Shown here: piece after piece, positions 1-64,000 of the stretch
Position numbering within the stretch: position 1 is the stretch's first letter
Layout of the letters: each line of letters starts with the position of its first letter
Made by a program: the position numbers and the translations under genes
Notes under the pieces: generated by a model
What the model saw: only the letters and a program-made list of their open reading frames with translations
Database searches by the model: none
What the model was told of the DNA's origin: nothing
Assembly: GCF_027484545.1 (NCBI RefSeq)
Contig: NZ_JAIXST010000304.1
Coordinates: 33,331 to 97,330 of the forward strand
Length of the DNA stretch: 64,000 nt
Direction: 5' to 3'
From: Runella sp.
GTDB lineage: Bacteria; Bacteroidota; Bacteroidia; Cytophagales; Spirosomataceae

Positions 1-465
1 ACAATAAAACGAACGGTAAGAGGTTCCGATTTTACCGCTTACGCTGCTTGTCACTAATATACCTCCTGATTTTTGGGCCACCATCAGTGGAAGTACTTCC
101 CGAGTGAGCAGTACCACACTGGTAAAGTTGGTATCCATCAATTTTTTGAAATCAGGAGGAGCAACGTCTAAAAACTTTTCACGCTGACTGATGCCTGCAT
201 TGGGAACCAATACGTCTATTTTGCCAAAAAAATCAAGTACTGTTTGTGTTTTTGCGGCAAATTCTTCCGCATGAAGCATGTCAATAGGTAATGTCAGAAC
301 GGAGTTGTCGGGCAGGTTCAGGCTTTTTTTTACGCGCTCCAATTCTTCAATTCTTCGTGCTGAAAGCACTAATTTGGCACCCTCTTTGGCAAACTCGTGA
401 GCTAATGCTTCGCCGATTCCTGACGAGGCTCCCGTAATCCAGACTATTTTATTGGTTAGGTTCAT
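1..465 (-). CDS. SDR family NAD(P)-dependent oxidoreductase, partial (C-terminus off the window)
   Basis: Open reading frame from ATG at 465 to the window edge, 155 codons without a stop, so it is absent from the ORF track. The N-terminus carries the Rossmann cofactor motif TGASSGIG. A PNAG motif follows near residue 85 (the family norm is NNAG). The catalytic serine lies in VTSSVSG near residue 140, and the catalytic tyrosine (SFY) is about residue 154, at the very edge. The paired lysine is outside the window. Cytosolic short-chain dehydrogenase/reductase, resembling the DHRS7-like group; substrate unknown. A C-rich repeat lies just upstream of its start. Confidence 0.9.
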   Translation of the reverse strand, partial: MNLTNKIVWITGASSGIGEALAHEFAKEGAKLVLSARRIEELERVKKSLNLPDNSVLTLPIDMLHAEEFAAKTQTVLDFFGKIDVLVPNAGISQREKFLDVAPPDFKKLMDTNFTSVVLLTREVLPLMVAQKSGGILVTSSVSGKIGTSYRSFYC

Positions 466-475
466 GTGTATAAAA

Positions 476-501
476 AGCCCCCCACCCCCAATGGGGGAGC
501 T
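476..501. repeat. C-rich palindromic repeat, copy 1
   Basis: AGCCCCCCACCCCCAATGGGGGAGCT-type element with CCCCC/GGGGG arms and AGC/GCT ends. It is the same family as the copies near 6.7, 7.4, 35.2, 41.0 and 41.9 kb. It lies in the divergent gap between the SDR gene and the 610 gene. Confidence 0.7.
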
Positions 502-568
502 ATTATTTTTATAAAACTGTATGAGGGTTTAGTATGAGAAACAAATGATTGCATTTTTTTCGCAATAT

Positions 569-584
569 CGCGCATTTTTGCGCG
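569..584. promoter_or_regulatory. Perfect CGCGCA/TGCGCG inverted repeat upstream of the 610 gene
   Basis: Six-bp arms separated by TTTT, 26 bp before the ATG at 610. It could be an operator or a 5'-UTR hairpin. No match to the TAnnTTTG promoter box was found here. Confidence 0.35.
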
Positions 585-609
585 TTAATTCCACTAAATA
601 GGTTTTTTT

Positions 610-1587
610 ATGACTAACTTCCGTCTGTGCGTTCCTCTTTTTTTAATAGTAATTGTTTCTCAAGTTCGTGCTCAGCACTTTGCCTTAAGTCGCCTTTTTT
701 ATCCCAATGCTACCCTCCGCGCTGATTTTATGGCGGATGCCAACATGGGCAATAACCAGCGTTACGGTCTTTCCCGTACTTCGTTCAATGCGTTAATTCC
801 TTTGCGCAGTGAAGTGGATGTATCGTTTAATTTGCGCAAAAAATTTGACCTTCGGGCGCGGCATTTTCTGATGTTGGCCAATGCTTCCCAAATTAATCCT
901 ACGCTGAACGGAACCATTGATCCCGCCAGCTACAAGACTATTTCGGTGGGGGCGTTGATGTTGCAAGCCAGTTTGCGCGACCGACTTTGGATTTATGGTG
1001 GTGGCTTGGGATTGACGGAATCGAACGAGACTTTTTTTATACCGCAACCTTTCTTTTGGGGTGGTGCTGCCCGGATGCGGATATTGGGACTACATACACA
1101 AATTGCCTACGGAACAGTACTGATATTTAATCAGAAACTGCGCTTAATTCCCGTTTTCGGTATTAATAAACGTCTAGGTAAAGAGTGGCGTGTGTCAGCA
1201 TTGCTTCCTTTCCGGGCAGATGTAAACTACAAAGTGAATCAGTGGTTTAATATAGATATGATTGGAGCGTTTGATGGTTATAGCGGTGGTTTTCAGGAGG
1301 TAACGATCGTTGAGAAATCGCTTCATCGCAGTAATTACCAACACGTAAAATTCTCCGTAGCGGCCAATGCTCATTTGTTGGGCGTCTTTAATGTTTCGTT
1401 AGAAGCAGGATTGGGTACCTTCCGTCAGCTACGAACGTTCAACTCCGCTCGGGAAAACTTAGGGACTCAAAACCCCGGTATTGCGCCTTTTATAGGTGCC
1501 AGCGTGCGTTATATTTCAAGCAAATCCAAGTTGTCTTCTCAGTTTACCAAGAAATTGGGATTGGGTGAAAGTGGGGTCAATTGGTAA
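610..1587 (+). CDS. Secreted outer-membrane beta-barrel-like protein
   Basis: 325 aa. The N-terminal signal peptide (about residues 1-21) has a hydrophobic core and ends VRAQ, so the product is exported. The rest is rich in alternating aromatic/aliphatic segments with short polar turns, as in beta-barrels of the OM beta-brl or DUF6268 kind. Several strands end in aromatic residues, but the last residues (GVNW) are not the classic terminal Phe. It stands alone, convergent with the CPBP protease gene across a palindrome. Function is unknown; the barrel assignment rests on composition rather than a recognised motif. Confidence 0.7.
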   Translation: MTNFRLCVPLFLIVIVSQVRAQHFALSRLFYPNATLRADFMADANMGNNQRYGLSRTSFNALIPLRSEVDVSFNLRKKFDLRARHFLMLANASQINPTLNGTIDPASYKTISVGALMLQASLRDRLWIYGGGLGLTESNETFFIPQPFFWGGAARMRILGLHTQIAYGTVLIFNQKLRLIPVFGINKRLGKEWRVSALLPFRADVNYKVNQWFNIDMIGAFDGYSGGFQEVTIVEKSLHRSNYQHVKFSVAANAHLLGVFNVSLEAGLGTFRQLRTFNSARENLGTQNPGIAPFIGASVRYISSKSKLSSQFTKKLGLGESGVNW

Positions 1588-1611
1588 AAGTGATTGCTTC
1601 CCTGCTCCTAA

Positions 1612-1726
1612 AATAGATTTTAAACCACAGAGTTTCACGGAGTTTGTCACTGAGTTTTTTACTTAGTGGAACTCCGCATCGGCGGTCCGATGTGCATAAC
1701 TCACTGTTACTCAGTGGTGGAAACAG
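1612..1726. repeat. Palindromic intergenic repeat between convergent genes
   Basis: Imperfect palindrome built from repeated words (cacagag, cacggag, cactgag against cttagtg, actccg, ctcagtgg). A separate hairpin CATCGG-CGGT-CCGATG sits inside it. It lies between a plus-strand and a minus-strand stop codon, so it can act as a bidirectional terminator. Similar word-repeat palindromes are common in this phylum. Confidence 0.55.
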
Positions 1727-2581
1727 TTAGCTTTTAAGCCCCAAAAAACGTGGGGCGAGTAAGAGGTAAATAACCAATGCTACTACCCACTGTCCGATCA
1801 TTAAAGGGAAATTGAGTTCGGTGGTCATCCAAATCGTGGCGCTGGGCATGGAGCTGCTTGGATAGCCTACAATCAGAAAAGCGTAGATATTGTTGGCGGC
1901 ATGAATGCCGAGCGGAAGTTCGAGGGTTTTGTCATAAACGGCTAATAGAGAGAAGAAAAGCCCCACGCCGATGTAATAGATCATCGCGATTCCCAACGAC
2001 CCAACGGCTTCTACTTCGTCGTTGAAACTGTGTGCCAATCCAAATAGGACAGAAGTAATGGCAATTCCTGCCCACAAATTCCAAGAGCCGATTCCCTGCA
2101 TCAAATAGCCTCTGAAAAATAGTTCTTCAAACGAGGTTTGAAGGGGAATCAATAACAATCCTATCACCAACGAAGGTAAAAAATCCGCCCAATTAAGACT
2201 TAGACGGTATTTGTCCGGGAAAAGCAAATAGGTGACAAGTTCCACCACTACCGAGCAAAACAGCCACAGCCCTCCGGATTTGAGTACTCGTTCCCAATTA
2301 ACAACGGCGGTTGGCGAAATCATCGTCAGGGGATTGCGCTGATGAATGTATTTTACACAAAGCCACAAGGCAATCAGTGAAACCACAAAGCCCATTAATA
2401 GAATGGTTATCACGCCATAAACAGGCAGATGTAAGCGGTTTGCTTTCTGATCAATCATTACCCACGCGCCGGGAAGGGAGCCAATCATATTGGCAACGAT
2501 GACCAAAAGAGATACACCTGCGTATAAAAGAAACTTGTTTTTGCCTTGGCGGGCTGCTTCAACGAATGTAGTAGAAAACAT
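1727..2581 (-). CDS. CPBP family intramembrane glutamic endopeptidase
   Basis: 284 aa with about eight hydrophobic segments. The family motifs are present in order: FEELFFRG (EExxxR), FGLAHS with its conserved His, and a C-terminal HAANN. These are the catalytic residues of the CPBP/Abi (Rce1-like) glutamic proteases, so an active membrane protease is likely. Its target cannot be read from the sequence. The gene is divergent from hsp20, and the shared 210-bp gap holds two identical 15-bp boxes. Confidence 0.88.
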   Translation of the reverse strand: MFSTTFVEAARQGKNKFLLYAGVSLLVIVANMIGSLPGAWVMIDQKANRLHLPVYGVITILLMGFVVSLIALWLCVKYIHQRNPLTMISPTAVVNWERVLKSGGLWLFCSVVVELVTYLLFPDKYRLSLNWADFLPSLVIGLLLIPLQTSFEELFFRGYLMQGIGSWNLWAGIAITSVLFGLAHSFNDEVEAVGSLGIAMIYYIGVGLFFSLLAVYDKTLELPLGIHAANNIYAFLIVGYPSSSMPSATIWMTTELNFPLMIGQWVVALVIYLLLAPRFLGLKS

Positions 2582-2618
2582 AGGTTAGGGGGTTAAATTG
2601 CTGTATTTACGAAAAAAA

Positions 2619-2675
2619 GACATTTTGTCATTTAAAAACCTGTAAAAATTACAAAAACAAGACATTTTGTCATTT
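2619..2675. promoter_or_regulatory. Two identical 15-bp boxes, candidate operator for hsp20 and/or the protease
   Basis: GACATTTTGTCATTT occurs at 2619-2633 and again at 2661-2675, start to start 42 bp (four helical turns). Each box contains GAC-N5-GTC symmetry. They lie in the divergent gap between the CPBP protease gene and hsp20. This is the arrangement expected for a repressor or activator bound to one face of the helix. Confidence 0.45.
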
Positions 2676-2794
2676 TGTTTGCTGTTATTTCCTGGTGGTA
2701 CAAAAGTTTTATTTTTAGAGACGTTGCAGCGGTAGAACAAATAAAAGAGAATCCGCGCAAAGATTTAAAACAAAACCTTAAAACAATAACGACC

Positions 2795-3226
2795 ATGGCA
2801 ACTTTAGTAAAAACCAACGGAAATTTTCCTACTCTATTAGGCAGTGTATTTGGCAAAGATTTCAATGACATTTTTGCCCCTGCCACTTTAACCAATTACG
2901 GTGTTCCTGCCGTCAACATTGCTGAGCACGAGGGTGGCTTCCGCCTTGAAGTAGCTGCTCCGGGCTTGAAAAAGGAAGATTTTAAAATCAATTTGGAGAA
3001 CAACGTCTTGACGATTTCGGCGCAAAAAGAACAGAAAATCGAAGAAACGACCGAAAAATACACTCGTAAAGAGTTTAGTTTCAATAGCTTCCGTCGGACC
3101 TTTACGTTGCCCAACAGCATAGATGGCGAGAAAATCGGCGCTGCTTACACGGATGGAGTTCTGAGCATCGAACTTCCCAAAAAAGAAGAAGCCAAAAAAA
3201 CTCCCCGTTTGATTGAAATTGGCTAA
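2795..3226 (+). CDS. Small heat shock protein, Hsp20/alpha-crystallin family
   Basis: 143 aa from ATG 2795. The ORF-track start at 2675 adds 40 residues that look untranslated and overlap the repeated boxes, and MATLVKT is a typical start for the family. The alpha-crystallin domain covers roughly residues 40-140, with A-x-x-A-PGLKKEDFKI and the closing GVLSIELPKKEE (G-V-L motif). It is an ATP-independent holdase that keeps unfolding proteins soluble in the cytoplasm. Heat or stress control through the upstream boxes is an inference. Confidence 0.93.
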   Translation: MATLVKTNGNFPTLLGSVFGKDFNDIFAPATLTNYGVPAVNIAEHEGGFRLEVAAPGLKKEDFKINLENNVLTISAQKEQKIEETTEKYTRKEFSFNSFRRTFTLPNSIDGEKIGAAYTDGVLSIELPKKEEAKKTPRLIEIG

Positions 3227-3255
3227 TCCATAGCATCAATTCTTTGAAAGAATTC

Positions 3256-3286
3256 GAGGCTGCCTCCCAAGGGCAGCCTCTTTTTG
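3256..3286 (+). terminator. Rho-independent terminator after hsp20
   Basis: Nine-bp stem GAGGCTGCC/GGCAGCCTC with a 7-nt loop, followed by TTTTT, 30 bp after the hsp20 stop. Confidence 0.85.
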
Positions 3287-3333
3287 TTTATTCCCGTTGA
3301 AGCCCAATTATTTCCTTTTTACTTTGATTCTGC

Positions 3334-3363
3334 TTGACTGATTCACCCAAACGAATACCTTTG
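3334..3363 (+). promoter_or_regulatory. Bacteroidota-type promoter of the LytS/LytTR operon
   Basis: TTG at 3334-3336, 19-bp spacer, TACCTTTG at 3356-3363, a full match to TTG-N19-TAnnTTTG. The predicted start site is about 15 bp before the ATG at 3387. Confidence 0.6.
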
Positions 3364-3386
3364 ACTAATTTTTTATTAGATATCAA

Positions 3387-4376
3387 ATGGCTAAAAATCC
3401 TGCTGTACGCCACTTCATTTGGGGAGTATCGCTTTTCGGGGCTTTGTTTGTGAACTTCCCCATCATTTTTCTGAATTTACCTCTTTTAAGCAAGTCATCG
3501 CTGGCGCAATTAGATGTCTTTATGCAGATTGTTCTTTGCATGACGTATTCTTTCCTATTTATTAACTTCATTTATCGAAGTTCAAAGCGTAATCTGAGTA
3601 CAAAAAAGCAATGGTCAGATGGATTTCTTCTTTTTGTGGGTTTTGCGGTCATCTTATCGGCCTTTAATATGATTGTTATCGATTTGCCGGTCAGAATGAT
3701 TCCTTCGGTTGTCATGCGGGGAGGGTTGCTGGCAGGAATTGCTTATTTTTTCAGTCGATTTCTCACGGAAAACGAGCGAAAAAATGAGATACTGATTGAA
3801 AACGAGCAGTTGAAAAACGATAATCTACAGATTCAACTCACGGCGCTCCGCAATCAACTGAACCCTCATTTTTTATTTAATTCGTTGAATACCCTGAGTT
3901 GGCTGATCAACGAAGACAAAAACAAAAGCCAACTGTATCTGCAAAAACTGTCGCAGGTACTGCGGTATTCGCTCAGTATGCAAGAGCAATCGTTCGTGTC
4001 GCTCAAAGAAGAAATGGCATTGACCGACAGTTTTATTTTTTTGCTTCAAATGCGGTTTGGGGATAATTAGAATGTCCACCGTGCGATCGAACATCCCGAG
4101 AAATTTAGAATTCCGCCGCTGTCAATTCAGTTGTTGGTAGAAAATGCAGTGAAGCATAACATCATTTCTTCGGGCAGTCCTTTGCAAATCAACATTGTCA
4201 CGGATGCCGAACGTAACAGAATCAACATCAGTAATTCGCTCAACCTCAAGCCTAACTCCGAAGGGACGGGTATTGGATTGGCGAATCTCAACGAACGATT
4301 TCGATTGTTAACCGACCGCGAAATTGAAATTCGGCAGAATGGAGAATTCAGCGTTATTTTACCTCTGATTGCATGA
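3387..4376 (+). pseudogene. LytS/YehU-type sensor histidine kinase interrupted by an in-frame TAG
   Basis: Two track ORFs (3387-4070 and 4131-4376) are in the same frame and separated only by TAG at 4068-4070 after the segment MRFGDN. Reading through gives a continuous His_kinase/HATPase protein of about 329 codons. It has four N-terminal membrane segments, a coiled linker, the phosphoacceptor LNPHFLFNSLNTL (His about residue 161), then LLVENAVKHN (N box) and GTGIGLANLNERF (G box). Family members have a hydrophobic residue, usually Leu, after the GDN segment, so one base change (TTG or TTA to TAG) explains the stop. The gene overlaps the regulator by ATGA. As read, the product lacks its ATP-binding domain and would be inactive. 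Confidence 0.85.
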
Positions 4377-5128
4377 ACATAGTCATCATTGAAGACGAAG
4401 TGGCAGCGGCCAATCAGTTGAAATTTTTGCTGAATCAATTGGGGATAACGCACCAAATTATGGTAGTCATTGAAACCGTGACGGAGGCAATAAAATGGTT
4501 TATAACCCACGAAAGCCCTGATCTTATTTTTTCCGATGTTCAGTTAGCTGACGGCCTGTCCTTTGAAATTTACGAACAGATTCAAATCAAAGCTCCGATT
4601 ATTTTTACCACGGCGTTTGACGAATACGCGATTCGGGCTTTTAAGTTGAACAGTGTTGATTATTTGCTGAAACCGATTGACGCAGAATCCGTGCGATTTG
4701 CCATCGAAAAATTTAATAACCAACAACTGTTCAATCGGGAAGCGCTGAACGAACTGATTCGACAACATACCTTTACACCGAAAGCGTATCGGAAGAGTTT
4801 TTTGGTGCGTTTTCGGGATAAATTACTTCCCGTTAAAACAACGGAGTTTGCGTACTTTTTTATTGATAACGGCTTGGTATACGGGCAGTTGCACGACGGA
4901 CGAAAGTTTGTGATTGATTTTAAATTAGAAGAATTGGAAACTCAGTTAAATCCAGAAGAATTTACCAGGGCCAATCGGCAATTTATTCTTTCCTGGGAAT
5001 GTGTAACAGAAATCAGTTCCTACGCCAACAGCCGAATCGTCATCCGTACTCAACCCGCCGCTCCCTTTGACATTATTGTCAGCAAAGAAAAAGTAACGGC
5101 TTTCAAACGGTGGTACGAAAAAAGCTGA
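4373..5128 (+). CDS. LytTR-family response regulator
   Basis: 251 aa. The receiver domain (1-120) has the acidic pocket IIEDE, phospho-acceptor Asp55 (IFSDVQLAD), conserved Thr in FTTAFDEYAI and Lys in LLKPID. The C-terminal LytTR DNA-binding domain (about 150-250) includes FLVRFRDKLLPV and FTRANRQFILS. The start codon overlaps the kinase stop as ATGA, implying translational coupling. With the kinase truncated by the amber, the regulator may be orphaned or controlled from elsewhere. Confidence 0.92.
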   Translation: MNIVIIEDEVAAANQLKFLLNQLGITHQIMVVIETVTEAIKWFITHESPDLIFSDVQLADGLSFEIYEQIQIKAPIIFTTAFDEYAIRAFKLNSVDYLLKPIDAESVRFAIEKFNNQQLFNREALNELIRQHTFTPKAYRKSFLVRFRDKLLPVKTTEFAYFFIDNGLVYGQLHDGRKFVIDFKLEELETQLNPEEFTRANRQFILSWECVTEISSYANSRIVIRTQPAAPFDIIVSKEKVTAFKRWYEKS

Positions 5129-5239
5129 AACGACGATTCACCTGCCTTTTTTTCCTTTTCACTTTCAAAGAAGAGGTTTGTCTCAACATATACTTCTTTT
5201 TCAGCGTCATATAGCTACGTAAGCAATTACTAAAACTAA

Positions 5240-6624
5240 ATGATTATGAAAGTAAACCATTTTCTCGCAAGCACAGTCGCCATAGTCCTTGTACTTTTGG
5301 TCGGTTGTAATGAATCTACCGATACGCCCACGCCTTCGTCGGCTACGGTTTCGGCGTTAACATGTTCGTCAGCTACGTATTCAGGAACACCTGCGGCCGG
5401 AACAGCTTTTACGGGTACGGCCACCGTGCCTTACACGGGTGGGAATGCAGTGGCCTATTCGGCCGGTTCGGCCATTTCTTCCACGGGTGTGACAGGATTG
5501 ACCGCTACGTTGGCCGCAGGAACGTTGGCTTCGGGCGCTGGCTCGGTGACGTATCCCATCACGGGAACACCTTCGGCCGCCGGAACGGCCTCTTTTGCCA
5601 TTTCTCTGGGAGGGCAGAGTTGTACACTTTCGTTGACCGTCAGTGCGGCCGCTACCTCTACGGGCGGAACGGCTTGGGCCTTTGATACGGATATTGCCAA
5701 CATCGTGGCTACGGCCGATGCATTTAAAGCAACGCTTTCTTCTACACAGCTAACTTCCCTGCAAGACTCGTACAACAAAGCCCACGCACAGAAGTGGTCC
5801 AATTTGCCCGAAGGGTTATACAAAGGCAGAGTAGGGTTGCAATCCACTACTTTCAGTACTGCTCAATGGACGGCTTTCTATAATTTGCTGAAAGCGGCTA
5901 CGGGGTCAGGAGCAGACGAAGGAAATGCAGAATACGTAGGCATTTTGGCGGCTGACGATTACTTGAATTCTATCGGCGGTGGTTCAGACTATGGCTCAGG
6001 CAACTACTACATTGCGTTTATTGGCACACCAAGTGCTACGGGATTGTGGTGTTTGCAAATCGGCGGTCACCACGGAACCATCATTCAAACGTACAATGGC
6101 GGAAAAATGACGGGGGTTCCTTCCGTTCTACAGAACCCTTCCCAAGTTTTGCATGGAAAACCGTTACTTATCAACCTATTGTACAGGAATTGAATACCCT
6201 TTCGGCGATGCTGAAAGGGCTGGGTTCGACCGAACTCACCACTGCCAAGCGTTCGGCGGCTCAAAATGATTTGATTGTAGGGCCACAAAAAGACGGCAGT
6301 TTCCCAACGACAAAAACAGGAGTAAAAGTAGGAAATCTGACATCAACTCAGAAGGACTTGGTATTGGCGGCCATTAAAACGTATACCGACGATCTGGACA
6401 ATAAAGCGTCGGCTGCGGCGTATGCCAAGTACAAATCAGAAATTGATGAAACCTACATTTCGTATTATGGCACTACAGCACTTACCGAAAAAGGGGATTA
6501 TGTCTTGATTGATGGACCGAGTGTATGGATTGAGTTTTCGATGCAAGGCGGTATTATTGTGAAAAATGCCAATCACCCGCACTCCGTTTGGAGAGACAGA
6601 AAAGCCGATTATGGTGGAAATTAA
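5240..6624 (+). pseudogene. DUF3500 lipoprotein with N-terminal Ig-like domain, frameshifted
   Basis: ORFs 5240-6193 and 6046-6624 are two halves of one gene. The N-terminus is a lipoprotein signal (LVLLVGC). A Gly/Thr/Ala-rich Ig-like domain follows (about 35-140), then DUF3500. The frame breaks near 6118. Compared with the paralogue at 8.1-9.1 kb (GATPSFRG), about 7 nt encoding part of T-P-S are missing, after which SFRSTEP resumes in the other frame. The conserved family features IGGHH and HPHSVWRDRKADYGGN are present but fall in different frames. The downstream HupE/UreJ gene starts inside its tail, so the two are probably cotranscribed. ATG 5246 is an alternative start. Confidence 0.8.
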
Positions 6625-7915
6625 CGGCCCCCTAACCCGCGCGGCGGACCGTCCCGAAGGGGGAACTGCGCTCTTTAGAGCATGTTTCAGACTCTTTTGG
6701 CTATGCCTGTTTTTACTCCCCCTTTGGGGGCAGGGGGGGCTGTTTGCGCATCCGATGCCCAACTCCATGGTAATACTGAATGTGCACGAAAAGTCCATTT
6801 CGGGCGAAATCATGCTGCCGCTGGGAGAACTGCAATCGGCTATCGGGATGAGCGTTAATGACCGTTCGGAACGATTGGTAGAACGACTGGGCGATGCCCT
6901 TCGGATGTATCTGAAGCAGCACATTCGTCCCCGCAGTTTTGAAGGAAAACCGTGGATGGTGACGTTGGGTGAAATGAAAGTCATTGAAACCAAAAACGAA
7001 CTGACGGGCGATTACAAAGAATTGATTGTTCGGTTTGAAATGACCCCGCCGGAACACTACGACCTTCGGAATTTCTACTTTGATTACGACGTAATTTTGC
7101 ATCAGGTAGCGAGTCATAAAGTGCTGGTAAACGTTCGACAGGATTGGGAACGGGGCTTGGTGAGCGAAGATACCACCACGCAACAAGTGGGAGTCATCGA
7201 ATGGGATATTGTGCAGGGAAAACTGAATCCTTTTCAGGTGAGTTTACAGCAGGGCAGCACTTGGAAAGGCTTCCAAAACATGGTATCGTTGGGGATTTCG
7301 CACATTGCCGCAGGAACCGATCATATTCTTTTTTTGCTGACTTTGCTGTTGGGAGCAATACAGCCCCCCATCCCGTGCGGCGGTGGTGCGCCACTGCGAC
7401 CGTCCCCAAAGGGGAGTAAGAAAGGCTCCCCCTTTGGGGGTTGGGGGGCTGTACTTAAAATCGTCACTGCCTTTACCATTGGGCATTCGCTGACGCTGTT
7501 GTTAGGTTCGGTACAATGGCTGCATTTTCCTAGTAAACCGATTGAAGTATTGATTGCCGTCACTATTTTGGTGTCGGCTTTTCATGCCTTTCGCCCCTTG
7601 TACCCCAAGTGGGAAGTTTTTATTGTCGGAGGCTTTGGCCTGATTCACGGATTAGCGTTTGCCGAAACATTGACCAATTTGCAGCTTTCTGCCAAGCAGA
7701 TGATTTTGAGTATTTTAGGATTCAATGTAGGCATCGAACTGATGCAATTGTTTCTCATTTTGTTGGTGTTTCCCGTCCTGCTTTTACTTTCCAAAACACG
7801 CTATTATGTATTCGTCCGACAGGCGGGTGCCGTTGTCATGATGCTGTTGGCGTTGGCATGGATGGTAGAGCGTATTCAGGAAAAACCGAATTTTATTACT
7901 GAACTTATTTCCTGA
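6611..7915 (+). CDS. HupE/UreJ-family membrane protein carrying two repeat insertions
   Basis: Start taken at ATG 6611; the track start 6566 lies deeper in the preceding gene. An N-terminal secretion signal or first membrane helix (LFRACFRLFWLCLFLLPLW) precedes AHPMPNS, the usual mature start of this family. A periplasmic domain runs to about residue 230. The HupE/UreJ_2 membrane domain follows, with ISHIAAGTDHILFLLTLLL, TAFTIGHSLTLLLG and GLIHGLAFAE; its His residues are likely metal-related. Family members are proposed nickel/cobalt permeases or accessory proteins. Two C-rich repeats lie inside the frame: one shapes the leader, and a 95-bp one (7359-7453) inserts about 30 residues in a loop. 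The frame stays open across both. Confidence 0.83.
   Translation: MVEINGPLTRAADRPEGGTALFRACFRLFWLCLFLLPLWGQGGLFAHPMPNSMVILNVHEKSISGEIMLPLGELQSAIGMSVNDRSERLVERLGDALRMYLKQHIRPRSFEGKPWMVTLGEMKVIETKNELTGDYKELIVRFEMTPPEHYDLRNFYFDYDVILHQVASHKVLVNVRQDWERGLVSEDTTTQQVGVIEWDIVQGKLNPFQVSLQQGSTWKGFQNMVSLGISHIAAGTDHILFLLTLLLGAIQPPIPCGGGAPLRPSPKGSKKGSPFGGWGAVLKIVTAFTIGHSLTLLLGSVQWLHFPSKPIEVLIAVTILVSAFHAFRPLYPKWEVFIVGGFGLIHGLAFAETLTNLQLSAKQMILSILGFNVGIELMQLFLILLVFPVLLLLSKTRYYVFVRQAGAVVMMLLALAWMVERIQEKPNFITELIS
6625..6742. repeat. C-rich palindromic repeat inside the HupE/UreJ leader
   Basis: Arms GGCCCCCTAACCC (start) and CTCCCCCTTTGGGGGCAGG (end), with the recurring GCGGCGGACCGTC module between them. Translated here as part of the signal segment (LLPLWGQGG). 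Confidence 0.65.
7359..7453. repeat. 95-bp C-rich palindromic element inserted in frame in the HupE/UreJ gene
   Basis: Perfect 12-bp terminal inverted repeats TACAGCCCCCCA and TGGGGGGCTGTA. It contains GCGGCGG and GACCGTCC modules plus a CTCCCCCTTTGGGGG core. It is read through as coding sequence, giving ...GSPFGGWGAV... between two family-conserved membrane segments. Confidence 0.8.
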
Positions 7916-7916
7916 T

Positions 7917-8037
7917 GAACCCCACCCTAAATCCCTCCCGCTGCGGCGGACCGTCCTGTGAGGGAGGGACTTGTCAGAACTCCCTTTCCCTCACAGGGGC
8001 CGCGGCGGCGGACCGCAAGGGTTGGGGATAGGGGTTC
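7917..8037. repeat. Compound C-rich palindromic repeat, intergenic
   Basis: GAACCCC and GGGGTTC ends. Two GCGGCGGACCG modules and GGGAGGGA/TCCCTTTCCCTC arms lie inside. It occupies most of the gap between the HupE/UreJ gene and the second DUF3500 gene. Confidence 0.65.
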
Positions 8038-8078
8038 TAATAGCTAAAACTTGGCAAACCAATTAAACGATAAAAACC

Positions 8079-9143
8079 ATGAAAGCATTTGCATTTTACG
8101 GAGCAATCTTACTGCCTTTATTAGGTTTGTTTTCTTCTTAAAATGAGAACGAAATTGTGTCCCAAATCGCTCCTGTTTCAGCTGACTGCGCCAAGGAAAA
8201 AGGAACCGCAAAAGTAGTTTGTTTTGCGGAAGCCTTTAAAGCGACCCTGAATGCCGAGCAAACCGCTCAACTTCAATTGGAATATACCAAAAGCAACGCG
8301 GTGAAGTGGTCCAATTTTCCTGAATTCAGACCGACACGCGTGGGGATTCGATTGGGGCTGCTCAATCCGGCGCAATTGGCGGCGGCCAAGGCACTGATGT
8401 CGGCGGTTTTGTCGCACGAATCGGAGCAGGAAGGATTTGGGGAAATGGAAGGCAACTTAGCGGCCGATGATTTTTTCGGACAGCATACCAACAATCCGAA
8501 GCTGTTCAGTTCGGGCAATTTCTTTATCGCCTTTCTCGGAAAACCAAGTACTTCCGACCTTTGGGAGTTGCAATTCGGCGGGCATCATTATGCGTTTGCC
8601 AATACCTACAAAGGCGGAAAAATCATCGGTGCGACGCCTTCCTTCCGAGGGGTTGAACCCTCGGTATTTGAATGGAACGGCAAGAAATACCAACCGCTCG
8701 AACAGGAAAAAGACGCGTTTGCCACCCTGATTGGTTCGTTGAAGGAAGAGGAGAAAACGACGGCCAAGCTGCGTTTGTCCTTTAACAATATTCTGTTAGG
8801 CCCCAATCAGGACGGAAAGTTTCCTTTGGAAAAACAGGGTGTAAAGGTGGGGGATTTGAGCAGTGCGCAGCAAAAATGGGTGAAAAAAGCCATGGAAAGC
8901 TACGTTCGGGATTTGGATGCGGAAACGGCCGAGGAATGGATGAAAAAGTACACGGCCGAATTGCCCGAGACCTACGTAGCCTACGCAGGAAGCGGCACGA
9001 TGAACCAAGTGGGTGATTACGTTCGCATCGACGGACCGAGTATTTGGATTGAGTATTCGGCGCAGCCGAGCCGTGATATTCCCGGTACGACGCATCCGCA
9101 TTCGGTTTGGCGTGATAGGAAGAGTGATTATGGGGGGAATTAG
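8079..9143 (+). pseudogene. Secreted DUF3500 protein with an ochre codon after the signal peptide
   Basis: The track lists 8157-9143 (GTG start). In the same frame 78 bp upstream there is an ATG (8079) opening a good signal peptide, MKAFAFYGAILLPLLGLFSS, that runs directly into TAA at 8139-8141. Then the frame continues as NENEIVSQIAPV. CAA (Gln) to TAA is the simplest explanation. The body is DUF3500: KWSNFPEF, GNLAADDFFGQ, FGGHH, DGPSIWIEYSA and the terminal HPHSVWRDRKSDYGGN. Without the leader the protein would stay in the cytoplasm. It is paralogous to the 5240 gene; the two flank the HupE/UreJ gene. The family has no known function. Confidence 0.8.
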
Positions 9144-9178
9144 TGAGGAGGCTTTAGTAGGAATCCACCTATTTACAA

Positions 9179-9219
9179 ATACAAAGCCTCTTAAAAAGCT
9201 CATTTGAGAGGCTTTGTAT
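9179..9219. terminator. Hairpin terminator after the DUF3500 gene
   Basis: Perfect 13-bp stem ATACAAAGCCTCT/AGAGGCTTTGTAT, 35 bp after the stop. No long T run follows, so this may be a palindrome working in both directions. Confidence 0.55.
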
Positions 9220-9385
9220 TCAAGAAGATGTTCAATGATTTTGAGAAATATTTTGTGTATTACTTTAATAATGAGTAATTTATCTCAAAATGAATCCCTA
9301 ATTTCTTTAACTGATTTGAGGACTTCGGATACAGTTTGCGCAAAGGCTTTGGTAAACATATAAATACGACTCCATTCCTTAATTA
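9220..9385. other. AT-rich gap, no supported gene
   Basis: A 30-codon ATG frame (9271-9363, plus strand) is the only open reading frame seen. It has no recognisable homology and is not called as a gene. Base composition shifts to AT-rich here and stays so to about 11.45 kb. Confidence 0.4.
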
Positions 9386-9889
9386 TTAAAGGATAATCCT
9401 ATTCTCTATTCTTAAAACATATCCTGTATCATTAAGAAATTGTTCCATACGTCTTATCTGGCTCTCCTTAAATTTAGGATGTTCACTATTGGCTATATAT
9501 GCTTTTTTTGTTGTGTATTCTCCCGCTTCATCTGAATCCCCAAAATTGCCAATTGTAGTACGTATTTGTTTTTCAGCATCTTTTACCCATGAATTCCCTA
9601 ATGCTCCTCTTTCTTTCAATTCAATAAAAATTATAACCCTGTCATAAATCAAAACACCATCGCAACGTTTATCCATAGTTCCATCTTCTCTACTAACAGC
9701 GATACAATTATCAATTGCAGTAAATATTACATGATTTCTGTCTTCGTTCACTACAACAGCAATCCATTTACTTCCATCAGACTCATCAATATATGCAGGA
9801 TTTTTAGCTGGATGCGGATCATCACAAAGCCCGAATAATTTTCTGTTAGAATGAGTTTTACAAACTTCAACTGCTAAATTAATGCTCAT
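9386..9889 (-). CDS. PD-(D/E)xK-like protein paired with an OLD-type ATPase (candidate nuclease effector)
   Basis: 167 aa, not recognised as a named family. The segment CDGVLIYDRVIIFIELK gives Asp77-x12-Glu90-x-Lys92 on two predicted beta strands, the layout of the PD-(D/E)xK nuclease core. An upstream His/Asp-rich N-terminus and a helical C-terminus flank it. Its ATG overlaps the ATPase stop (ATGA), so it is the second gene of a tight two-gene operon. By analogy with ATPase-nuclease defence modules it may be the DNA-cutting partner. That role is an inference; a coenzyme- or RNA-binding function cannot be excluded. Codon and base use are more AT-rich than neighbours. Confidence 0.65.
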   Translation of the reverse strand: MSINLAVEVCKTHSNRKLFGLCDDPHPAKNPAYIDESDGSKWIAVVVNEDRNHVIFTAIDNCIAVSREDGTMDKRCDGVLIYDRVIIFIELKERGALGNSWVKDAEKQIRTTIGNFGDSDEAGEYTTKKAYIANSEHPKFKESQIRRMEQFLNDTGYVLRIENRIIL

Positions 9890-11136
9890 AAATTTTGTTG
9901 AATTTCCAATAATTGCGCAAATAGTTCATTCCCATCTCCAAGTCTTTCATTCAATTCGTTTTCATCTGATGGTAAACCATTATATGCTTCTAATTTTTTG
10001 ATACTTCCTTCTTTTTCATCCAATTCGTAAATAATTAAATCAATTGGCTTCACAGTTGATAATAATGGAACAATCTCATTTAATAATTTTAGATTTTTTT
10101 CCGTTTTAATCATTTCTGCCAGCATATTTGCCTTTACTGAAAGTGTTAAATAATTAATTAAATATGGACTATGTGTCGTCATAATTAATTTATTGGCTTC
10201 GTCCATATTATTAAACTCCAATAGGCTATTCAGTATTTTTTGTTGGGAAGTAGGAAATAGATTTTGTTCCGGTTCTTCAACTATATTGATAAAACATCTT
10301 TTGTTAAATCTTTTTGATATTGCAGATAACGCAACTCTTTTTTGTTCATCAGTTAGTTTGGCATCTTGAAATAAATTTGTAATTGCTTCGCTAAAACGTT
10401 TTAATTCAAAACTGCTCATAGATTCCTCCTTATCATATGTACCGCCTCTCGTCCTACTCTCGATTCTATTAGCTAAATATCTACTGACAAGGTATAGAGG
10501 AACCAATGATTGATACCCACTCGATGACTCGGTTAATCTTATTTTATAGCCTTCTCCCTTAATATTTATAATATCATTTAATTTATCATATTCTATATCT
10601 ACATTGTTAATAGGCAAACTTAAATTTCCTCTCATTTGATTTTTAGCATTATCAAATTCAGTAACAAATTCAACTAAAGATTCAGAGGAAAATTTCAAGA
10701 CGTCAGGTTTCCTTACAGTGCTTATAAAATTACGTTCTGCCGGTACATACATGATTTGAGGTAACAAATATTTCCCTGTTTTATTCTCATTAACAGTTAA
10801 ATTTCCTGCTTTATAAGCTATATGATAGGCTTCTCCCTGATATTCAATTTCTGTCTGGTAATCGCTGTTGCTGTCAGAAAAATAATTTTCAAGACGATGA
10901 TATTTACAATATACATTTTGAAATCGCTTTCGTTGGGTAAACCACTTTGAATTATAGTCTCCCCTCACTAAAGCTTTTTCAATCCAACTTAATGTTGAGA
11001 AGAGCTTTGCAATTGTGCTCTTGCCGCTTCCTTGATTGCCAATAAGTACCGTAACTTTATTAATATCAATCCATCCATCATTTTCTTGGTAACCGCCTTT
11101 TATTGGACCAAAATTTTTTATTCTAATTCTGCTCAT
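9886..11136 (-). CDS. AAA/OLD-like ATP-binding protein, first gene of a putative defence module
   Basis: 416 aa. Walker A GNQGSGKST (33-41) follows an N-terminal strand typical of RecF/OLD-like ATPases (IRIKNFGPIKGG). ABC-type signature region ESSSGYQSLVPL (about 203-214), Walker B FINIVEEPEQNLFP (272-285, with the catalytic Glu pair) and H-loop TTHSPYL (about 310-316) complete the fold. There is no TOPRIM domain at the C-terminus, unlike OLD/Gabija GajA nucleases. The nuclease function is therefore probably supplied by the overlapping downstream gene. AT-rich and next to a tRNA, which suggests horizontal acquisition. Confidence 0.82.
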   Translation of the reverse strand: MSRIRIKNFGPIKGGYQENDGWIDINKVTVLIGNQGSGKSTIAKLFSTLSWIEKALVRGDYNSKWFTQRKRFQNVYCKYHRLENYFSDSNSDYQTEIEYQGEAYHIAYKAGNLTVNENKTGKYLLPQIMYVPAERNFISTVRKPDVLKFSSESLVEFVTEFDNAKNQMRGNLSLPINNVDIEYDKLNDIINIKGEGYKIRLTESSSGYQSLVPLYLVSRYLANRIESRTRGGTYDKEESMSSFELKRFSEAITNLFQDAKLTDEQKRVALSAISKRFNKRCFINIVEEPEQNLFPTSQQKILNSLLEFNNMDEANKLIMTTHSPYLINYLTLSVKANMLAEMIKTEKNLKLLNEIVPLLSTVKPIDLIIYELDEKEGSIKKLEAYNGLPSDENELNERLGDGNELFAQLLEIQQNL

Positions 11137-11277
11137 TTTATTCTAAGAATTTTAAGACCAAAATTTGTTATAATGCTTCCCAGAATTTAGGCAGGCACAA
11201 TAAATTGGAGATTGCTGTCTAAAACAAACACAAAAATGGGAAAAACCAACATGTGAGTTTTAGTTCAGATTTTAAGA

Positions 11278-11306
11278 CAAATGTAGCGACTATCAAAGAA
11301 CAACAA
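11278..11306 (-). promoter_or_regulatory. Candidate promoter of the ATPase/nuclease operon
   Basis: Read on the minus strand: TTG (11306-11304), 18-bp spacer, TACATTTG (11285-11278). It fits the phylum consensus and would give a 5'-UTR of about 135 nt. Confidence 0.4.
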
Positions 11307-11453
11307 AATTCTAAGTTAGCTTCCAAATATGAATTGTATTGCTACAGCGAAACCTCCGACTCAAATTACTGAATGTAAAAGCAACTCTTAGCATCAGCAA
11401 GTCAGGTGTAATCTCAGCCATATTTAGCGTTTTGAAACAATAATTTGAAGATG

Positions 11454-11525
11454 TGACCTCGACGGGAATCGAACCCGTATCAAGCGTTTAGGAAACGCTT
11501 ATTCTATCCGTTGAACTACGAAGTC
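11454..11525 (-). tRNA. tRNA-Arg (anticodon CCU)
   Basis: Cloverleaf drawn by hand: acceptor GACTTCG/CGAGGTC (one G-U) with discriminator A, anticodon arm AGCGT-TTCCTAA-ACGCT giving anticodon CCT, and T arm with GTTCGATTC. 72 nt; CCA is not encoded. Confidence 0.92.
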
Positions 11526-11544
11526 TATTTTTTACATTGGTCAG

Positions 11545-11604
11545 CCGTCGTATCAAGCGTTTGGAAAATGCTTATCGGGCGGCGTTCCATTGAATTACGA
11601 AATC
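11545..11604 (-). pseudogene. Decayed tRNA copy next to tRNA-Arg
   Basis: The plus-strand stretch gtatcaagcgttt...cttat...ccattgaattacgaaatc matches the 5' two thirds of the adjacent tRNA-Arg. It has substitutions in the D arm and a rearranged anticodon loop, and the T arm and 3' acceptor strand are missing. It cannot fold as a tRNA. Either a tandem tRNA that decayed or a scar of integration. Confidence 0.7.
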
Positions 11605-11628
11605 TGAATTTGTGCAAATTTCTGAAAA

Positions 11629-12879
11629 CTATTCCGCAATATCAAAGTTGGGCGGCATTCCGTCGAAGAAATTCATCTTGGTCCAATTTGGATAGATTTG
11701 GAAGTGTTTGGTCTTCACCAATTCAAAGAGCGTAGCCCGTAATTCTTCCAAATTTTCCTTGTTTTCAGCAGAAATAAAGACAACATGGTCAGATTTGCCG
11801 GTCAGGTAGCTCTTCTTCAATTTGGCCAATACCATTTCTTTGGTTTGCTCAATGATGATTTCGCCTTCGGGCGTCTCAATCACCTCGTCAAAATCTGCCG
11901 CTTTGGGATGATAGGCGTCTATTTTGTTGAAAACCAAGATGGTAGGCTTGTCGGCGGCTTTGATTTCGGTCAAAGTTTGGTTGACAATCTCAATTTGCTC
12001 CTCAAAAGAAGGGTGCGAAATGTCCACCACGTGCAACAAAATATCCGCTTCGCGTACTTCGTCCAATGTAGATTTAAACGACTCAATGAGCGTAGTGGGC
12101 AGCTTACGAATAAACCCAACGGTATCAGTCAGCAAAAACGGAATGTTTTCCAGTACCATTTTGCGCACGGTAGAATCCACGGTGGCAAAGAGTTTATTCT
12201 CGGCAAAAACGTCCACTTTGGCCAAGCGTCGCATGAGGGTGGATTTGCCCACGTTGGTATAGCCCACCAAAGCTACGCGTACCAAACGGTCACGTTCTTT
12301 GCGGCGGGTCACGCTTTGTTTGTCAATTTTTTCGAGTTTTTCCTTCAAAAAAGCAATCCGATCCTGCACGATACGACGGTCAGTTTCCAACTCTTTTTCC
12401 CCCGGACCGCGCATCCCGACGCCCCCTTTTTGGCGGCTCAAGTGGGTCCACATACGGGTAAGGCGAGGGTAAATGTATTGATATTGAGCTAATTCCACTT
12501 GAGTTTTGGCCTGTGCGCTTTGAGCCCGCATCACAAAAATGTCAAGTATCAATAAACTGCGGTCGAGTACTTTTATATCTTTAAACTCCGCCTCCAGGTT
12601 GCGCACCTGCGAGGGGATGAGTTCGTCATCAAAAATAATCATGTCCACGGGATTGTCAGTCACGAAAATTTTGATGTCTTCGAGTCTTCCTTTGCCCACA
12701 AACGTCCGATTATCAGGATATTCGAGTTTTTGAGTAAATGTCTTTACGGTCTGTACACCCAGCGTAGCGGCCAAAAAAGCCAACTCTTCCAAGTATTCTT
12801 TGGTTTGTGCAGCGGTCTGCCGTTGAGTAGTAACGGCGACCAACACGGCTGTTTCCTGTTTTTTTGCGGTTGAATTCAT
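11629..12879 (-). CDS. hflX: GTPase HflX
   Basis: 416 aa, a usual length for the family. The N-terminal HflX domain includes GKGRLEDI and the Gly-rich QKGGVGMRGPGEKELETDRR linker. The G domain follows with G1 VGYTNVGKST, G3 DTVGFI and G4 NKID. HflX is a ribosome-binding GTPase that splits or rescues stalled ribosomes, especially in heat stress. Monocistronic by layout, ending 25 bp from the tRNA remnant. Confidence 0.95.
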   Translation of the reverse strand: MNSTAKKQETAVLVAVTTQRQTAAQTKEYLEELAFLAATLGVQTVKTFTQKLEYPDNRTFVGKGRLEDIKIFVTDNPVDMIIFDDELIPSQVRNLEAEFKDIKVLDRSLLILDIFVMRAQSAQAKTQVELAQYQYIYPRLTRMWTHLSRQKGGVGMRGPGEKELETDRRIVQDRIAFLKEKLEKIDKQSVTRRKERDRLVRVALVGYTNVGKSTLMRRLAKVDVFAENKLFATVDSTVRKMVLENIPFLLTDTVGFIRKLPTTLIESFKSTLDEVREADILLHVVDISHPSFEEQIEIVNQTLTEIKAADKPTILVFNKIDAYHPKAADFDEVIETPEGEIIIEQTKEMVLAKLKKSYLTGKSDHVVFISAENKENLEELRATLFELVKTKHFQIYPNWTKMNFFDGMPPNFDIAE

Positions 12880-13046
12880 TTACGATTCCGTCCCGAATTC
12901 ATTCGGGATTAATAGTTAACCGTTATTGGTTAAACGGGTATAGATAACGGCGTTGATTTTCAGAAAGTTTCTTGATTTATGACGAAGTTAAAGCTTTAAC
13001 TTGATTTTTTGTAATTTGTCGTGCTGAAAGTGTCTAAAGAGTGTTC

Positions 13047-13889
13047 ATGGGTCAGGATAACAACCGGTTTTATATGCTTCGTTTTTTTAAATATGTTCTT
13101 CTTACCTATTTTGTATCTACACTGCTGATTTGGGCGTTTCATCCTTTCGCTTTATTTCGACCCACAACCTTAGCCGCCGATTACGAATATCGCTTTGCCT
13201 TGCCGTTTCGGGAAATCAATTTTGAACGCGAAAAAGGCGTAAAATTGAATGCCCTGTGGTTTAGCAAAGACAGTAATTCACTTTCTCAAAAGGGGCCGGT
13301 CGTGTTGTTTTTTCACGGAAATCGCGACAATTTGGCTCGGTGGGGCCGTGAATATGCCGAACGATTTACGAGCAGGGGCTACAACGTGTTGATGTACGAC
13401 TATCGCGGTTACGGCAAAAGCACTGGCGAGCGCTCCGAAGCCACCCTTCATCGGGATGCACAGCACCTGTATGATTTCCTGAAAAAACAGTTTTCAGAAG
13501 ACTCTATTGTGGTGTATGGTTATTCGTTGGGAACAGGAATGGCGTCGCGCATTGCGGCCAATAACCGTCCTAAATTGCTGATTTTAGAGGCGCCTTACGC
13601 CAGTATGCCAACGTTGGGGCGCACTCAATTGCCGATTTTTCCGTATGAATGGCTCACGCGCTACAAGTTCAGAACGGATAGCTGTTTTGCGCATATTCAT
13701 TGCCCTATCCATCTTTTTCACGGTACCAAAGACATTACAGTTCCTTACAAAAACAGCCTTCTTCTTTTGTCAACTCCGGCACCTGAAAGTCCTGCCAAAG
13801 TGAAGTTAACCACCATTCCCGGCGGGCATCATTTGTACCTGAACAGTTCGCCAATTTATCGTTCAGCGTTGGATAGTTTGCTGAAGTAA
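13047..13889 (+). CDS. Alpha/beta hydrolase, membrane-anchored (BEM46/ABHD13-like)
   Basis: ATG 13047 chosen (280 aa); the GTG 13041 and ATG 13074 starts are alternatives. The N-terminal hydrophobic helix (FKYVLLTYFVSTLLIWAF) anchors the protein in the inner membrane. The hydrolase fold shows the oxyanion turn FFHGNRDN, nucleophile elbow GYSLGTG, an Asp in HGTKDITVP and a catalytic His in PGGHHLYL. Substrate unknown; homologues are annotated as serine esterases or peptidases. The gene ends in front of a large palindrome. Confidence 0.85.
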   Translation: MGQDNNRFYMLRFFKYVLLTYFVSTLLIWAFHPFALFRPTTLAADYEYRFALPFREINFEREKGVKLNALWFSKDSNSLSQKGPVVLFFHGNRDNLARWGREYAERFTSRGYNVLMYDYRGYGKSTGERSEATLHRDAQHLYDFLKKQFSEDSIVVYGYSLGTGMASRIAANNRPKLLILEAPYASMPTLGRTQLPIFPYEWLTRYKFRTDSCFAHIHCPIHLFHGTKDITVPYKNSLLLLSTPAPESPAKVKLTTIPGGHHLYLNSSPIYRSALDSLLK

Positions 13890-13950
13890 AAATAGTAACA
13901 GGAAAAGCTGCATAGCAGCGCAATAATTGTAGCAAAGAAATGTACACCCG

Positions 13951-14031
13951 AACAAGCCACTAAAGGTGCAGCGCACCGAAATAACTACACCTGAAATAGC
14001 TATTTCGGTGCGCTGCACCTATTTGCTTGTT
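13951..14031. repeat. Large nested palindrome between convergent genes
   Basis: Perfect 20-bp arms at 13964-13983 and 14001-14020 (AGGTGCAGCGCACCGAAATA and its complement), plus outer arms AACAAGC/GCTTGTT. Each arm holds a smaller GGTGC/GCACC hairpin. It lies between the stops of a plus-strand and a minus-strand gene, so it is a bidirectional terminator or a REP-like element. Confidence 0.75.
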
Positions 14032-14081
14032 GATTTTAATTCTGCTGCTACAACTATTTTGGTACTACGTACCTGATTACC

Positions 14082-16187
14082 TTACAATTTTTTCTCAAAA
14101 AAGGCGGCAATGGCTTTGTTTACTTTGACTTGGTTGGCGTGCATCATAAAATGGTGCGTATCATCCACGATCACCATCGTTTCCATAGGCACCCCCAATT
14201 CTTCCAAACGACGAACCAAGTCGGTGCTTTGGCTGAACCGTACGTTGCGGTCGTCGTCGCCGTGAATAAAGAGCACGGGCGATTTCCACGTATTGACGTA
14301 GGCCACGGGGGAAGATTTCCAGGCTACTTCCAACGCACGATCCGCATCGGGAGCGCGTTCGTATTGGTCGGGGAGGACGAGGCTGCGGGCGCGCTCGACG
14401 GTGCGGTCGTGTACACCGTGAATGTCAACCCCCACGGCAAACAGTTTTGAATCACGCCCCAACGCAAGAGCAGTTAGAAAGCCGCCGTAAGAGCCGCCGT
14501 AAATACCGATTCGCTTGGGGTCTATTTGGCTTTGTTTAGCCAACCATTCGCCCGCCGCTTTGATATCCAAGTACTCGGATGCACCGTTTGAACCCCCGTT
14601 TTTGGCGTTGTGAAATTCATAACCGTACCCAATTCCCAAGCGGTAGTTGACCGAAAGGACTACAAAACCACGACTCGCCAAGTATTGGTTCATGGCGTAT
14701 GCATTGGCATAATAATCGGAATAATTCCACCCCAACAGCATTTGGCGAGGTGGCCCGCCGTGTACGTAAATGATGGCTGGTTTTTTGGCCGATCCGCCCG
14801 CTTTTTCAAAGAGTTGGCAATGCACCGTCACTCCGTCCGACGATTTGAACACGACCTGTTTGGGCGTTACTAAATCGGCTGCGGGATAGTTGGCAGGTAA
14901 ACGGTCCGTAGCCAGTAACTTGATTGTGCCGCCATTGGCTGGCATTACGCAGGGGAGGGGAGGGCGTTGTGCCGTCGCACTCACAAATGCTAAGGTCTGT
15001 CCATCGCCAGTAAGAACAGGAAACCACTCCAAACCTGCGCCGGGAGTCATGACCTTCATATCTGCTTGACTTACCGAGACTTTGACGACGTGGCGCCGGT
15101 CAATATCCAACGGGTCAGTGCCGGCATTGGCGGCAAAAACTAATGATTTACCGTCGGCGCTCAGTTGGATATGTTCACACATAAAATTGCCCGGAGTGAG
15201 CAATAAAGGTTTGCCGCCCTGCTCGGTCAACGAATACAAATGAGGCCATCCGTCTTGGTAGGAAAGAAAAACGATGCGGTCGGCGGCCCAGTGTAAGTTG
15301 GTGCCGCCGTGCGTATTGGGCACCGACCCACTCAGTGTTTTTGGGGCTGTCCAGAGCGTTTTTGCCTGCCCGGTGCTAACCTCTGCCGTGACAATCGACC
15401 ACGGAATGTGTTTTCTAACGAGGATAGAATCGGGTTTGCCTCCTAAGCCATTTGCCCGAACAAAAACCAATTTCTTTCCATCGGGTGACCACCTCGGCGA
15501 ACTGTCACGCTTGTACTGAGGGTCTATCCAACTAATTGGGGTCTTGGCATCGGTGAAAACTCCAATAAAACTGTGGTCAACGCGGTTGGATTGGAATGCC
15601 AAACGACTTCCATCGGGTGACCAAACGGGCGAGCCATTGGTGCCCCGGGCCGAAAACAGCATCACGGGCGATGCCGAGCCGTCGATGGGAGCCGTGTAGA
15701 TTTGTCCGCCTTTTGCAAAGGCCACTTTATCGCTTTTGGGTGAAATGACCGGTTCTTCTCCCTCTCCCAGCGCTTTGGGCTCACCACCCGAAAAAGGAAC
15801 GGCCCAGATCTGTACTTTGGGAGGGGTCGGGCTGAAGGTAGGATTGACAGGCAGTTCATCACCCCAATTGGAGCCATGGTCACCGCCCCGCACGTAAATC
15901 ACCCACTTTCCATCCGGCGAAAGCGCAACGCTGCTCAATTCCTGACCGTCGTCTTGTACATAATTGGTCAGGCGGCGGGCGCTGAAATCGGGTCCTTCGG
16001 CTACGTAGATGTTGCGTTGTCCCTGCTCGTTGAAAGCCCACGCAATGCGGGAGCCAGTGGCTGCGGCGGTGAGTTCGTTGGGAAAAGGATACGATTTAAC
16101 GACGTCTAAATTGAGTCCTGTTTGGGACCGGGCCATTGTAATGAAAACGGAAAATAAGAGAAAGGTCAGGTGTAGACGAAATTTCAT
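14082..16187 (-). CDS. Secreted S9 family peptidase (prolyl oligopeptidase / acylaminoacyl peptidase type)
   Basis: 701 aa. Signal peptide about 1-21 (ending ARSQ). A beta-propeller of PD40/WD40-like blades follows (repeated SPDGK-type motifs, to about residue 430), then a C-terminal alpha/beta hydrolase domain. The catalytic serine is in GIYGGSYGGFL, the Asp in HGDDDRNV and the His in VDDTHHFMM. Likely a periplasmic peptidase acting on short peptides admitted through the propeller. A TAAGTTTG -7-like box lies just upstream on the minus strand. Confidence 0.92.
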   Translation of the reverse strand: MKFRLHLTFLLFSVFITMARSQTGLNLDVVKSYPFPNELTAAATGSRIAWAFNEQGQRNIYVAEGPDFSARRLTNYVQDDGQELSSVALSPDGKWVIYVRGGDHGSNWGDELPVNPTFSPTPPKVQIWAVPFSGGEPKALGEGEEPVISPKSDKVAFAKGGQIYTAPIDGSASPVMLFSARGTNGSPVWSPDGSRLAFQSNRVDHSFIGVFTDAKTPISWIDPQYKRDSSPRWSPDGKKLVFVRANGLGGKPDSILVRKHIPWSIVTAEVSTGQAKTLWTAPKTLSGSVPNTHGGTNLHWAADRIVFLSYQDGWPHLYSLTEQGGKPLLLTPGNFMCEHIQLSADGKSLVFAANAGTDPLDIDRRHVVKVSVSQADMKVMTPGAGLEWFPVLTGDGQTLAFVSATAQRPPLPCVMPANGGTIKLLATDRLPANYPAADLVTPKQVVFKSSDGVTVHCQLFEKAGGSAKKPAIIYVHGGPPRQMLLGWNYSDYYANAYAMNQYLASRGFVVLSVNYRLGIGYGYEFHNAKNGGSNGASEYLDIKAAGEWLAKQSQIDPKRIGIYGGSYGGFLTALALGRDSKLFAVGVDIHGVHDRTVERARSLVLPDQYERAPDADRALEVAWKSSPVAYVNTWKSPVLFIHGDDDRNVRFSQSTDLVRRLEELGVPMETMVIVDDTHHFMMHANQVKVNKAIAAFFEKKL

Positions 16188-16317
16188 AGAGTTAGGATTT
16201 AGTAGAATCCAAACTTACTAAAAAACACTGTTTTGAAGAAGATAATTAGAGGCTTTAACCTCGCAAGCAATAAGAATTTGCATAAATTTCTGAATTTAGC
16301 GGTTTAATCGCTGACGT

Positions 16318-17394
16318 ATGCCAATTCCTCTTTCTCCTGACCTGGCCCCTATTACCCGACATGCGCGGGCCATGTATAGCTCACGCCTGCTGATTGCGGC
16401 CGTGCATCACCTGAATGTCTTTGAGTCTCTCATAGGCGGGCCTCTTTCCTTCGCTGATTTACAGCAGCGTCTTGGACTTCGGGAACGTCCGGCCATGGTG
16501 CTGTTTCCAGCACTGTGTGCGATGCAGCTATTGGCTTATGATTCGGACGGAAAACTTCACCTGACTGTCATAGGACGACATCTGACGCGCGGAGCTACCC
16601 CAACGCTCATGGATTATGTGGGTTTGGAAAAGAATGATCCCGGTGTCATTGAAATGGCCGAGCGGCTTCGTAACGATGGGCTGCCACAACCGGAACCCAC
16701 GGGAATTGCCTATGTAAAAGAAGGCGATGTGCCTTCTCCGATGGATGATCCGGAAGTCGCTCGTTTTCTGACCATGGCCTTGGCTGGTCGGGCACAGTGT
16801 TTAGCACCTTTGGTAGCCGAAAAGCTTCCCAAACACAGCGGTCATTTGCTGGATGTAGCTGGTGGAACAGGCTACTTTACCTACGAGTGGTTATTGGTAA
16901 ATCCTCAGGCAACTGCCACTGTATTCGATCGCCCGGCGGTGTTGACCGTGGCGAAAGAAGTATTGGAAACTTTTTGTCAAAGCGGCCTACCCCGGGCAGT
17001 CAGTGTAAAGGAAAGGGTACAATTTATGCCGGGTGATATGTTAGCGGATGAATTGCCGCAGACCGACCTGCTTCTGGCAGCCAGTTTGTTTCATGATTGG
17101 CCTACGGAAACCTGTCAGGTGCTTGCTCATCGTTTTGCCGCTTCTCTTCGACCGGAAGGCGAGTTGTGGATTCACGATGCCTTTCTAAACGATGAGTTGG
17201 ATGGGCCGTTGGCCGTGACGGATTATTCAGCGCAGTTGTTTTGGGTAACCAAAGGCCGTGCTTACGGCCGCTGGGAATATCGACAATTATTGCACAATGC
17301 AGGCTTGATTCCCTCCCTTGATTCTTTTTCTACACAGATGGATTATGGGCTTATTTGGGCAAAAAAGCCACATAAAGCTGAAATTAATAAGTAG
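16318..17394 (+). CDS. SAM-dependent O-methyltransferase (family 2, COMT/hydroxyneurosporene-like)
   Basis: 358 aa. The N-terminal winged-helix dimerisation domain (about 20-100) is followed by the methyltransferase fold with motif I LLDVAGGTGYF (about residue 180), an acidic post-I region and the SLFHDW segment that holds the usual catalytic His in plant/bacterial O-methyltransferases. The C-terminal region (WIHDAFLNDE) matches motif V. It acts on a small hydroxylated substrate that cannot be named. Stands alone between divergent and codirectional genes. Confidence 0.85.
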   Translation: MPIPLSPDLAPITRHARAMYSSRLLIAAVHHLNVFESLIGGPLSFADLQQRLGLRERPAMVLFPALCAMQLLAYDSDGKLHLTVIGRHLTRGATPTLMDYVGLEKNDPGVIEMAERLRNDGLPQPEPTGIAYVKEGDVPSPMDDPEVARFLTMALAGRAQCLAPLVAEKLPKHSGHLLDVAGGTGYFTYEWLLVNPQATATVFDRPAVLTVAKEVLETFCQSGLPRAVSVKERVQFMPGDMLADELPQTDLLLAASLFHDWPTETCQVLAHRFAASLRPEGELWIHDAFLNDELDGPLAVTDYSAQLFWVTKGRAYGRWEYRQLLHNAGLIPSLDSFSTQMDYGLIWAKKPHKAEINK

Positions 17395-17532
17395 GTAATT
17401 TGAATGAAAGTGAATGGAATGGAAACAATCGTGCAAGGAGTCAGTCAATGATTGCGATTAAAATGTATGACAAAATTCTCTTTTTGCAAATCTCAAAACC
17501 CTTCCTAACTTGCAACCTCTTACCTAAAACCT

Positions 17533-18468
17533 ATGATGAATCGAAAATACGCTTTAGTCGCTGTGGGTGAACTGCTTGCGGACTTAATTGGAACTGAATT
17601 TACGCAAAATCTTTCAGATACAGAAATCTTCAGACGTTTTCAGGGCGGGAGTCCCGCCAATCTCGCGGCTAATATGGCACGCTTGGGAAATAATACTGCG
17701 TTGGTAGCCTGTGTCGGGAATGATAATGTAGGAGCGTATTTGGTCGAAAAAGTAGCGGAAACAGGTGTTGATACTACTTTTATTGCCCAGGACACTTCTG
17801 CCCCAACTAGTATTGTACTCGTATCACGCACCAAAGGAACACCTGATTTTATTGCCTATCGAACGGCCGACCGGATGATTCAATCCGAGCATATTTCCGA
17901 TGACTTACTTCAAAATGCATCCTTTTTTCATACGACCTGTTTTGCACTGAGTCAGGAACCTGCTCAAACTGCCATTGTAGAGGCCGCTTCGCGGGCACAA
18001 ACTGCCGGCTGTATTGTAAGTTTGGATGCCAATTATGCACCTTCCATCTGGCCTGATCGCAGTCAAGCGCAACAGGTTATCAGGAATTATTGCCAAAATG
18101 GGGCTTTTGTGAAACTAAGCGAAGATGATGCCGAACGAATTTTCGGAGAGGCTCTAACCAATGAGGAAGTTATTGCTGCTTTCCACGAAATGGGCGCGAA
18201 ATTGGTTTGCTTAACTTTGGGGGGCAAAGGCAGTATTGTTTCGTCGAATTACGGAAAAGACTGTGTAGAAATTGCGGGCCGTCCTATTGAGGTCAAAGAC
18301 GCGACGGGCGCCGGGGATTCGTATTGGGCAGGATTTCTGACAGCTTGGTTAGATGGCAAATCACCTGCTGAATGTGCGCAGGCGGGTGCCAATATTGCAG
18401 CGTTGAAAATCAGCACAATCGGGCCTCTGCCTGCCAAAGTGGATAAAGCTATTTTGTATAATCCGTGA
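17533..18468 (+). CDS. PfkB family carbohydrate kinase (fructokinase-like)
   Basis: 311 aa. The first ribokinase-family signature region is GGSPANLAANMARLG; the second, DATGAGDSYWAGF near the C-terminus, contains the catalytic Asp and the anion hole. It phosphorylates a sugar with ATP in the cytoplasm; fructokinase is the best guess from the GGSPAN substrate loop. MMN start; ATG 17536 is equally possible. A weak promoter (TTG-N19-TAACTTGC) lies upstream. Confidence 0.88.
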   Translation: MMNRKYALVAVGELLADLIGTEFTQNLSDTEIFRRFQGGSPANLAANMARLGNNTALVACVGNDNVGAYLVEKVAETGVDTTFIAQDTSAPTSIVLVSRTKGTPDFIAYRTADRMIQSEHISDDLLQNASFFHTTCFALSQEPAQTAIVEAASRAQTAGCIVSLDANYAPSIWPDRSQAQQVIRNYCQNGAFVKLSEDDAERIFGEALTNEEVIAAFHEMGAKLVCLTLGGKGSIVSSNYGKDCVEIAGRPIEVKDATGAGDSYWAGFLTAWLDGKSPAECAQAGANIAALKISTIGPLPAKVDKAILYNP

Positions 18469-18475
18469 ATCAGAT

Positions 18476-19786
18476 TTACCCCCCTTTGGGGTTGGGGGCC
18501 TGTTTTACCTTTTCATCACCTTTCAGGTATGAAACGTAATAAATCACCATTTCCATCATTTCGGACGTAGTATTCCACCCAAAAGTAGTGTCGCGAGCAG
18601 GTTTGAACGGATTCAACGGATTTTCTTCGGTATTGTCATAAGTGGCTTCCGCCAAAATAACTGAGCCTTTCGGAACGTGCAATAAAGAATCAAATTGATA
18701 GGTCATTTGCCAATTGAAATCCCAATTGTCGATTTTGATAAACGGTACTAAATCACCGTCGGGAGTGATGGCAAAAGCTTTGAAGGTTTTGCCCAGAAAG
18801 TGCATGTGGGGTAAAACCGAAATAGCCGATATATCTTCCTTCAAGGGTTGGGTGCTCATATAAAACGTAGATTTCTCATTGGCTTTTATCAGAAACGGTG
18901 GGTTGGTGATGTGCTGTTCATGGAGAATCAGCGATTTAACTTCGCGTTCTACGGGCTTTTGAGAAAAATACAGATTAATCTCCGATTGGTCGGTCTGGAC
19001 AGTAGCCGACGGAGAATAGTGCAGGTATAAAATCAAATTTGAATTTGCCTTAATTTTCTTTGCCACTCCTTCGGGAAATTGAATTCGATCATTTCCGGGT
19101 ACCCAACCGTACAGAAATTCGTCGGCCATCGGAATACGTTGAAATTCGGCCAGTTTAGGGTCGGTGCCATGCATTCCTTCCAAGCCTCCCATGTGTCCGC
19201 TCGTATCAACCATCACGCGGCTGTGATGTACGACCTTTCGATTGCCCGGCAAAAATTCAATGGCTTCCACCATCACCTCTTCTTTCAGCCCCGTAGGTAC
19301 GTGAAAATACCGAAATTCTTCTATCCCTGTATTGGGAACGGTAAACGCATTCTGCATTTTCAGAATCAAATCCGGCGCCCGCTTTGTCATGCCGGCGAGG
19401 GCGGGGCCGTCCATACGGGCATCTATGTCTTCGCCTTTTTCCTTTTTCCTTTTTACACTTTTTCCCTCGATACTTCCCTGCGCTACCCACTGTTGAATCA
19501 GTTCAATTTCCTCTTCTTTTAATCCTCGTTCATTGGCATAATGTTGAAAGCTTCTATCGGCAGGAAAAGGAGGCATGTATTTAATTTGGGTAACCTTCGC
19601 CACAAACTTGGAGCGTTTGGCAACGTCTTCGTACGTAAGCAAACTGAACGGCCCGATACCTCCCGGACGATGGCATATTGCGCAATTTTTGGCAATAATG
19701 GGCTGGATGTGTTCATAAAAGGTCAGCTTTTTTTGAGCTAAAACTGTTGTTGTTATTATCCAAAAAACGAAAACTGCCCTCTTCAT
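18476..19786 (-). CDS. Secreted cytochrome c / copper type II monooxygenase-like protein
   Basis: 436 aa with a signal peptide (1-17, VLAQ). The haem motif CAICH (Cys35, Cys38, His39) with KYMPPFP as probable axial Met region defines an N-terminal cytochrome c domain. Further on, KVVHHSR, LYLHYSP and LPHMHFLGKTF resemble the copper-binding His motifs of ascorbate-dependent (PHM/DBH-like) monooxygenases. This family combination is common and uncharacterised in Bacteroidota. It acts outside the cytoplasm. The last residues (APNPKGG) and the stop context come from a C-rich repeat. Confidence 0.8.
   Translation of the reverse strand: MKRAVFVFWIITTTVLAQKKLTFYEHIQPIIAKNCAICHRPGGIGPFSLLTYEDVAKRSKFVAKVTQIKYMPPFPADRSFQHYANERGLKEEEIELIQQWVAQGSIEGKSVKRKKEKGEDIDARMDGPALAGMTKRAPDLILKMQNAFTVPNTGIEEFRYFHVPTGLKEEVMVEAIEFLPGNRKVVHHSRVMVDTSGHMGGLEGMHGTDPKLAEFQRIPMADEFLYGWVPGNDRIQFPEGVAKKIKANSNLILYLHYSPSATVQTDQSEINLYFSQKPVEREVKSLILHEQHITNPPFLIKANEKSTFYMSTQPLKEDISAISVLPHMHFLGKTFKAFAITPDGDLVPFIKIDNWDFNWQMTYQFDSLLHVPKGSVILAEATYDNTEENPLNPFKPARDTTFGWNTTSEMMEMVIYYVSYLKGDEKVKQAPNPKGG
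18479..18502. repeat. C-rich repeat forming the C-terminal codons of the cytochrome gene
   Basis: CCCCCCCTTTGGGGTTGGGG-type core. On the minus strand it is translated as APNPKGG immediately before the stop. Confidence 0.6.
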
Positions 19787-19816
19787 AAATTATGTTAAAA
19801 GATAAATTTAAAACAT

Positions 19817-19845
19817 AAATAGCAGACTCCGAAGAATCTGCTATT
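19817..19845 (-). terminator. Hairpin, left copy of a 29-bp direct repeat
   Basis: AATAGCAGA/TCTGCTATT 9-bp stem with a 10-nt loop. It is identical over 29 bp to the copy at 20576-20604 and lies downstream of the DUF2442 gene. Confidence 0.75.
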
Positions 19846-19859
19846 CAAAGCTATGTACG

Positions 19860-19900
19860 GGTTGGTGGTGTTCTCACCACCAACGGGAGAACACTACCAA
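19860..19900. repeat. Alternative-pairing inverted repeats
   Basis: GTTGGTGGT-GTTCTC-ACCACCAAC-GG-GAGAAC-ACTACCAAC: the first arm can pair with either of two downstream arms. It lies in the minus-strand 3' region of the DUF2442 gene. Confidence 0.5.
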
Positions 19901-19914
19901 CAGCGTTTGCGCAT

Positions 19915-20175
19915 TTACTTCTCAAACTCGTCTTTACCAAGTAGCTGTGATATGTGATAAACTTCGTCACAATCCACAAAAGAAAACATAATCCCATCAA
20001 TAATCTGCCACGCTTTACGCTGTTGAGCAGATAGTTTTTCAATAGACGGAAAACGGTTTAATGGTGTTACAATTTTCCGTCCGTCTAAAAATTCTACCGA
20101 CATTTTACCCCGTGATGTAAAGCCTATTTTTTTGATAGTAGGTTGTATACCAATATAGCCCTGTAATTGCGTCAT
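19915..20175 (-). CDS. DUF2442 domain protein
   Basis: 86 aa. The DUF2442 core is visible as FLDGRKIVTPLNRFPSIEKL followed by QQRKAWQIID. Its ATG overlaps the upstream DUF4160 stop (ATGA). DUF4160/DUF2442 pairs occur widely and behave like small mobile modules, but a toxin-antitoxin role has not been shown to my knowledge. No catalytic residues recognised. Confidence 0.8.
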   Translation of the reverse strand: MTQLQGYIGIQPTIKKIGFTSRGKMSVEFLDGRKIVTPLNRFPSIEKLSAQQRKAWQIIDGIMFSFVDCDEVYHISQLLGKDEFEK

Positions 20176-20456
20176 AAGCTGTAAATGTTTAATATTTCTA
20201 CTTTTTCGCCATTCTTAAAACGTTCAATATGCTCTAAGATTTGGGGCAAATTTCCCTTAATAACTTCCAAAGCAGTATTTATTTCTGAATTTGTTAACTC
20301 TCCTTGCTCAAAAGCCTCAATTCCATTTTCTATCCAAATCTTAGCAGCCCTTTGATATCCCTTTTTGCCTCTGATAACGTGCAAATGCAAACGCTCTTGT
20401 AAATCATAAGAATAAAAAAAGAATTGCAAAAATCGGTAAATAATTATTTTAGGCAT
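20172..20456 (-). CDS. DUF4160 domain protein
   Basis: 94 aa from ATG 20456 (MPKIIIYRF). The track start at 20624 adds 56 residues lacking family similarity and crosses the upstream terminator, so the internal start is preferred. The DUF4160 pattern is FFFYSYDLQERLHLHVIRGKK...AKIWIE, with the conserved HLHV. It is coupled to the DUF2442 gene by a 4-bp overlap. Function unknown. Confidence 0.8.
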   Translation of the reverse strand: MPKIIIYRFLQFFFYSYDLQERLHLHVIRGKKGYQRAAKIWIENGIEAFEQGELTNSEINTALEVIKGNLPQILEHIERFKNGEKVEILNIYSL

Positions 20457-20575
20457 ATGATATCTTCCAAAGTAGCCACTTTTCGACTCATTCGTCTTAC
20501 TTCTTCTTTTACTTCCATTTCTGATTAAATTATCAATCACTTTCCAAAAATAAAACAAAACCCGCCCAAAAACAA

Positions 20576-20604
20576 AAATAGCAGACTCCGAAGAATCTGC
20601 TATT
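20576..20604 (-). terminator. Hairpin terminator of the Sus operon, right copy of the 29-bp direct repeat
   Basis: Same 9-bp stem as 19817-19845, located 22 bp after the minus-strand stop of the 20627 gene. The two copies bracket the DUF4160/DUF2442 pair. Confidence 0.75.
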
Positions 20605-20626
20605 TTAAAAAGAGACAAAACCAATA

Positions 20627-21304
20627 TTACCTCACAATGAAGTTCAAACGGCAGTTTGCATTGGCTTGTGATACCGGAGTTGGGTCAAGACAGATACTGT
20701 CTTCGTTCCATACTTTAAATACAAGACCTGTGCTGGTAGTCAATTCCCAAGTTACAACAAAAGCATCAGCAGCAGCGCCTGTTCTTGCTCCCTGTAAACG
20801 TGCTCCCGCAGGGCGAGGGCGTGCTGGGTTTTCAAATACCTTCACATCTTTTACTTTATCGTATTTTACTGTAGCATCTTTGTAGAGATTATAAATCTCC
20901 GCAGGAGTGATACTGAACGAGTTCCACTGACGATTGGCAGTTGGGGCGTCAATCGTTTTTACAACTTTTCCTCCACTACCCAAAGAAACCGTCTTAGGGT
21001 TACCATCGGGATCCGTGTAAGACTCAATCATATCTACTTTAATTACAATTTTATTAACCGTCAATTGATTATCCAGCGATACCCAACGGATTTTGAAGTC
21101 AATTTTAGCAGCATCCTGAGCCGTAAGCGGAAAAGTTTTCGCATTGGCGGCAATGTTAGCTTTTCCGGCCTCTGCTACTCCGTCAAAAACGCCCCAACCA
21201 TGAACACCCGGTTCCCAAGGTTTATTGGGGTTAAGCGATTCATCACGACAACCAACCAGAAGGAAAATCGCGAGTGATAATGAATATATAAGTGTTTTTT
21301 TCAT
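20627..21304 (-). CDS. Lipoprotein of the SusCD operon, unknown function
   Basis: 225 aa. Lipobox LLVGC at residue 19 gives a surface or periplasmic lipoprotein. The body is mostly beta, with no recognised domain. Third gene in the SusC-SusD operon (80 bp after susD), the position usually held by a surface glycan- or protein-binding lipoprotein. A substrate-binding role is inferred from position only. Confidence 0.7.
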   Translation of the reverse strand: MKKTLIYSLSLAIFLLVGCRDESLNPNKPWEPGVHGWGVFDGVAEAGKANIAANAKTFPLTAQDAAKIDFKIRWVSLDNQLTVNKIVIKVDMIESYTDPDGNPKTVSLGSGGKVVKTIDAPTANRQWNSFSITPAEIYNLYKDATVKYDKVKDVKVFENPARPRPAGARLQGARTGAAADAFVVTWELTTSTGLVFKVWNEDSICLDPTPVSQANANCRLNFIVR

Positions 21305-21384
21305 TGTTTATCTTTCTTTAGGTTTTGAGGAACGGAGAATGTCAAATGTGTTTCGACATTCTCCATTTAAAATTCGTCACTTTC

Positions 21385-23112
21385 TTAAAACTCCCACTTC
21401 ACTTTCACTTTATCCCAGAAGATTGGATCACGGTCAAAAATGACATCCGAAATGTATTTCTGAGCATTCGTAGGGTTCAATGCACCTTCCGATTGTGGAT
21501 AAGGCAAACGCAAAGCGTATTGACGCGGCGGCTTAGAGATGGGTGTCATAATACCTACCGAAAACTGTCTGAATTGGCTTTGGATTGGGTAACCCGTACG
21601 GCGCTGGAAATTCCACAAATCCATTCCCTGTCCCCATGAGCAGAACCAAATTTGCTTGGCTACTACGTTCAATTTAGCTGCATTTGTAGCAGCAGCATCG
21701 TATAGTTTCAACCACTCATCCACGTAAGCAGTAATATCAGCCGCTGCTGGTGCTTTGGCGCGGGTTGGATCTGATTTCAAACCTTGTGCTACTACCACCG
21801 CAATTTGCTCACGCATAGCTGCTTCAAACAATGCCTTGGCATCGCCCGTCACACCCGTATTATCTAAAATTGCCTCAATTTGGTAGTACTTCGTATTCCA
21901 ACTGTGAATAATAGGCCATTGACCATCACCACCCGTATTGAGGGCCGCCTGTCCTGTCAATGCTACCGCAGGAACAGTTTTGTCAGAATAAACCCCACCC
22001 GCAGGATAGCAACCCGGCGTAGTACGCAACGGGCCATCGGCTGCTGCCCCTGATACATCTCCGCGGTCACGGCCAAAATAGCCTGCAATGTACGCTATCT
22101 CAGAAGCTGGCAAATTACCCGTAAAGCCAAAAACTCTTTTGTATTCATCCAAGAACGTGGCACGTAAAGGCAAGTAAGAACCCCCAAAAGGAGTTGTACC
22201 ACGGTCGGTTGGGTTGTTTTGGTCTAAAACGCGGCTTGTTTGACGGTAGAAATAGAATGGCAAACGTGGGTCTTTGTTCAAAATCATCTCACCCATCAAT
22301 TGATGGTTGATATAGCCTGGGTCACCAAGACCTGCGTAAGTACCGTACCAAGGGTGTGTGTTTCTTTCAGGAGCCACTTGTTTAGAAAACAAGTAAGACC
22401 AGTTTTGAGCAGCAGTAGTAATATAACCACCTGCCTCAAAAGCTGCTTTTAGTTCTGCGTTACCATTGGCACGGCCCTTGCGAGACGTAAGCAACAAACG
22501 AAGTTTTACTGTTCTGGCGATACGCGTCCAAGTAGTAGCATTACCACCACCGATGTAGTCATTTTGTACCGCTACAGGCTGTGGCTTGGCCAATTCTACT
22601 ATGGCTTGGTCGCACAACTTTAGTAAGTCTTCGTAAATCTCTGAATCCTTGTCAAACTTAGGCGTTTTGTTGGGCTCGGCAGCGTTGCCTTTCCAAGCTT
22701 CGCTATAGGGAATGTCTCCAAACATATCAACCATGTGGCCTACAGAAAATGCTTTCAACGTAAGGGCAATGCCACGGTATCTTGGATTTTTACCATCGGC
22801 CGAGCCTTTCAACATTTCTTCGATGGTCTGTAATGCTCTGAAGTTACCATTCCAAGTACCCTGAAAAGAGGTATTGCTAAGATTGTAAGAATCAGAACTT
22901 GTGCTTAGACCTGCAAAACCCATTGCTGCATCATTAACGGCAAGGTGTGCACCAACAGCCGCATTTTCTGCTACAGGCAATAACAGCGCCAACGAACCCG
23001 TGGCAGGGCGGTTGGGGTCAGTGTTGATATCCAATTCTGTCAGTTGGCAAGAACTCGCAATCGCAATAAGTCCTCCCAAAGCCAGTGTTTTAATGCTATT
23101 TTTATAATTCAT
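21385..23112 (-). CDS. SusD-like outer-membrane lipoprotein (SusD-like_2 type)
   Basis: 575 aa. Lipoprotein signal ending IASSC (Cys22), then LDINTDPNRP, the start typical of the PF12771/SusD-like_2 branch. TPR-type helices are present (GIALTLKAFSVGHMVDMFGDIPY). It forms the lid over the SusC pore and binds the imported ligand at the cell surface. Follows susC by 123 bp; that spacer contains a long hairpin. Confidence 0.9.
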   Translation of the reverse strand: MNYKNSIKTLALGGLIAIASSCQLTELDINTDPNRPATGSLALLLPVAENAAVGAHLAVNDAAMGFAGLSTSSDSYNLSNTSFQGTWNGNFRALQTIEEMLKGSADGKNPRYRGIALTLKAFSVGHMVDMFGDIPYSEAWKGNAAEPNKTPKFDKDSEIYEDLLKLCDQAIVELAKPQPVAVQNDYIGGGNATTWTRIARTVKLRLLLTSRKGRANGNAELKAAFEAGGYITTAAQNWSYLFSKQVAPERNTHPWYGTYAGLGDPGYINHQLMGEMILNKDPRLPFYFYRQTSRVLDQNNPTDRGTTPFGGSYLPLRATFLDEYKRVFGFTGNLPASEIAYIAGYFGRDRGDVSGAAADGPLRTTPGCYPAGGVYSDKTVPAVALTGQAALNTGGDGQWPIIHSWNTKYYQIEAILDNTGVTGDAKALFEAAMREQIAVVVAQGLKSDPTRAKAPAAADITAYVDEWLKLYDAAATNAAKLNVVAKQIWFCSWGQGMDLWNFQRRTGYPIQSQFRQFSVGIMTPISKPPRQYALRLPYPQSEGALNPTNAQKYISDVIFDRDPIFWDKVKVKWEF

Positions 23113-23235
23113 TAGTTTGTGTCTTTTGAGTGATTAATGATAGTAGTGAGTAGTGAGTATAGAGTAGTGAGTAGTGTGAGATTTTTCTCATTTCTATATA
23201 CTCATTACTTTATACTTAATACTCAATACTTAAAA
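23113..23235 (-). repeat. SusC-SusD intercistronic spacer with long word-repeat hairpin
   Basis: The arm gtagtgagtagtgagtatag... is complementary (with G-U pairs and small gaps) to the later arm ...tatatactcattactttatac. The turn is at gagatttttctc. On the transcript it forms a stem of more than 35 bp between susC and susD. Confidence 0.6.
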
Positions 23236-26200
23236 TTAGAACGTTGCAGTTAAGTTGATACCAAAACGACGAGTCGAAGGCGAAGCTCCCAAATCAAATC
23301 CCTGAATGTTGGAATCCGAGAAGTTCGACAAGATTTCAGGGTCAAAGTTCAAGCCCGGCAACATGTTTGGTGCGTAGAACCACAAGTTACGACCTGATGC
23401 CGACAAACGAAGTCCACCAAATACTTTCGCGTATTTCTTCAGGAATGTTTTTGGAACTTCATAGCCCAAAGAAACCTCACGAATACGTATTACCGACGCA
23501 TCGTAAATGTTTACCTCATCCGAACCATAAGCACCGTATCCATCAGAGAAGTGGTACTGGAACGCTGACATTGCAATAGTATTTTTGATTGGCTTGCCGT
23601 CGTCACCTAACAAAGGCTTATAAGTTGTAGGATCTCCCAATACACCTGGGATTACGCGCATACCTTCGCGATCTTCCGAGTTTTTCAACTGACCACGCAA
23701 CAACAACGAAGCCGCCGTAGAAGAGAACAAGCTTCCGCCCGCTTTGTAATCAATCAGAATGTTCAAATTGAAGCCTTTGAATGAAATAGTGTTGGTCCAA
23801 CCTACTGTATATTTGGTATTAGGGTCACCAATAATAGTCGAACCAGCAGCACGGATTGGCAAACCAGTATTGGGGTTAATCAACAAATTACCGTTTTCGT
23901 CGCGGGCATTTACTGAACCATAAATTTGTCCATAAGGCAATCCGTTACGGAAAATAGTACCCAAAGCAGAAAGACCAGTACCGCCAATGAAGATTTCACC
24001 GCCTGGGCCAGCATCTTCCACTTTTGAACGAATGCGGGTATAAGCTACGAAAGAAGTCCATGTAAAGCCGTTACGCAATTTCACAGGAACAAGCGTTAAG
24101 CCCAATTCCCAGCCTTTATTTGTGATTTTACCGGCATTGGTGATTTCAGTATTAAAACCAGTAGTGTTTGGCAATTGACGTGTAACGATCAAATCGGTAG
24201 AATTACGATTAAAATACGCCAAATCCACACCAATGCGGTTATTCAAGAATTGTAACTCTGTACCAAGCTCTATTTCAGAGGTAAATTCCGGTCTTAAGGT
24301 TGCATTGTTCAACTGACTTGGCAATGAAGCCGTTGAAATAGCGGTGGCGTTGTAGAAAGTACGGCTAAGGTTGTAAGCCGTATTTACTTGATAAGGATCG
24401 GCATCTTTACCTACCTTGGCGTAGTTGGCTCTGATTTTACCAAAATTGATAATATTCTTTGGTAAATTAAACGCATCGGTAAAGATGAACGAAGCTGATA
24501 TCGCTGGATACAAGTAAGTATTGTTGGCGGCCGGTAAAGTCGAAGAACGGTCTTGACGAGCCGAAGCCGTTAAAAACAAATAATTACTGTAACCTAAAGT
24601 CAATTCAGAAAAAACACCATACAAACGACGCTTACGAGAAAATTCATACGCAGTTTGGGTCAAGGTAGCAGCAGTAGTTAATACGTTGGCATCAATCACA
24701 GGAGAACCTGACACACCTGATTCACTGTAACTACGCTCGTTGGGGTTGAAACCTACCAATAACTTCGCGTTGATTTTTTCGCTAAAATCGTGTTGCGCCG
24801 TAGCCAAGAAAGTAAAATCAACCTCTGTATTGGTCAAGTCTTGACGTAATACAGAACCCAAAGGTTGGAAAGTACCCCCTGGACGAATCGTGTTACGACG
24901 AATTTCAGAATAAGTGTTCAAACCACCACGGGCTGTTAAATTCAACCAAGGGGTAACGTCATAGCTTAACGCCATATTTCCGTACGCACGGTTTACGCTT
25001 GAGTTATACAAGTTGTATTTAGCCGTCCAAAGTGGGTTGTCAAGCGCGCGATAGAATACGTTTGAACCATCCACCGGGTTTTCAAAAGGATAACCGCCTA
25101 AATCGTAGTTACGTGGTAAGTAAAACAAACGGCTATAAATAGACCCTGCTGAAGCCAAACCACCGTAGTCTGCATAGTAACCAGCACCTGACTGTGGACT
25201 CATTTGGTTGGTGCGCGTGTAAGCTACACTACCACTTACGTTCAAGCCGTTTACAAGAGTTGCATTACCACCAAAACTCAAAGTAGTACGTTCTGTAGAT
25301 GAGTTAGGCACAATACCTTCATTTTTGGTACGTGACATCGAAGCATTGATAGATGTCTTGTCACCTGTAGAGTTGATTTGGATCCCGTTTTCCAATACTT
25401 TTCCCTGACGGAAGAATGCCCCTACGATGTCATACGCTTTCAATGGTACAGCAATACCACGGCCATTGGCTTGCATCAATTCAGGGAAGGCGGCTTGATA
25501 ACGTGCTGCTCCAAAAGGCACAGTAGCATCAACCAATGGATGAGGGATGGTACCCGCTGGAAAATCTGGATCAATTACTTTAGAGTAACGTTCAAAACCT
25601 AAACCAGCATTAATACGGTCAACGGCATCAGGCATTGCAGTACCCCAGTTTCCGATAAAACCACCGTTATAAGTTTGGTTTGAACCTTGCGTGTAGCTAT
25701 CTTGGTATTCTGGCAATGAAGATACGTTTTCAACCGAATACGAAGAGTTATAAGTCACTTCCAAGCCTTTGCGAGCCGATTTGCTACCTGCTTTTGTGGT
25801 GATTACGATTACCCCGTTAGCCGCACGAGAACCGTACAAAGCCGAAGCAGCTGCACCTTTCAATACCGTCATTGACTCAATGTTGTTAGGGTCAATATCA
25901 TACGCACGGTTTGATGTAACTGTATTTTGGTTGTAACCTTGTGTAGAGTTTACTCCGTTATCAAAAGGAATACCGTCTACTACGAAAAGGGGCTGGTTGT
26001 TACCGGTAAATGAGTTATTACCACGAATCGTGATACGCGTACCTGCACCCGGAGCACCGTTACCCGCGGTGATGTTTACGCCCGGTACTTTTCCACTTAA
26101 TGCACGCAATGGATCTGGCTCAGAACGCTGCTGAAGATCAGAGCCTTTTACATTTGAAACTGCAAATGCCAACGCTTTTTTGTCGCGTTGGATACCTACC

Positions 26201-26526
26201 GCCGTTACCACAACTTCGGACAATTGCTTGGTATCAGCAGCCAAAACAACATTGATTGCAGTACGAGTACCAACTGCAATCTCTTGCGTGAGTGTACCAA
26301 CAAAACTGAAAACTAAAGTGGCACTGTTAGGAGCATCAATGGAATAGCTTCCGCTTCCGTCTGTATTCACGCCCTTCGATGTACCTTTTACTACAACCGA
26401 CACGCCCGGCAAGGCACTCCCGTCCTCGGCCGAGGTAACTTTTCCCGTAATCTTGCGATCTTGAGCCACCACTGTGACACAACCAGCGCATACCAACAGG
26501 AAGCTCAGAAATAGAATTTTCCTCAT
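23236..26526 (-). CDS. SusC/RagA-family TonB-linked outer-membrane transporter
   Basis: 1096 aa. Signal peptide about 1-21, then a carboxypeptidase-regulatory-like domain (KITGKVTSAEDGSALPGVSV), the TonB plug (VPGVNITAGNGAPGAGTRI, PLFVVDGIPFDN) and a 22-strand barrel to the C-terminus (NLTATF, terminal Phe). It imports oligomers with its SusD partner using TonB energy. No glycoside hydrolase or sigma/anti-sigma gene adjoins, so the substrate (glycan or peptide) is open. Confidence 0.95.
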   Translation of the reverse strand: MRKILFLSFLLVCAGCVTVVAQDRKITGKVTSAEDGSALPGVSVVVKGTSKGVNTDGSGSYSIDAPNSATLVFSFVGTLTQEIAVGTRTAINVVLAADTKQLSEVVVTAVGIQRDKKALAFAVSNVKGSDLQQRSEPDPLRALSGKVPGVNITAGNGAPGAGTRITIRGNNSFTGNNQPLFVVDGIPFDNGVNSTQGYNQNTVTSNRAYDIDPNNIESMTVLKGAAASALYGSRAANGVIVITTKAGSKSARKGLEVTYNSSYSVENVSSLPEYQDSYTQGSNQTYNGGFIGNWGTAMPDAVDRINAGLGFERYSKVIDPDFPAGTIPHPLVDATVPFGAARYQAAFPELMQANGRGIAVPLKAYDIVGAFFRQGKVLENGIQINSTGDKTSINASMSRTKNEGIVPNSSTERTTLSFGGNATLVNGLNVSGSVAYTRTNQMSPQSGAGYYADYGGLASAGSIYSRLFYLPRNYDLGGYPFENPVDGSNVFYRALDNPLWTAKYNLYNSSVNRAYGNMALSYDVTPWLNLTARGGLNTYSEIRRNTIRPGGTFQPLGSVLRQDLTNTEVDFTFLATAQHDFSEKINAKLLVGFNPNERSYSESGVSGSPVIDANVLTTAATLTQTAYEFSRKRRLYGVFSELTLGYSNYLFLTASARQDRSSTLPAANNTYLYPAISASFIFTDAFNLPKNIINFGKIRANYAKVGKDADPYQVNTAYNLSRTFYNATAISTASLPSQLNNATLRPEFTSEIELGTELQFLNNRIGVDLAYFNRNSTDLIVTRQLPNTTGFNTEITNAGKITNKGWELGLTLVPVKLRNGFTWTSFVAYTRIRSKVEDAGPGGEIFIGGTGLSALGTIFRNGLPYGQIYGSVNARDENGNLLINPNTGLPIRAAGSTIIGDPNTKYTVGWTNTISFKGFNLNILIDYKAGGSLFSSTAASLLLRGQLKNSEDREGMRVIPGVLGDPTTYKPLLGDDGKPIKNTIAMSAFQYHFSDGYGAYGSDEVNIYDASVIRIREVSLGYEVPKTFLKKYAKVFGGLRLSASGRNLWFYAPNMLPGLNFDPEILSNFSDSNIQGFDLGASPSTRRFGINLTATF

Positions 26527-27141
26527 AAGGATGTTTGATTTGATTTAGTTTGGTTAGATAAGTGAAACATGAATTATTGATAAAATCGCATAAACGCATT
26601 CGTTAATCGAGTTATGGACTCGAAACAACAAGAAAATGAATTACTATTAGTTTAATTTTAATACTACCAGTCTAATAGTCTACACTATAAGAGATTATGG
26701 AAATACTGCCATAGACTATTAGAACTGATAATTATGGCTGTGAAGAAAAAAAATGAGTGGAGGTATAATTTTCGTTCATAGGGATTTAGCTAGGTTAAGA
26801 AAAGTTTATGTCCGTAAAATAAATCAAATAATATAATAAATCAAATACCTCCTGTTTTACGTAAGTGTTAATTTCAATAAAAAATTAATGTGAAAAAAGC
26901 TGTATTTTAAAAAGAAGTTTTTGCTAAAAAACTGGTTTTTGAGCGGATATTCTAAGTATTTAGGCATATTCGTGGGTACACAACCCCCCAAAAAACGGTT
27001 TGCAATTGAAAGAAAAAAAATGTAAAAATTCTTTAAAAAGTACAATAGAAAATTTAAATAAGATTAACACATAAAATTTGGTTTTATGCTTTTAACGGAC
27101 TTTGGTCTTCAAAAAAGGGGGATTGGTCTATTGTGGGAGGG
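26527..27141. other. AT-rich 615-bp gap upstream of susC
   Basis: No supported gene. It holds the 11-bp inverted repeat listed separately and a strongly AT-rich stretch (about 26800-27060) with long A and T runs. No TAnnTTTG box was found on the minus strand. The promoter of the Sus operon must lie here. Confidence 0.5.
26672..26722. promoter_or_regulatory. 11-bp perfect inverted repeat upstream of susC
   Basis: CTAATAGTCTA (26672-26682) and TAGACTATTAG (26712-26722), extendable to CAGT/ACTG with one bulged base; centre to centre 40 bp. It lies about 150-195 bp before the susC start, so it may be an operator or an attenuator stem. Confidence 0.45.
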
Positions 27142-27924
27142 CTATAAAAGTAGTGCTGGGCTCCGGTTTTTTAGAAAAGTGGCAAAAGCTTCTGATTTCT
27201 TTACCGCCTGAACACCAACCATAAAAATTTCGCGTGCTTTCCTTACATCAAAAATGTCATAACGGCCTACTTCTTTGGGTTCAAAAACAAGGTGGCATTG
27301 CCGGAGCCGTTCCTGGGTCTTGTTTCTTACCGCCAGGAGTAAACTGCGCTCTACAACGTTGCGCATGGAACTGATTGGTTTGTCATACGCAAAGTGATTG
27401 CAATTAGCTCCGATAATAAAATCAGCCTTTTGACCAATCAGCGGTTCGATAGGAAGGTTGTTTAAGACTGCCCCATCTACAAATAGTTTTTTTTGAAATC
27501 GAATAGGTTCAAAAATACCTGGTAAGCAACTTGATGCCATTAATGGACGAATCAGCTCTCCTGAATGAAAATAGACGGTTTCTCCGGCTTCAATATCGGT
27601 AGCGGCTACAGTTAAGGGTATTTTCAATTTTTCAAAACTGTTAAGAGGCAACAATTGCCTATAAAGGTCTTCTACTTTGTCCATTCGCAATAATCCCGGT
27701 CCGTTAAATGAAGGACGTAAATATTTTAAAAAATTGGTTTTCAGTAAAAAACCAAGCACTTCATCGGGGGTATGGCCGTGCGAGATAAGGGCTCCAACGA
27801 TAGCACCTGCACTTGTCCCTGCAATAAAATCAGGATGAATGCCTTGCTCCTGCAAAGCCTTAATAACTCCAAGGTGCATTATTCCCCGAGCGCCTCCTCC
27901 TGAAAGAACTAAGCCGATTGTCAT
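27142..27924 (-). CDS. Patatin-like phospholipase (RssA-like)
   Basis: 260 aa. The oxyanion hole GGGARG, nucleophile GTSAG (Ser38) and the Asp of VDGAV (Asp150) form the patatin Ser-Asp dyad. No signal peptide, so a cytoplasmic or membrane-associated lipid acyl hydrolase is expected. It is divergent from nspC. Confidence 0.92.
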   Translation of the reverse strand: MTIGLVLSGGGARGIMHLGVIKALQEQGIHPDFIAGTSAGAIVGALISHGHTPDEVLGFLLKTNFLKYLRPSFNGPGLLRMDKVEDLYRQLLPLNSFEKLKIPLTVAATDIEAGETVYFHSGELIRPLMASSCLPGIFEPIRFQKKLFVDGAVLNNLPIEPLIGQKADFIIGANCNHFAYDKPISSMRNVVERSLLLAVRNKTQERLRQCHLVFEPKEVGRYDIFDVRKAREIFMVGVQAVKKSEAFATFLKNRSPALLL

Positions 27925-28010
27925 ACAGTATTAATTGTAAATGATGAATGAGTGAATTGAATAGTTATTCAAACCAAGTGAAAATAACAATAAAGTACTT
28001 CATATAGTTT

Positions 28011-28018
28011 TATCTTTG
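28011..28018 (+). promoter_or_regulatory. -7 box of nspC
   Basis: TATCTTTG fits TAnnTTTG 46 bp before the ATG. No TTG is present at the expected -33 spacing, so support is partial. Confidence 0.3.
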
Positions 28019-28064
28019 TCCCCATTCCGCATGAGCGGGCCTGATCATTCATACATCTACATTT

Positions 28065-29222
28065 ATGTCTATTGATTTTTCAACTATTCCCTCCCCTTGT
28101 TTTGTATTAGAAGAGAGGCTTCTACGTCAGAATTTGCAATTAATTCGTAACGTAATGGATGAAGCGGGGTGTCAAATTATTTTGGCACTGAAGGGGTTTT
28201 CAATGTTTAGTGCATTTCCTATCGTAAAAGAATACCTTCCCGGGGCTACGGCCAGTTCGCTCCATGAAATCAAGCTCATAAACGATTATTTGGGATATAA
28301 ATCACATACCTATATTCCTGCATATCAGGACAGAGAGTTTGCTGAGGTACTTGAGCGGAGCAGTCACATCACTTTTAATTCGTTATCCCAGTGGGAGCGA
28401 TTTAAAGGACAGGTTAAGGCGTTTAATCAGGCAAATCCGGAAAGAATCATTTCCTGCGGAATTCGCGTAAATCCTCAGTATTCGGAAGTGGAAACGGACA
28501 TGTATAACCCATGTGTACCCGGCTCGCGACTTGGCGTGACTCGAACTCATTTGGGTGAGCAATTGCCGGAAGGAATGGAGGGAATTCATTTTCATACACT
28601 TTGTGAAAACGGTTCGGATGTATTGGAGCGTACATTGGAGGCTCTTGAAAGCCGTTTTGGTGATCTGCTTCATCAAGCTAAATGGCTTAATATGGGAGGA
28701 GGCCACCTGATGACTCGTGAAGGGTATGACATTTCAAAGCTTGTTAAGCTCATTAAGCAACTGAAAGAGAAATACAATTTGGAGGTGATTTTGGAGCCTG
28801 GGTCGGCTATTGCGTGGCGTACGGGTTATCTGACGTCTACCGTTTTAGATATTATGGAGAGCCAAGGTATTCAAGTAGCTATTTTAGATACTTCTTTTGC
28901 AGCTCACATGCCTGATACGTTGGAAATGCCCTACAAACCTCGTATTTTAGGGGCTCATTACGAACCTATGGAAGGGATGCCTACGTATAGACTTGGGGGG
29001 ATGACTTGTTTGGCGGGCGATTTTATGGGAGATTACTCTTTTGAAAAACCTTTAGAAATAGGAAGCCAATTAGTATTTGATGATATGATTCATTATACAA
29101 TGGTCAAAACTACTACTTTCAACGGTGTAAATCTTCCTTCCATTGGGATTTGGAAAACGGATGATACATTTCAACTGGTAAAACAGTACGGTTATGAGAG
29201 TTTTAAAGACAGACTGAGTTAG
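28065..29222 (+). CDS. nspC: Carboxynorspermidine decarboxylase
   Basis: 385 aa, matching the NspC branch of alanine-racemase-fold decarboxylases. The PLP lysine is in LALKGFS (Lys43), HFHTLCE and MGGGH are cofactor-binding loops, and EPGSA and the late CLAGDF (catalytic Cys) are in place. It makes spermidine or norspermidine from the carboxy precursor, the final step of the alternative polyamine route used by many Bacteroidota. The carboxyspermidine dehydrogenase partner is not in the window. Confidence 0.95.
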   Translation: MSIDFSTIPSPCFVLEERLLRQNLQLIRNVMDEAGCQIILALKGFSMFSAFPIVKEYLPGATASSLHEIKLINDYLGYKSHTYIPAYQDREFAEVLERSSHITFNSLSQWERFKGQVKAFNQANPERIISCGIRVNPQYSEVETDMYNPCVPGSRLGVTRTHLGEQLPEGMEGIHFHTLCENGSDVLERTLEALESRFGDLLHQAKWLNMGGGHLMTREGYDISKLVKLIKQLKEKYNLEVILEPGSAIAWRTGYLTSTVLDIMESQGIQVAILDTSFAAHMPDTLEMPYKPRILGAHYEPMEGMPTYRLGGMTCLAGDFMGDYSFEKPLEIGSQLVFDDMIHYTMVKTTTFNGVNLPSIGIWKTDDTFQLVKQYGYESFKDRLS

Positions 29223-29352
29223 AGTCAATTGTTTAGATACACTACTAACAGTAGTTGTCTTTAGAAATACGCTTTGGTATATGAATTACTAACCTAAAGA
29301 GATTGAATTTGTTATATTCCTGTTTGAATTTTCACTCAATTTATGAAATTTC

Positions 29353-29763
29353 ATGATTTCTAAAAAAGCCAAATATGCCCTTAAAGCCTTAAAGGTGTTG
29401 ACCGAAGAATTCGGTAAAGGGCCTGTCCTGATTTCGCACGTTGCCGAACGCGAAAACATTCCCAAAAAATTTCTGGAAGCCATTCTTCTGGAATTACGTA
29501 ATCACGGCATTTTGTCAAGCCAAAAGGGCAAAGGAGGAGGATATATGTTAAGAGTTGAACCTGCACGTGTCAATTTTGCCCAGGTAATCCGGGTCATAGA
29601 CGGCCCTATCGCCCCTACCCCCTGCGTATCACTTCATTTTTATGTGAAATGTGATGATTGCATTGATGAAGCGACTTGTGCCCTACGACCCGTAATGGAG
29701 CAAGTAAGAGACGCCAACTTAGGAGTGTACGAAGAAACTACATTGGCTATTTTTGTAAAATAG
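29353..29763 (+). CDS. Rrf2 family transcriptional regulator
   Basis: 136 aa. N-terminal winged helix (KAKYALKALKVLTEEFG, IPKKFLEAILLELRNHGIL, SSQKGKGGGYML). CDDCIDEATC near the C-terminus provides three cysteines in the IscR/NsrR-like position, so Fe-S or redox sensing is likely. The gene ends 2 bp from the end of convergent uvrA with no room for a terminator, so 3' antisense overlap of the transcripts is expected. Confidence 0.9.
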   Translation: MISKKAKYALKALKVLTEEFGKGPVLISHVAERENIPKKFLEAILLELRNHGILSSQKGKGGGYMLRVEPARVNFAQVIRVIDGPIAPTPCVSLHFYVKCDDCIDEATCALRPVMEQVRDANLGVYEETTLAIFVK

Positions 29764-29765
29764 GC

Positions 29766-32630
29766 TTAATTCATTTTTTCTTTCAAAAACGAGGCAGTGT
29801 AATTATCGTCGAGTTGAATCATGGCTTCTGGAGTGCCGACAAAAGTTATATACCCACCTTTGTCTCCTCCTTCGGGGCCAAGGTCAATGATCCAATCGGC
29901 AGATTTAATGATTTCAACATTGTGTTCAATGACAATAACCGTGTCACCTTGGTTGACGAGGGCATTCAGTGCTTTGAGCAGTTTTTGAATATCATGGAAG
30001 TGCAAACCGGTTGTAGGCTCATCAAAGATAAACAGCGAGCGTCCTTGGTTGGGATTTGACTTACTTAAGAAAAACGCCAATTTTACCCGTTGCGCTTCTC
30101 CTCCTGATAAGGTATTGGAAGATTGACCTAATTTGACATATCCAAGCCCTACATCCTGTAAGGGTTGCATTCGTTCGGCGAGTTTGGGTTCTTCTGTATG
30201 GAAGAACTCAATCGCTTCATCCACTGTCATATTTAATATATCGGCAATATCCGCAGATTCGCCCGTAGGGCGCTGATAACGTACATCCAGAATTTCCTGC
30301 TTAAAGCGTTTGCCTCCGCAGGCTTCACATTTAAGATAAATATCGGCCATAAATTGCATCTCAATTTTAACCTGACCTTCTCCCTGACAGGTTTCACAAC
30401 GGCCTCCCTCTACATTAAACGAAAAATGAGATGGCTTGTAACCGCGTGCTTTTGCCACTGGCACTTCGCTCATCATCTGACGTATATAGTCATAAGCTTT
30501 GATGTACGTGACCGGATTGGAGCGTGATGATTTTCCAATGGGATTTTGATCCACCATTTCGATGTTATCAATGCGGTCAATACTTCCCGTTAGGTTGGAA
30601 TACTTGCCGCCTTCATCGTTGTATTCGCCTTTTTGCCGAGCCAATGCAGGAAACAGGATTTTACGAATAAGTGTCGACTTTCCGGAACCTGAGACCCCGG
30701 TGATTGCCGTAAAAGTTCCCAGTGGGAATTTTACATCCACGTCTTTCAGGTTGTTTTCTCTTGCTCCTGTGAGTTCAAGCCAATGAGTAGTCTTACGACG
30801 AAAGGTAGGAACGGGTATTTGCTCTCTTCCCGTTAGGAAATCAATGGTGTGGGATTTAACCCCTTCAGTGGGGTTCAAAATATCCGCCCATGTTCCCTGC
30901 CAAACCACTTCCCCACCTAAATTTCCTGCATCTGGTCCAATGTCGATGATTTGGTCGGCGGCGCGCATTACTTCTTCTTCGTGTTCCACTACAATCACCG
31001 TATTGCCCATGTCTCTAAGTGATTCCAGTACGCTCACCAGTTTGCGGGTATCGCGTGGGTGAAGGCCAATGCTGGGCTCGTCCAAAATATACATCGAACC
31101 CACCAAAGCACTTCCCAGAGAAGTTGCTAATTTGATGCGTTGAAACTCTCCTCCCGAAAGTGAATTGGTTAAGCGATTGAGATTCAAATACCCCAATCCA
31201 ACTCGCTCCATGTATTCAAGACGATTTTCGATTTCAATCAAAATCCGTTTGGCAATGCCGTATTGATAATCAGGTAATCCTAATGATTTAAAGAATTGCA
31301 ATACCTCTAAAATGGGCATCAGAACAAGGTCTGTAATGGAAGCACCACCTACTTTTACATAACTTGCGTCCTGCCGTAATCTTGATCCACGACATTCGGG
31401 ACATGTTGTACGTCCGCGATAACGCGATAGCATGACCCGGTATTGGACTTTATGGGTTTGGGATTCGAGGTGTGCAAAAAACGCATCCAATCCTTCAAAA
31501 TAACTGTTCCCTTTCCAAATAAGCGATTTTTGTTCGTCGGTTAGGTCTTTGTAAGCGCGGTGAATGGGAAAATCAAAGCGAATACCATGGCGTAAAAGCG
31601 GCGCTAACCATTCACTCATTTTCTCGGTACGCCACGGAGCAATGGCTCCTTCAAATACCGATAGGTTTTTATCCGGAACGATCAATTCAGGGTCAAGTCC
31701 CAGCACTTTACCAAAGCCTTCGCAGCGTTTACAGGCACCATAAGGATTATTAAAACTGAAAAGGTTGACACTGGGTTCTTCAAATTTGAGGCCGTCCAAT
31801 TCAAATTTATCGGAAAATTCGCGACGTTCACCACCTGCTATTTGTATAATACATAAACCTTCTCCTTCAAAAAAAGCCGTTTGAACAGAATCGGATAATC
31901 GGAATTGAGTGTCTTCGTCGTCGTGTTTGACTGCCGCACGGTCTACCAGAATAAAGAAGTCAGAAGCCGGAAGAGAGAAATCGGGAGTTGCGGTATTTTC
32001 TATCAACTCTTCAATATTTTTCATTTCCTCCCCTGCCACTACCCTCGTATATCCTTTCGACAGTAATATATTCAGTTCCTGAACTAAGGTTCGGTTTTCT
32101 TTTATAATCAGGGGTGCTAATACCATCACACGGGTGCCTTCCTCATGGTTCTGCATGAATTTCACGACGTCTGTAACGGTATCTTTACGTACGGCATGGC
32201 CTGATACGGGCGAATAAGTAATGCCCACGCGGGCAAAAAGTAGTTTGAGGTAATCGTAGATTTCGGTAGTAGTACCGACAGTGGAACGCGGATTGCGCGT
32301 ATTGACTTTTTGCTCAATGGCTACTGCCGGAGATATGCCTTTGATATAATCTACTTCGGGTTTTTCCATTCGTCCCAAAAACTGACGCGCGTAACTGCTC
32401 AGACTTTCGACGTACATCCGTTGACCTTCGGCAAAGAGGGTATCAAAGGCTAAAGAAGATTTTCCAGAACCTGATACTCCCGTAACCACCACGAGTTTGT
32501 TGCGAGGAATGGCTACGTCAATGTTTTTTAAATTGTTTACGCGGGCGCCTTTGATGAGGATATATCGCTTCGGGTCAAGACCTTCGAAGTCGGCGGGAGG
32601 AGTTATTTGCTGATTTTCGGCTTTGTTCAT
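29766..32630 (-). CDS. uvrA: Excinuclease ABC subunit A
   Basis: 954 aa, full length. Two ABC ATPase modules: Walker [17 protein letters not shown] and [13 protein letters not shown], signatures [11 protein letters not shown] and [11 protein letters not shown]. Cys pairs for zinc modules are present ([38 protein letters not shown]). UvrA dimers find bulky DNA lesions and load UvrB. A -7-like box (TATTTTTG, minus strand) lies about 20 bp upstream. Confidence 0.97.
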
Positions 32631-32739
32631 TGGGCTGGGTTACAAAACTTACAAAAATACGGAAAATGCCTTCGATTTGCTAACGACGATTTTATATAAA
32701 ACTGTAGTTTCCAAAGTTGACAATGGCATGACATTAAAA

Positions 32740-32776
32740 AAACGGCGCAGTTGTCGGTTGACAACTCACGCCGTTT
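32740..32776 (-). terminator. Terminator of the CBS-domain gene
   Basis: AAACGGCG/CGCCGTTT stem with an inner TTGTC/GACAA stem, followed on the minus strand by a T run (A run at 32735-32742 on plus). Confidence 0.75.
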
Positions 32777-32795
32777 AGAAGAACGTTTTAAGCGA

Positions 32796-33212
32796 TTAGT
32801 ATTGTTCCAACATGTACTTAATAATATCCGTAGTAGTGACAATGCCGACCAAACCGCCGTTTTCAATGACCGGCAACGCATGATATTCTTCGACAGTCAG
32901 AATTTCGGCTACGTCGCGAATACTCAAAGAGGCTTCTACGGTGCGGGGTTTTTGGGTCATTACCTGCGGAATGGTCAACATTTCTAAAACGGCTTCATCC
33001 GCGCCTTCCTGATTTTCAAATAAGGAACTGAATGTAAGACGATTGATGTCCGTACGGCTTACCATACCCACTATTTCTTTTCCGTCCAATACCGGTAAAT
33101 GTCGAATATGGTTCTTTTTAATTAAGTCAATTACTTCATGCAAATTGTCGGTAACTTTTACGGTTAACACGTTTTTGGTCATGATGTGCGAAATTGGTTC
33201 TCTTCTTTTCAT
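32796..33212 (-). CDS. Protein of two CBS domains
   Basis: 138 aa made almost entirely of a CBS pair. First repeat: PISHIMTKNVLTVKV...HLPVLDGKEIVGMVSRTDI; second: VMTQKPRTVEA...ALPVIENGGLVGIVTTTDI. CBS pairs bind adenosyl nucleotides and act as energy or ligand sensors, often on a partner protein. No fused catalytic domain and no obvious partner beside it. Confidence 0.93.
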   Translation of the reverse strand: MKRREPISHIMTKNVLTVKVTDNLHEVIDLIKKNHIRHLPVLDGKEIVGMVSRTDINRLTFSSLFENQEGADEAVLEMLTIPQVMTQKPRTVEASLSIRDVAEILTVEEYHALPVIENGGLVGIVTTTDIIKYMLEQY

Positions 33213-33326
33213 TAGGAAATTGATTTATTGTGATGTTCAATATTCCTCATTTCTTATCGAGTGCTTTATGACCAATAGCATCTTCTAAAAATGCCTTTTG
33301 TCATAGTTGCCATTCTCACAATAAAA

Positions 33327-33358
33327 AACCGCTGCTCCCTCAGGGAACAACGGTTAGA
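33327..33358 (-). terminator. Terminator of the fasciclin gene
   Basis: AACCG...TCCC-TCA-GGGA...CGGTT hairpin 15 bp after the minus-strand stop, with an A run on the plus strand giving the U tract. Confidence 0.7.
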
Positions 33359-33372
33359 AAGATCCTTACAAT

Positions 33373-34335
33373 TTATGGAATTATAACGCGGTCGATGACG
33401 TGAACGACGCCGTTGGTAGCCGTCAGATTGGCGGCTGTTACATTGGCATTGTTGGTGCCGTTGCCTGCGCCCCGTACCTGTACTCCTTCCTTCCCTACTG
33501 TAATAGTAATAGGGGCCGTTCCTGCGGTGGTTACCGTACCTGAAGCCAAATTGGTCGAAAATACGCGTCCGGGAACTACGTGCGCCAATAACACATTGGT
33601 TAGTGTCGTTAGCGTTGCACCGCTTGCTGCATTGATAACAGCGATGGTGTTAAAAGGAGTTGCCTGAAAAGCTGCATTGGTAGGGGCAAAAACGGTGTAA
33701 GGCGTAGTACCTGTCAATACTGACGTTACCGTAACTCCCACGGTAGGATTAGCCTGAATAACCTTGGTAAGGGCGGCTACCAGGAAGGTAAGGTCCGGAC
33801 TGTCCTGCGCTAACTGAAGAAGCGTACGGGAAGGAGGTAAGATAACGCGGTCAATCACGTGAATGACGCCATTGTCCGCACTTATATCTGCTGATATGAC
33901 CTTAGCGCCGTTTACAGAAACTCCGCCTGCATTTTTAGTAACGAATGCTTTGCCGCCTCCCAAAGTTGTTACTTCGGTATTGCTTGCAGTAGGGATGGCA
34001 CTTGAAAGGATAGTTGTACCCAGCACATGGTATTGAAGAACGGCTTTCAGTGTGTTGACATCAAGCGTGTTTACGGTAGCCAGACTGAACCCAGATGCTA
34101 TGAAAGCGGCATCGTTGGGAGCAAAAACCGTCAGAGTGCCCGTTTTGAGGGCGTCTGCTAAGCCTGCCCGAGTCACTGCTGCTCTCAAAATGCTGAAATC
34201 ATTGTTGGCAAGTACAATATCGGTGACAGTGTTAGGCGCAGGTGCTTCTTCTTTGCAGCCTGTAAATAAAGTGCTGGCCAGGACTGCTAACACAATCATT
34301 ATTTGATTTCTGACTATTAACAAAGGAGTTTTCAT
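33373..34335 (-). CDS. Lipoprotein with two fasciclin (FAS1) domains
   Basis: 320 aa from ATG 34335; the track start 34371 adds 12 residues before the lipoprotein signal. Lipobox LFTGC. Two FAS1 domains (about 40-175 and 185-318), each with the H1 block TVFAPNDAAF or TVFAPTNAAF and the closing NGVIHVIDRVI or NGVVHVIDRVI. FAS1 proteins mediate surface adhesion. Confidence 0.93.
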   Translation of the reverse strand: MKTPLLIVRNQIMIVLAVLASTLFTGCKEEAPAPNTVTDIVLANNDFSILRAAVTRAGLADALKTGTLTVFAPNDAAFIASGFSLATVNTLDVNTLKAVLQYHVLGTTILSSAIPTASNTEVTTLGGGKAFVTKNAGGVSVNGAKVISADISADNGVIHVIDRVILPPSRTLLQLAQDSPDLTFLVAALTKVIQANPTVGVTVTSVLTGTTPYTVFAPTNAAFQATPFNTIAVINAASGATLTTLTNVLLAHVVPGRVFSTNLASGTVTTAGTAPITITVGKEGVQVRGAGNGTNNANVTAANLTATNGVVHVIDRVIIP

Positions 34336-34472
34336 GATTAGTATTTTTTTAGTGTGACTATTATTAGTCATCCTAACAACTTAGTGTATGATTTTTTTGT
34401 TTATTTTTTTGTGAAATAAATTAAACAAATGGTATCTCTACTGAGATATCCATTGAAGGAAGCAAAAATAAA

Positions 34473-34502
34473 AATCCCCAATGATTTCATTCATTGGGGA
34501 TT
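34473..34502 (-). terminator. Terminator of gcvP
   Basis: AATCCCCAATGA/TCATTGGGGATT 12-bp perfect stem with a 6-nt loop, 35 bp after the gcvP stop, followed by A-rich plus-strand sequence. Confidence 0.8.
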
Positions 34503-34536
34503 AAACACAGCAAGTCGGCTGAAATTTAAAGAGAAC

Positions 34537-37458
34537 TTATCCTGCTTCGGCTGATGCATATTCTTCAATAGGCACACAGGAACAAACCAAATGACGGTCG
34601 CCATATGCGGAGTCAATACGGCTGACGCTTGGCCAAAACTTATTGAAACGCAAATGAGGCATCGGGAAAGCGGCTTTTTCGCGGCTATACGGACGCTCCC
34701 AATTTTCGACCAATACCACACGAGCGGTGTGAGGCGCATTTTTCAATACGTTATTGGCTTTGTCCGCAGTTCCTTCTTCTACTTCACGTATTTCGGCACG
34801 AATGCTTAAAAGTGCGTCACAGAAACGGTCCAATTCTGTTTTTGACTCAGATTCTGTTGGCTCAATCATCAACGTCCCCGCTACCGGAAACGACAACGTT
34901 GGCGCGTGAAACCCATAATCCATCAGGCGTTTTGCTAAATCTTCGGCTTCCACTCCGACTGCTTTGAACGGACGACAGTCCACAATCATTTCGTGCGCAC
35001 AACGACCATTTGCGCCGGTGTACAGAATTTCAAATTGGCCATTGCCTGCCAAACGCTGTTTGATGTAATTGGCATTCAAAATGGCCATTTTAGTAGCATT
35101 GGTCACTCCTTCTCCGCCCATCATAGCGATGTAGGCGTGAGAGATGGTTAAAATGCTGGCAGAGCCATAAGGCGCGGCTGACACAGCCCCCCTGCCCCCA
35201 ACGGGGGAGTTGTTAATTCCCCCATTGGGGCGGTCCTCCGAAGCGATGAGGTTTACGTGTCCCGGCAAATATGGTACTAAATGCGCTGCTACACCGATAG
35301 GACCCATACCCGGACCGCCGCCGCCGTGAGGAATACAGAATGTTTTGTGCAGATTGAGGTGACAAACGTCTGCGCCAATGGTAGCCGGGCTGGTTAAACC
35401 CACCTGAGCATTCATATTTGCCCCATCCATGTATACTTGTCCACCGTGACTGTGGATAACTTCGCAAATTTCGATGATACTTTCTTCAAATACGCCGTGG
35501 GTCGAAGGATAAGTCACCATCAAACATGCCAATTCGTTGCTGTACTGTTCGGCTTTGGCTTTGAGGTCAGCTACGTCGATGTTTCCGCGCTCGTCACATT
35601 TAGTCACTACCACTTTCATGCCCGCCATCACGGCTGATGCGGGATTGGTTCCGTGTGCTGAGGAGGGAATTAAGGCTACGTTGCGGTGGCTGTCGCCGCG
35701 CGCTTCGTGATAGGCCCGAATCACCATCAAACCGGCATATTCGCCCTGCGCACCGGAGTTAGGTTGTAGGGACATGGCTGCAAAACCGGTGATTTCACAC
35801 AACCAATCATTCAAATGTTTGAATAATAACTGATACCCTGCCGTTTGGCTTGTCGGTGCAAAGGGGTGCATTTTGCCGAATTCAGGCCAGGTAACTGGAA
35901 TCATTTCGGCGGTAGCGTTGAGTTTCATGGTGCAGCTTCCCAACGAAATCATGGAATGTACCAACGATAAATCTTTGCTTTCCAACGACTTCAAATAACG
36001 AAGCATATCGTGCTCGGTATGGTAGGTGCTGAATACGGGATGTGTCAGATAATCTGATTGACGGGCTAAATTTTCAGGGAAGTTTATTTCCACCTCACTT
36101 GACAAGGTCATTTCAACCCCTTCTCCCGAAGCAGTCGCAAATAAATCCAATAAGGCAATCAAATCGCTGAATGATTTTACTTCATCAAACGAAACGCCCA
36201 CGCGACCATTGGCAGTATAGCGTAAGTTAATCCAACGTTTTTCAGCTTCTTCGCGCAGATTATCCACGTTATGAACCTGCACCGTCACGGTATCAAAATA
36301 ATTTTGCGTCAACACTTCATAACCCATCGTAGCAACGGATTCAGCAAAGGCTTTGGTCAAACCGTGTACTTTGGAAGCAATGGTTTTTAAACCTTCTGGC
36401 CCGTGATATACGGCATAAGCTGCGGCCATGACGGAAAGCAATACCTGTGCAGTACAAATGTTGGAAGTGGCTTTTTCGCGACGAATGTGCTGCTCGCGGG
36501 TTTGTAACGCCATACGTAACGCCCGATTTCCTTCGGCATCAATGGATACGCCAATGATACGGCCGGGGATTTGACGTTTGAAGGCATCTTTTGTGGCAAA
36601 GAAAGCCGCGTGCGGGCCACCGTAGCCCATCGGAACGCCAAAACGTTGGGCCGAGCCTACCACCACATCAGCGCCCATTTCACCGGGAGATTTGAGTAAG
36701 GTAAGACTTAACAAATCGGCGGCTACGGCTACAGAAATGTTCAACTCGTGCGCGGCAGCGATGAAATCGGTATAATCAATGACTTCCCCGTCGGTAGCAG
36801 GATATTGCACCAATACGCCGAAAATGGCAGCGTTGGTCAAGTCCACTTTAGAGTAGTCGCCTACTACTACGCTGATATTGAGCGGGGTAGCGCGGGTATA
36901 AATCAAATCAATCGTTTGCGGATGGCAACGGTCAGAGACAAAAAACGTTTCCGCTTTTTTCCGGGCTGCCGGACGAAGGCTGTGCAACATTGTCATGGCT
37001 TCGGCAGCAGCGGTGGCTTCGTCCAACAAAGAGGCGTTGGCGATTTCCATGCCTGTCAAATCAATGACCGCCGTTTGGAAGTTAAGCAACATTTCCAAAC
37101 GTCCCTGCGCGATTTCGGCCTGATACGGCGTGTAGGCCGTGTACCAAGCGGGATTTTCCATGATATTGCGCAAAATCACATTGGGCACACTGGTATCATA
37201 ATACCCGGTTCCGATGTAGGATTGAAAAATGCGGTTTTGACGCGCTACTTTTTTCAAATCGTTCAAAAAGTCAAATTCTGACTTCGGAGCGGGTAAATTC
37301 AGCGGCTGCTTCAAGCGGATAGCCGCCGGCACCGTTTGGTCTATCAACTCGTCGAGCGTAGCAACGCCGACTGTTTTTAGCATTTCCTGTAAATCTTTGG
37401 AACTTTGGCCGTGGTGACGGCGCTCGAAGGATTCTTGTTGGTGAAGACTGATTTTCAT
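34537..37458 (-). CDS. gcvP: Glycine dehydrogenase (decarboxylating), P-protein
   Basis: 973 aa from ATG 37458; the track start adds 30 non-homologous residues. N-terminal half with RHHG and GTGYYDT, C-terminal half with the PLP lysine in [16 protein letters not shown]. It removes CO2 from glycine and passes the aminomethyl group to lipoyl-H-protein. A C-rich repeat is inserted in frame between the PGH and GAVSAAP segments, adding about ten residues (part of [14 protein letters not shown]) compared with what I recall of the E. coli protein. The reading frame is intact. gcvT and gcvH are not in the window. Confidence 0.96.
35185..35235. repeat. C-rich repeat inserted in frame in gcvP
   Basis: AGCCCCCCTGCCCCCAACGG core followed by a second CCCCCATTGGGG arm. 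On the coding strand it is read as [15 protein letters not shown]. Confidence 0.75.
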
Positions 37459-37613
37459 CCGATGATCAGAGCGGGATAGATATGTTAAGAATTCGCAAAA
37501 ATAGTCAAAAAATAGGCTGCTTGTTGCCTCCTTTTCTTGGAAAAACAAAATTTGATTAGTAAAGTTTGGTCAATCCTGCTTATTAATAAAAAAGTTACAA
37601 AAAGGCGATTTTT

Positions 37614-37680
37614 CCCCCTTTAAATAACCCCACGGCAGCGGCCGACCGTCTAAATCCTCCCGTAACGGCAGACCTTCCTG
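37614..37680. repeat. C-rich compound repeat upstream of the GH39-like gene
   Basis: TCCCCCTTT and CCCCACGGCAG arms with the GCGGCCGACCGTC module also seen near 6.6, 7.4 and 7.9 kb, here diverged. It ends 29 bp before the ATG at 37709, so it probably forms part of the 5'-UTR or promoter. Confidence 0.55.
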
Positions 37681-37708
37681 TAAATAAGGACTTTAACGAC
37701 AATAAAAA

Positions 37709-39388
37709 ATGAAAAACATACCTTTTGCTCGAATTTTGACTTTGTGGTTTTGCTGTATTAGTGTTTGGGGACAAAAAGCGACCCTGACGGTTGATTTTAA
37801 CAAAGAAATCGGCCCCATGCAACCTGCCTGGGCGTGGTTTGGGTATGATGAACCAAATTATACCTACATGAAAGACGGCAAAAAACTGTTGTCTGAAATT
37901 GCTGCGCTTAGTCCCGTGCCAGTGTATGTTCGTGCCCACAATCTGCTCACTACGGGCGACGGAACTCCCGCGCTGAAATGGGGCTCGACCAATGCCTACA
38001 CTGAAGATGCGCAGGGTAATCCGAAATACGATTGGACCATCGTAGATAAAATTTTTGATACCTACATCGAGCGAGGCATGAAACCGCTCGCTCAAATGGG
38101 TTTTATGCCCGAAGCCCTTTCCACCAAACCGCAACCGTATCAGCACAAATGGACTCCCGGACAAACGTACAACAGCATTTATACGGGATGGACCTACCCG
38201 CCCAGAGACTATAAGAAATGGGCCGAATTGGTCTATCAGTGGGTCAAACATTCGGTAGCGCGGTATGGGCAAAAGGAAGTGGAAAGTTGGTATTGGGAAT
38301 TATGGAATGAACCCGACAGCCCGTACTGGAGCGGTACTGTAAAAGAGTATTGCAAATTATACGATTACTCTGCCGATGCTGTTCGACGTGCGTTGCCCAC
38401 GGCTAAAATAGGCGGTCCGCACGTTACGGGACCTTCGGGGCGCAGAGGTGGAAACTTTCTGAAAACTTTTTTAAAACATTGCACCCAAGATACCAATTAC
38501 GTCACGGGCAAAATTGGCACACCGCTGGATTTTGTGGCGTTTCATGCCAAAGGAGCTCCCAAACTCGTGAATGGGCACGTGCAAATGAACATGGGAACGC
38601 AGTTGCGCGATATTTCATCGGGTTTTGAGATTGTGGCTTCGTTTCCGCAACTCAAAAATACACCCATCATCATCGGTGAATCTGACCCCGAAGGCTGCGC
38701 GGCCTGCGGCATGAAAACCGACCCGCAAAATGCCTACCGCAATGGCACCATGTATTCGAGCTACACGGCGGCTTCGTTTGCGCGCAAATACGCCTTGGCT
38801 GATCTGCACCAAGTCAATTTCAAAGGGGCGGTGTCGTGGTCGTTTGAGTTTGAAGACCAACCTTGGTTTTACGGGTTCCGGGATTTGGCCACCAACGGCG
38901 TGGACAAACCTGTGTTGAACGTATTCCGAATGTTCGGAAAGATGAGCGGTAAGCGCGTAGAGGTAAAAGGAAACCTCATGTATCCCATGCTGACGGTACG
39001 GGATTCCAGCGTTCGCCACACCCTGCCTGACATTGGCGGATTAGCGTCCAAAGACCAACGCAGAGCTTCCGTAATGCTCTGGAATTATCACGACGACGAC
39101 ATTGTGGGGCAAGCTGCGGCGATTAACCTCACGCTCAAAGGGATTCCCACTAAAAAAGTAAAAATCACGCAATACCGCATTGACAGTGAGCACAGTAACA
39201 GCTACGAAGTATGGAAGAAAATGGGCTCGCCGGCGAATCCCACAGCGGCACAAATTAAGGAACTCGAAAAAGCAGGACAATTGGCTCAATTCGGTTCTCC
39301 TAAAAACGAAACCGTGAAAGACGGTCAATTGATTTTTTCTGTCATGCTGCCTCGGCAGGGCGTGGGATTGGTGATGTTGGAGTGGTGA
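37709..39388 (+). CDS. Secreted GH39-like glycoside hydrolase (beta-xylosidase type)
   Basis: 559 aa with a signal peptide (about 1-21, SVWGQ). The (beta/alpha)8 domain shows the acid/base Glu in WELWNEPDSPYW and the nucleophile Glu in IIIGESDPEG, the pattern of clan GH-A family 39. A C-terminal beta domain follows (about 430-559). It probably cleaves xylosides or related glycans in the periplasm or outside the cell. Its nearest codirectional carbohydrate gene is the GH44 enzyme 6 kb away. Confidence 0.85.
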   Translation: MKNIPFARILTLWFCCISVWGQKATLTVDFNKEIGPMQPAWAWFGYDEPNYTYMKDGKKLLSEIAALSPVPVYVRAHNLLTTGDGTPALKWGSTNAYTEDAQGNPKYDWTIVDKIFDTYIERGMKPLAQMGFMPEALSTKPQPYQHKWTPGQTYNSIYTGWTYPPRDYKKWAELVYQWVKHSVARYGQKEVESWYWELWNEPDSPYWSGTVKEYCKLYDYSADAVRRALPTAKIGGPHVTGPSGRRGGNFLKTFLKHCTQDTNYVTGKIGTPLDFVAFHAKGAPKLVNGHVQMNMGTQLRDISSGFEIVASFPQLKNTPIIIGESDPEGCAACGMKTDPQNAYRNGTMYSSYTAASFARKYALADLHQVNFKGAVSWSFEFEDQPWFYGFRDLATNGVDKPVLNVFRMFGKMSGKRVEVKGNLMYPMLTVRDSSVRHTLPDIGGLASKDQRRASVMLWNYHDDDIVGQAAAINLTLKGIPTKKVKITQYRIDSEHSNSYEVWKKMGSPANPTAAQIKELEKAGQLAQFGSPKNETVKDGQLIFSVMLPRQGVGLVMLEW

Positions 39389-39399
39389 TTCGCTGATTT

Positions 39400-39499
39400 T
39401 TTCCCCGCAGATAAACGCAAATTTTATTCGCTGATTTCCGCTGATTTTTTTATTCTGCCAAAATCAGCGGAACCAAATCTGCGAACATCTGCGGGGAAA
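39400..39499. repeat. Double nested palindrome between convergent genes
   Basis: Outer perfect arms TTTCCCCGCAGAT / ATCTGCGGGGAAA (39400-39412, 39487-39499); inner perfect arms TTCCGCTGATTTT / AAAATCAGCGGAA (39436-39448, 39460-39472). Located between the stops of the GH39-like and dehydratase genes; a bidirectional terminator or dispersed palindrome. Confidence 0.75.
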
Positions 39500-39509
39500 T
39501 CTTTTATCT

Positions 39510-41051
39510 TCAAATTTCAAACACCCTTCCAAAATAACTCCCAGCCTCTTCCACCACGGCTTCAGTATCAGTCACTTCAATCCCTGCCAACACTTTGGCC
39601 AGGCGTTTTTTGTATTCCAACTGCATCAAACGGGCAATTTGAATCCGCTGGGCTTGGGGCGAACCGGCACCATGCATGGACTCGGTGAGGTAGCCCACGG
39701 CATTACGTCCCAAGGTCATGTTTTCGATGAGGCGAAACATGCGAAAACGGTCTTCGGTCGGTACGTTGGGTTTTCCTTTGAGGTATTTTTTGAGGAGTTC
39801 GTGGGTTTCGGGGTTGTTGTAATCCTGCTCGGAAGGCAGCGTGACCATCAATCCACCCGCCAAATCCTGCGCCAAACGGCTGATTTCGTAGGGGAAGCGT
39901 GTCACGTGATGTTTGCAGACATTGGCCAATACATCGTCGGGTAAATACGCTCCCGATTCCGTCGGATAGCCTTGGTAGGAAGCCGCGATGCCCGTGCCGT
40001 AAATGGTTTCGTTCAGGTGCGTCATTTCCACCAATTTGTCTTTGATGTGGCTCGCTTTTTCGGCTCCGTTCATTTCAACGATAGAGGCCGCTGCCCCAAT
40101 CAGCACATCGCCCACGCCGCTTTTGCAGACATAACTCCGACGGTGATAGCAGGTAAAACGCTCCACCAACATCGAGGCAAATTCGTATTCACCATCCATG
40201 AAAATCAGGGGATTGGGAATAAATACATCCTCAAAAATTACCATTGCTTCCTGTCCGCCAAAGTTGGCATTGCCCGCGTCCATGCTTCCGCCTTCCATGC
40301 TGCGCGTATCGCACGATTGTCGTCCGTAGATGTACGTAATGCCCGGCGCATCCACGGGCACCGCGCCAACGATGGCGTAGTCTTTGTCTTTTTCACCCAA
40401 CCGCATGGTGGGCATGACCAGTAACCAATGTGAATTGAGACAACCCGTTTGATGGGCTTTAGCCCCCGTGATGTAAACACCTTCGGAGGTGCGGTGGGTG
40501 ATGTGCACAAACAAATCAGGGTCGGCTTGTTCGTGCGGGGCTTTGCTGCGGTCGCCTTTAACGTCGGTCATGGCGCCGCCGATGACAAAATTACAACGGT
40601 GCATTTCGGTCAAAAAGGCCACAAACCGCTCGTGATAGGGCGTTTTGTATTTTTTATCCATTTCAAACGTCGTCGAAAATAGCGAATTGAACGCATCCAT
40701 CCCCACGCAACGCTGAAAACAGGTGCCTGTATTCTGTCCGAGTTTTCGCTGCATTTTGTTTTGAAGGACCAAATCGTTGGCACTCGTCGAAATGTGCAGA
40801 AAACGATTGATGCGCTCGCCCGTAAAAGGTGAAATTACCGACGCTAATTCAGGCTCTCGAAGTGCCAAATCGTAGGTTTCGGCCACAGCATTCACCGACG
40901 GACGAATCATGGGATGCTCGGAAGGTTCTTTCACCAATTCCCCGAACAGATACACTTTCAGTTTGCGACCTTTGAGGCTTTCGTAGTAGTCTTGGGAGGT
41001 TTGGATAGCCCCCTGTCCCCCAATGGGGGAATAAATAGTCAAATTGTTCAT
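39510..41051 (-). CDS. 4-hydroxybutyryl-CoA dehydratase / 4-hydroxyphenylacetate 3-hydroxylase family protein
   Basis: 513 aa from ATG 41051 (the track start adds 23 residues). HpaB-fold flavoprotein. Candidate [4Fe-4S] ligands of the dehydratase branch are present: TCFQRCVG (Cys-x3-Cys) and the YHRRSYVCKSGVGDVLIG stretch (His and Cys). The long similarity through HLNETIYGTGIAASYQG supports the 4-hydroxybutyryl-CoA dehydratase side rather than a monooxygenase. Expected reaction: 4-hydroxybutyryl-CoA to crotonyl-CoA, oxygen-sensitive. Third gene of an operon with a crotonase and an HMG-CoA reductase. Its first residues (YSPIGGQGAI) are encoded by a C-rich repeat. Confidence 0.8.
   Translation of the reverse strand: MNNLTIYSPIGGQGAIQTSQDYYESLKGRKLKVYLFGELVKEPSEHPMIRPSVNAVAETYDLALREPELASVISPFTGERINRFLHISTSANDLVLQNKMQRKLGQNTGTCFQRCVGMDAFNSLFSTTFEMDKKYKTPYHERFVAFLTEMHRCNFVIGGAMTDVKGDRSKAPHEQADPDLFVHITHRTSEGVYITGAKAHQTGCLNSHWLLVMPTMRLGEKDKDYAIVGAVPVDAPGITYIYGRQSCDTRSMEGGSMDAGNANFGGQEAMVIFEDVFIPNPLIFMDGEYEFASMLVERFTCYHRRSYVCKSGVGDVLIGAAASIVEMNGAEKASHIKDKLVEMTHLNETIYGTGIAASYQGYPTESGAYLPDDVLANVCKHHVTRFPYEISRLAQDLAGGLMVTLPSEQDYNNPETHELLKKYLKGKPNVPTEDRFRMFRLIENMTLGRNAVGYLTESMHGAGSPQAQRIQIARLMQLEYKKRLAKVLAGIEVTDTEAVVEEAGSYFGRVFEI
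41007..41030. repeat. C-rich repeat in the dehydratase N-terminus
   Basis: AGCCCCCTGTCCCCCAATGG-type copy. On the coding strand it reads YSPIGGQGAI seven codons after the ATG. Confidence 0.7.
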
Positions 41052-41132
41052 GGTATTAAAGCCGCTTCTGAGATATAGACTTGGGAAGTTTCGTACTCTT
41101 AGGAATACGAAACTTCCCAAGTCTTCGTGTGC

Positions 41133-41888
41133 TTATTTATTCTTCTCAAAATTTCGTAGAAACTCTTCTCTGTCCGTAATTTTAAAATCGGCTTGCCATT
41201 CGTATTCGAGACCTCGGTGCAATCCTTGATGAGCTCCGAAATAGTACATAGTCTTCATAGCCGCAATGGTTTGTGCTGAGTTGCTTTTGATTTTTTCAGC
41301 TACTTGATTCACCGTATTTTCCAACTCCGCCAACGGTACTGATTTATTGACTAAACCAATGCGTTCGGCTTCTTTTCCTGAGACAGGTTGCGCGGTAAAT
41401 GACATTTCCATGGCTTTCATCAAACCTACTTTTTGCTGCAATCGTTGAGTCATTCCCCACTTGGGTGCAATACCCCATTTAGTGTGGGTATCACCGATTT
41501 GAGCTTCGTCGGCGGCATAGACCAAGTCAAATGCCAACATCAGCTCAGTAGCTCCCGTGTAACAATGCCCATTTACCTGCGCGATGGTCACTTGAGGCAT
41601 GGCTTGAAGGGCCAAAATAAACGCAACGCCCATTTCCATGACCTCAAAATTAGAAAAATGCCCGCCCTGAATATTTTCGTTGAGGGCTTTTAAATCCACT
41701 CCCGCCGACCACGCCCTGCCCGTACCCGTAACGATAAGTACTTTGACAGTGTCGTCCAAGGCTACTTTCTGAGTAGCGTCGGTGAGTTCGGCGATGAGGT
41801 TGGGACTGAGGGCATTGAGTACTGATGGACGATTGAACGTAATGCGGGCAATGCCGTCCGCTTGTGAAAATAGAATGTCTTGGTACAT
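41133..41888 (-). CDS. Enoyl-CoA hydratase/isomerase (crotonase) family protein
   Basis: 251 aa from ATG 41888 (MYQDILFSQADGIARI). The track start extends through a repeat and is rejected. Crotonase fold: ITFNRPSVLNAL, oxyanion segment GRAWSAGVDL, and the region AQVNGHCYTGATELMLAFD. The usual catalytic Glu pair is incomplete (the first catalytic position lies in TGATELM), so hydratase versus isomerase cannot be decided. Lies between the HMG-CoA reductase and dehydratase-like genes, same strand. Hydration of crotonyl-CoA made by the dehydratase would fit the context. Confidence 0.85.
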   Translation of the reverse strand: MYQDILFSQADGIARITFNRPSVLNALSPNLIAELTDATQKVALDDTVKVLIVTGTGRAWSAGVDLKALNENIQGGHFSNFEVMEMGVAFILALQAMPQVTIAQVNGHCYTGATELMLAFDLVYAADEAQIGDTHTKWGIAPKWGMTQRLQQKVGLMKAMEMSFTAQPVSGKEAERIGLVNKSVPLAELENTVNQVAEKIKSNSAQTIAAMKTMYYFGAHQGLHRGLEYEWQADFKITDREEFLRNFEKNK

Positions 41889-41896
41889 GATAGTAA

Positions 41897-41959
41897 TAGC
41901 CCCCCGACCCCCGAAGGGGGAGTTAAGTAAATAGTGCCCCCTTTGGGGGGAGGGGGCTA
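41897..41959. repeat. Paired C-rich palindrome between the HMG-CoA reductase and crotonase genes
   Basis: Two CCCCC/GGGGG units joined by gttaagtaaatag, with TAGCCCCC and GGGGGCTA ends. The terminal CTA supplies the TAG stop codon of the reductase gene. Read on the coding strand the second unit gives NSPFGGRGAI, upstream of the chosen crotonase start. Confidence 0.75.
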
Positions 41960-43129
41960 ACGATTTCGGCCGTATTGCTCGTGGCTGCTGACCCATTCGT
42001 TGGCAACAACGGCGGCGCCGAGTGATAATTCACCGCAAAGGACGGTAGCGGCGACAATTTCGGCTAATTTATTGACTTTTCCGGCACCGTAGCAATCCAT
42101 CATTTGCAAACACTCTTTTTGGGTAGGCAAACCGGTGCCACCTCCGTAAGTAGCGACGATGAGCGAAGGGATGGTGACGGAAAAATAATAGTCTCCGTTG
42201 GGTTTCAATTCCACATAGACAATGCCCGCTGACGATTCGGCCACGTTGGCGACGTCCTGACCCGTGGCAATAAAAACTGCCGTGATTCCATTGGCAAAAT
42301 GCGACCCGTTGCTGATGGCATTTGACAACATCGACCCCGCGTTTGAATACTGTCGTTGCTTAAACAAGGCTTCACCACTCACGTGCATGATGCGTTGCAG
42401 CAATTCGTTGGGAAGCGTAATCTCGGCCACTACGCGTTTGCCGCGCGTTTGGAGGGTATTCAAGTGCGAGTGTTTTTTGTCGGTATCCATGTTGGCTGCC
42501 ATCGTAAAATGCTCCAATCCTTCGATGTTTTGGTCAAGCGCCCAATGACACGCCCGATGGGTGGCTTTGGTGACCATGTTTTGCCCGGCAGCATCGCCGG
42601 TGGAGTAATTGAACCGCAGCCAATGGAGTTTTCCGACGGTATATTGCTCAATGTCAAGCAGTTTTCCAACGGAGGTTGTTTCTTCGGCCTGCGCTTTGAG
42701 TTGGTCAAAATGTGTATCTACCCATTCGCTGAACGCTTTTGAATAGCGGGCATTTTCAAAAACAAACAACGGAGCGCGCTGCATGGCGTCGTCCATCACA
42801 GTGGTAATAATGCCTCCTGCTTCGCGGCACAATTTCATTCCTCGGTTGTAGCTTGCCACCAAAGTACCTTCGGTCGTGGCCATAGGAACGTAAAAATCCC
42901 CTTGGGCATACTCGCCGAGCATTTTTAAGGGGCCTGCGAAGCCAATGGGAACTTGGGCGACGCCCGCAAAATTTTCAATGTTCCCCTTTAATACGGAAGG
43001 GTCAAACGAATGTTTATCAATGTGCTGAAAATCAACACCTGTTTTCTCCGTCACAAACGCACGGCGTGTCTGTGCGATGTCGGCGGTGTAATTGTTTGTT
43101 TTATCTAAGGGGAGTTTTGTGTCGCTCAT
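41957..43129 (-). CDS. Hydroxymethylglutaryl-CoA reductase
   Basis: 390 aa from ATG 43129. Catalytic features: VPMATTEGTLVAS (Glu), DTDKKHSHLN (Lys), GQDVANVAES (Asp) and the C-terminal SHEQYGRN (His). NADP(H)-site glycine loop is ATYGGGTGLPTQ. GDAAGQNM replaces the DAMGMN motif of classical class I enzymes. Reaction: HMG-CoA to mevalonate, or the reverse in degraders. First gene of the operon with crotonase and dehydratase-like genes. No other mevalonate-pathway gene is in the window. The stop codon is inside a repeat. Confidence 0.92.
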   Translation of the reverse strand: MSDTKLPLDKTNNYTADIAQTRRAFVTEKTGVDFQHIDKHSFDPSVLKGNIENFAGVAQVPIGFAGPLKMLGEYAQGDFYVPMATTEGTLVASYNRGMKLCREAGGIITTVMDDAMQRAPLFVFENARYSKAFSEWVDTHFDQLKAQAEETTSVGKLLDIEQYTVGKLHWLRFNYSTGDAAGQNMVTKATHRACHWALDQNIEGLEHFTMAANMDTDKKHSHLNTLQTRGKRVVAEITLPNELLQRIMHVSGEALFKQRQYSNAGSMLSNAISNGSHFANGITAVFIATGQDVANVAESSAGIVYVELKPNGDYYFSVTIPSLIVATYGGGTGLPTQKECLQMMDCYGAGKVNKLAEIVAATVLCGELSLGAAVVANEWVSSHEQYGRNR

Positions 43130-43150
43130 GGTTGAAGGTTGGAATACCAA

Positions 43151-43182
43151 CAAAATTAGCTTTTTTCGAGTGAGGAAAACAA
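43151..43182 (-). promoter_or_regulatory. Promoter of the HMG-CoA reductase operon
   Basis: Read on the minus strand: TTG (43182-43180), 21-bp spacer, TAATTTTG (43158-43151), about 22 bp before the ATG. Confidence 0.45.
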
Positions 43183-43246
43183 TAGTAAGTGCGTTTTAAA
43201 CGGGTCTTACCTTACAGCACAGGAATGTTTATTCCGGCAGTAACTC

Positions 43247-43254
43247 TACCTTTG
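43247..43254 (+). promoter_or_regulatory. -7 box of the zinc dehydrogenase gene
   Basis: TACCTTTG fits TAnnTTTG, 16 bp before the ATG at 43271. No clear TTG is at the -33 distance. Confidence 0.35.
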
Positions 43255-43270
43255 TAACTCTTAACATTGT

Positions 43271-44296
43271 ATGATTGTGAAAACCCTGATTCTAACGACG
43301 CCCGGCCAATTTAGCCAAGCAGATACTGATTTCGACCGGACTGTTCAAGCCCACGAAGTTTTATTGAAAATCCACCGCATTGGCATTTGCGGAACCGATT
43401 ATCACGCCTATCGAGGCAAGCAGCCTTTCTTTTCGTATCCCCGGATTTTGGGGCATGAATTGGGGGCCGAAGTAGTGGAGATTGGTTCGGAAGTCACTAA
43501 TGTAGCTATAGGGGATAAAGTAGCGGTGGAACCGTACCTTAATTGTGGTGTCTGTCAGCCTTGCCGTAATGGAAAAACTAACTGTTGTGAAAAACTACAA
43601 GTCTTGGGAGTCCATACCGACGGCGGAATGCGGGAGTTTCTGAAAGTGCCTACTCGGAAGGTATATGCTTCTAAAACACTGAGTTATGAGCAATTGGCAT
43701 TGGTAGAAACGCTAGGAATAGGTTCACACGCCGTCAATCGAGCTCAAGTACAGGCCCATGATTTGGTATTGGTCATTGGAGCGGGACCTATCGGCCTTTC
43801 GGTGGCTCAATTTGCCAAATTAAAAGGAGCTACCGTAGTGGTAATGGACATGAACGCGTCTCGCTTGGCCTTTTGCCAACAGCAATTGGGAGTGGATGCC
43901 ACTGTTTTACTGCAAAACACCGACCCGGTGGAGGAGATTCGTAAGGGGTTGAACGGCGATTTACCAACGGTCGTGTTCGATGCTACAGGAAATTCTTCTT
44001 CGATGATGCAGGCGTTTAAGCTGGTCGCTCACGGTGGGCGCTTAACGTTTGTGGGATTGTTTCAGGGCGATATTACCTTCAATGACCCCGAATTTCACCG
44101 ACGCGAAGTTACGCTTTTGGCCAGTCGGAATGCGCTTCCCGAAGATTTTATCGGCATTATCAAAGGCATGGAAGACGGTGCCATAAATACCCAACCGTGG
44201 ATTTCACACCGCGTAGCGTTTGATGATCTGCTTACTTCGTTTGAAAACCTCTTGCAACCGGAAAGTAACGTAATCAAAGCAGTGATAGAACTATAA
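43271..44296 (+). CDS. Zinc-dependent medium-chain alcohol/polyol dehydrogenase
   Basis: 341 aa. Catalytic zinc ligands: GICGTDYHAY (Cys), GHELGAEV (His-Glu). Structural zinc loop CGVCQPCRNGKTNCC. Rossmann motif IGAGPIGLSVAQ. Closest by feel to L-threonine, galactitol or galactonate dehydrogenases; it would oxidise a sugar acid or polyol with NAD(P). Divergent from the HMG-CoA reductase operon. Confidence 0.9.
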   Translation: MIVKTLILTTPGQFSQADTDFDRTVQAHEVLLKIHRIGICGTDYHAYRGKQPFFSYPRILGHELGAEVVEIGSEVTNVAIGDKVAVEPYLNCGVCQPCRNGKTNCCEKLQVLGVHTDGGMREFLKVPTRKVYASKTLSYEQLALVETLGIGSHAVNRAQVQAHDLVLVIGAGPIGLSVAQFAKLKGATVVVMDMNASRLAFCQQQLGVDATVLLQNTDPVEEIRKGLNGDLPTVVFDATGNSSSMMQAFKLVAHGGRLTFVGLFQGDITFNDPEFHRREVTLLASRNALPEDFIGIIKGMEDGAINTQPWISHRVAFDDLLTSFENLLQPESNVIKAVIEL

Positions 44297-44347
44297 AAAG
44301 AGTGCCTCCCGACTTTTGACAAGCAGGAGGTACTTTTCAATTCTATT

Positions 44348-45172
44348 TTATCCTACTTTGACCGACGTCATTGAAATAGAGCCCATTAATGTCTTGTCAT
44401 TAAAGAACCCGACTTTCTCTTTTTCTTCTTTCAACCCCAAAATATACAGCAAAGGCAAGTAGTGTTCGGGGGTTGGAATCGACATTTTAGCTGCCTGTCC
44501 CAAGCCTTCGTAATTGATAAGCGCCGAGTGGTTGTTTGTGCTAATCAACGATTTAAATGTTTCATTCATTTCGATGGCCCAATCGTATCCTTTATCCGTC
44601 AATTGCCAATTCAGGATGCGCAGGTTGTGAACCATGTTGCCGCTGCCGATAATTAAAACTCCTTTTTTGCGTAAAGCTGCCAATTCTTTCGCCAATTCAT
44701 AATGGTAACGCGGAGGTTTGGTGTAGTCAATACTCAACTGCAACACGGGGATATTGGCTTTGGGGTACATGTGCCGCACCACTGTCCAGGTGCCGTGGTC
44801 GAGACCCCATTCATGGTCAAGCCCTACCTGTGTTTTGTGAATTAAAGAGGCTGTTTCTTTGGCTACGGTGAGACTTCCCGGTGCAGGATATTGAACATCA
44901 AACAGGGCTTGGGGAAAACCGCCAAAATCATGAATCGTCCGTGGCTCGGGCATGGCGGTTACCTTTGTTCCGGGCGTATACCAATGCGCCGATACTACTA
45001 AAACCGCCGTAGGAACGGGGATTTCGGTCCCGAATTTTTTCCAATTTTGGCTAAATTCATTGTTTTCAATCCCGTTCATGGGGGAACCATGACCCACAAA
45101 CAACATAGGCATCAGGCCATCTTTGGCAGCCAATTGTTCATTCCATTTATACAAATCTTTTAAGGATTCCAT
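44348..45172 (-). CDS. ygiD: DODA-type extradiol aromatic dioxygenase (YgiD-like)
   Basis: 274 aa. The zinc/iron ligand pattern of the 4,5-DOPA extradiol dioxygenase family is present: VGHGSPMN (His), SAHWYT (His), LDHGTW and the late GSGNMVHNLR. It opens catechol rings such as L-DOPA at the 4,5 bond; in bacteria its physiological substrate is unclear. Stands alone. Confidence 0.9.
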   Translation of the reverse strand: MESLKDLYKWNEQLAAKDGLMPMLFVGHGSPMNGIENNEFSQNWKKFGTEIPVPTAVLVVSAHWYTPGTKVTAMPEPRTIHDFGGFPQALFDVQYPAPGSLTVAKETASLIHKTQVGLDHEWGLDHGTWTVVRHMYPKANIPVLQLSIDYTKPPRYHYELAKELAALRKKGVLIIGSGNMVHNLRILNWQLTDKGYDWAIEMNETFKSLISTNNHSALINYEGLGQAAKMSIPTPEHYLPLLYILGLKEEKEKVGFFNDKTLMGSISMTSVKVG

Positions 45173-45398
45173 GGTAATAGCCCCTCCCAGGGCACTTTTT
45201 ATAAATTCACTTCTTTTTATTTTGCTTGTTGTAATTACTTCTGACAGGCCATTTTTCGATTCAGAATTAATTTAACAAAATTATATGTATCTACATATAA
45301 ATGACAAAATAAGGTAAGATTTAGTTCATAATGAGTGGAGTAAAGGGAGTAATAAAGGGAACTAACTCCGTTTTAACATAGAAAAGCATTTCCTTTTT

Positions 45399-47282
45399 AT
45401 GAAATTTGTTTTACTTTTTTGCTTGTCGGTGCTATCGGTTGCGGCGCAGGTTACGATTAAAATTGACCCAACAGCAGAGCGAAAACCCATTTCTCCGTAC
45501 CTCTACGGACGAAATAATTCGTTGTCTTCTACCAATCCCAATTGGACGCTGCCCGATAAAGAACTTATCCAAATTCGTGATGCAGGAGTCACCTTTTTTA
45601 GAGAGAGCAGCGGAAATAATTGCACAAAATACAACTGGCGAAGGAAGCTGTCGAGCCACCCGGATTGGTACAATAATGTATACACCAATGATTGGGACAG
45701 GTCAGCGCTGACGCTTCAAAAGAACTTTCCCAATGCGCAGGGTATGTGGGCGTTTCAATTGATTGGAAAAGCAGCTAAAACCAACCAAGCCAATTTCAAT
45801 GATTGGGGTTATAACCAATCAAAATGGTGGGAAGGAGTGAATCAAAATTTGGCAGGCGGAGGTGTGTTGAATCCAACCAGTACCAAAGCCAGAGTAGAAG
45901 GTAATCCCGATTTATACCTCGAAAATTGGCCTGCTGATTCGACGGTGGCGTTGATGAATTATTGGTTTGGAGCGAAAGGATTGGGACTCAATAAAGACAA
46001 AATCCGTTATTGGAACATGGACAACGAGCCCGAAATTTGGAGTGGTACGCACGACGATGTGATGCCTGTGCAGCTTCCGGCCGACGATTTCATGCAAAAG
46101 TATGTTACGGTAGCCAAAAAAGCCCGTGCTATTTATCCGGCTATCAAGTTGGTAGGCCCTGTGGTAGCCAACGAATGGCAATGGTATAACTGGAACAATA
46201 AACCCATCAGTGCCGATGGTCGAAATTACCCTTGGCTTGAGTTTTTTATCAAACGAATTGCCGAAGAACAAAAAGTTTCGGGCGTGCGGTTATTGGACGT
46301 ATTGGATATTCACTTTTATCCCGAAACCGTCATCAGTGAAGAAATTGTGCAGTTGCATCGGGTATTTTTTGACCGAAATTTTGTGTATCCCGGCTCTAAT
46401 GGCGTCAAAAACGTGAATGGTTCGTGGGATACGAGTCAAAACAAAGAATACATTTTGGCGCGGGTCAACGATTGGTTGGACAAGTATTTAGGACCCAATC
46501 ATGGAGTGTCCTTGGGAGTTACCGAAATCGGAGTTCAGGGAAATAACCCCAACGTTACGGCGGTTTGGTACGCATCCACGATGGGTGAATTTATGAAAAA
46601 TGAAGTTGAGGTTTTTACCCCTTGGTCGTGGAAAACGGGCATGTGGGAAGCGCTTCATTTGTTCAGTCGGTATAACAAAACAACTTCCGTTAAAGGCGCA
46701 TCTTCCAACGAAACGTTGGTTTCGGCCTATCCGAGTATCAATGCGGCCCAAGATTCGATGACGGTGGTTTTGGTCAATCGTTCCACGAATGCGGCTCAAA
46801 GTTCAATGATTACTTTTAATAATTTTGTCTTGACCAGTCAGGAGGCTAAAGTGTTGACATTGAAATCGTTGTCTGCCACTGAAACTTTTGTTTCTCACGT
46901 TCAAAATGCGCTTGCTGAAAGTAAGGTTTCCATTTCTAACAACAGTTTGGCGTTGACATTAGCCCCGCTTTCGGTGACTTCAGTTCAGTTAACGGGCAAA
47001 ATAGGTCAAGCGCTGGTGATTCTTTCCACTCAACCCGTTTTAAACACTTCCGTAAAAGCATATCCCAATCCAACGACCGAAATCATCGTATTGGAATGGT
47101 CGACGGGGAGTTTTGAGAAAGTAGAAATAATTGACTTAAACGGTAAAGTAGTGTATGAACATACGATTCCAACGTCGGCTTATCAAACCACCATACATGA
47201 AACTTTTGCATCGGGGAGTTATGTAGCTCGTTTGACAGGAAAAGGGCAAACTGTTACCAAGAAAATTGAAGTGGAACGATGA
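45399..47282 (+). CDS. Secreted GH44 family endoglucanase with type IX secretion signal
   Basis: 627 aa. Signal peptide 1-16 (SVAAQ). The GH44 domain (about 20-440) has the acid/base Glu in YWNMDNEPEIWSGTH and the nucleophile Glu in LGVTEIGVQGNN. A C-terminal beta region follows, then a T9SS type-A sorting domain (KAYPNPTTEIIVLEW to IEVER), which anchors or releases the enzyme at the cell surface. It hydrolyses beta-1,4-glucans or xyloglucan. Its stop is 5 bp from convergent mutS. Confidence 0.88.
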   Translation: MKFVLLFCLSVLSVAAQVTIKIDPTAERKPISPYLYGRNNSLSSTNPNWTLPDKELIQIRDAGVTFFRESSGNNCTKYNWRRKLSSHPDWYNNVYTNDWDRSALTLQKNFPNAQGMWAFQLIGKAAKTNQANFNDWGYNQSKWWEGVNQNLAGGGVLNPTSTKARVEGNPDLYLENWPADSTVALMNYWFGAKGLGLNKDKIRYWNMDNEPEIWSGTHDDVMPVQLPADDFMQKYVTVAKKARAIYPAIKLVGPVVANEWQWYNWNNKPISADGRNYPWLEFFIKRIAEEQKVSGVRLLDVLDIHFYPETVISEEIVQLHRVFFDRNFVYPGSNGVKNVNGSWDTSQNKEYILARVNDWLDKYLGPNHGVSLGVTEIGVQGNNPNVTAVWYASTMGEFMKNEVEVFTPWSWKTGMWEALHLFSRYNKTTSVKGASSNETLVSAYPSINAAQDSMTVVLVNRSTNAAQSSMITFNNFVLTSQEAKVLTLKSLSATETFVSHVQNALAESKVSISNNSLALTLAPLSVTSVQLTGKIGQALVILSTQPVLNTSVKAYPNPTTEIIVLEWSTGSFEKVEIIDLNGKVVYEHTIPTSAYQTTIHETFASGSYVARLTGKGQTVTKKIEVER

Positions 47283-47287
47283 ATTCT

Positions 47288-49933
47288 CTATTCCACCAAC
47301 CGCCGCAATTCATTCAGTTTCAACAAGGCTTCAATCGGCGAAAGTGTATTGATGTCCAAGGCTTTCAGCTTGGTTTTGAGTTCTTCCAGTTTGGGGTCCT
47401 GCGGTTCAAACAAAGTCATTTGGTAATTGACCTTTGGCATTTCCTTTACGGCTTTGGTCGTTTCCTGCTTTTGGTGGCTTTTTTCGAGGCTGTGCAAAAT
47501 GTCATTGGAACGCAGTACAATTTCCTGCGGCATCCCTGCCATTTGCGCTACGTGAATCCCAAAGCTGTGTTCGCTGCCGCCTTCCTTGAGTTTGCGTAAG
47601 AAGATGACTTTATTGCCTACTTCTTTCACCGCTACGTTATAATTTTTAATGCGCGGAAAGTCTTCGGCCAATTGGTTCAATTCGTGATAATGCGTCGCAA
47701 AAAGCGTTTTGGCGCGGTGACGTGGGTGATTGTGTAAAAATTCGGCGATACTCCACGCGATGCTTACCCCATCGTACGTGCTCGTTCCGCGTCCGATTTC
47801 GTCCATGAGTACTAAGCTTCTTTCACTCAAATTGTTGAGAATACTCGCCGTTTCGGTCATTTCCACCATAAACGTACTTTCTCCGCGACTGAGATTATCG
47901 GAAGCACCTACCCGCGTGAAAATCTTATCCACCAAGCCAATTTCAGCTTCGGCGGCCGGAACAAAGCTTCCCATTTGCGCCATGAGAACAATGAGGGCGG
48001 TTTGGCGCAACAAGGCCGATTTTCCAGCCATATTTGGCCCCGTAATGATGATAATCTGCTGGGTTTCATCGTCCAAAAACAGGTCATTGGGTACATAACT
48101 TTCTCCCAACGGCAATTGCTGCTCAATGACGGGATGGCGACCTTCTTTGATTTTGAGTGATTTTAGGTCCGTAATCTGGGGTTTAAAGTAATTGTTTTTT
48201 CGGGCAACTCGCGCAAAAGACGCCAACGCGTCCAATACCGATATGACACGAGCGTTTTGCTGAATGGCTGCCACATAATCATTGACGGTCATGACCAAAT
48301 CGCTGAAAATCTGTTGCTCAATCACAAATATCTTGTCTTCAGCGCTCAGGATTTTGTCTTCATATTCCTTCAATTCGGGCGTGATATAACGCTCGGCATT
48401 GACGAGGGTTTGCTTTCGAATCCATTCGGCAGGGACGCGATTTTTATGTGAATTGGTTACTTCAAGATAGTAGCCAAACACCTTATTGTAAGCGATTTTG
48501 AGCGAGCCAATGCCCGTCCGTTCAATCTCGCGGTTTTGAATCTGAATTAAATAATCTTTGCCTGAAAACGCCAACTCGTGGAGTTTGTCCAAATTCGCAT
48601 CTATGCCGCTCTTGATCATTCCCCCCTGATTGGTGACTATCGGTGGATCTTCGCGGAGTTCGAGTTCGATTTTTTCCAGAAGAAACTTACAGGGATTGAG
48701 TTGGTCGGCGTACTTGCGTAACGGGCTGAAGGTAGAAGATGTTTCACCAATACCCCTCAGCAACAACTCTTTCACCGGGTCAATGTGGCTCAGCGATTTT
48801 TTCAACTGAACTAATTCCCGCGGGTTGATTCGGCGAACGGCCACTTTTGAAATCAGACGTTCTAAGTCCCCGATTTGCTTGAGGTGTTGCGTGATTTCTT
48901 CCAAAAGTTCATCATTTTGGAGAAAAAACTCAACCGTTTGCAATCGTTCTTCAATCGGTGCTTTGTCTTTCAGCGGCAATACCAACCATTTTCGTAACAA
49001 ACGGGCACCCATAGGCGTCACGGTTTGGTCCAAAATCTGAATGAGCGGGACGCCACCTTCCTGTTGGGCGTACACGAGTTCGAGATTTCGAATCGTAAAA
49101 CGGTCGAGCCAAACGTATTTTTCTTCATCCAGCCGCGTCAGGCGTGTGATGTGCTGAATATCACGGTGCTCGGTATCGGCCAAATAGCGCAAAATCACAC
49201 CTGCCGACACAATTCCTTCGATTAAAACTTCCACCCCAAAGCCTTTGAGCGAGGTGGTTTTGAAGTGTTTAATCAGTAATTCATAGCCAAATTCATGGGT
49301 AAATGCCCAATCTTCGAGCGAAAAGGTGTGAAATTTATCGCCGAAGAGTTCGGTAAATTCCTGACGGTGTTTTTTACAATACAATACTTCCGACGGGGAA
49401 AAACTTTGTAGTAATTTTTCGATGTATTCTTTATTTCCCTGCGTGGTCAAAAACTCGCCCGTCGAAACATCCAAAAAGGCAATTCCAAACACATTTTGTT
49501 TGCCGAAATGCACCGCTGCCAAATAATTGTTTCTTCTGGTATCCAGTACGTTATCGTTGAAGGATACCCCCGGCGTTACCAATTCGGTTACTCCGCGCCG
49601 TACAATTCCCTTTGCTTCGGCGGGGTCTTCCAATTGGTCGCAGATGGCTACGCGCTCGCCCGCCCGTACGAGTTTGGGCAGGTAAGTGTCCAGCGAATGA
49701 TGCGGAAAACCGGCCAATTCTTCCTGCGAACCGCCGTTGTTGCGTCGAGTCAGGACAATGCCCAGAATCCTGCTTGCCCGAATCGCATCTTCTCCGAATG
49801 TTTCGTAAAAATCTCCCACTCGAAACAGCAGCATCGCCCCCGGATATTTTGACTTAATTTGGTTATACTGACGATTGAGCGGGGTTTCTTTGACTTTAAC
49901 GGGTTCAGTAGCGTTTTTTGCAGTGCGGGCCAT
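47288..49933 (-). CDS. mutS: DNA mismatch repair protein MutS
   Basis: 881 aa, full length. Mismatch-binding motif FRVGDFYETFGEDA (Phe-x-Glu), clamp and lever domains, Walker A TGPNMAGKSALLRQ, ABC-like signature DNLSRGESTFMVEM, Walker B SLVLMDEIGRGTSTYDG and HYHEL. Recognises mispairs and recruits MutL. A -7-like box TATTTTTG (minus strand, 49969-49962) lies 29 bp upstream. Confidence 0.97.
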   Translation of the reverse strand: MARTAKNATEPVKVKETPLNRQYNQIKSKYPGAMLLFRVGDFYETFGEDAIRASRILGIVLTRRNNGGSQEELAGFPHHSLDTYLPKLVRAGERVAICDQLEDPAEAKGIVRRGVTELVTPGVSFNDNVLDTRRNNYLAAVHFGKQNVFGIAFLDVSTGEFLTTQGNKEYIEKLLQSFSPSEVLYCKKHRQEFTELFGDKFHTFSLEDWAFTHEFGYELLIKHFKTTSLKGFGVEVLIEGIVSAGVILRYLADTEHRDIQHITRLTRLDEEKYVWLDRFTIRNLELVYAQQEGGVPLIQILDQTVTPMGARLLRKWLVLPLKDKAPIEERLQTVEFFLQNDELLEEITQHLKQIGDLERLISKVAVRRINPRELVQLKKSLSHIDPVKELLLRGIGETSSTFSPLRKYADQLNPCKFLLEKIELELREDPPIVTNQGGMIKSGIDANLDKLHELAFSGKDYLIQIQNREIERTGIGSLKIAYNKVFGYYLEVTNSHKNRVPAEWIRKQTLVNAERYITPELKEYEDKILSAEDKIFVIEQQIFSDLVMTVNDYVAAIQQNARVISVLDALASFARVARKNNYFKPQITDLKSLKIKEGRHPVIEQQLPLGESYVPNDLFLDDETQQIIIITGPNMAGKSALLRQTALIVLMAQMGSFVPAAEAEIGLVDKIFTRVGASDNLSRGESTFMVEMTETASILNNLSERSLVLMDEIGRGTSTYDGVSIAWSIAEFLHNHPRHRAKTLFATHYHELNQLAEDFPRIKNYNVAVKEVGNKVIFLRKLKEGGSEHSFGIHVAQMAGMPQEIVLRSNDILHSLEKSHQKQETTKAVKEMPKVNYQMTLFEPQDPKLEELKTKLKALDINTLSPIEALLKLNELRRLVE

Positions 49934-50016
49934 TCGGAATAATTAGATTGAAAATTGAGTACAAAAATAGCTAAAATATCAAGGCAGTAACAGCAAAATC
50001 GTAGGTTAGCTTCAAA

Positions 50017-51459
50017 TCAAAACTCTCTTCCAAATGAAAAATAAGGCCGGGCTTCGCCGAGTTGATTGACGGAATAATTAATGTGTCCCACAAAATTATA
50101 CCACGTTACAATGTCCAAACCAACGCCCGCCCCCACTAAAGGTCGGTTTGCCAGTTTGCTGTTGTTGAGTTCAGGATACTTATTTTTGACGTAACCAAAA
50201 TCCGCGTAGATGTTAGGATAAATCGCCAATGGAAAAGTATTGAACTGACGGAATTTTATGAATTTACTCAGATTGAACGTCCGATTGAGCAATTGATATC
50301 GCAGGTTGGTTTTGACGTATCCATAATGCTGCCCGTCAATGACGTACAATTCATAGCCTCTGACCAAATCGGTTCCATACCCCAAGCCGCGCGTTTGCAA
50401 AAAAGGCTGACGTGCCGGGGTGGAAACTTTCATTTCGGTGTAGTAATTAAAGAAGAACTTCTTTGACAACGGGATAAACTGTCCCCAATCGGCCCCGGCC
50501 TCCAAAATATTGACGTCGTCCTTGGGTAAAATCCCTGTTTTGCTTACGTAAAACCCATACAAAAAACCCTTTAAAGCATACTGTGCACGGTCGCGGCGAT
50601 CAAAGTAATGGGAGTAGCTGAGTTGGAGGTATTTCTGCCGGTTGATGCCGTTTAGAAAATAATTGGGGTTGATTCGGGCAATGGTATCCACTACTTTGGT
50701 AATGGAATATTGCGCACTGAATGAGTGATACCCGTAAAATTTAGGCCGATAGGTAAACGTAAGAAAAGGTGCAATGCGCTCACGGGTGCGGTCTTCGCTG
50801 CCCAGAAAAATGAGTTTGTCAGCGCGGGTTCGGTAAGCGAGCGTTCGGTTGGTGATTCTGGCGATGCCTACGGACATTCCCAGTTTCTGTTTTTTGCCCA
50901 AATAAGGGATAGAATAATAAATGTCCAGTCGAGGAATAAACCCAAATTCAGCTCGCAGGCGCAGGCGGTCGTTGTTGCCGGTGAGATTTTGGTGCAAGAT
51001 ATAGACCCCGTAAATTGTCCGACTCAAATCTCGCCCCCGTTCATACCACCATTCATTGAAATTGCGGTCGGCCAGCTGAAATACGGGAAAAGTCAGTAAG
51101 TACCATTGCTCTTTGACAACTACCTCAATATCAATGATTTTTGGGCCTGCTATCAATTTGCCGTCGGCGGTGTAGAAAGGGAAAGAAAGGGTATCCTTTA
51201 TCGGTTTTTTCTTTAGTTCAACGGTTAAAAACAGATTGGTATTCAATACCTTACGTCGGTCGTATTCAAGTAGCGAATCCAAGATGGGTTGAGTGAGCGT
51301 ATCACCGGTATGCACGTCCATTTCACGCCGAATAATACGCTCCTTGGTGCGAAAATTACCCGTTATGGTCACTTGCCGCACCACTACTTTTTGAATAGTG
51401 TCGGCAGGAGTTCCGAATAGAGAGAGCCAGAAAGTAGTGAAGAGTGAAAGTAAGAGCAT
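50017..51459 (-). CDS. Omp85-family outer-membrane protein (BamA/TamA-like)
   Basis: 480 aa. Signal peptide about 1-20, a POTRA-like domain (VRQVTITGNFRTKERIIRRE, DVHTGDTLT) to about 130, then a 16-strand-type barrel ending in Phe (FSFGREF). One POTRA only, so it is smaller than BamA and resembles the short Omp85 proteins frequent in Bacteroidota. It may insert or export a specific partner. Starts 5 bp after the VapC-like toxin gene on the same strand, so the two may be cotranscribed. Confidence 0.85.
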   Translation of the reverse strand: MLLLSLFTTFWLSLFGTPADTIQKVVVRQVTITGNFRTKERIIRREMDVHTGDTLTQPILDSLLEYDRRKVLNTNLFLTVELKKKPIKDTLSFPFYTADGKLIAGPKIIDIEVVVKEQWYLLTFPVFQLADRNFNEWWYERGRDLSRTIYGVYILHQNLTGNNDRLRLRAEFGFIPRLDIYYSIPYLGKKQKLGMSVGIARITNRTLAYRTRADKLIFLGSEDRTRERIAPFLTFTYRPKFYGYHSFSAQYSITKVVDTIARINPNYFLNGINRQKYLQLSYSHYFDRRDRAQYALKGFLYGFYVSKTGILPKDDVNILEAGADWGQFIPLSKKFFFNYYTEMKVSTPARQPFLQTRGLGYGTDLVRGYELYVIDGQHYGYVKTNLRYQLLNRTFNLSKFIKFRQFNTFPLAIYPNIYADFGYVKNKYPELNNSKLANRPLVGAGVGLDIVTWYNFVGHINYSVNQLGEARPYFSFGREF

Positions 51460-51464
51460 AGGAT

Positions 51465-51836
51465 TTAGGTTTTCTCTAAAAAAAGGAAATTCAATTCTTT
51501 AATAGTGGAAAACCCATTGTCAGAACTAATGAAAGGAAGTCCTACTTCAATGGCAGTAGCTGCAATAATAGCATCTGGCACCTTAATTTTATAACGTTGA
51601 CGAATCCAAATGCATCGGTCCTTAATATTTGAATTCATTTCAATGACAAAGCAGTCATCTATAAGTTTTCGTAAGAGAAGTTTTTCGGATTTTGAAAGGC
51701 TAAATTTTCCTAATAACTCTATTACTGTAATGTAGGAAATAGCAAACCGATAATCAAGAAATGGCTCTGCAATTTCGTTACCTTCATGTACATGAATTAA
51801 AAAGTTTGTATCTGCAAGAAAATCAATCCCACTCAT
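51465..51836 (-). CDS. PIN-domain toxin (VapC-like)
   Basis: 123 aa from ATG 51836. The PIN acidic residues are all present: FLADTNFLIH, TVIELLGKF, VPDAIIAATA and SSDNGFS. This is a ribonuclease toxin that in known systems cleaves tRNA or rRNA. Its start overlaps the end of the antitoxin gene by 14 bp. Confidence 0.9.
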   Translation of the reverse strand: MSGIDFLADTNFLIHVHEGNEIAEPFLDYRFAISYITVIELLGKFSLSKSEKLLLRKLIDDCFVIEMNSNIKDRCIWIRQRYKIKVPDAIIAATAIEVGLPFISSDNGFSTIKELNFLFLEKT

Positions 51837-51990
51837 TTCTGATTTTCTTTTGGTATTCCAAACCGTCAATTTCTCTTTTTAAAGCTCCAAAATGTTTCCG
51901 TAGCCCTTTTTGAGGGTTTTGGGTTTTTATCTTTTGAATGATTTCCTCAATTTTTTTTTCTGAGGTAGTATTGTTAACTATAACAGTCAT
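51823..51990 (-). CDS. Small antitoxin of the VapC-like toxin
   Basis: 55 aa from ATG 51990 (MTVIVNNTTSEKKIEEIIQK); the track start 52041 overlaps the preceding gene and is less likely. A short beta strand, a helix and a charged C-terminus (GLEYQKKIRNEWD) are typical of antitoxins that wrap the toxin. No DNA-binding motif is certain. Overlap with the toxin start supports the pairing. Confidence 0.75.
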   Translation of the reverse strand: MTVIVNNTTSEKKIEEIIQKIKTQNPQKGLRKHFGALKREIDGLEYQKKIRNEWD

Positions 51991-52024
51991 AACTCGGTGT
52001 TTTTTACAAAAATACAAGATTTTT

Positions 52025-52729
52025 TCATTCGATAAATCCATATTGAGCCTTTGCTTTTTCGCGCGACATGGCGTTGTAATGCCACCATTCGGTTTCGATG
52101 AAGGTGTAACCTGCCTTTTTCATCACGCGTCGCAGCAATTTTCTATTTTCCAATTGTTGAGGGGTCAATTTCCCCGCTTTCAGCATGGCAGCCTCGCGGC
52201 GAGGTTCGGCCTCCTGACCAAAAAAATCAAATATCGTACCCATATCCAAAGCCCGACCGCGTTCATCGGCAATCGTTAAATCTACCGCACAGCCAAAATT
52301 GTGAATAGAACCTTTGGCAGGATCGGCCACAAAATCTTCGCGACGGTTGTAAGGTAAGTGACTCATCCGGGCCCAGAAAATCTTGGTAACACTTCGCGGA
52401 CGGGCACCATCATAAACCAATAACGTATAATTTGGTTTTTCCTGTTTTAGAAATTTATTGGCTTTGATGAGTTTCTCCGCCGCCATTGGTTGAAGATAGG
52501 CTCGTTCCAAGTCACCGTATACGTCTTTTTTGATAAAATTGTCGGTGGTTGAATATTTCAAATCTACCTTGATGGTTGGGTCCAATTTTTGAACATCTAC
52601 CAAGCCTCGGTCGATGAACTTGCGCTCAAAGTTGCTTATTTTGGTTTGCCCGTAACTTAGTAAAGAACAGGCAAGTAATGCGGCTGAAACGCTCGTTTTA
52701 AAAATAATAAAGTGTTTGCTGATAGTCAT
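52025..52729 (-). CDS. M15 family D-alanyl-D-alanine dipeptidase (VanX/DdpX-like), exported
   Basis: 234 aa with a signal peptide (about 1-27). Zinc site GSIHNFGCAVDLT (SxHxxGxAxD) and catalytic ETEWWHYN (ExxWH) identify VanX-like M15D peptidases. An exported copy fits turnover of D-Ala-D-Ala from peptidoglycan in the periplasm rather than vancomycin resistance. No vanHA genes nearby. Minus-strand TACTTTTG box (52764-52757) upstream. Confidence 0.92.
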   Translation of the reverse strand: MTISKHFIIFKTSVSAALLACSLLSYGQTKISNFERKFIDRGLVDVQKLDPTIKVDLKYSTTDNFIKKDVYGDLERAYLQPMAAEKLIKANKFLKQEKPNYTLLVYDGARPRSVTKIFWARMSHLPYNRREDFVADPAKGSIHNFGCAVDLTIADERGRALDMGTIFDFFGQEAEPRREAAMLKAGKLTPQQLENRKLLRRVMKKAGYTFIETEWWHYNAMSREKAKAQYGFIE

Positions 52730-52827
52730 AATGCTGTTTCAGGAAGTACTAAAAGCCAAAAGTAGGGATAGTTTGTCCAAATTTTTCAAAAAACTATTCT
52801 ATAAAACGGTAGCTATCCCCCTCTAAG

Positions 52828-52858
52828 TTGCTTTAAGAGTAGTCTGTTCATACATTTA
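52828..52858 (+). promoter_or_regulatory. Candidate promoter of the Gfo/Idh gene
   Basis: TTG (52828-52830), 20-bp spacer, TACATTTA (one mismatch to TAnnTTTG), 20 bp before the ATG. Confidence 0.35.
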
Positions 52859-52877
52859 ATTAAAAACGTTCATACCT

Positions 52878-54347
52878 ATGAAATCAAAACAAGAACCCGC
52901 ATCGGTATCAAGACGCGACTTTGTGCAAAAAAGCGCGATAGCTGCCGTGGGTAGTTTCTTTATTGTACCACGCCATGTACTGGGCAAGGGCTTTACGGCC
53001 CCTTCTGACAAATTGAATTTGGCTGCCATTGGAGCGGGAGGAAAAGGAACCAGCGATATTTTTAATGCGTCCAACAATGGAGTCAATAACGTAACGGCTC
53101 TTTGCGATGTGGATTATAAACAAGCTGCTAAATCTATTGAACGTTTCCCCAATGCGGTGAAATACAAAGATTGGCGTGTCATGTTTGAAAAAGAAGGCAA
53201 AAACATTGATGCCGTCACTATCTCTACGCCTGACCACAACCACGCAATCATTGCGATGGCGGCCATGCAAATGGGAAAACACGTTTATGTGCAAAAACCA
53301 TTGACACACAACATCAATGAAGCACGGATGATGACCGAAGCGGCTCGTAAGTACAAAGTAGTAAGCCAAATGGGAAATCAGGGAGCGTCGAACCCTGCTC
53401 AACTTCAGATGGTTGATTGGTTTAATAAAGGATTGGTAGGACCTGTGCATACGGTACAAATCTGGACGAACCGTCCGGTATGGCCACAAGGCATTCCGAC
53501 TCCTACCGGCAAACCCGATATGCCCGAAGGCATTGCCTGGGAGCAATGGGTAGGTCCTGCACAGTGGGTAGATTATCACCCGGGCTATCACCCGTTCAAA
53601 TGGCGCGGTTGGTGGAATTTTGGTACTGGCGCGTTGGGTGACATCGGTTGCCACACAATCGATACTCCTTTCCGGGTATTGGGCCTTAACTATCCTACCG
53701 AAGTGGAATGCAGTGTAGGAGCGGTGTTTATCAAAGACTGGCAGCCTGAATATATTCCTGAAGGCTGTCCACCGTCGTCGTCAGTGGAAATTAAATTTCC
53801 GGCTACGGCAAAGAATAAAACCGAAATGAAGATGATTTGGATGGATGGAGGCTTGCGTCCTTTCCACCCCGATTGGATTCCAGCGAGTGAGCCACTGAGT
53901 ACAGATGGCAACGGAGCCAATGGAGTATTGATGATAGGCTCAAAGGGAATCATTGCCTGCGATATGTACGGCAACAATCCTAAAGTCTATCTCAAAAACG
54001 GGGATAAAATGGTAATGGACAAGGACAGCAAATATGCGGCTCCCGTCAATTTGCCTGAGTTTGGCCACCAAGTTCATTGGACTGAGGCTTGTAAGGCAGG
54101 TTTCGGCAGCGACAAACACAAAGGTTTGATGTCCTCTTTTGATTACTCAGGACCGTTGACTGAAACTGTTTTAATGGGCAATTTGGCTATCCGAAGCTAT
54201 ATGCTCCGTAAACCGCAAGGCAATGGTTTTGATTTCTACGGACGCAAGAAGCTTTTGTGGGATGGTAACAATATGAAGATTACGAACTTTGAAGATGCAA
54301 ACCAATTCGTTTCGCGTCAGTATCGCGACGGTTGGAAATTAGTATAA
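52878..54347 (+). CDS. Gfo/Idh/MocA family oxidoreductase with Tat signal
   Basis: 489 aa. Tat leader SRRDFVQKSAIAAVGSFF, then the NAD(P) fold (LAAIGAGGKG) and the characteristic VQKPLTHNINEARMM segment with catalytic Lys. The pair HYHPGYHPFKWRGWWNFG and GDIGCHTID hold likely active-site His/Asp. Exported members of this family in Bacteroidota act on glycans or sugar acids, e.g. by oxidation-driven glycosidic cleavage. No partner gene is adjacent. Confidence 0.92.
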   Translation: MKSKQEPASVSRRDFVQKSAIAAVGSFFIVPRHVLGKGFTAPSDKLNLAAIGAGGKGTSDIFNASNNGVNNVTALCDVDYKQAAKSIERFPNAVKYKDWRVMFEKEGKNIDAVTISTPDHNHAIIAMAAMQMGKHVYVQKPLTHNINEARMMTEAARKYKVVSQMGNQGASNPAQLQMVDWFNKGLVGPVHTVQIWTNRPVWPQGIPTPTGKPDMPEGIAWEQWVGPAQWVDYHPGYHPFKWRGWWNFGTGALGDIGCHTIDTPFRVLGLNYPTEVECSVGAVFIKDWQPEYIPEGCPPSSSVEIKFPATAKNKTEMKMIWMDGGLRPFHPDWIPASEPLSTDGNGANGVLMIGSKGIIACDMYGNNPKVYLKNGDKMVMDKDSKYAAPVNLPEFGHQVHWTEACKAGFGSDKHKGLMSSFDYSGPLTETVLMGNLAIRSYMLRKPQGNGFDFYGRKKLLWDGNNMKITNFEDANQFVSRQYRDGWKLV

Positions 54348-54355
54348 TTTTTTAG

Positions 54356-54440
54356 TCAATAGTCGACGGTCGATAGTCCATAGTAATGATAATAGTGAAA
54401 TTTTTCTACTATCGTCTGTGGACTATTGACCGTGGACATT
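54356..54440. repeat. Imperfect word-repeat palindrome between convergent genes
   Basis: GTCGACGGTCGATAGTCCAT near 54361 pairs with the later arm ...GTGGACTATTGACCGTGGAC. The words gtcgatagtc/gtccatagt recur. Probably a bidirectional terminator between the Gfo/Idh and folB genes. Confidence 0.6.
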
Positions 54441-54441
54441 T

Positions 54442-54792
54442 TTATCCTTTCATAGTAATCCGCGACCGGGCACAGACGCCGCCAACGGGCGGGTTAAATT
54501 TGGAGACACTGACCTCAATGAGTTCTACATTGGGATAAGTGAGTCGGATACCCTCAATGATTTTATAAGCGATGTGTTCGAGCAAACGACTGGGCTTTTG
54601 CATAGCCTCTGCCGCGACCCGATAAACCACCTCATAATTGACTGTATTTCGTAAACGATCATGGCGGGCGGCTTCCAAAAAATCGGTGGTAATGGCTACG
54701 TCAATCGAAAATTTATTGCCAATTTTTTGCTCCTCATCTGAAGTGCCGTGGTAAGCAAAAAACTCTATTCCTTCCAGTGAAACTGTTCCCAA
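54442..54792 (-). CDS. folB: Dihydroneopterin aldolase
   Basis: 116 aa, family length. GTVSLEGIEFFAYHGTSDEEQ at the start (the conserved AYHG), AITTDF, VNYEVVYRVA, and the C-terminal VSKFNPPVGG with catalytic Lys. Third step of tetrahydrofolate synthesis: dihydroneopterin to hydroxymethyl-dihydropterin and glycolaldehyde. Confidence 0.93.
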   Translation of the reverse strand: MGTVSLEGIEFFAYHGTSDEEQKIGNKFSIDVAITTDFLEAARHDRLRNTVNYEVVYRVAAEAMQKPSRLLEHIAYKIIEGIRLTYPNVELIEVSVSKFNPPVGGVCARSRITMKG

Positions 54793-54876
54793 AGAGTGTG
54801 TCTTTTAGCTGTAATCTGTTATCTGTTCAAAACCGGGAAGTTCTCAGCAGATAGAGATGTACATGGTGTGCAAAAA

Positions 54877-55719
54877 TTATATCTGATCAAAGAAGGAACC
54901 TTCTTCAGGAGCTTTTTTATCTTCCTTTTCATTTTCGCTCGGGTTTTCGTTTTCGTCCGCTGTTTCTGCTTCCGTTTCTGCGGAAGGTATTTCTGAAGTC
55001 TCTTCGGTTTCGGTTGCAGAATCAGAAGAAGCTACAACTTGTTCTTCAGTATCGGCTTCGGCAGCTATCGGTTCGTCTCCTACAATACCTTCTACTAAGT
55101 TTTCTGCCTCTATGCGGGCTTTTTTGATTTCGCTGTCTGCTTTCAGCGAATCTGTTATTTGAGTTTTAAGGTCTTCAAATTTTTCCTTGACGGCATTCTG
55201 CGAAAATTTCTTCTCAAATCGTTCAATGCTGTCTACGGTATTATTGGCAAGTGTTTTGAGCTGGACGACCAAATTATCACGGTATTTTTCCATGGCTTTG
55301 AAATCACGTTCATGACCTTTGAATTCACCTATGATTTCTTCGCGCACGTATTTGACCTGATTTTCGGCATCTATAATCAGCATATTGGATTTTTTCCGTG
55401 CCTCGTTCACCAATTCTTCCCCTTTTTGGCGGGCGTCTTCAATGTAATGCTCGGCCGCCGTTTTGGCTTGTTGGGTCATTTGCGCACTGGTATCTTCCGC
55501 CGTTTTGAGCATCCTGAACATCGTTAATTCTACTTCCCTAAGTTTACCCAACTCTTTCTCCGCAATCTCCAATTGCATTTTGAGCATCTTGTTTTCGTTC
55601 AGTACACGTTCCCATTCATTGGATAGTGATGTTAAAAAAGCCGTTACTTCTTCGGCATCGTATCCGCGCAAAACTTTTTGAAAGGTATGTTGACGAATCT
55701 CAATCGGCGTGATTTTCAT
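54877..55719 (-). CDS. DivIVA-domain coiled-coil protein
   Basis: 280 aa. N-terminal DivIVA segment (MKITPIEIRQHTFQKVLRGYDAEEVTAFLTSL) is followed by a long coiled coil (about 35-200) and a highly acidic, disordered tail (Glu/Ala/Asp-rich, about 205-275). DivIVA-like proteins bind curved membrane and organise division or polar growth. The function in Bacteroidota is undefined. The acidic tail is the unusual part. Confidence 0.88.
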   Translation of the reverse strand: MKITPIEIRQHTFQKVLRGYDAEEVTAFLTSLSNEWERVLNENKMLKMQLEIAEKELGKLREVELTMFRMLKTAEDTSAQMTQQAKTAAEHYIEDARQKGEELVNEARKKSNMLIIDAENQVKYVREEIIGEFKGHERDFKAMEKYRDNLVVQLKTLANNTVDSIERFEKKFSQNAVKEKFEDLKTQITDSLKADSEIKKARIEAENLVEGIVGDEPIAAEADTEEQVVASSDSATETEETSEIPSAETEAETADENENPSENEKEDKKAPEEGSFFDQI

Positions 55720-55792
55720 ATGCTTATTTAAATTATTGCCTGATAATTGGGTGTTAAAATAAAAAAAATTGGGTAAAACGCTCTTTTTTTAG

Positions 55793-57241
55793 CTAAATAC
55801 CGCTACTTAGCCACTTTTTTCGTTGCAAAACCGCTCGTTCGTTCCCTAATTCTTGCAAATGAACGGTTCCATCACTGAACGTGACCATTTGCAGACCCAC
55901 CCATGAAAGGGCGTGATTGAGGTGATTTTCAAGGGGTATATTGCTCAAAATGCAGTCGTCCCAATACCATTTCAGCGGCTCTCCCGCTACTTCTTCGACA
56001 ATGGCTTGGTAGTCTTCGAGCGAATAGCCCGCAAAAGGTATGCCAAAACGTTCCCACAATAAACGCATTACGTCGTCTAATGAGTATTGATGTTGGTGAA
56101 TTTTACGAATTGTTACGTCTAAAATCAGCGCCGCTAAGGCTCCTTTGTGGTAGACCGATACCTTACGCTGCGGAATTCCTTTTTCATATCCATCCAACCA
56201 CAGGTCCCACGACGATTCTGCCAATGACTGTTGCGCATTGCGATTGTTTTCAAAGTGTCTTTTCATATACACCTGTAACTCACGGTAATAGGCGGCATCG
56301 TCAAATACGCCCGAACGTCGCAAAAACAAATCGCCGTAGTAGGTGGTAACCCCTTCGGCTACAAAACAGGTAGAAAAATAGTTTTCTTTGGTAAAATCGT
56401 ACGGTAACAATTCTTTAGGGCGAATACGAATGATGTTCCAGGCGTGGAACAATTCGTGAGAACTTACTCCCAGTAAATCCGTATAAAGTCCTTCTCCCTC
56501 ATCATCAGGTCCTAAGACAATCATCGTAGAATGACGATGTTCGACACCGTGGTAGTAAGGAGTTGGTAAAATAAGATTCAAAAAATGATATTCAGATTCG
56601 GGAAAACTGCCCATTGCGGCCATTTGAGAGGCCGTAAATTTTTCGAAGTCAATTAAAATTTGCTGCCAATTGGGCTTAATGTTACCCTGCATCCACACAT
56701 AAAACGTCGTTTCCTGCAGTTGGTAAGTGCGGTGTTGCAACGTAGCGGAGGCCATCAGCGGGCTGTCCACCAACTCATAGTAATCTTTTGCCGACAAGGT
56801 TTTCGTGTCCTTCTTTTTCAGCCCGCAGGCGATTTGAAAATGGTCGGGAATGGCTAATTCAAGTGTACAAGGTTCATTCAAATAGCCTTCTGCATATACG
56901 CAAAGATTGACGGGGTTGACATACCAAAAACCACCGCTTACGTAGCTGCTTCCTGCGTTTTGTATATTGGCGTAATAATTATACCGAACAATGATTTCCG
57001 AAACTCCCGGGGTTTGAATAAGCCAACGATCCTTGGTTATTTTCCTAAAAATGAGCGGATTCCCAGAGGTATCAAACACCCCAAACCGTTGAATGTTTTT
57101 AGCGAAATTTTGCAACTCATACCGTCCGGGTCGCCACGCAGGAAGCTGTATTTCAATCGTATCGGCACCAATTTTGTCAATCGAACACTCAATATCTATA
57201 AAATGACTTTCGGGAATAGGAGAGGAGAGATGATAGCGCAT
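55793..57241 (-). CDS. M61 family metallopeptidase, without the usual C-terminal PDZ domain
   Basis: 482 aa. N-terminal M61 domain (LPAWRPGRYELQNFAKNIQ), catalytic zinc motif SSHELFHAWN (HExxH) and the third ligand in VAEGVTTYYGDL. Characterised glycyl aminopeptidases of this family run to roughly 600 aa with a PDZ domain at the end; here the protein stops soon after the catalytic domain. No signal peptide seen. The short form may be natural in Bacteroidota. Confidence 0.88.
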   Translation of the reverse strand: MRYHLSSPIPESHFIDIECSIDKIGADTIEIQLPAWRPGRYELQNFAKNIQRFGVFDTSGNPLIFRKITKDRWLIQTPGVSEIIVRYNYYANIQNAGSSYVSGGFWYVNPVNLCVYAEGYLNEPCTLELAIPDHFQIACGLKKKDTKTLSAKDYYELVDSPLMASATLQHRTYQLQETTFYVWMQGNIKPNWQQILIDFEKFTASQMAAMGSFPESEYHFLNLILPTPYYHGVEHRHSTMIVLGPDDEGEGLYTDLLGVSSHELFHAWNIIRIRPKELLPYDFTKENYFSTCFVAEGVTTYYGDLFLRRSGVFDDAAYYRELQVYMKRHFENNRNAQQSLAESSWDLWLDGYEKGIPQRKVSVYHKGALAALILDVTIRKIHQHQYSLDDVMRLLWERFGIPFAGYSLEDYQAIVEEVAGEPLKWYWDDCILSNIPLENHLNHALSWVGLQMVTFSDGTVHLQELGNERAVLQRKKWLSSGI

Positions 57242-57387
57242 GAGTGGAGCAAAGGAATGTAAAACCAGTTGAGAATAAACTCTTTAGAAAAGTAAAAATA
57301 CTAAAAAGACCCAATGAATAGCAGAACAGTACCTTTTTTCAAGCAATTTGGTTAATTTAAGGGGAATTTTCTACTCCTTAAATTCCT

Positions 57388-59308
57388 ATGAAAAACAATC
57401 GCTTACAAAACGTATGCCTCTTAATTTCTTCTTGTTTTCTTATCATATATTTATTGGCACAAATGCTCAAATCCCGCAAAGTGCAGATTCACTGGCTAAC
57501 TATCTTAAAAAATCCCCCAAAGATACCAATTACGTAGCAGCGCTGAATGCGTACAGCTGGAAACAGATTGAGGCAGGAAACTACCCGCTTGTGGATTCTT
57601 TAGGGCGGGAGGCGGAAAAATTAGCCCCCAAATTAAAGTTCATTACGGGCGAATACGACAGCTACGATGTGCGGGGTAGGGCATGGTATGTACAGTCTGA
57701 CTACGCCAAAGCACACGAATATTATCAAAAATGCTATCAAATTATCCAAAAATACCCTATTGCGGTTTCTTATAAGCAGGAAGCTTTGGCGAACGTAGGA
57801 ATGATAAAACACCTGACAGGAAAAAATGAGGAAGCACTCAAGTCGATTTTGGAGTCAATCAGAATTTACGAAACCCACAAACTACCCAAACTGTCGGGTT
57901 CGCCTTATGATGTGGCGGGGGCTATTTTTAATGTCCAAGGTAAGACTGAATTAGCGCTTCAGTACTTTAAACAAAGCCTGGCTATCAAAACCAAGGATAA
58001 CAACTTCTGGGGAATGGCGGTATCTGCTAACCGGATTGGGATTACTCTCAATGGAATGGGGAAATACAAAGAGGCATTGGTGTATTTAAAACAAGCCGAG
58101 CAACATGCCGAGAAAGCGGGCTATCAGCAGGTATTGGTTGATATCTTAATCAATGAAGCCGGAGTTTATCGTGAGTTGAGCCGACCAAAAGAAAATTTTG
58201 CCGCCCTAATAAAGGCAGAAAAAATTAGTGTTACAATCAATTCAGTACACCAGACAGGAGCAATCTATGGGAATTTGGGTTTGTATTATCAAAGTCAAAA
58301 GCAATACAAATTGGCAGAAGAGTATCTATACCGTGCATTAAAAATTTTCAAACAGGTGGGTTCTTTGGAATACCAAGGCTATATTTATGAGGCACTTACG
58401 GCACTATTTGTTGAAAAAGGAGATTTTAAAAACGCCTTCCAAAATCAGAAGGAGGCAAAACAGGTGAATGACTCGCTGTTTACAGCAACCCAACATGCAC
58501 GAATGGATGAGTTGAATGCCCGTTTTGAGTCCGAAAAAAAGGAGCAAAAATAAAATTTCTCCAACAGTCCGCCATTATCAATGAGCAGAAATTAACCCAA
58601 AATAGATTCCTGTTGGCAGGTGGTGTCTTGGTATTGTTGTTGGCAGGAGCCGTAACAGCGTGGTTGCTCAACCGCGCCCGACTGCAGCGTCTAAAGGAGT
58701 CGCTGGAACTACGTAACAAAATTGCGGCTGACTTGCACGACGAAATCGGTAGCACCCTGAGTAGTATTTCTCTTTTGAGTGGGCTTACTGAAAAGCAAAT
58801 AATCAATAACCAGCCCCAGAAAGCCGAACAACTGATTCAAAAAATCAGTCAGGATGCACGCCAAATGCTGGAGTCTATGGACGATATAGTGTGGACGATT
58901 AACCCGCGCAATGATTCAATGAGTACGCTTTTGACCCGCTTGCGCGAGTATGCCAAACCGCTTGCTGACTCGAAAGAGATTGAACTGAATTTTGTGGTAA
59001 GCCCCGAAGCAGAAAACAGTACGCTGATCTTGAATGTTCGTCAAAATGTATATCTGATTGTAAAAGAGGCGATTAATAATCTGTTTAAATATGCGCAGGC
59101 TACTAAAGCCGAAGTACGATTTGAGAAAAAGGGAAAGAATCTGGAGGTGGTGGTGAAAGACAATGGTGTGGGATTTGATTCCAATGGGATGAATAATCGA
59201 AACGGTCTTAAAAATATGCACGAAAGAGCCACAACCATGGGGGCGAAACTGGATATTGATTCCAACCCCGAAAACGGCACTGTTCTTTCATTGCTTATTT
59301 CGGGATAA
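57388..59308 (+). pseudogene. TPR-containing sensor histidine kinase (NarX/DesK-type), split by two frameshifts
   Basis: The ATG at 57388 opens a good signal peptide (MKNNRLQNVCLLISSC to LLAQ) in a different frame from the body. A single A missing from the run at 57461-57463 would join LLAQ to NAQIPQSADS. The body (ORF 57348-58553) is a sensor with about six TPR units and stops after SEKKEQK. The next track ORF (58613, TTG start) continues the protein as KFLQQSAIINEQ if one A is restored in the run 58546-58550. It then has a membrane helix, HisKA_3 box (ADLHDEIGSTLSSIS) and HATPase with DNGVGF and GLKNMHERA. The upstream part of the second frame is open back to 58529. Both lesions are -1 in A runs, so sequencing error must be excluded. 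Confidence 0.8.
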
Positions 59309-59415
59309 GCGATGAAAGCGTCGGTCGGTTTTGAACGGGGATGCCCAATCCGACTGACGCCTAAACTGACGCTGCATCGTATAATTATCCTATTTACACG
59401 CATCGAATCAGCCTG

Positions 59416-59423
59416 TACTTTTG
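59416..59423 (+). promoter_or_regulatory. -7 box upstream of the NarL-type regulator
   Basis: TACTTTTG matches TAnnTTTG 22 bp before the ATG at 59445. TTT instead of TTG stands 20 bp upstream of it. Confidence 0.35.
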
Positions 59424-59444
59424 TCCATAATCCAATGAACCCCT

Positions 59445-60078
59445 ATGCTGCGTGTATCCATTTACGACGACAATGATTCCCTGCGCGAAACCCTCGCCAT
59501 GGTTGTGGAAATGACCGATGAATTGGTATTGGCAGGTTCGTATCCGGATGCCATGCAGGTACTGGAAACGGTTGCTAATGACGTTCTGGATGTGATTTTG
59601 ATGGATATTGAAATGCCGCAACGTACCGGAAGCGGTAAGAATCTTACATCAAGGGCTTTCAAAGCCTCCTAAAATACTGATGCTCACGGCCTACGAAGAC
59701 GCCGAAAGCGTTTTTGAAGCCATTGGGGCGGGAGCCGTAGGGTATTTGCTCAAAAAAACACCAGCCGAAAAAATCATCGAAGGCATTCACGAAGTAGCGC
59801 AGGGAGGCGCGGCCATGAGTCCAAGCATTGCGCTGAAAGTATTGTCGGCTTTTCAAAAACCAAAACAGATTACCTACGACCTCACCACCAAAGAGCTGGA
59901 AGTGCTTCAACGATTGGTAGAAGGTGACAGCTATAAGTTGATTGCCCATCATTGCCAAATCAGCATCAGTACCGTGCAGACCCACATCATGCACATTTAC
60001 GAAAAACTGCACGTAAACTCGAAAGGGGAAGCTATCAACAAAGCCTTACGGGATAAAATTGTCAATTTGTCTCGCTGA
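59445..60078 (+). pseudogene. NarL/LuxR-family response regulator with internal 5-nt deletion
   Basis: ORF 59445-59672 carries the first half of the receiver (IYDDNDSLRE, phospho-Asp in VILMDIEMPQ) and then runs out of frame. ORF 59608-60078 carries the rest: PPKILMLTAYEDAE, YLLKKTP, and the LuxR helix-turn-helix (LTTKELEVLQRLVEGDSYKLIA, ISTVQTHI). At the join, CCGGAAGCGG would become a normal P-x-x-T-G-I-E-A-V-R motif if about 5 nt (ATTGA) were restored near 59629. The frame difference fits a 5-nt loss. Functional partner of the broken TPR kinase just upstream. Confidence 0.82.
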
Positions 60079-60159
60079 AGTGAATTCTATCCGTTTAGTC
60101 TGCTTTTACCGTTTACTCAGTTCTCGCCGATATTTTTTCAATCTCTTCTGCGATTTTCC

Positions 60160-60190
60160 TTCTGCCGGCAACCGGCAGAACAGGGTTTTT
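60160..60190 (+). terminator. Terminator of the NarL-type regulator
   Basis: TTCTGCCGG/CCGGCAGAA perfect 9-bp stem with a CAA loop, followed by CAGGG and a run of seven T. Confidence 0.75.
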
Positions 60191-60218
60191 TTGCCTAAAA
60201 ACAACTCATTTGAGTACG

Positions 60219-60261
60219 TATGCCTGTAGAAATACGGGAACTGCGTAGTTCTACAGGCATA
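60219..60261. promoter_or_regulatory. 13-bp perfect inverted repeat upstream of the 60323 gene
   Basis: TATGCCTGTAGAA (60219-60231) and TTCTACAGGCATA (60249-60261), an 18-bp gap containing TACG/CGTA. It ends 12 bp before the -33 element of the next promoter, so an operator or activator site is plausible. Confidence 0.45.
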
Positions 60262-60272
60262 TATTTATCCTA

Positions 60273-60303
60273 TTGACCCCACCCTTTTGAAAGAGTAGTT
60301 TTG
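60273..60303 (+). promoter_or_regulatory. Promoter of the 60323 gene
   Basis: TTG (60273-60275), 20-bp spacer, TAGTTTTG (60296-60303); predicted transcript start about 13 bp before the ATG. Confidence 0.55.
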
Positions 60304-60322
60304 TCACCATAAATCGACGTTT

Positions 60323-61999
60323 ATGCGCTTATCTCTACCTCTATTCTACGGACTTATTTTGTTGTTTTTGAGCCCCTTATCGGCTTGGGCACAATCGGAG
60401 TCCGAAACCCCAAAGCCTAAACCGGTAAGAGTTTCGGGCGGGCTCAATGCCTACGCGGGGTTTTATCAGGCAAGCGGTATCGAAAACCGCAACCAAACGA
60501 CACCTTTCGGGCTGAGTGCCTCGGCAACCGTCTCCCTGCCCGGCGGTATTTCACTGCCGTTTTCGGTGATTGTGGGAAATCAGGGTGCGAGTTTTCGTCA
60601 GCCTTTCAATCAATTCGGCATCAGTCCTACTTACAAATGGGCCACAGTTCATGCCGGGTATCGCAACGTGCAGTTTTCGCCTTTCACGCTGGCCAGTCAT
60701 ACTTTTCTGGGCGGGGGAGTTGAATTGAATCCGGGTAAATTACGCATCGGTGCCGTGTATGGGCGTTTCAATAAAGCCATTTCTACCGATCTTGCCAATC
60801 CCGACCAAGCCATTCCTTCTTTCAAACGTACCGGCTATGCCGTTAAACTCGGCTACGGTTCCGCCGCCAACTACGTAGATGTGGTACTGCTGAACGCCGC
60901 CGACGATACCTCGTCCATTACCGGAACGCAGGGCATCACCCCTGCGCGTAACACGGTCTTGGGAGTTACTTCCCGATTGAGCCTTGCCAACAAGAATTTC
61001 AGTTTTGAAATGGACATTGCAGGAAGCGCTTACACCCGCGACACCCGCGCTCAATTGGTGCCGCTGTCGGACAAACCGCTGATGAAAACATTCAACTTGT
61101 TTATGCCCGCTCAGCTTTCGACCCAACTCACCACCGCCGCGCAATTGGGTTTAGGTTATCGCAGCAAAAATTTTGGATTAAAACTTCAATACAAACGCAT
61201 TGAGCCTAACTTCCAAACCATGGGTTCGTACTATTTTCAGAGCGATATTCAGAGTTTTACCATTGCGCCATCCATAAATTTACTCAATAGCAAATTACGG
61301 ATTATCGGAAGTTTGGGGTTGCAACAGGACAATTTGGCCAAAACCAAAAATGCCCAAACGGGTCGAAAAATTGGGTCGTTGGTGATTTCCTATAATCCTT
61401 CCAACGCTTTTGGAATTGACTTTCAATTTTCCAATTACGGGATCAGTCAACAGGCGGGATTACGACCCATTATTGATACCCTGCGGCTGGCGCAAAACAA
61501 CCTGAGCCTGATGGCAAATCTGCGCTACAGCATTCAGAACGAAGCCTTTTCGCACCTTTTTACACTGACGGGCACGCACCAGCAACTCTCTGACCTGAAC
61601 AATACTACCTCAGCCTTTACCCAAAATCAGAACCAAAACATCAATCTGGGCTATTTTCTGACCGAATTAGCGTTGGGTTGGAGCGCCAATGCGATGGTGA
61701 GTTATACCCAAACGGCCCTGCCACAAGATCAAATGGTTCGTTTTTACGGGCCAACGGTGGGAATAAGTTATCCGTTGTTGGATAAAAAACTGAATACCTC
61801 ATTCAATGCGAGTTATTTGATCAATCAGCAACTGGGAGTCACCGGTAAGGTGATCAATGCTTCGCTCAATGCAAGTTATCAGTTAGGAAAACGGCAAAGC
61901 CTTAACCTGCAACTTGGTTATCTCAACTCAAATACGGGACAACCCGACCAAAAATTCAATGAACTTAGAGGATCACTCGGCTATGGAATCTCGTTTTAA
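60323..61999 (+). CDS. Outer-membrane beta-barrel protein
   Basis: 558 aa. Signal peptide about 1-23 (LSAWAQ). The rest is composed of amphipathic beta strands from GGLNAYAGFY through GIQ/YQL repeats to the C-terminal GYGISF (terminal Phe), so a barrel of roughly 20 or more strands. No plug, POTRA or enzyme motif. It is immediately followed by the secreted 62085 gene; a partnership of barrel and surface protein is likely but unproven. Confidence 0.75.
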   Translation: MRLSLPLFYGLILLFLSPLSAWAQSESETPKPKPVRVSGGLNAYAGFYQASGIENRNQTTPFGLSASATVSLPGGISLPFSVIVGNQGASFRQPFNQFGISPTYKWATVHAGYRNVQFSPFTLASHTFLGGGVELNPGKLRIGAVYGRFNKAISTDLANPDQAIPSFKRTGYAVKLGYGSAANYVDVVLLNAADDTSSITGTQGITPARNTVLGVTSRLSLANKNFSFEMDIAGSAYTRDTRAQLVPLSDKPLMKTFNLFMPAQLSTQLTTAAQLGLGYRSKNFGLKLQYKRIEPNFQTMGSYYFQSDIQSFTIAPSINLLNSKLRIIGSLGLQQDNLAKTKNAQTGRKIGSLVISYNPSNAFGIDFQFSNYGISQQAGLRPIIDTLRLAQNNLSLMANLRYSIQNEAFSHLFTLTGTHQQLSDLNNTTSAFTQNQNQNINLGYFLTELALGWSANAMVSYTQTALPQDQMVRFYGPTVGISYPLLDKKLNTSFNASYLINQQLGVTGKVINASLNASYQLGKRQSLNLQLGYLNSNTGQPDQKFNELRGSLGYGISF

Positions 62000-62018
62000 C
62001 AGCCCCCTACTCCCCAAA
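62000..62018. repeat. Half C-rich repeat after the barrel gene
   Basis: CAGCCCCCTACTCCCCAAA directly after the TAA; one arm of the dispersed repeat family without its partner arm. Confidence 0.45.
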
Positions 62019-62023
62019 CTTTT

Positions 62024-62052
62024 GTTGGTTCGCGTTACAAACGCAAACCAAC
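62024..62052. repeat. Imperfect 13-bp hairpin in the leader region of the 62085 gene
   Basis: GTTGGTT-C-GCGTT / AACGC-A-AACCAAC around ACA. The word GGTTCGCGTTAC recurs 43 bp later. Confidence 0.55.
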
Positions 62053-62076
62053 AAATGCACTGTGCAGAGGTTCGCG

Positions 62077-62100
62077 TTACCCCGATGGCTATCGGGGTAA
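62077..62100. repeat. Perfect 10-bp hairpin TTACCCCGAT/ATCGGGGTAA
   Basis: Tetraloop GGCT. It overlaps the proposed ATG 62085, so the start codon would lie inside the stem. Confidence 0.6.
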
Positions 62101-63283
62101 ACCAACGTATCCTTCCGCTTTTGATTCTCCTTTTTCTGTTTGGATTGAAATCATTAGCCCAGGTACAGGTCACGGTCAATGTACTTCCTCCGTACAGCGC
62201 CTATTTGCAAGATTATCCCGGGCGGGGCAATCAGGTGCAGATTTTTGTGCGCAACACGACGAATGCGCCATTGGAGGTACGGTTTTTGGGAAACATCACG
62301 GGCGACAACGGCGTGGTTATTTCGACGCCTGTTAATTTTCGACCATTGGTGCCGTTGCGTTTGGGACCGTTGGAAAACCGTTTGTTGAGCCGTAACGACT
62401 TGGAAGGCTTGTTTGATTTGGGTCAAATTGAAGTGCAGGGCATTGACAAAGCGCAACTCTATCGCGGGTTGCCGCTTCCTGAGGGCAGTTATCAGTTGTG
62501 CGTTCGTGCCTTTGACAACCGTAGCAGTCGCCCACTTTCGCCGGAGTTTCCGTTGGGTTGTAGTGCGCCTTTTATGGTCAGAAGTGTAGAGCCGCCTATC
62601 ATCATTAATCCCGTTTGCGATAGTAAAATCGTTCCCAATACGCCTCAAAACGTCATTTTTTCGTGGACTCCCCCGCAGGAGTGTCGCCCGCGCAAGTACA
62701 ATATACTTTGCGCGTGATTGAATTGCCCGACATTCAGCCCGTGGCCGATAATGTATTTAATAATCAATCAAATGTAATCAGCAGTTTTCCAACCAGCAGT
62801 CAGGACAAAAAGCCTGCTTCCAAAATCACTAAAAATGAAACAACAGAGATCAAAGTAACTTCTTCCAATGTTCCCCTTGGATTTGACCCCAATGTATTTA
62901 TTGATGCGGTTGTGTTGCCGCCCTCGGGGGTGGAAGTGCGGAATCTCAAGGTAAATTCCTTTTTATACGGCTCGAGTCAGCCGCCGCTTAAAGTCGGCAA
63001 GCGCTACGCTGTGCGCGTACAGGCGATTGACCTGACTCGAAAAATCAATTTCCTGAATGAAGGAAAAAGTCCCGTTTGCTATTTTACCTACGGCGAAGAG
63101 GCCGCCCCGTTTTTCCCTTTAGGGCCTTCGTTTGCCTCAAAAGATACGACCGGTACCAAAGTAATGATGGCAAAATCGGGAAATTTACCCGTAAAATGCA
63201 CCTCCTGCAGTGCAAGCGAAATTTCTAATAAGCAAGTGGATAATGCGGGAGTGCTGAAAAGTAAATCGGCGACTATCGGGTAA
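62085..63283 (+). pseudogene. Secreted TANFOR-like/Fn3-type protein, frameshifted
   Basis: ATG 62085 gives MAIGVNQRILPLLILLFLFG... a good signal peptide ending SLAQ; starts at 61983 or 61914 overlap the barrel gene. The N-terminal domain (VTVNVLPPYSAYLQDYPGRG, FDNRSSRPLSPEFPLGCS) resembles the TANFOR domain of Bacteroidota surface proteins. The frame stops in ORF 61914-62717. ORF 62663-63283 continues it as PAGVSPAQVQYTLRV if one C is restored in CCCCC (62670-62674), giving FSWTPPAGVSP, a typical Fn3-like turn. The downstream part has Fn3/Ig-type strands. Real decay or a homopolymer error cannot be told apart here. Confidence 0.72.
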
Positions 63284-63377
63284 ACCTGAAAGGACCGTAA
63301 AAGACTAATCTCTAATAATGAGAATCTTCAAAACATGGTTTAAACCGACTTTTAAAGTATAGGTTAAAACACAACAA

Positions 63378-63411
63378 AAAAGCCTAATAATACATTGATT
63401 ATCAGGCTTTT
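63378..63411. terminator. Hairpin terminator beside the tRNA fragment
   Basis: AAAAGCCTAATAAT/ATTATCAGGCTTTT (one mismatch), flanked by A and T runs. It can serve the plus-strand gene and the minus-strand tRNA. Confidence 0.7.
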
Positions 63412-63418
63412 ACTTGAG

Positions 63419-63462
63419 CTACCGAGGCTGGGCTCGAACCAGCGACCCTCTGATTAACAGTC
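63419..63462 (-). tRNA. 3' fragment of tRNA-Asn (anticodon loop to acceptor end), probable att site
   Basis: Minus strand: GACTGTTAATC (anticodon GTT loop), GAGGGTC, T arm GCTGGTTCGAGCCCAGC and acceptor strand CTCGGTA. The D arm and 5' acceptor strand are replaced by unrelated sequence (TACCCATGGGCTAC). The gene is incomplete; the breakpoint is next to the anticodon loop, a classical crossover place for tyrosine recombinases. Confidence 0.75.
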
Positions 63463-63560
63463 GTAGCCCATGGGTATTTGTTGGCTTTTTGGTATTTATT
63501 GATTTATACTTAAATAGCCTGTAAATCAGTAGATTGTCATAATTATTTTATCGCTTCTTA

Positions 63561-63590
63561 TTGTTATTATGCGTTGATTCTGTATTTTTG
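63561..63590 (+). promoter_or_regulatory. Promoter of the integrase gene
   Basis: TTG (63561-63563), 19-bp spacer, TATTTTTG (63583-63590), a full match to the phylum consensus; start site expected near 63597. Confidence 0.55.
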
Positions 63591-63630
63591 TGGTGCAAGT
63601 AAACCCGATTTTCCTGAAAGTTGCACCACA
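63589..63630. promoter_or_regulatory. 10-bp perfect inverted repeat over the integrase start site
   Basis: TGTGGTGCAA (63589-63598) and TTGCACCACA (63621-63630), overlapping the -7 box and the expected start site. It is a candidate operator or recombinase arm site. Confidence 0.5.
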
Positions 63631-63647
63631 GAAAAACACCGCAACAA

Positions 63648-64000
63648 ATGGCAACTGTAAACCTATTTTTTGACACCCGCGCCACCGCTGAAAACGAGAC
63701 GGTACGCCGCGCGGGAATTATTAAAATCGTAATTACTCACAATCGGGTAAAACGGCTTTATACGACGGGGTTAAAAGTTACGCTCGACCAATGGCAACAC
63801 TTGCCCAAAAAAGGGGAAAAGTTGGACAATCGGATAAAGGATGAAATCCGCCTAAAGTTGTACGCTGACATTTACGACACCCCTAACGGATTCTACCGAC
63901 GTGCTGAAACCATTACCGAAACTTTAGGCGTAAACTTTGATTTTGACGCGTTCAAAGATGCCTTTGATAATTGGGGCAAGGATAAACCGTCCGATGACAC
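63648..64000 (+). CDS. Tyrosine-type recombinase/integrase, partial (N-terminal part)
   Basis: First 117 codons, open at the window edge. MATVNLFFDTRATAENETVRRAGIIKI... matches the N-terminal arm-binding domain of Bacteroidota integrases (Arm-DNA-bind_5), with LYTTGLKVTLDQWQ in the expected place, followed by the start of the SAM-like core-binding domain. The catalytic RHRY part is outside. It lies 186 bp from the tRNA-Asn fragment, the usual place for the integrase of a tRNA-targeting element. Confidence 0.88.
   Translation, partial: MATVNLFFDTRATAENETVRRAGIIKIVITHNRVKRLYTTGLKVTLDQWQHLPKKGEKLDNRIKDEIRLKLYADIYDTPNGFYRRAETITETLGVNFDFDAFKDAFDNWGKDKPSDD

Follow-up and report, generated by a model that had tools for sequence, protein, structure and literature searches.

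A pair of overlapping genes on the minus strand of a Runella sp. genome is a real, conserved, and previously catalogued but uncharacterised ATPase-nuclease defence candidate, held in PADLOC-DB (version 2.0.0) as the candidate entry PDC-M29. The pair lies in a stretch of 64,000 nucleotides that was analysed as a whole (hereafter named the window), and it is probably a Septu-like sensor-effector module belonging to PDC-M29, in which the HNH effector has been replaced by a PD-(D/E)xK-type nuclease and which was inserted beside a tRNA-Arg hotspot. The new content relative to the catalogue is the PtuA-like assignment of the ATPase, the evidence for a PD-(D/E)xK-type effector, and an effector-swap pattern that marks the C-terminal tail of the ATPase as a probable adaptor. 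The features of the locus are as follows.

9886..11136, minus strand: gene A, a 416-aa PtuA-like ABC/AAA_15 ATPase without TOPRIM, PDC-M29A, the presumed sensor/regulator.
9386..9889, minus strand: gene B, a 167-aa PD-(D/E)xK-like putative nuclease effector, PDC-M29B, with D77, E90, and K92 and the conserved C10, C62, C76, and Q108.
9886..9889, minus strand: ATGA overlap of 4 nt between the A stop and the B start, the same or similar in nearly all relatives.
9889..10011, minus strand: residues 376-416 of A, its C-terminal tail, which is proposed to dock B on the basis of its divergence tracking B.
11278..11307, minus strand: candidate Bacteroidota-type promoter TTTG-N18-TACATTTG, a consensus match only, 142-171 nt upstream of A.
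11453..11525, minus strand: tRNA-Arg(CCT), flank of the insertion and an integration hotspot in the genus.
9144..11452, no strand: AT-rich stretch (0.31-0.33 GC) from the DUF3500 gene to tRNA-Arg, the presumed extent of the acquired segment.

The two open reading frames and their shared ATGA are present as the initial annotation had placed them, and translational coupling of A and B through this overlap is likely from the arrangement of the sequence. The annotation had also called the pair AT-rich, which agrees with its GC content of 0.315, compared with 0.450 in the window outside it; a value this low occurs in just 1 of 249 segments of equal length, and no part of the window is richer in AT than the stretch where the pair lies. 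The promoter of its own that had been ascribed to the pair finds weak support in the single Bacteroidota-type match, and sigma-70-type matches showed no excess over shuffled sequence.

Both proteins match PDC-M29 over their full length. A matched PDC-M29A (PDLC04562) with an E value of 1.8e-185 over residues 1-415, and the adjacent B matched PDC-M29B (PDLC04563) with an E value of 5.8e-62 over residues 1-166. Gene order and overlap are identical as well, and nothing tested separates the window pair from this entry. The effector had been described as unlike the HNH, TOPRIM, and UvrD partners of known systems, which holds for all three, but the pair is already catalogued as PDC-M29A/B and hence is not new. 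The PDC entries go back to a preprint by Payne et al. (2024) on 'guilt-by-embedding', cited in PMC12988326, and are putative candidates, most of them without experimental validation (PMC12988326). In the literature collection searched, there was no paper naming PDC-M29 and no experiment or published mechanism for it; another untested PADLOC candidate, PDC-M63AB, proved inactive in its native host (PMC12409345). The idea of a two-gene defence candidate composed of an ATPase and a PD-(D/E)xK-like protein is borne out by these PADLOC matches together with 51 paired loci, invariant motif residues, a nuclease-like model of B, and defence neighbours in three relatives.

The complete set of ATPase motifs noted earlier in A was recovered, comprising Walker A (GNQGSGKST), the signature (SSSGYQS), Walker B (EEPEQNLFP), and the H-loop (TTHSPY), all near-invariant in 27 homologues. 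A Pfam scan of A returned only AAA_15/AAA_21 above cut-offs, no TOPRIM domain was matched, and about 90 residues follow the H-loop before the protein stops, consistent with the claim that A has no nuclease domain. The structure model of A reached a pLDDT of 84.6, and the fold search against the PDB gave Septu PtuA 8eea as the best match (1.2e-9), with 8ee4 and 8sux also among the best matches; nearly all of the top 50 matches were PtuA proteins of Septu or retrons. At the sequence level, A matched PtuA profiles at only 1e-12, far under the NCBIfam PtuA cut-off. The first description of A as an OLD-type ATPase is only loosely right: sequence searches did bring up Pfam AAA_15 as well as the OLD structure 6P74, but its fold is closest to Septu PtuA. 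Because the best fold matches are PtuA and A is devoid of TOPRIM, A is better described as PtuA-like than as OLD-type. An AAA_15-type ATPase is common to OLD and to GajA of Gabija, but the C-terminal TOPRIM nuclease domain of OLD is absent from A, and in place of the UvrD-like GajB of Gabija the partner is the 167-aa B, which has no helicase match.

In B, the motif D77-x12-E90-x-K92 that had drawn attention to the protein was confirmed: all 49 homologues keep E90 and K92, with Asp (43) or Glu (6) at position 77. Since D/E77-x12-E90-x-K92 held in every homologue, it is not a product of chance. The AlphaFold2 model of B (pLDDT 90.5, pTM 0.88) contains a strand at 54-58, a strand at 78-82 right after D77, and a strand at 85-92 bearing E90 and K92, followed by a helix at 100-117, a strand at 127-134, and a helix at 142-155; Gln108 is kept in 45 of the 49 homologues. 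This arrangement, with the D/E-x12-E-x-K spacing on a beta hairpin and a conserved Gln in the helix that comes next, is the signature of the PD-(D/E)xK superfamily. Compared with the alpha-beta-beta-beta-alpha-beta core, the prediction has three strands, a helix, a strand, and a helix but lacks the first core helix.

In the fold search with B, PD-(D/E)xK enzymes, as judged from the hit names, made up 26 of the best 50 matches in the PDB; all were weak, with E >= 0.06 and TM of about 0.35, and none of the PDB matches reached E <= 0.001. They comprise what we take to be members of this superfamily, namely BspD6I, Cdn1, EcoT38I, MUS81-EME1, AF1548, arenavirus endonucleases, Avs4, and R2. The fold check proposed for B therefore leans to a restriction-endonuclease-like structure, with the low scores and the absent first core helix on the other side. 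The Pfam scan of B gave nothing above cut-offs and no nuclease family above noise, and no HNH or PtuB profile matched in Pfam, PADLOC, or NCBIfam. PDC-M29B was the sole PADLOC profile to match, the sequence-profile search against the PDB gave no meaningful match, and the viral-structure library gave only weak, mostly unnamed ones. Single homologues of B weakly matched the nuclease families HSDR_N_2 and NERD. Divergent PDC-M29B homologues also weakly matched HEC-02B, of the PADLOC candidate HEC-02, over the nuclease core, but the B of the window has no direct HEC-02B match.

Three cysteines of B stand out beside the motif. C76 is invariant and C10 and C62 are nearly so, a conservation close to that of the putative catalytic residues, and the three may form a zinc site or play a redox role. 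It seems quite unlikely that B is something other than a nuclease and that its conserved acidic and Lys residues and three cysteines make up a different site, such as a structural zinc site or that of another enzyme. The conservation of the cysteines, the weakness of the fold matches with the missing helix, and the empty Pfam scan would suit such a protein, but the spacing of the motif on its hairpin with the Gln-bearing helix, the share of PD-(D/E)xK enzymes among the best fold matches, and the weak HSDR_N_2, NERD, and HEC-02B matches of single homologues argue against it. With moderate confidence, B is predicted to be a divergent PD-(D/E)xK-type nuclease. The pair resembles Septu (PtuA-PtuB) as a two-gene module with a PtuA-fold ATPase upstream of a small nuclease, and differs from it in a B that has neither HNH nor PtuB similarity and carries an ExK motif of the PD-(D/E)xK type.

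Conservation of the gene neighbourhood, suggested as a check on the pair, was strict, and neither this check nor the fold check of B refuted the interpretation. B genes were detected at 51 loci across Bacteroidota, and at each of them an A gene immediately precedes B in the same orientation, the two mostly overlapping by 4 or 10 nt. In the reverse direction, every one of the 10 genomes of the class that matched A at E <= 1e-60 was also B-positive. B matched in 19 of 395 genomes drawn evenly from the class and in 29 of 396 from the phylum, none of 14 well-known control genomes had a match, and GTDB genomes yielded ten close relatives. On another contig, the genome of the window holds a second, divergent PDC-M29-like pair of 335 and 174 aa (L096:8673-10201, G000 contig C218), flanked by purH and a rhamnosidase-like gene, both named by eye.

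Some copies of the module are decaying. A stop interrupts B in L005 and an IS21-type element does so in L009, each time beside an intact A; in L026 it is A that is split, and in L081 A is short. Such copies fit a dispensable, costly function; toxicity is not thereby shown. The loss of B beside an intact A is what would be expected of a costly effector in a PARIS-like arrangement, in which A would sequester B as a ready-made toxin until a phage anti-defence protein frees it to cut host tRNA or DNA. Like A, AriA of PARIS (AriA-AriB) is an AAA_15 ATPase without TOPRIM encoded apart from its effector, and in PADLOC searches with A and with its homologues, AriA ranks among the first profiles behind PDC-M29A. 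This release mechanism is nonetheless unlikely, given that the fold search puts PtuA first rather than AriA, that AriB is a TOPRIM (TOPRIM/DUF4435) nuclease and B is not, and that A is also broken in some loci.

As to the genomic setting, hflX and tRNA-Arg(CCT) are kept together in 14 of 14 relatives examined, and the sequence following the tRNA differs among them. In none of the 14 was the pair seen after the tRNA, over a span of at most about 6 kb that contig ends shorten in two of them. In L060 a tyrosine integrase gene has one of its ends about a dozen bases or less from the tRNA, and in L058 a sequence of 83 nt adjoining the tRNA end recurs about 3 kb away, as expected of an integration hotspot, and the tRNA-Arg site is on these grounds regarded as one. 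No integrase was found with the pair in 9144..11452. An integration scar was sought and rejected, as no flanking att repeat was found other than the tRNA-like copy, which lies on the far side of the tRNA and also occurs in relatives without the pair.

The tRNA-Arg and the tRNA remnant reported beside the pair are both real, but the remnant is a feature of the lineage. In several species of the genus, the interval from hflX to tRNA-Arg, upstream of the tRNA, holds truncated tRNA-Arg(CCT)-like copies: in the window (11526-11612, with a degenerate copy at about 11549-11602) and in L062, L063, L065, L066, and L067; since similar copies occupy the same spot in several relatives without the pair, the degenerate copy is not a mark of the module. 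In L066 (1255-1630), the truncated tRNA-Arg(CCT)-like sequence forms a tandem array of an 87-nt unit with 4.3 copies and 97% matches. Elsewhere in the window, there is at least one complete DUF3500 gene (8157-9143) and a second DUF3500-like region that is broken and spread over two frames (about 5240-6624), with a gene for a HupE/UreJ_2 membrane protein between the two regions (5240-9143).

In Algoriphagus aquaeductus (L003:6774-10047), PDC-M29 adjoins a CBASS operon with HORMA, TRIP13, and NucC, while AbiE is a neighbour in L001 and methyltransferase/helicase/HNH genes in L005. Other pairs, read by eye, lie among housekeeping genes, and no further defence gene was recognised beside the window pair when its neighbours were looked over unsystematically. 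B had no match by tblastn in 50,697 phage records of INPHARED, a scan of IMG/VR for close relatives was likewise empty, and among 72,556 plasmids there was one match, in Persicobacter, at 33%; carriage of the pair by phages is accordingly unsupported. An anti-plasmid or anti-mobile-element defence, or an island addiction module, instead of an anti-phage function, would agree with a position next to a tRNA integration hotspot and with this rarity in phages and plasmids, by which the pair is no phage cargo gene in those collections. Such a role is nevertheless quite unlikely in view of the conserved ATPase-nuclease architecture common to anti-phage systems, the CBASS and AbiE neighbours in relatives, and the lack of an integrase with the pair.

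The two genes were further compared in 28 dereplicated A/B pairs of the main clade. Identity in A residues 1-340 did not track identity in B (Mantel rho 0.07, p 0.23), whereas identity in A residues 376-416 did (rho 0.58, p 0.0002), and the bootstrapped difference in rho was 0.50 (95% 0.24-0.75). The tail is the only part of A that clearly diverges in step with B. In the A(1-340) tree, L016 and L083 were grouped (100/98); in the B tree, L016 was joined to L007 (100/98) and L083 to L095 and L085 (100/99). AU tests rejected the grouping of the other gene in both directions (p 1.5e-5, 2e-7, 2e-31, and 4e-7), for groups that were picked after seeing the trees. Judged from these alignments and trees, A and B have different histories, B having evidently been exchanged between A lineages together with the end of A, and the simplest account is that recombination close to the junction of the two genes carries B along with this end. 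The C-terminal tail of A is likely a docking segment for B. Hitchhiking alone could give the tail signal, because the end of A adjoins B in the DNA; on a functional reading, the signal may reflect selection for a matching A-B interface.

These results suggest a mechanism resembling that of Septu, with a PD-(D/E)xK-type blade instead of HNH. A would dimerise or oligomerise with ATP and dock B through its C-terminal tail, holding B inactive, and a phage-derived or phage-induced signal would then alter the nucleotide state of A. B would thereupon cleave nucleic acid with a metal bound by D77, E90, and K92, aborting the infection. Septu defence requires both the ATPase and the nuclease motifs (PMC13096335), and in Septu and retron PtuAB the ATPase and nuclease are needed together, with tRNA-Tyr or, in another Septu, nicked DNA as targets (PMC13096335, PMC11555353). 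Considering these different targets, a DNA substrate for B is not to be assumed.

More tentatively, PDC-M29 could be a modular immune chassis, in which one PtuA-like sensor lineage takes different PD-(D/E)xK effectors that are swapped near the A/B junction along with a short C-terminal adaptor tail, the effector with three conserved cysteines representing a distinct branch of the superfamily; this is a possibility somewhat short of an even chance. An anonymous catalogue entry would in this way become a testable mechanism, in which a Septu-type ATPase works with another kind of nuclease and a 40-residue segment is predicted to set the choice of effector. Should this hold, sensors and effectors could be exchanged experimentally to ask of each half what it recognises and cuts, a question that concerns ATPase-nuclease immune systems.

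Follow-up and report, generated by a model that had tools for sequence, protein, structure and literature searches.

The right-hand edge of this stretch of Runella DNA raises the question of whether it runs into an integrative element inserted in a tRNA gene, as an earlier note on the same DNA had proposed, and of what kind of element this would be. The window, i.e. the whole stretch of 64,000 nucleotides that was analysed (G000:C214:33331-97330), ends where contig C214 stops (97330), so its right edge is also a contig end. We are confident that the final ~580 bases make up the left end of a small, helper-dependent integrative element of a tyrosine-integrase family, lying in a single-copy tRNA-Asn gene. 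The features on which this reading is built are as follows.

63376..63417, minus strand: native 3' flank of the original tRNA-Asn with its hairpin-plus-T-run terminator, on the host side (matches the tRNA-Asn 3' flank of G007)
63418..63462, minus strand: displaced 3' fragment of tRNA-Asn, the left attachment junction (45 nt, 98% identical to the tRNA-Asn on contig C219)
63463..63647, no strand assigned: left end, with the P-arm and the promoter region of the integrase (homologous to the C188 and G006 left ends in a three-way alignment)
63561..63590, plus strand: putative Bacteroidota-type integrase promoter TTG-N19-TATTTTTG (same motif and spacing in the C188, G006 and G005 elements)
63590..63598, plus strand: arm-type site GTGGTGCAA (alignment with C188 and G006)
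63621..63629, minus strand: inverted arm-type site TTGCACCAC (alignment)
63648..64000, plus strand: 5' end of a predicted tyrosine-recombinase integrase gene, 117 codons (cut by the contig end)
63882..64000, no strand assigned: 119 bp that recur unchanged at the end of contig C188 (a repeat shared by two related elements, at which the assembly broke)

The segment 63418-63462 (minus strand) matches the intact tRNA-Asn of this genome at 44 of 45 nt (98%, E 2.5e-15 in a search of the 7.1-Mb genome) and spans the 5' strand of the anticodon stem (GACTG), the anticodon loop, the T arm and the acceptor stem. The gene is cut at the anticodon stem, on its 5' side, and the remainder of the tRNA is absent there, ARAGORN calling no whole tRNA at these positions. 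The native terminator remains attached to the fragment, and the two together match the native tRNA-Asn 3' flank of G007 (GAGCTCAAGTAAAAGCCTGATAATCAA), a species of the same genus that has a single tRNA-Asn and no match to the window integrase; the one change, GGTAGC for GGGAGC, falls in the acceptor stem of the window fragment. This match of flank and terminator indicates that 63418-63462 is the host's own original 3' half. A chance origin of the fragment was considered and is ruled out by the E-value and the matching native flank. With fragment, native flank and integrase frame all found, the window has the displaced 3' tRNA fragment adjoining an integrase by which elements of tRNA-targeting tyrosine integrases are recognised; the earlier proposals that tRNA-Asn was the target, that it was cut at the anticodon stem-loop with its 3' part left behind, and that the element is oriented rightward out of the window are all borne out. 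The host gene to the left of the junction is uninformative for tRNA-Asn synteny, its orthologues in G002, G003 and G006 lying elsewhere. Further left, the overlapping ORFs 61914-62717 and 62663-63283 resemble one gene (61914-63283) with a one-base shift, the presumed frame break lying near a C run at about 62668.

The integrase begins with an ATG at 63648, 185 bp beyond the fragment (the earlier note had put the start 186 bp away), and its frame is open up to the window end. Pfam finds no domain in the 117 visible amino acids, which are 94% identical to the copy on C188 and 78% identical to a complete 463-residue integrase in G006 that has Phage_integrase (E 2.7e-17) and Phage_int_SAM_5 domains. 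On the strength of this latter identity the window protein is classed, from sequence, as a tyrosine recombinase whose catalytic domain lies outside the assembled part. The gene also appears to have its own promoter, as anticipated, since the putative motif at 63561-63590 is kept in related elements, four in all. The conserved form of this motif, TTG-N19-TANNTTTG, overlaps the GTGGTGCAA arm-type sites, and we infer that the integrase may regulate its own expression via these sites. A second tandem GTGGTGCAA copy, present in C188 and G006, is missing from the window copy, and the alignment reveals a short in-frame insertion near the N-terminus of its integrase; the lost arm site, the insertion and the changed acceptor-stem base may together signify decay of this copy.

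The same genome holds a second such element. Its left end is contig C188, beside a 3' fragment of tRNA-Met, and its right end is contig C124, with paired arm sites, a terminator and an intact tRNA-Met; the ends on C188 and C124 have 64 nt in common, including the tRNA-Met 3' half, so that this sister copy has at its far end an intact tRNA with the same 3' half as the displaced fragment. A pattern search located the paired arm motif exactly at the two ends of the tRNA-Met element and nowhere else in this genome. The presence of two related copies with an identical 119 bp explains why the assembly broke at 64000 and the rest of the window integrase is missing, and since the window stops at a contig end shared with C188, its element cannot be read further. 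The genome was searched for the missing part with the protein, with the whole G006 element as DNA and with the arm-site pattern; these searches gave only C188 and C124, and neither the remainder of the integrase nor the right end of the element was found in the assembly. A DUF5681-like protein of the C124 element was considered as a small terminase subunit (TerS) and dropped, as G005 has, besides its DUF5681-like protein, a distinct and true TerS. At L115:6880-7190, directly upstream of the tRNA-Met on C124, lies a small GIY-YIG-like ORF, and past it a partial second tRNA 5' half (GGGCCCATAGCTCAGTTGGTTA), as if a small insertion had duplicated the start of the tRNA.

What the complete element may look like is seen in its relatives. 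In the near-complete genome G006 an element of 6.98 kb starts from the same tRNA-Asn junction and finishes at an intact tRNA-Asn; both of its ends have a 47-nt tRNA-Asn repeat, a 29-nt arm-site repeat and paired GTGGTGCAA sites. The layout of the junctions implies that this intact tRNA-Asn is composed of the host 5' half and the element's 3' half, and that the terminator behind it is also the element's. From the integrase onward, the genes encode a DUF6934 protein, an Xre-type regulator, an unknown protein, an HTH_17 protein, a regulator of an 82-aa family, an AAA_25 ATPase and a protein with a BT4734-like primase domain. An integrase matching the G006 protein (E <= 1e-60) is carried by 78 of 223 genomes of the bacterial family, and in the sequences searched this integrase clade was found only within that family. 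Among the loci taken around the closer integrases, 12 complete elements of 6.3-26.8 kb could be bounded, with a tRNA repeat of 45-99 nt at both ends, mostly accompanied by arm-site repeats. Their targets are tRNA-Asn, Met, Pro(GGG), Thr(TGT), Thr(CGT) and Arg(ACG), and the integrase always adjoins the displaced tRNA fragment; an intact tRNA with the same 3' half lies at the far end in G006 and in other relatives. Across the relatives the gene content comprises an integrase, an HTH_17 protein, a VRR_NUC-like nuclease, an AAA_25 ATPase and a BT4734-like primase, counts of gene presence being lower bounds as several loci end at 20 kb or at contig ends.

The closest complete relatives measure 6.3-8.0 kb. 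The elements of G006, G005 and G167 and the C124 part of the tRNA-Met element have an integrase with excisionase-like and replication genes and no capsid genes, as satellites do; in the first three of these, all genes run in one direction from the integrase onward. Family searches detected no relaxase, conjugation or capsid genes in these four, and the closest complete relatives have none of the conjugation genes that the earlier note had expected. Judged by these relatives, transfer of the window element would be helper-dependent and not conjugative; the relatives themselves look like helper-dependent hitch-hikers, some of them probably phage-carried.

A second copy of the 44-nt tRNA sequence had been predicted, and the sole intact tRNA-Asn that ARAGORN found in the genome, G000:C219:1641-1718, is that copy (44 of 45 nt), the assembly holding exactly one tRNA-Asn fragment and one intact tRNA-Asn. 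The prediction that it would mark the other end of the same element probably does not stand in that simple form, because its 3' flank belongs to another type. On its 5' side lie rsmG and other host genes in an order conserved across the genus; on its 3' side are a DUF3871 gene and arm-type repeats (TTTGATACACAA, twice). A complete 19-kb element of this DUF3871/TTTGATACACAA type in G001 has the same paired sites at both ends, a different integrase and cargo resembling a type I restriction-modification system. Given an intact gene flanked by the other type and a window element whose right end is unassembled, the two elements are likely to stand in tandem, or to have been joined by deletion as a hybrid, rather than to form a single element. 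Relics of window-type elements at tRNA-Asn in G001 (the right arm), G002 (an integrase C-terminus) and G005 (a toxin-antitoxin-like gene pair and the right arm) show that the site has been struck repeatedly. In the G005 case (L039), the collapsed element keeps a DUF6934/Xre-homologous region by the right arm, perhaps a toxin-antitoxin-like remnant. In G004, an element of the G001 type lies between two full-length tRNA-Met genes (L056 and L063; G004:C1:2217156 and 2238664), of which the one on the integrase side stands behind the element arms, apparently without a promoter of its own.

The relatives and the tRNA-Met sister, which between them display both junction types, the native tRNA-Asn flank and full elements, make the following course of events the best explanation. 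The integrase would have inserted a circular element, by recombination, at the anticodon stem-loop of the single-copy tRNA-Asn. The host 5' half would thereby have been joined to a 3' half and terminator carried by the element, keeping a working tRNA at the far end, and the host's original 3' half and terminator would have been left beside the integrase as the fragment now in the window. Such an element would carry an integrase along with replication genes and an excisionase-like HTH protein, and would depend on a helper in place of transfer or capsid machinery of its own. We infer excision, replication and helper type, and the gene content of the window copy.

Within this explanation, a narrower version holds that the window element and its sister are phage satellites, which excise, replicate and are packaged upon infection by a helper phage, some members redirecting packaging with a TerS of their own; we give this almost an even chance. 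An element in tRNA-Pro in G005, in the same integrase clade as the window's (tree support 100/100), has a P27-type TerS beside its right arm sites (Terminase_4 E 1.1e-9, phrog_83 E 1.1e-21) and neither a terminase large subunit (TerL) nor capsid genes. A TerS 97% identical to it lies next to tRNA-Met in G007, in a right end of similar build; in viral contigs of IMG/VR, one of which measures 55 kb, a 65% identical TerS is followed by TerL; and the relatives L140, L143 and L168 have a TerS of another type. The presence of TerS without TerL in some relatives suggests phage satellites, and the size of 6-8 kb with an integrase, an HTH_17 protein and a primase recalls the PICMIs (PMC10803314). However, the G006 element and the C124 part of the tRNA-Met element have no recognised TerS, the genes all run in one direction, unlike the divergent int/stl versus xis-rep layout of phage-inducible chromosomal islands (PICIs), and a sister clade of the integrase family has MobC and a relaxase instead. 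That clade raises another reading, an integrative mobilizable element (or a relative of one) that has no relaxase and uses a conjugative helper via an oriT. At least nine elements of the integrase family do encode a MobA/VirD2 relaxase, at least eight of them with MobC/NikA, and NBU1, NBU2 and Tn6031 of Bacteroidota, likewise with tyrosine integrases, insert at tRNA 3' ends (PMC5704250). The closest elements (G006, G005, G167 and the C124 part) nevertheless have neither relaxase nor MobC, and the relaxase bearers fall mainly in a separate, well-supported sister clade with another replication module, so that we regard this reading as unlikely.

The remaining alternatives concern the state and extent of the window copy. 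It could be the dead remnant of an old insertion that lost its right part, by deletion or replacement, as the element of the other type entered the rebuilt tRNA-Asn: a tandem arm site is missing, the tRNA fragment is mutated, the assembly has these arm sites in no right end but that of the tRNA-Met element, and collapsed relics lie at tRNA-Asn in G002, G005 and G001. We are nonetheless rather doubtful of it, as no break interrupts the 117 codons in view, the final 119 bp agree fully with the sister copy, pointing to recent exchange or constraint, and the missing part may just have escaped assembly. A single composite element connecting the window with the tRNA-Asn of C219 would fit the count of one fragment and one intact gene, but complete relatives with arm repeats detected at both ends have equal arm sequences there, whereas the arm sites are GTGGTGCAA at the window end and TTTGATACACAA at the C219 end, the latter paired at both ends of the G001-type element; this we consider quite improbable.

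The helper-dependent element that we favour is compared most readily with islands inserted in tRNA genes by tyrosine integrases, which it resembles in the anticodon stem-loop site, the 3' half supplied by the element, the integrase beside the displaced fragment and the direct repeats at both ends. There is no fundamental difference from such islands; these elements also bring their own tRNA terminator, and the window locus itself is an ordinary tRNA insertion. PICIs have a divergent control region between int/stl and the xis-rep operon. They resemble the present elements in having an integrase at one end, excisionase-like and replication genes and, in some members, a TerS without TerL; the present elements differ in being one-directional, with no divergent int versus xis-rep control region in G006, G005 or G167, in having no known helper and in that many members are without TerS. 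Descriptions of PICIs cover Gram-positive and other Gram-negative bacteria (PMC6092414, a paper whose main text makes no mention of Bacteroid-). PICMIs of Vibrionaceae (about 6 kb) are of comparable size and share the core of integrase, PF12728-type HTH and primase genes (PMC10803314), but lie at fis, whereas these elements lie in tRNA genes, not at fis, and two copies can co-occur per genome. NBU1/NBU2 and Tn6031 are alike in integrase and target; the relaxase and MobC of NBU-type elements are absent from the closest elements, the window clade being without a relaxase and its sister clade with one. Nor do the close complete relatives of 6.3-8.0 kb have the conjugation genes of an integrative conjugative element.

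It is conceivable, though we lean somewhat against it, that one integrase lineage with a shared integrase-excisionase-replication chassis has given rise both to TerS-using satellites borne in tRNA genes and to relaxase-bearing elements spread through conjugation, with the window element and its tRNA-Met sister in the satellite branch, an apparently undescribed satellite family in the phylum. No report of such satellites in Bacteroidota was found in the limited open-access literature consulted; the integrase had no match in IMG/VR and the AAA protein none in plasmids. The family is more useful than the locus, as it offers small, well-bounded elements in closed genomes, among them carriers of a phage packaging gene and carriers of a relaxase, with restriction-modification and CRISPR-Cas cargo. 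If these are phage satellites, that lifestyle would extend to a bacterial family for which it is not reported in the literature searched, and the presence of both kinds of transfer gene on a common chassis would open to study a switch between phage-borne and conjugation-borne spread.

Among the complete tRNA-Asn relatives, L142 (G127:C2) has genes for Cas3, a CRISPR_assoc (Cas6-type) protein and others about 10-20 kb from the integrase, which look like a type I-E CRISPR-Cas set. In a 55-kb viral contig, the TerL gene (L181:356-3109) appears to hold an intein with a homing endonuclease.
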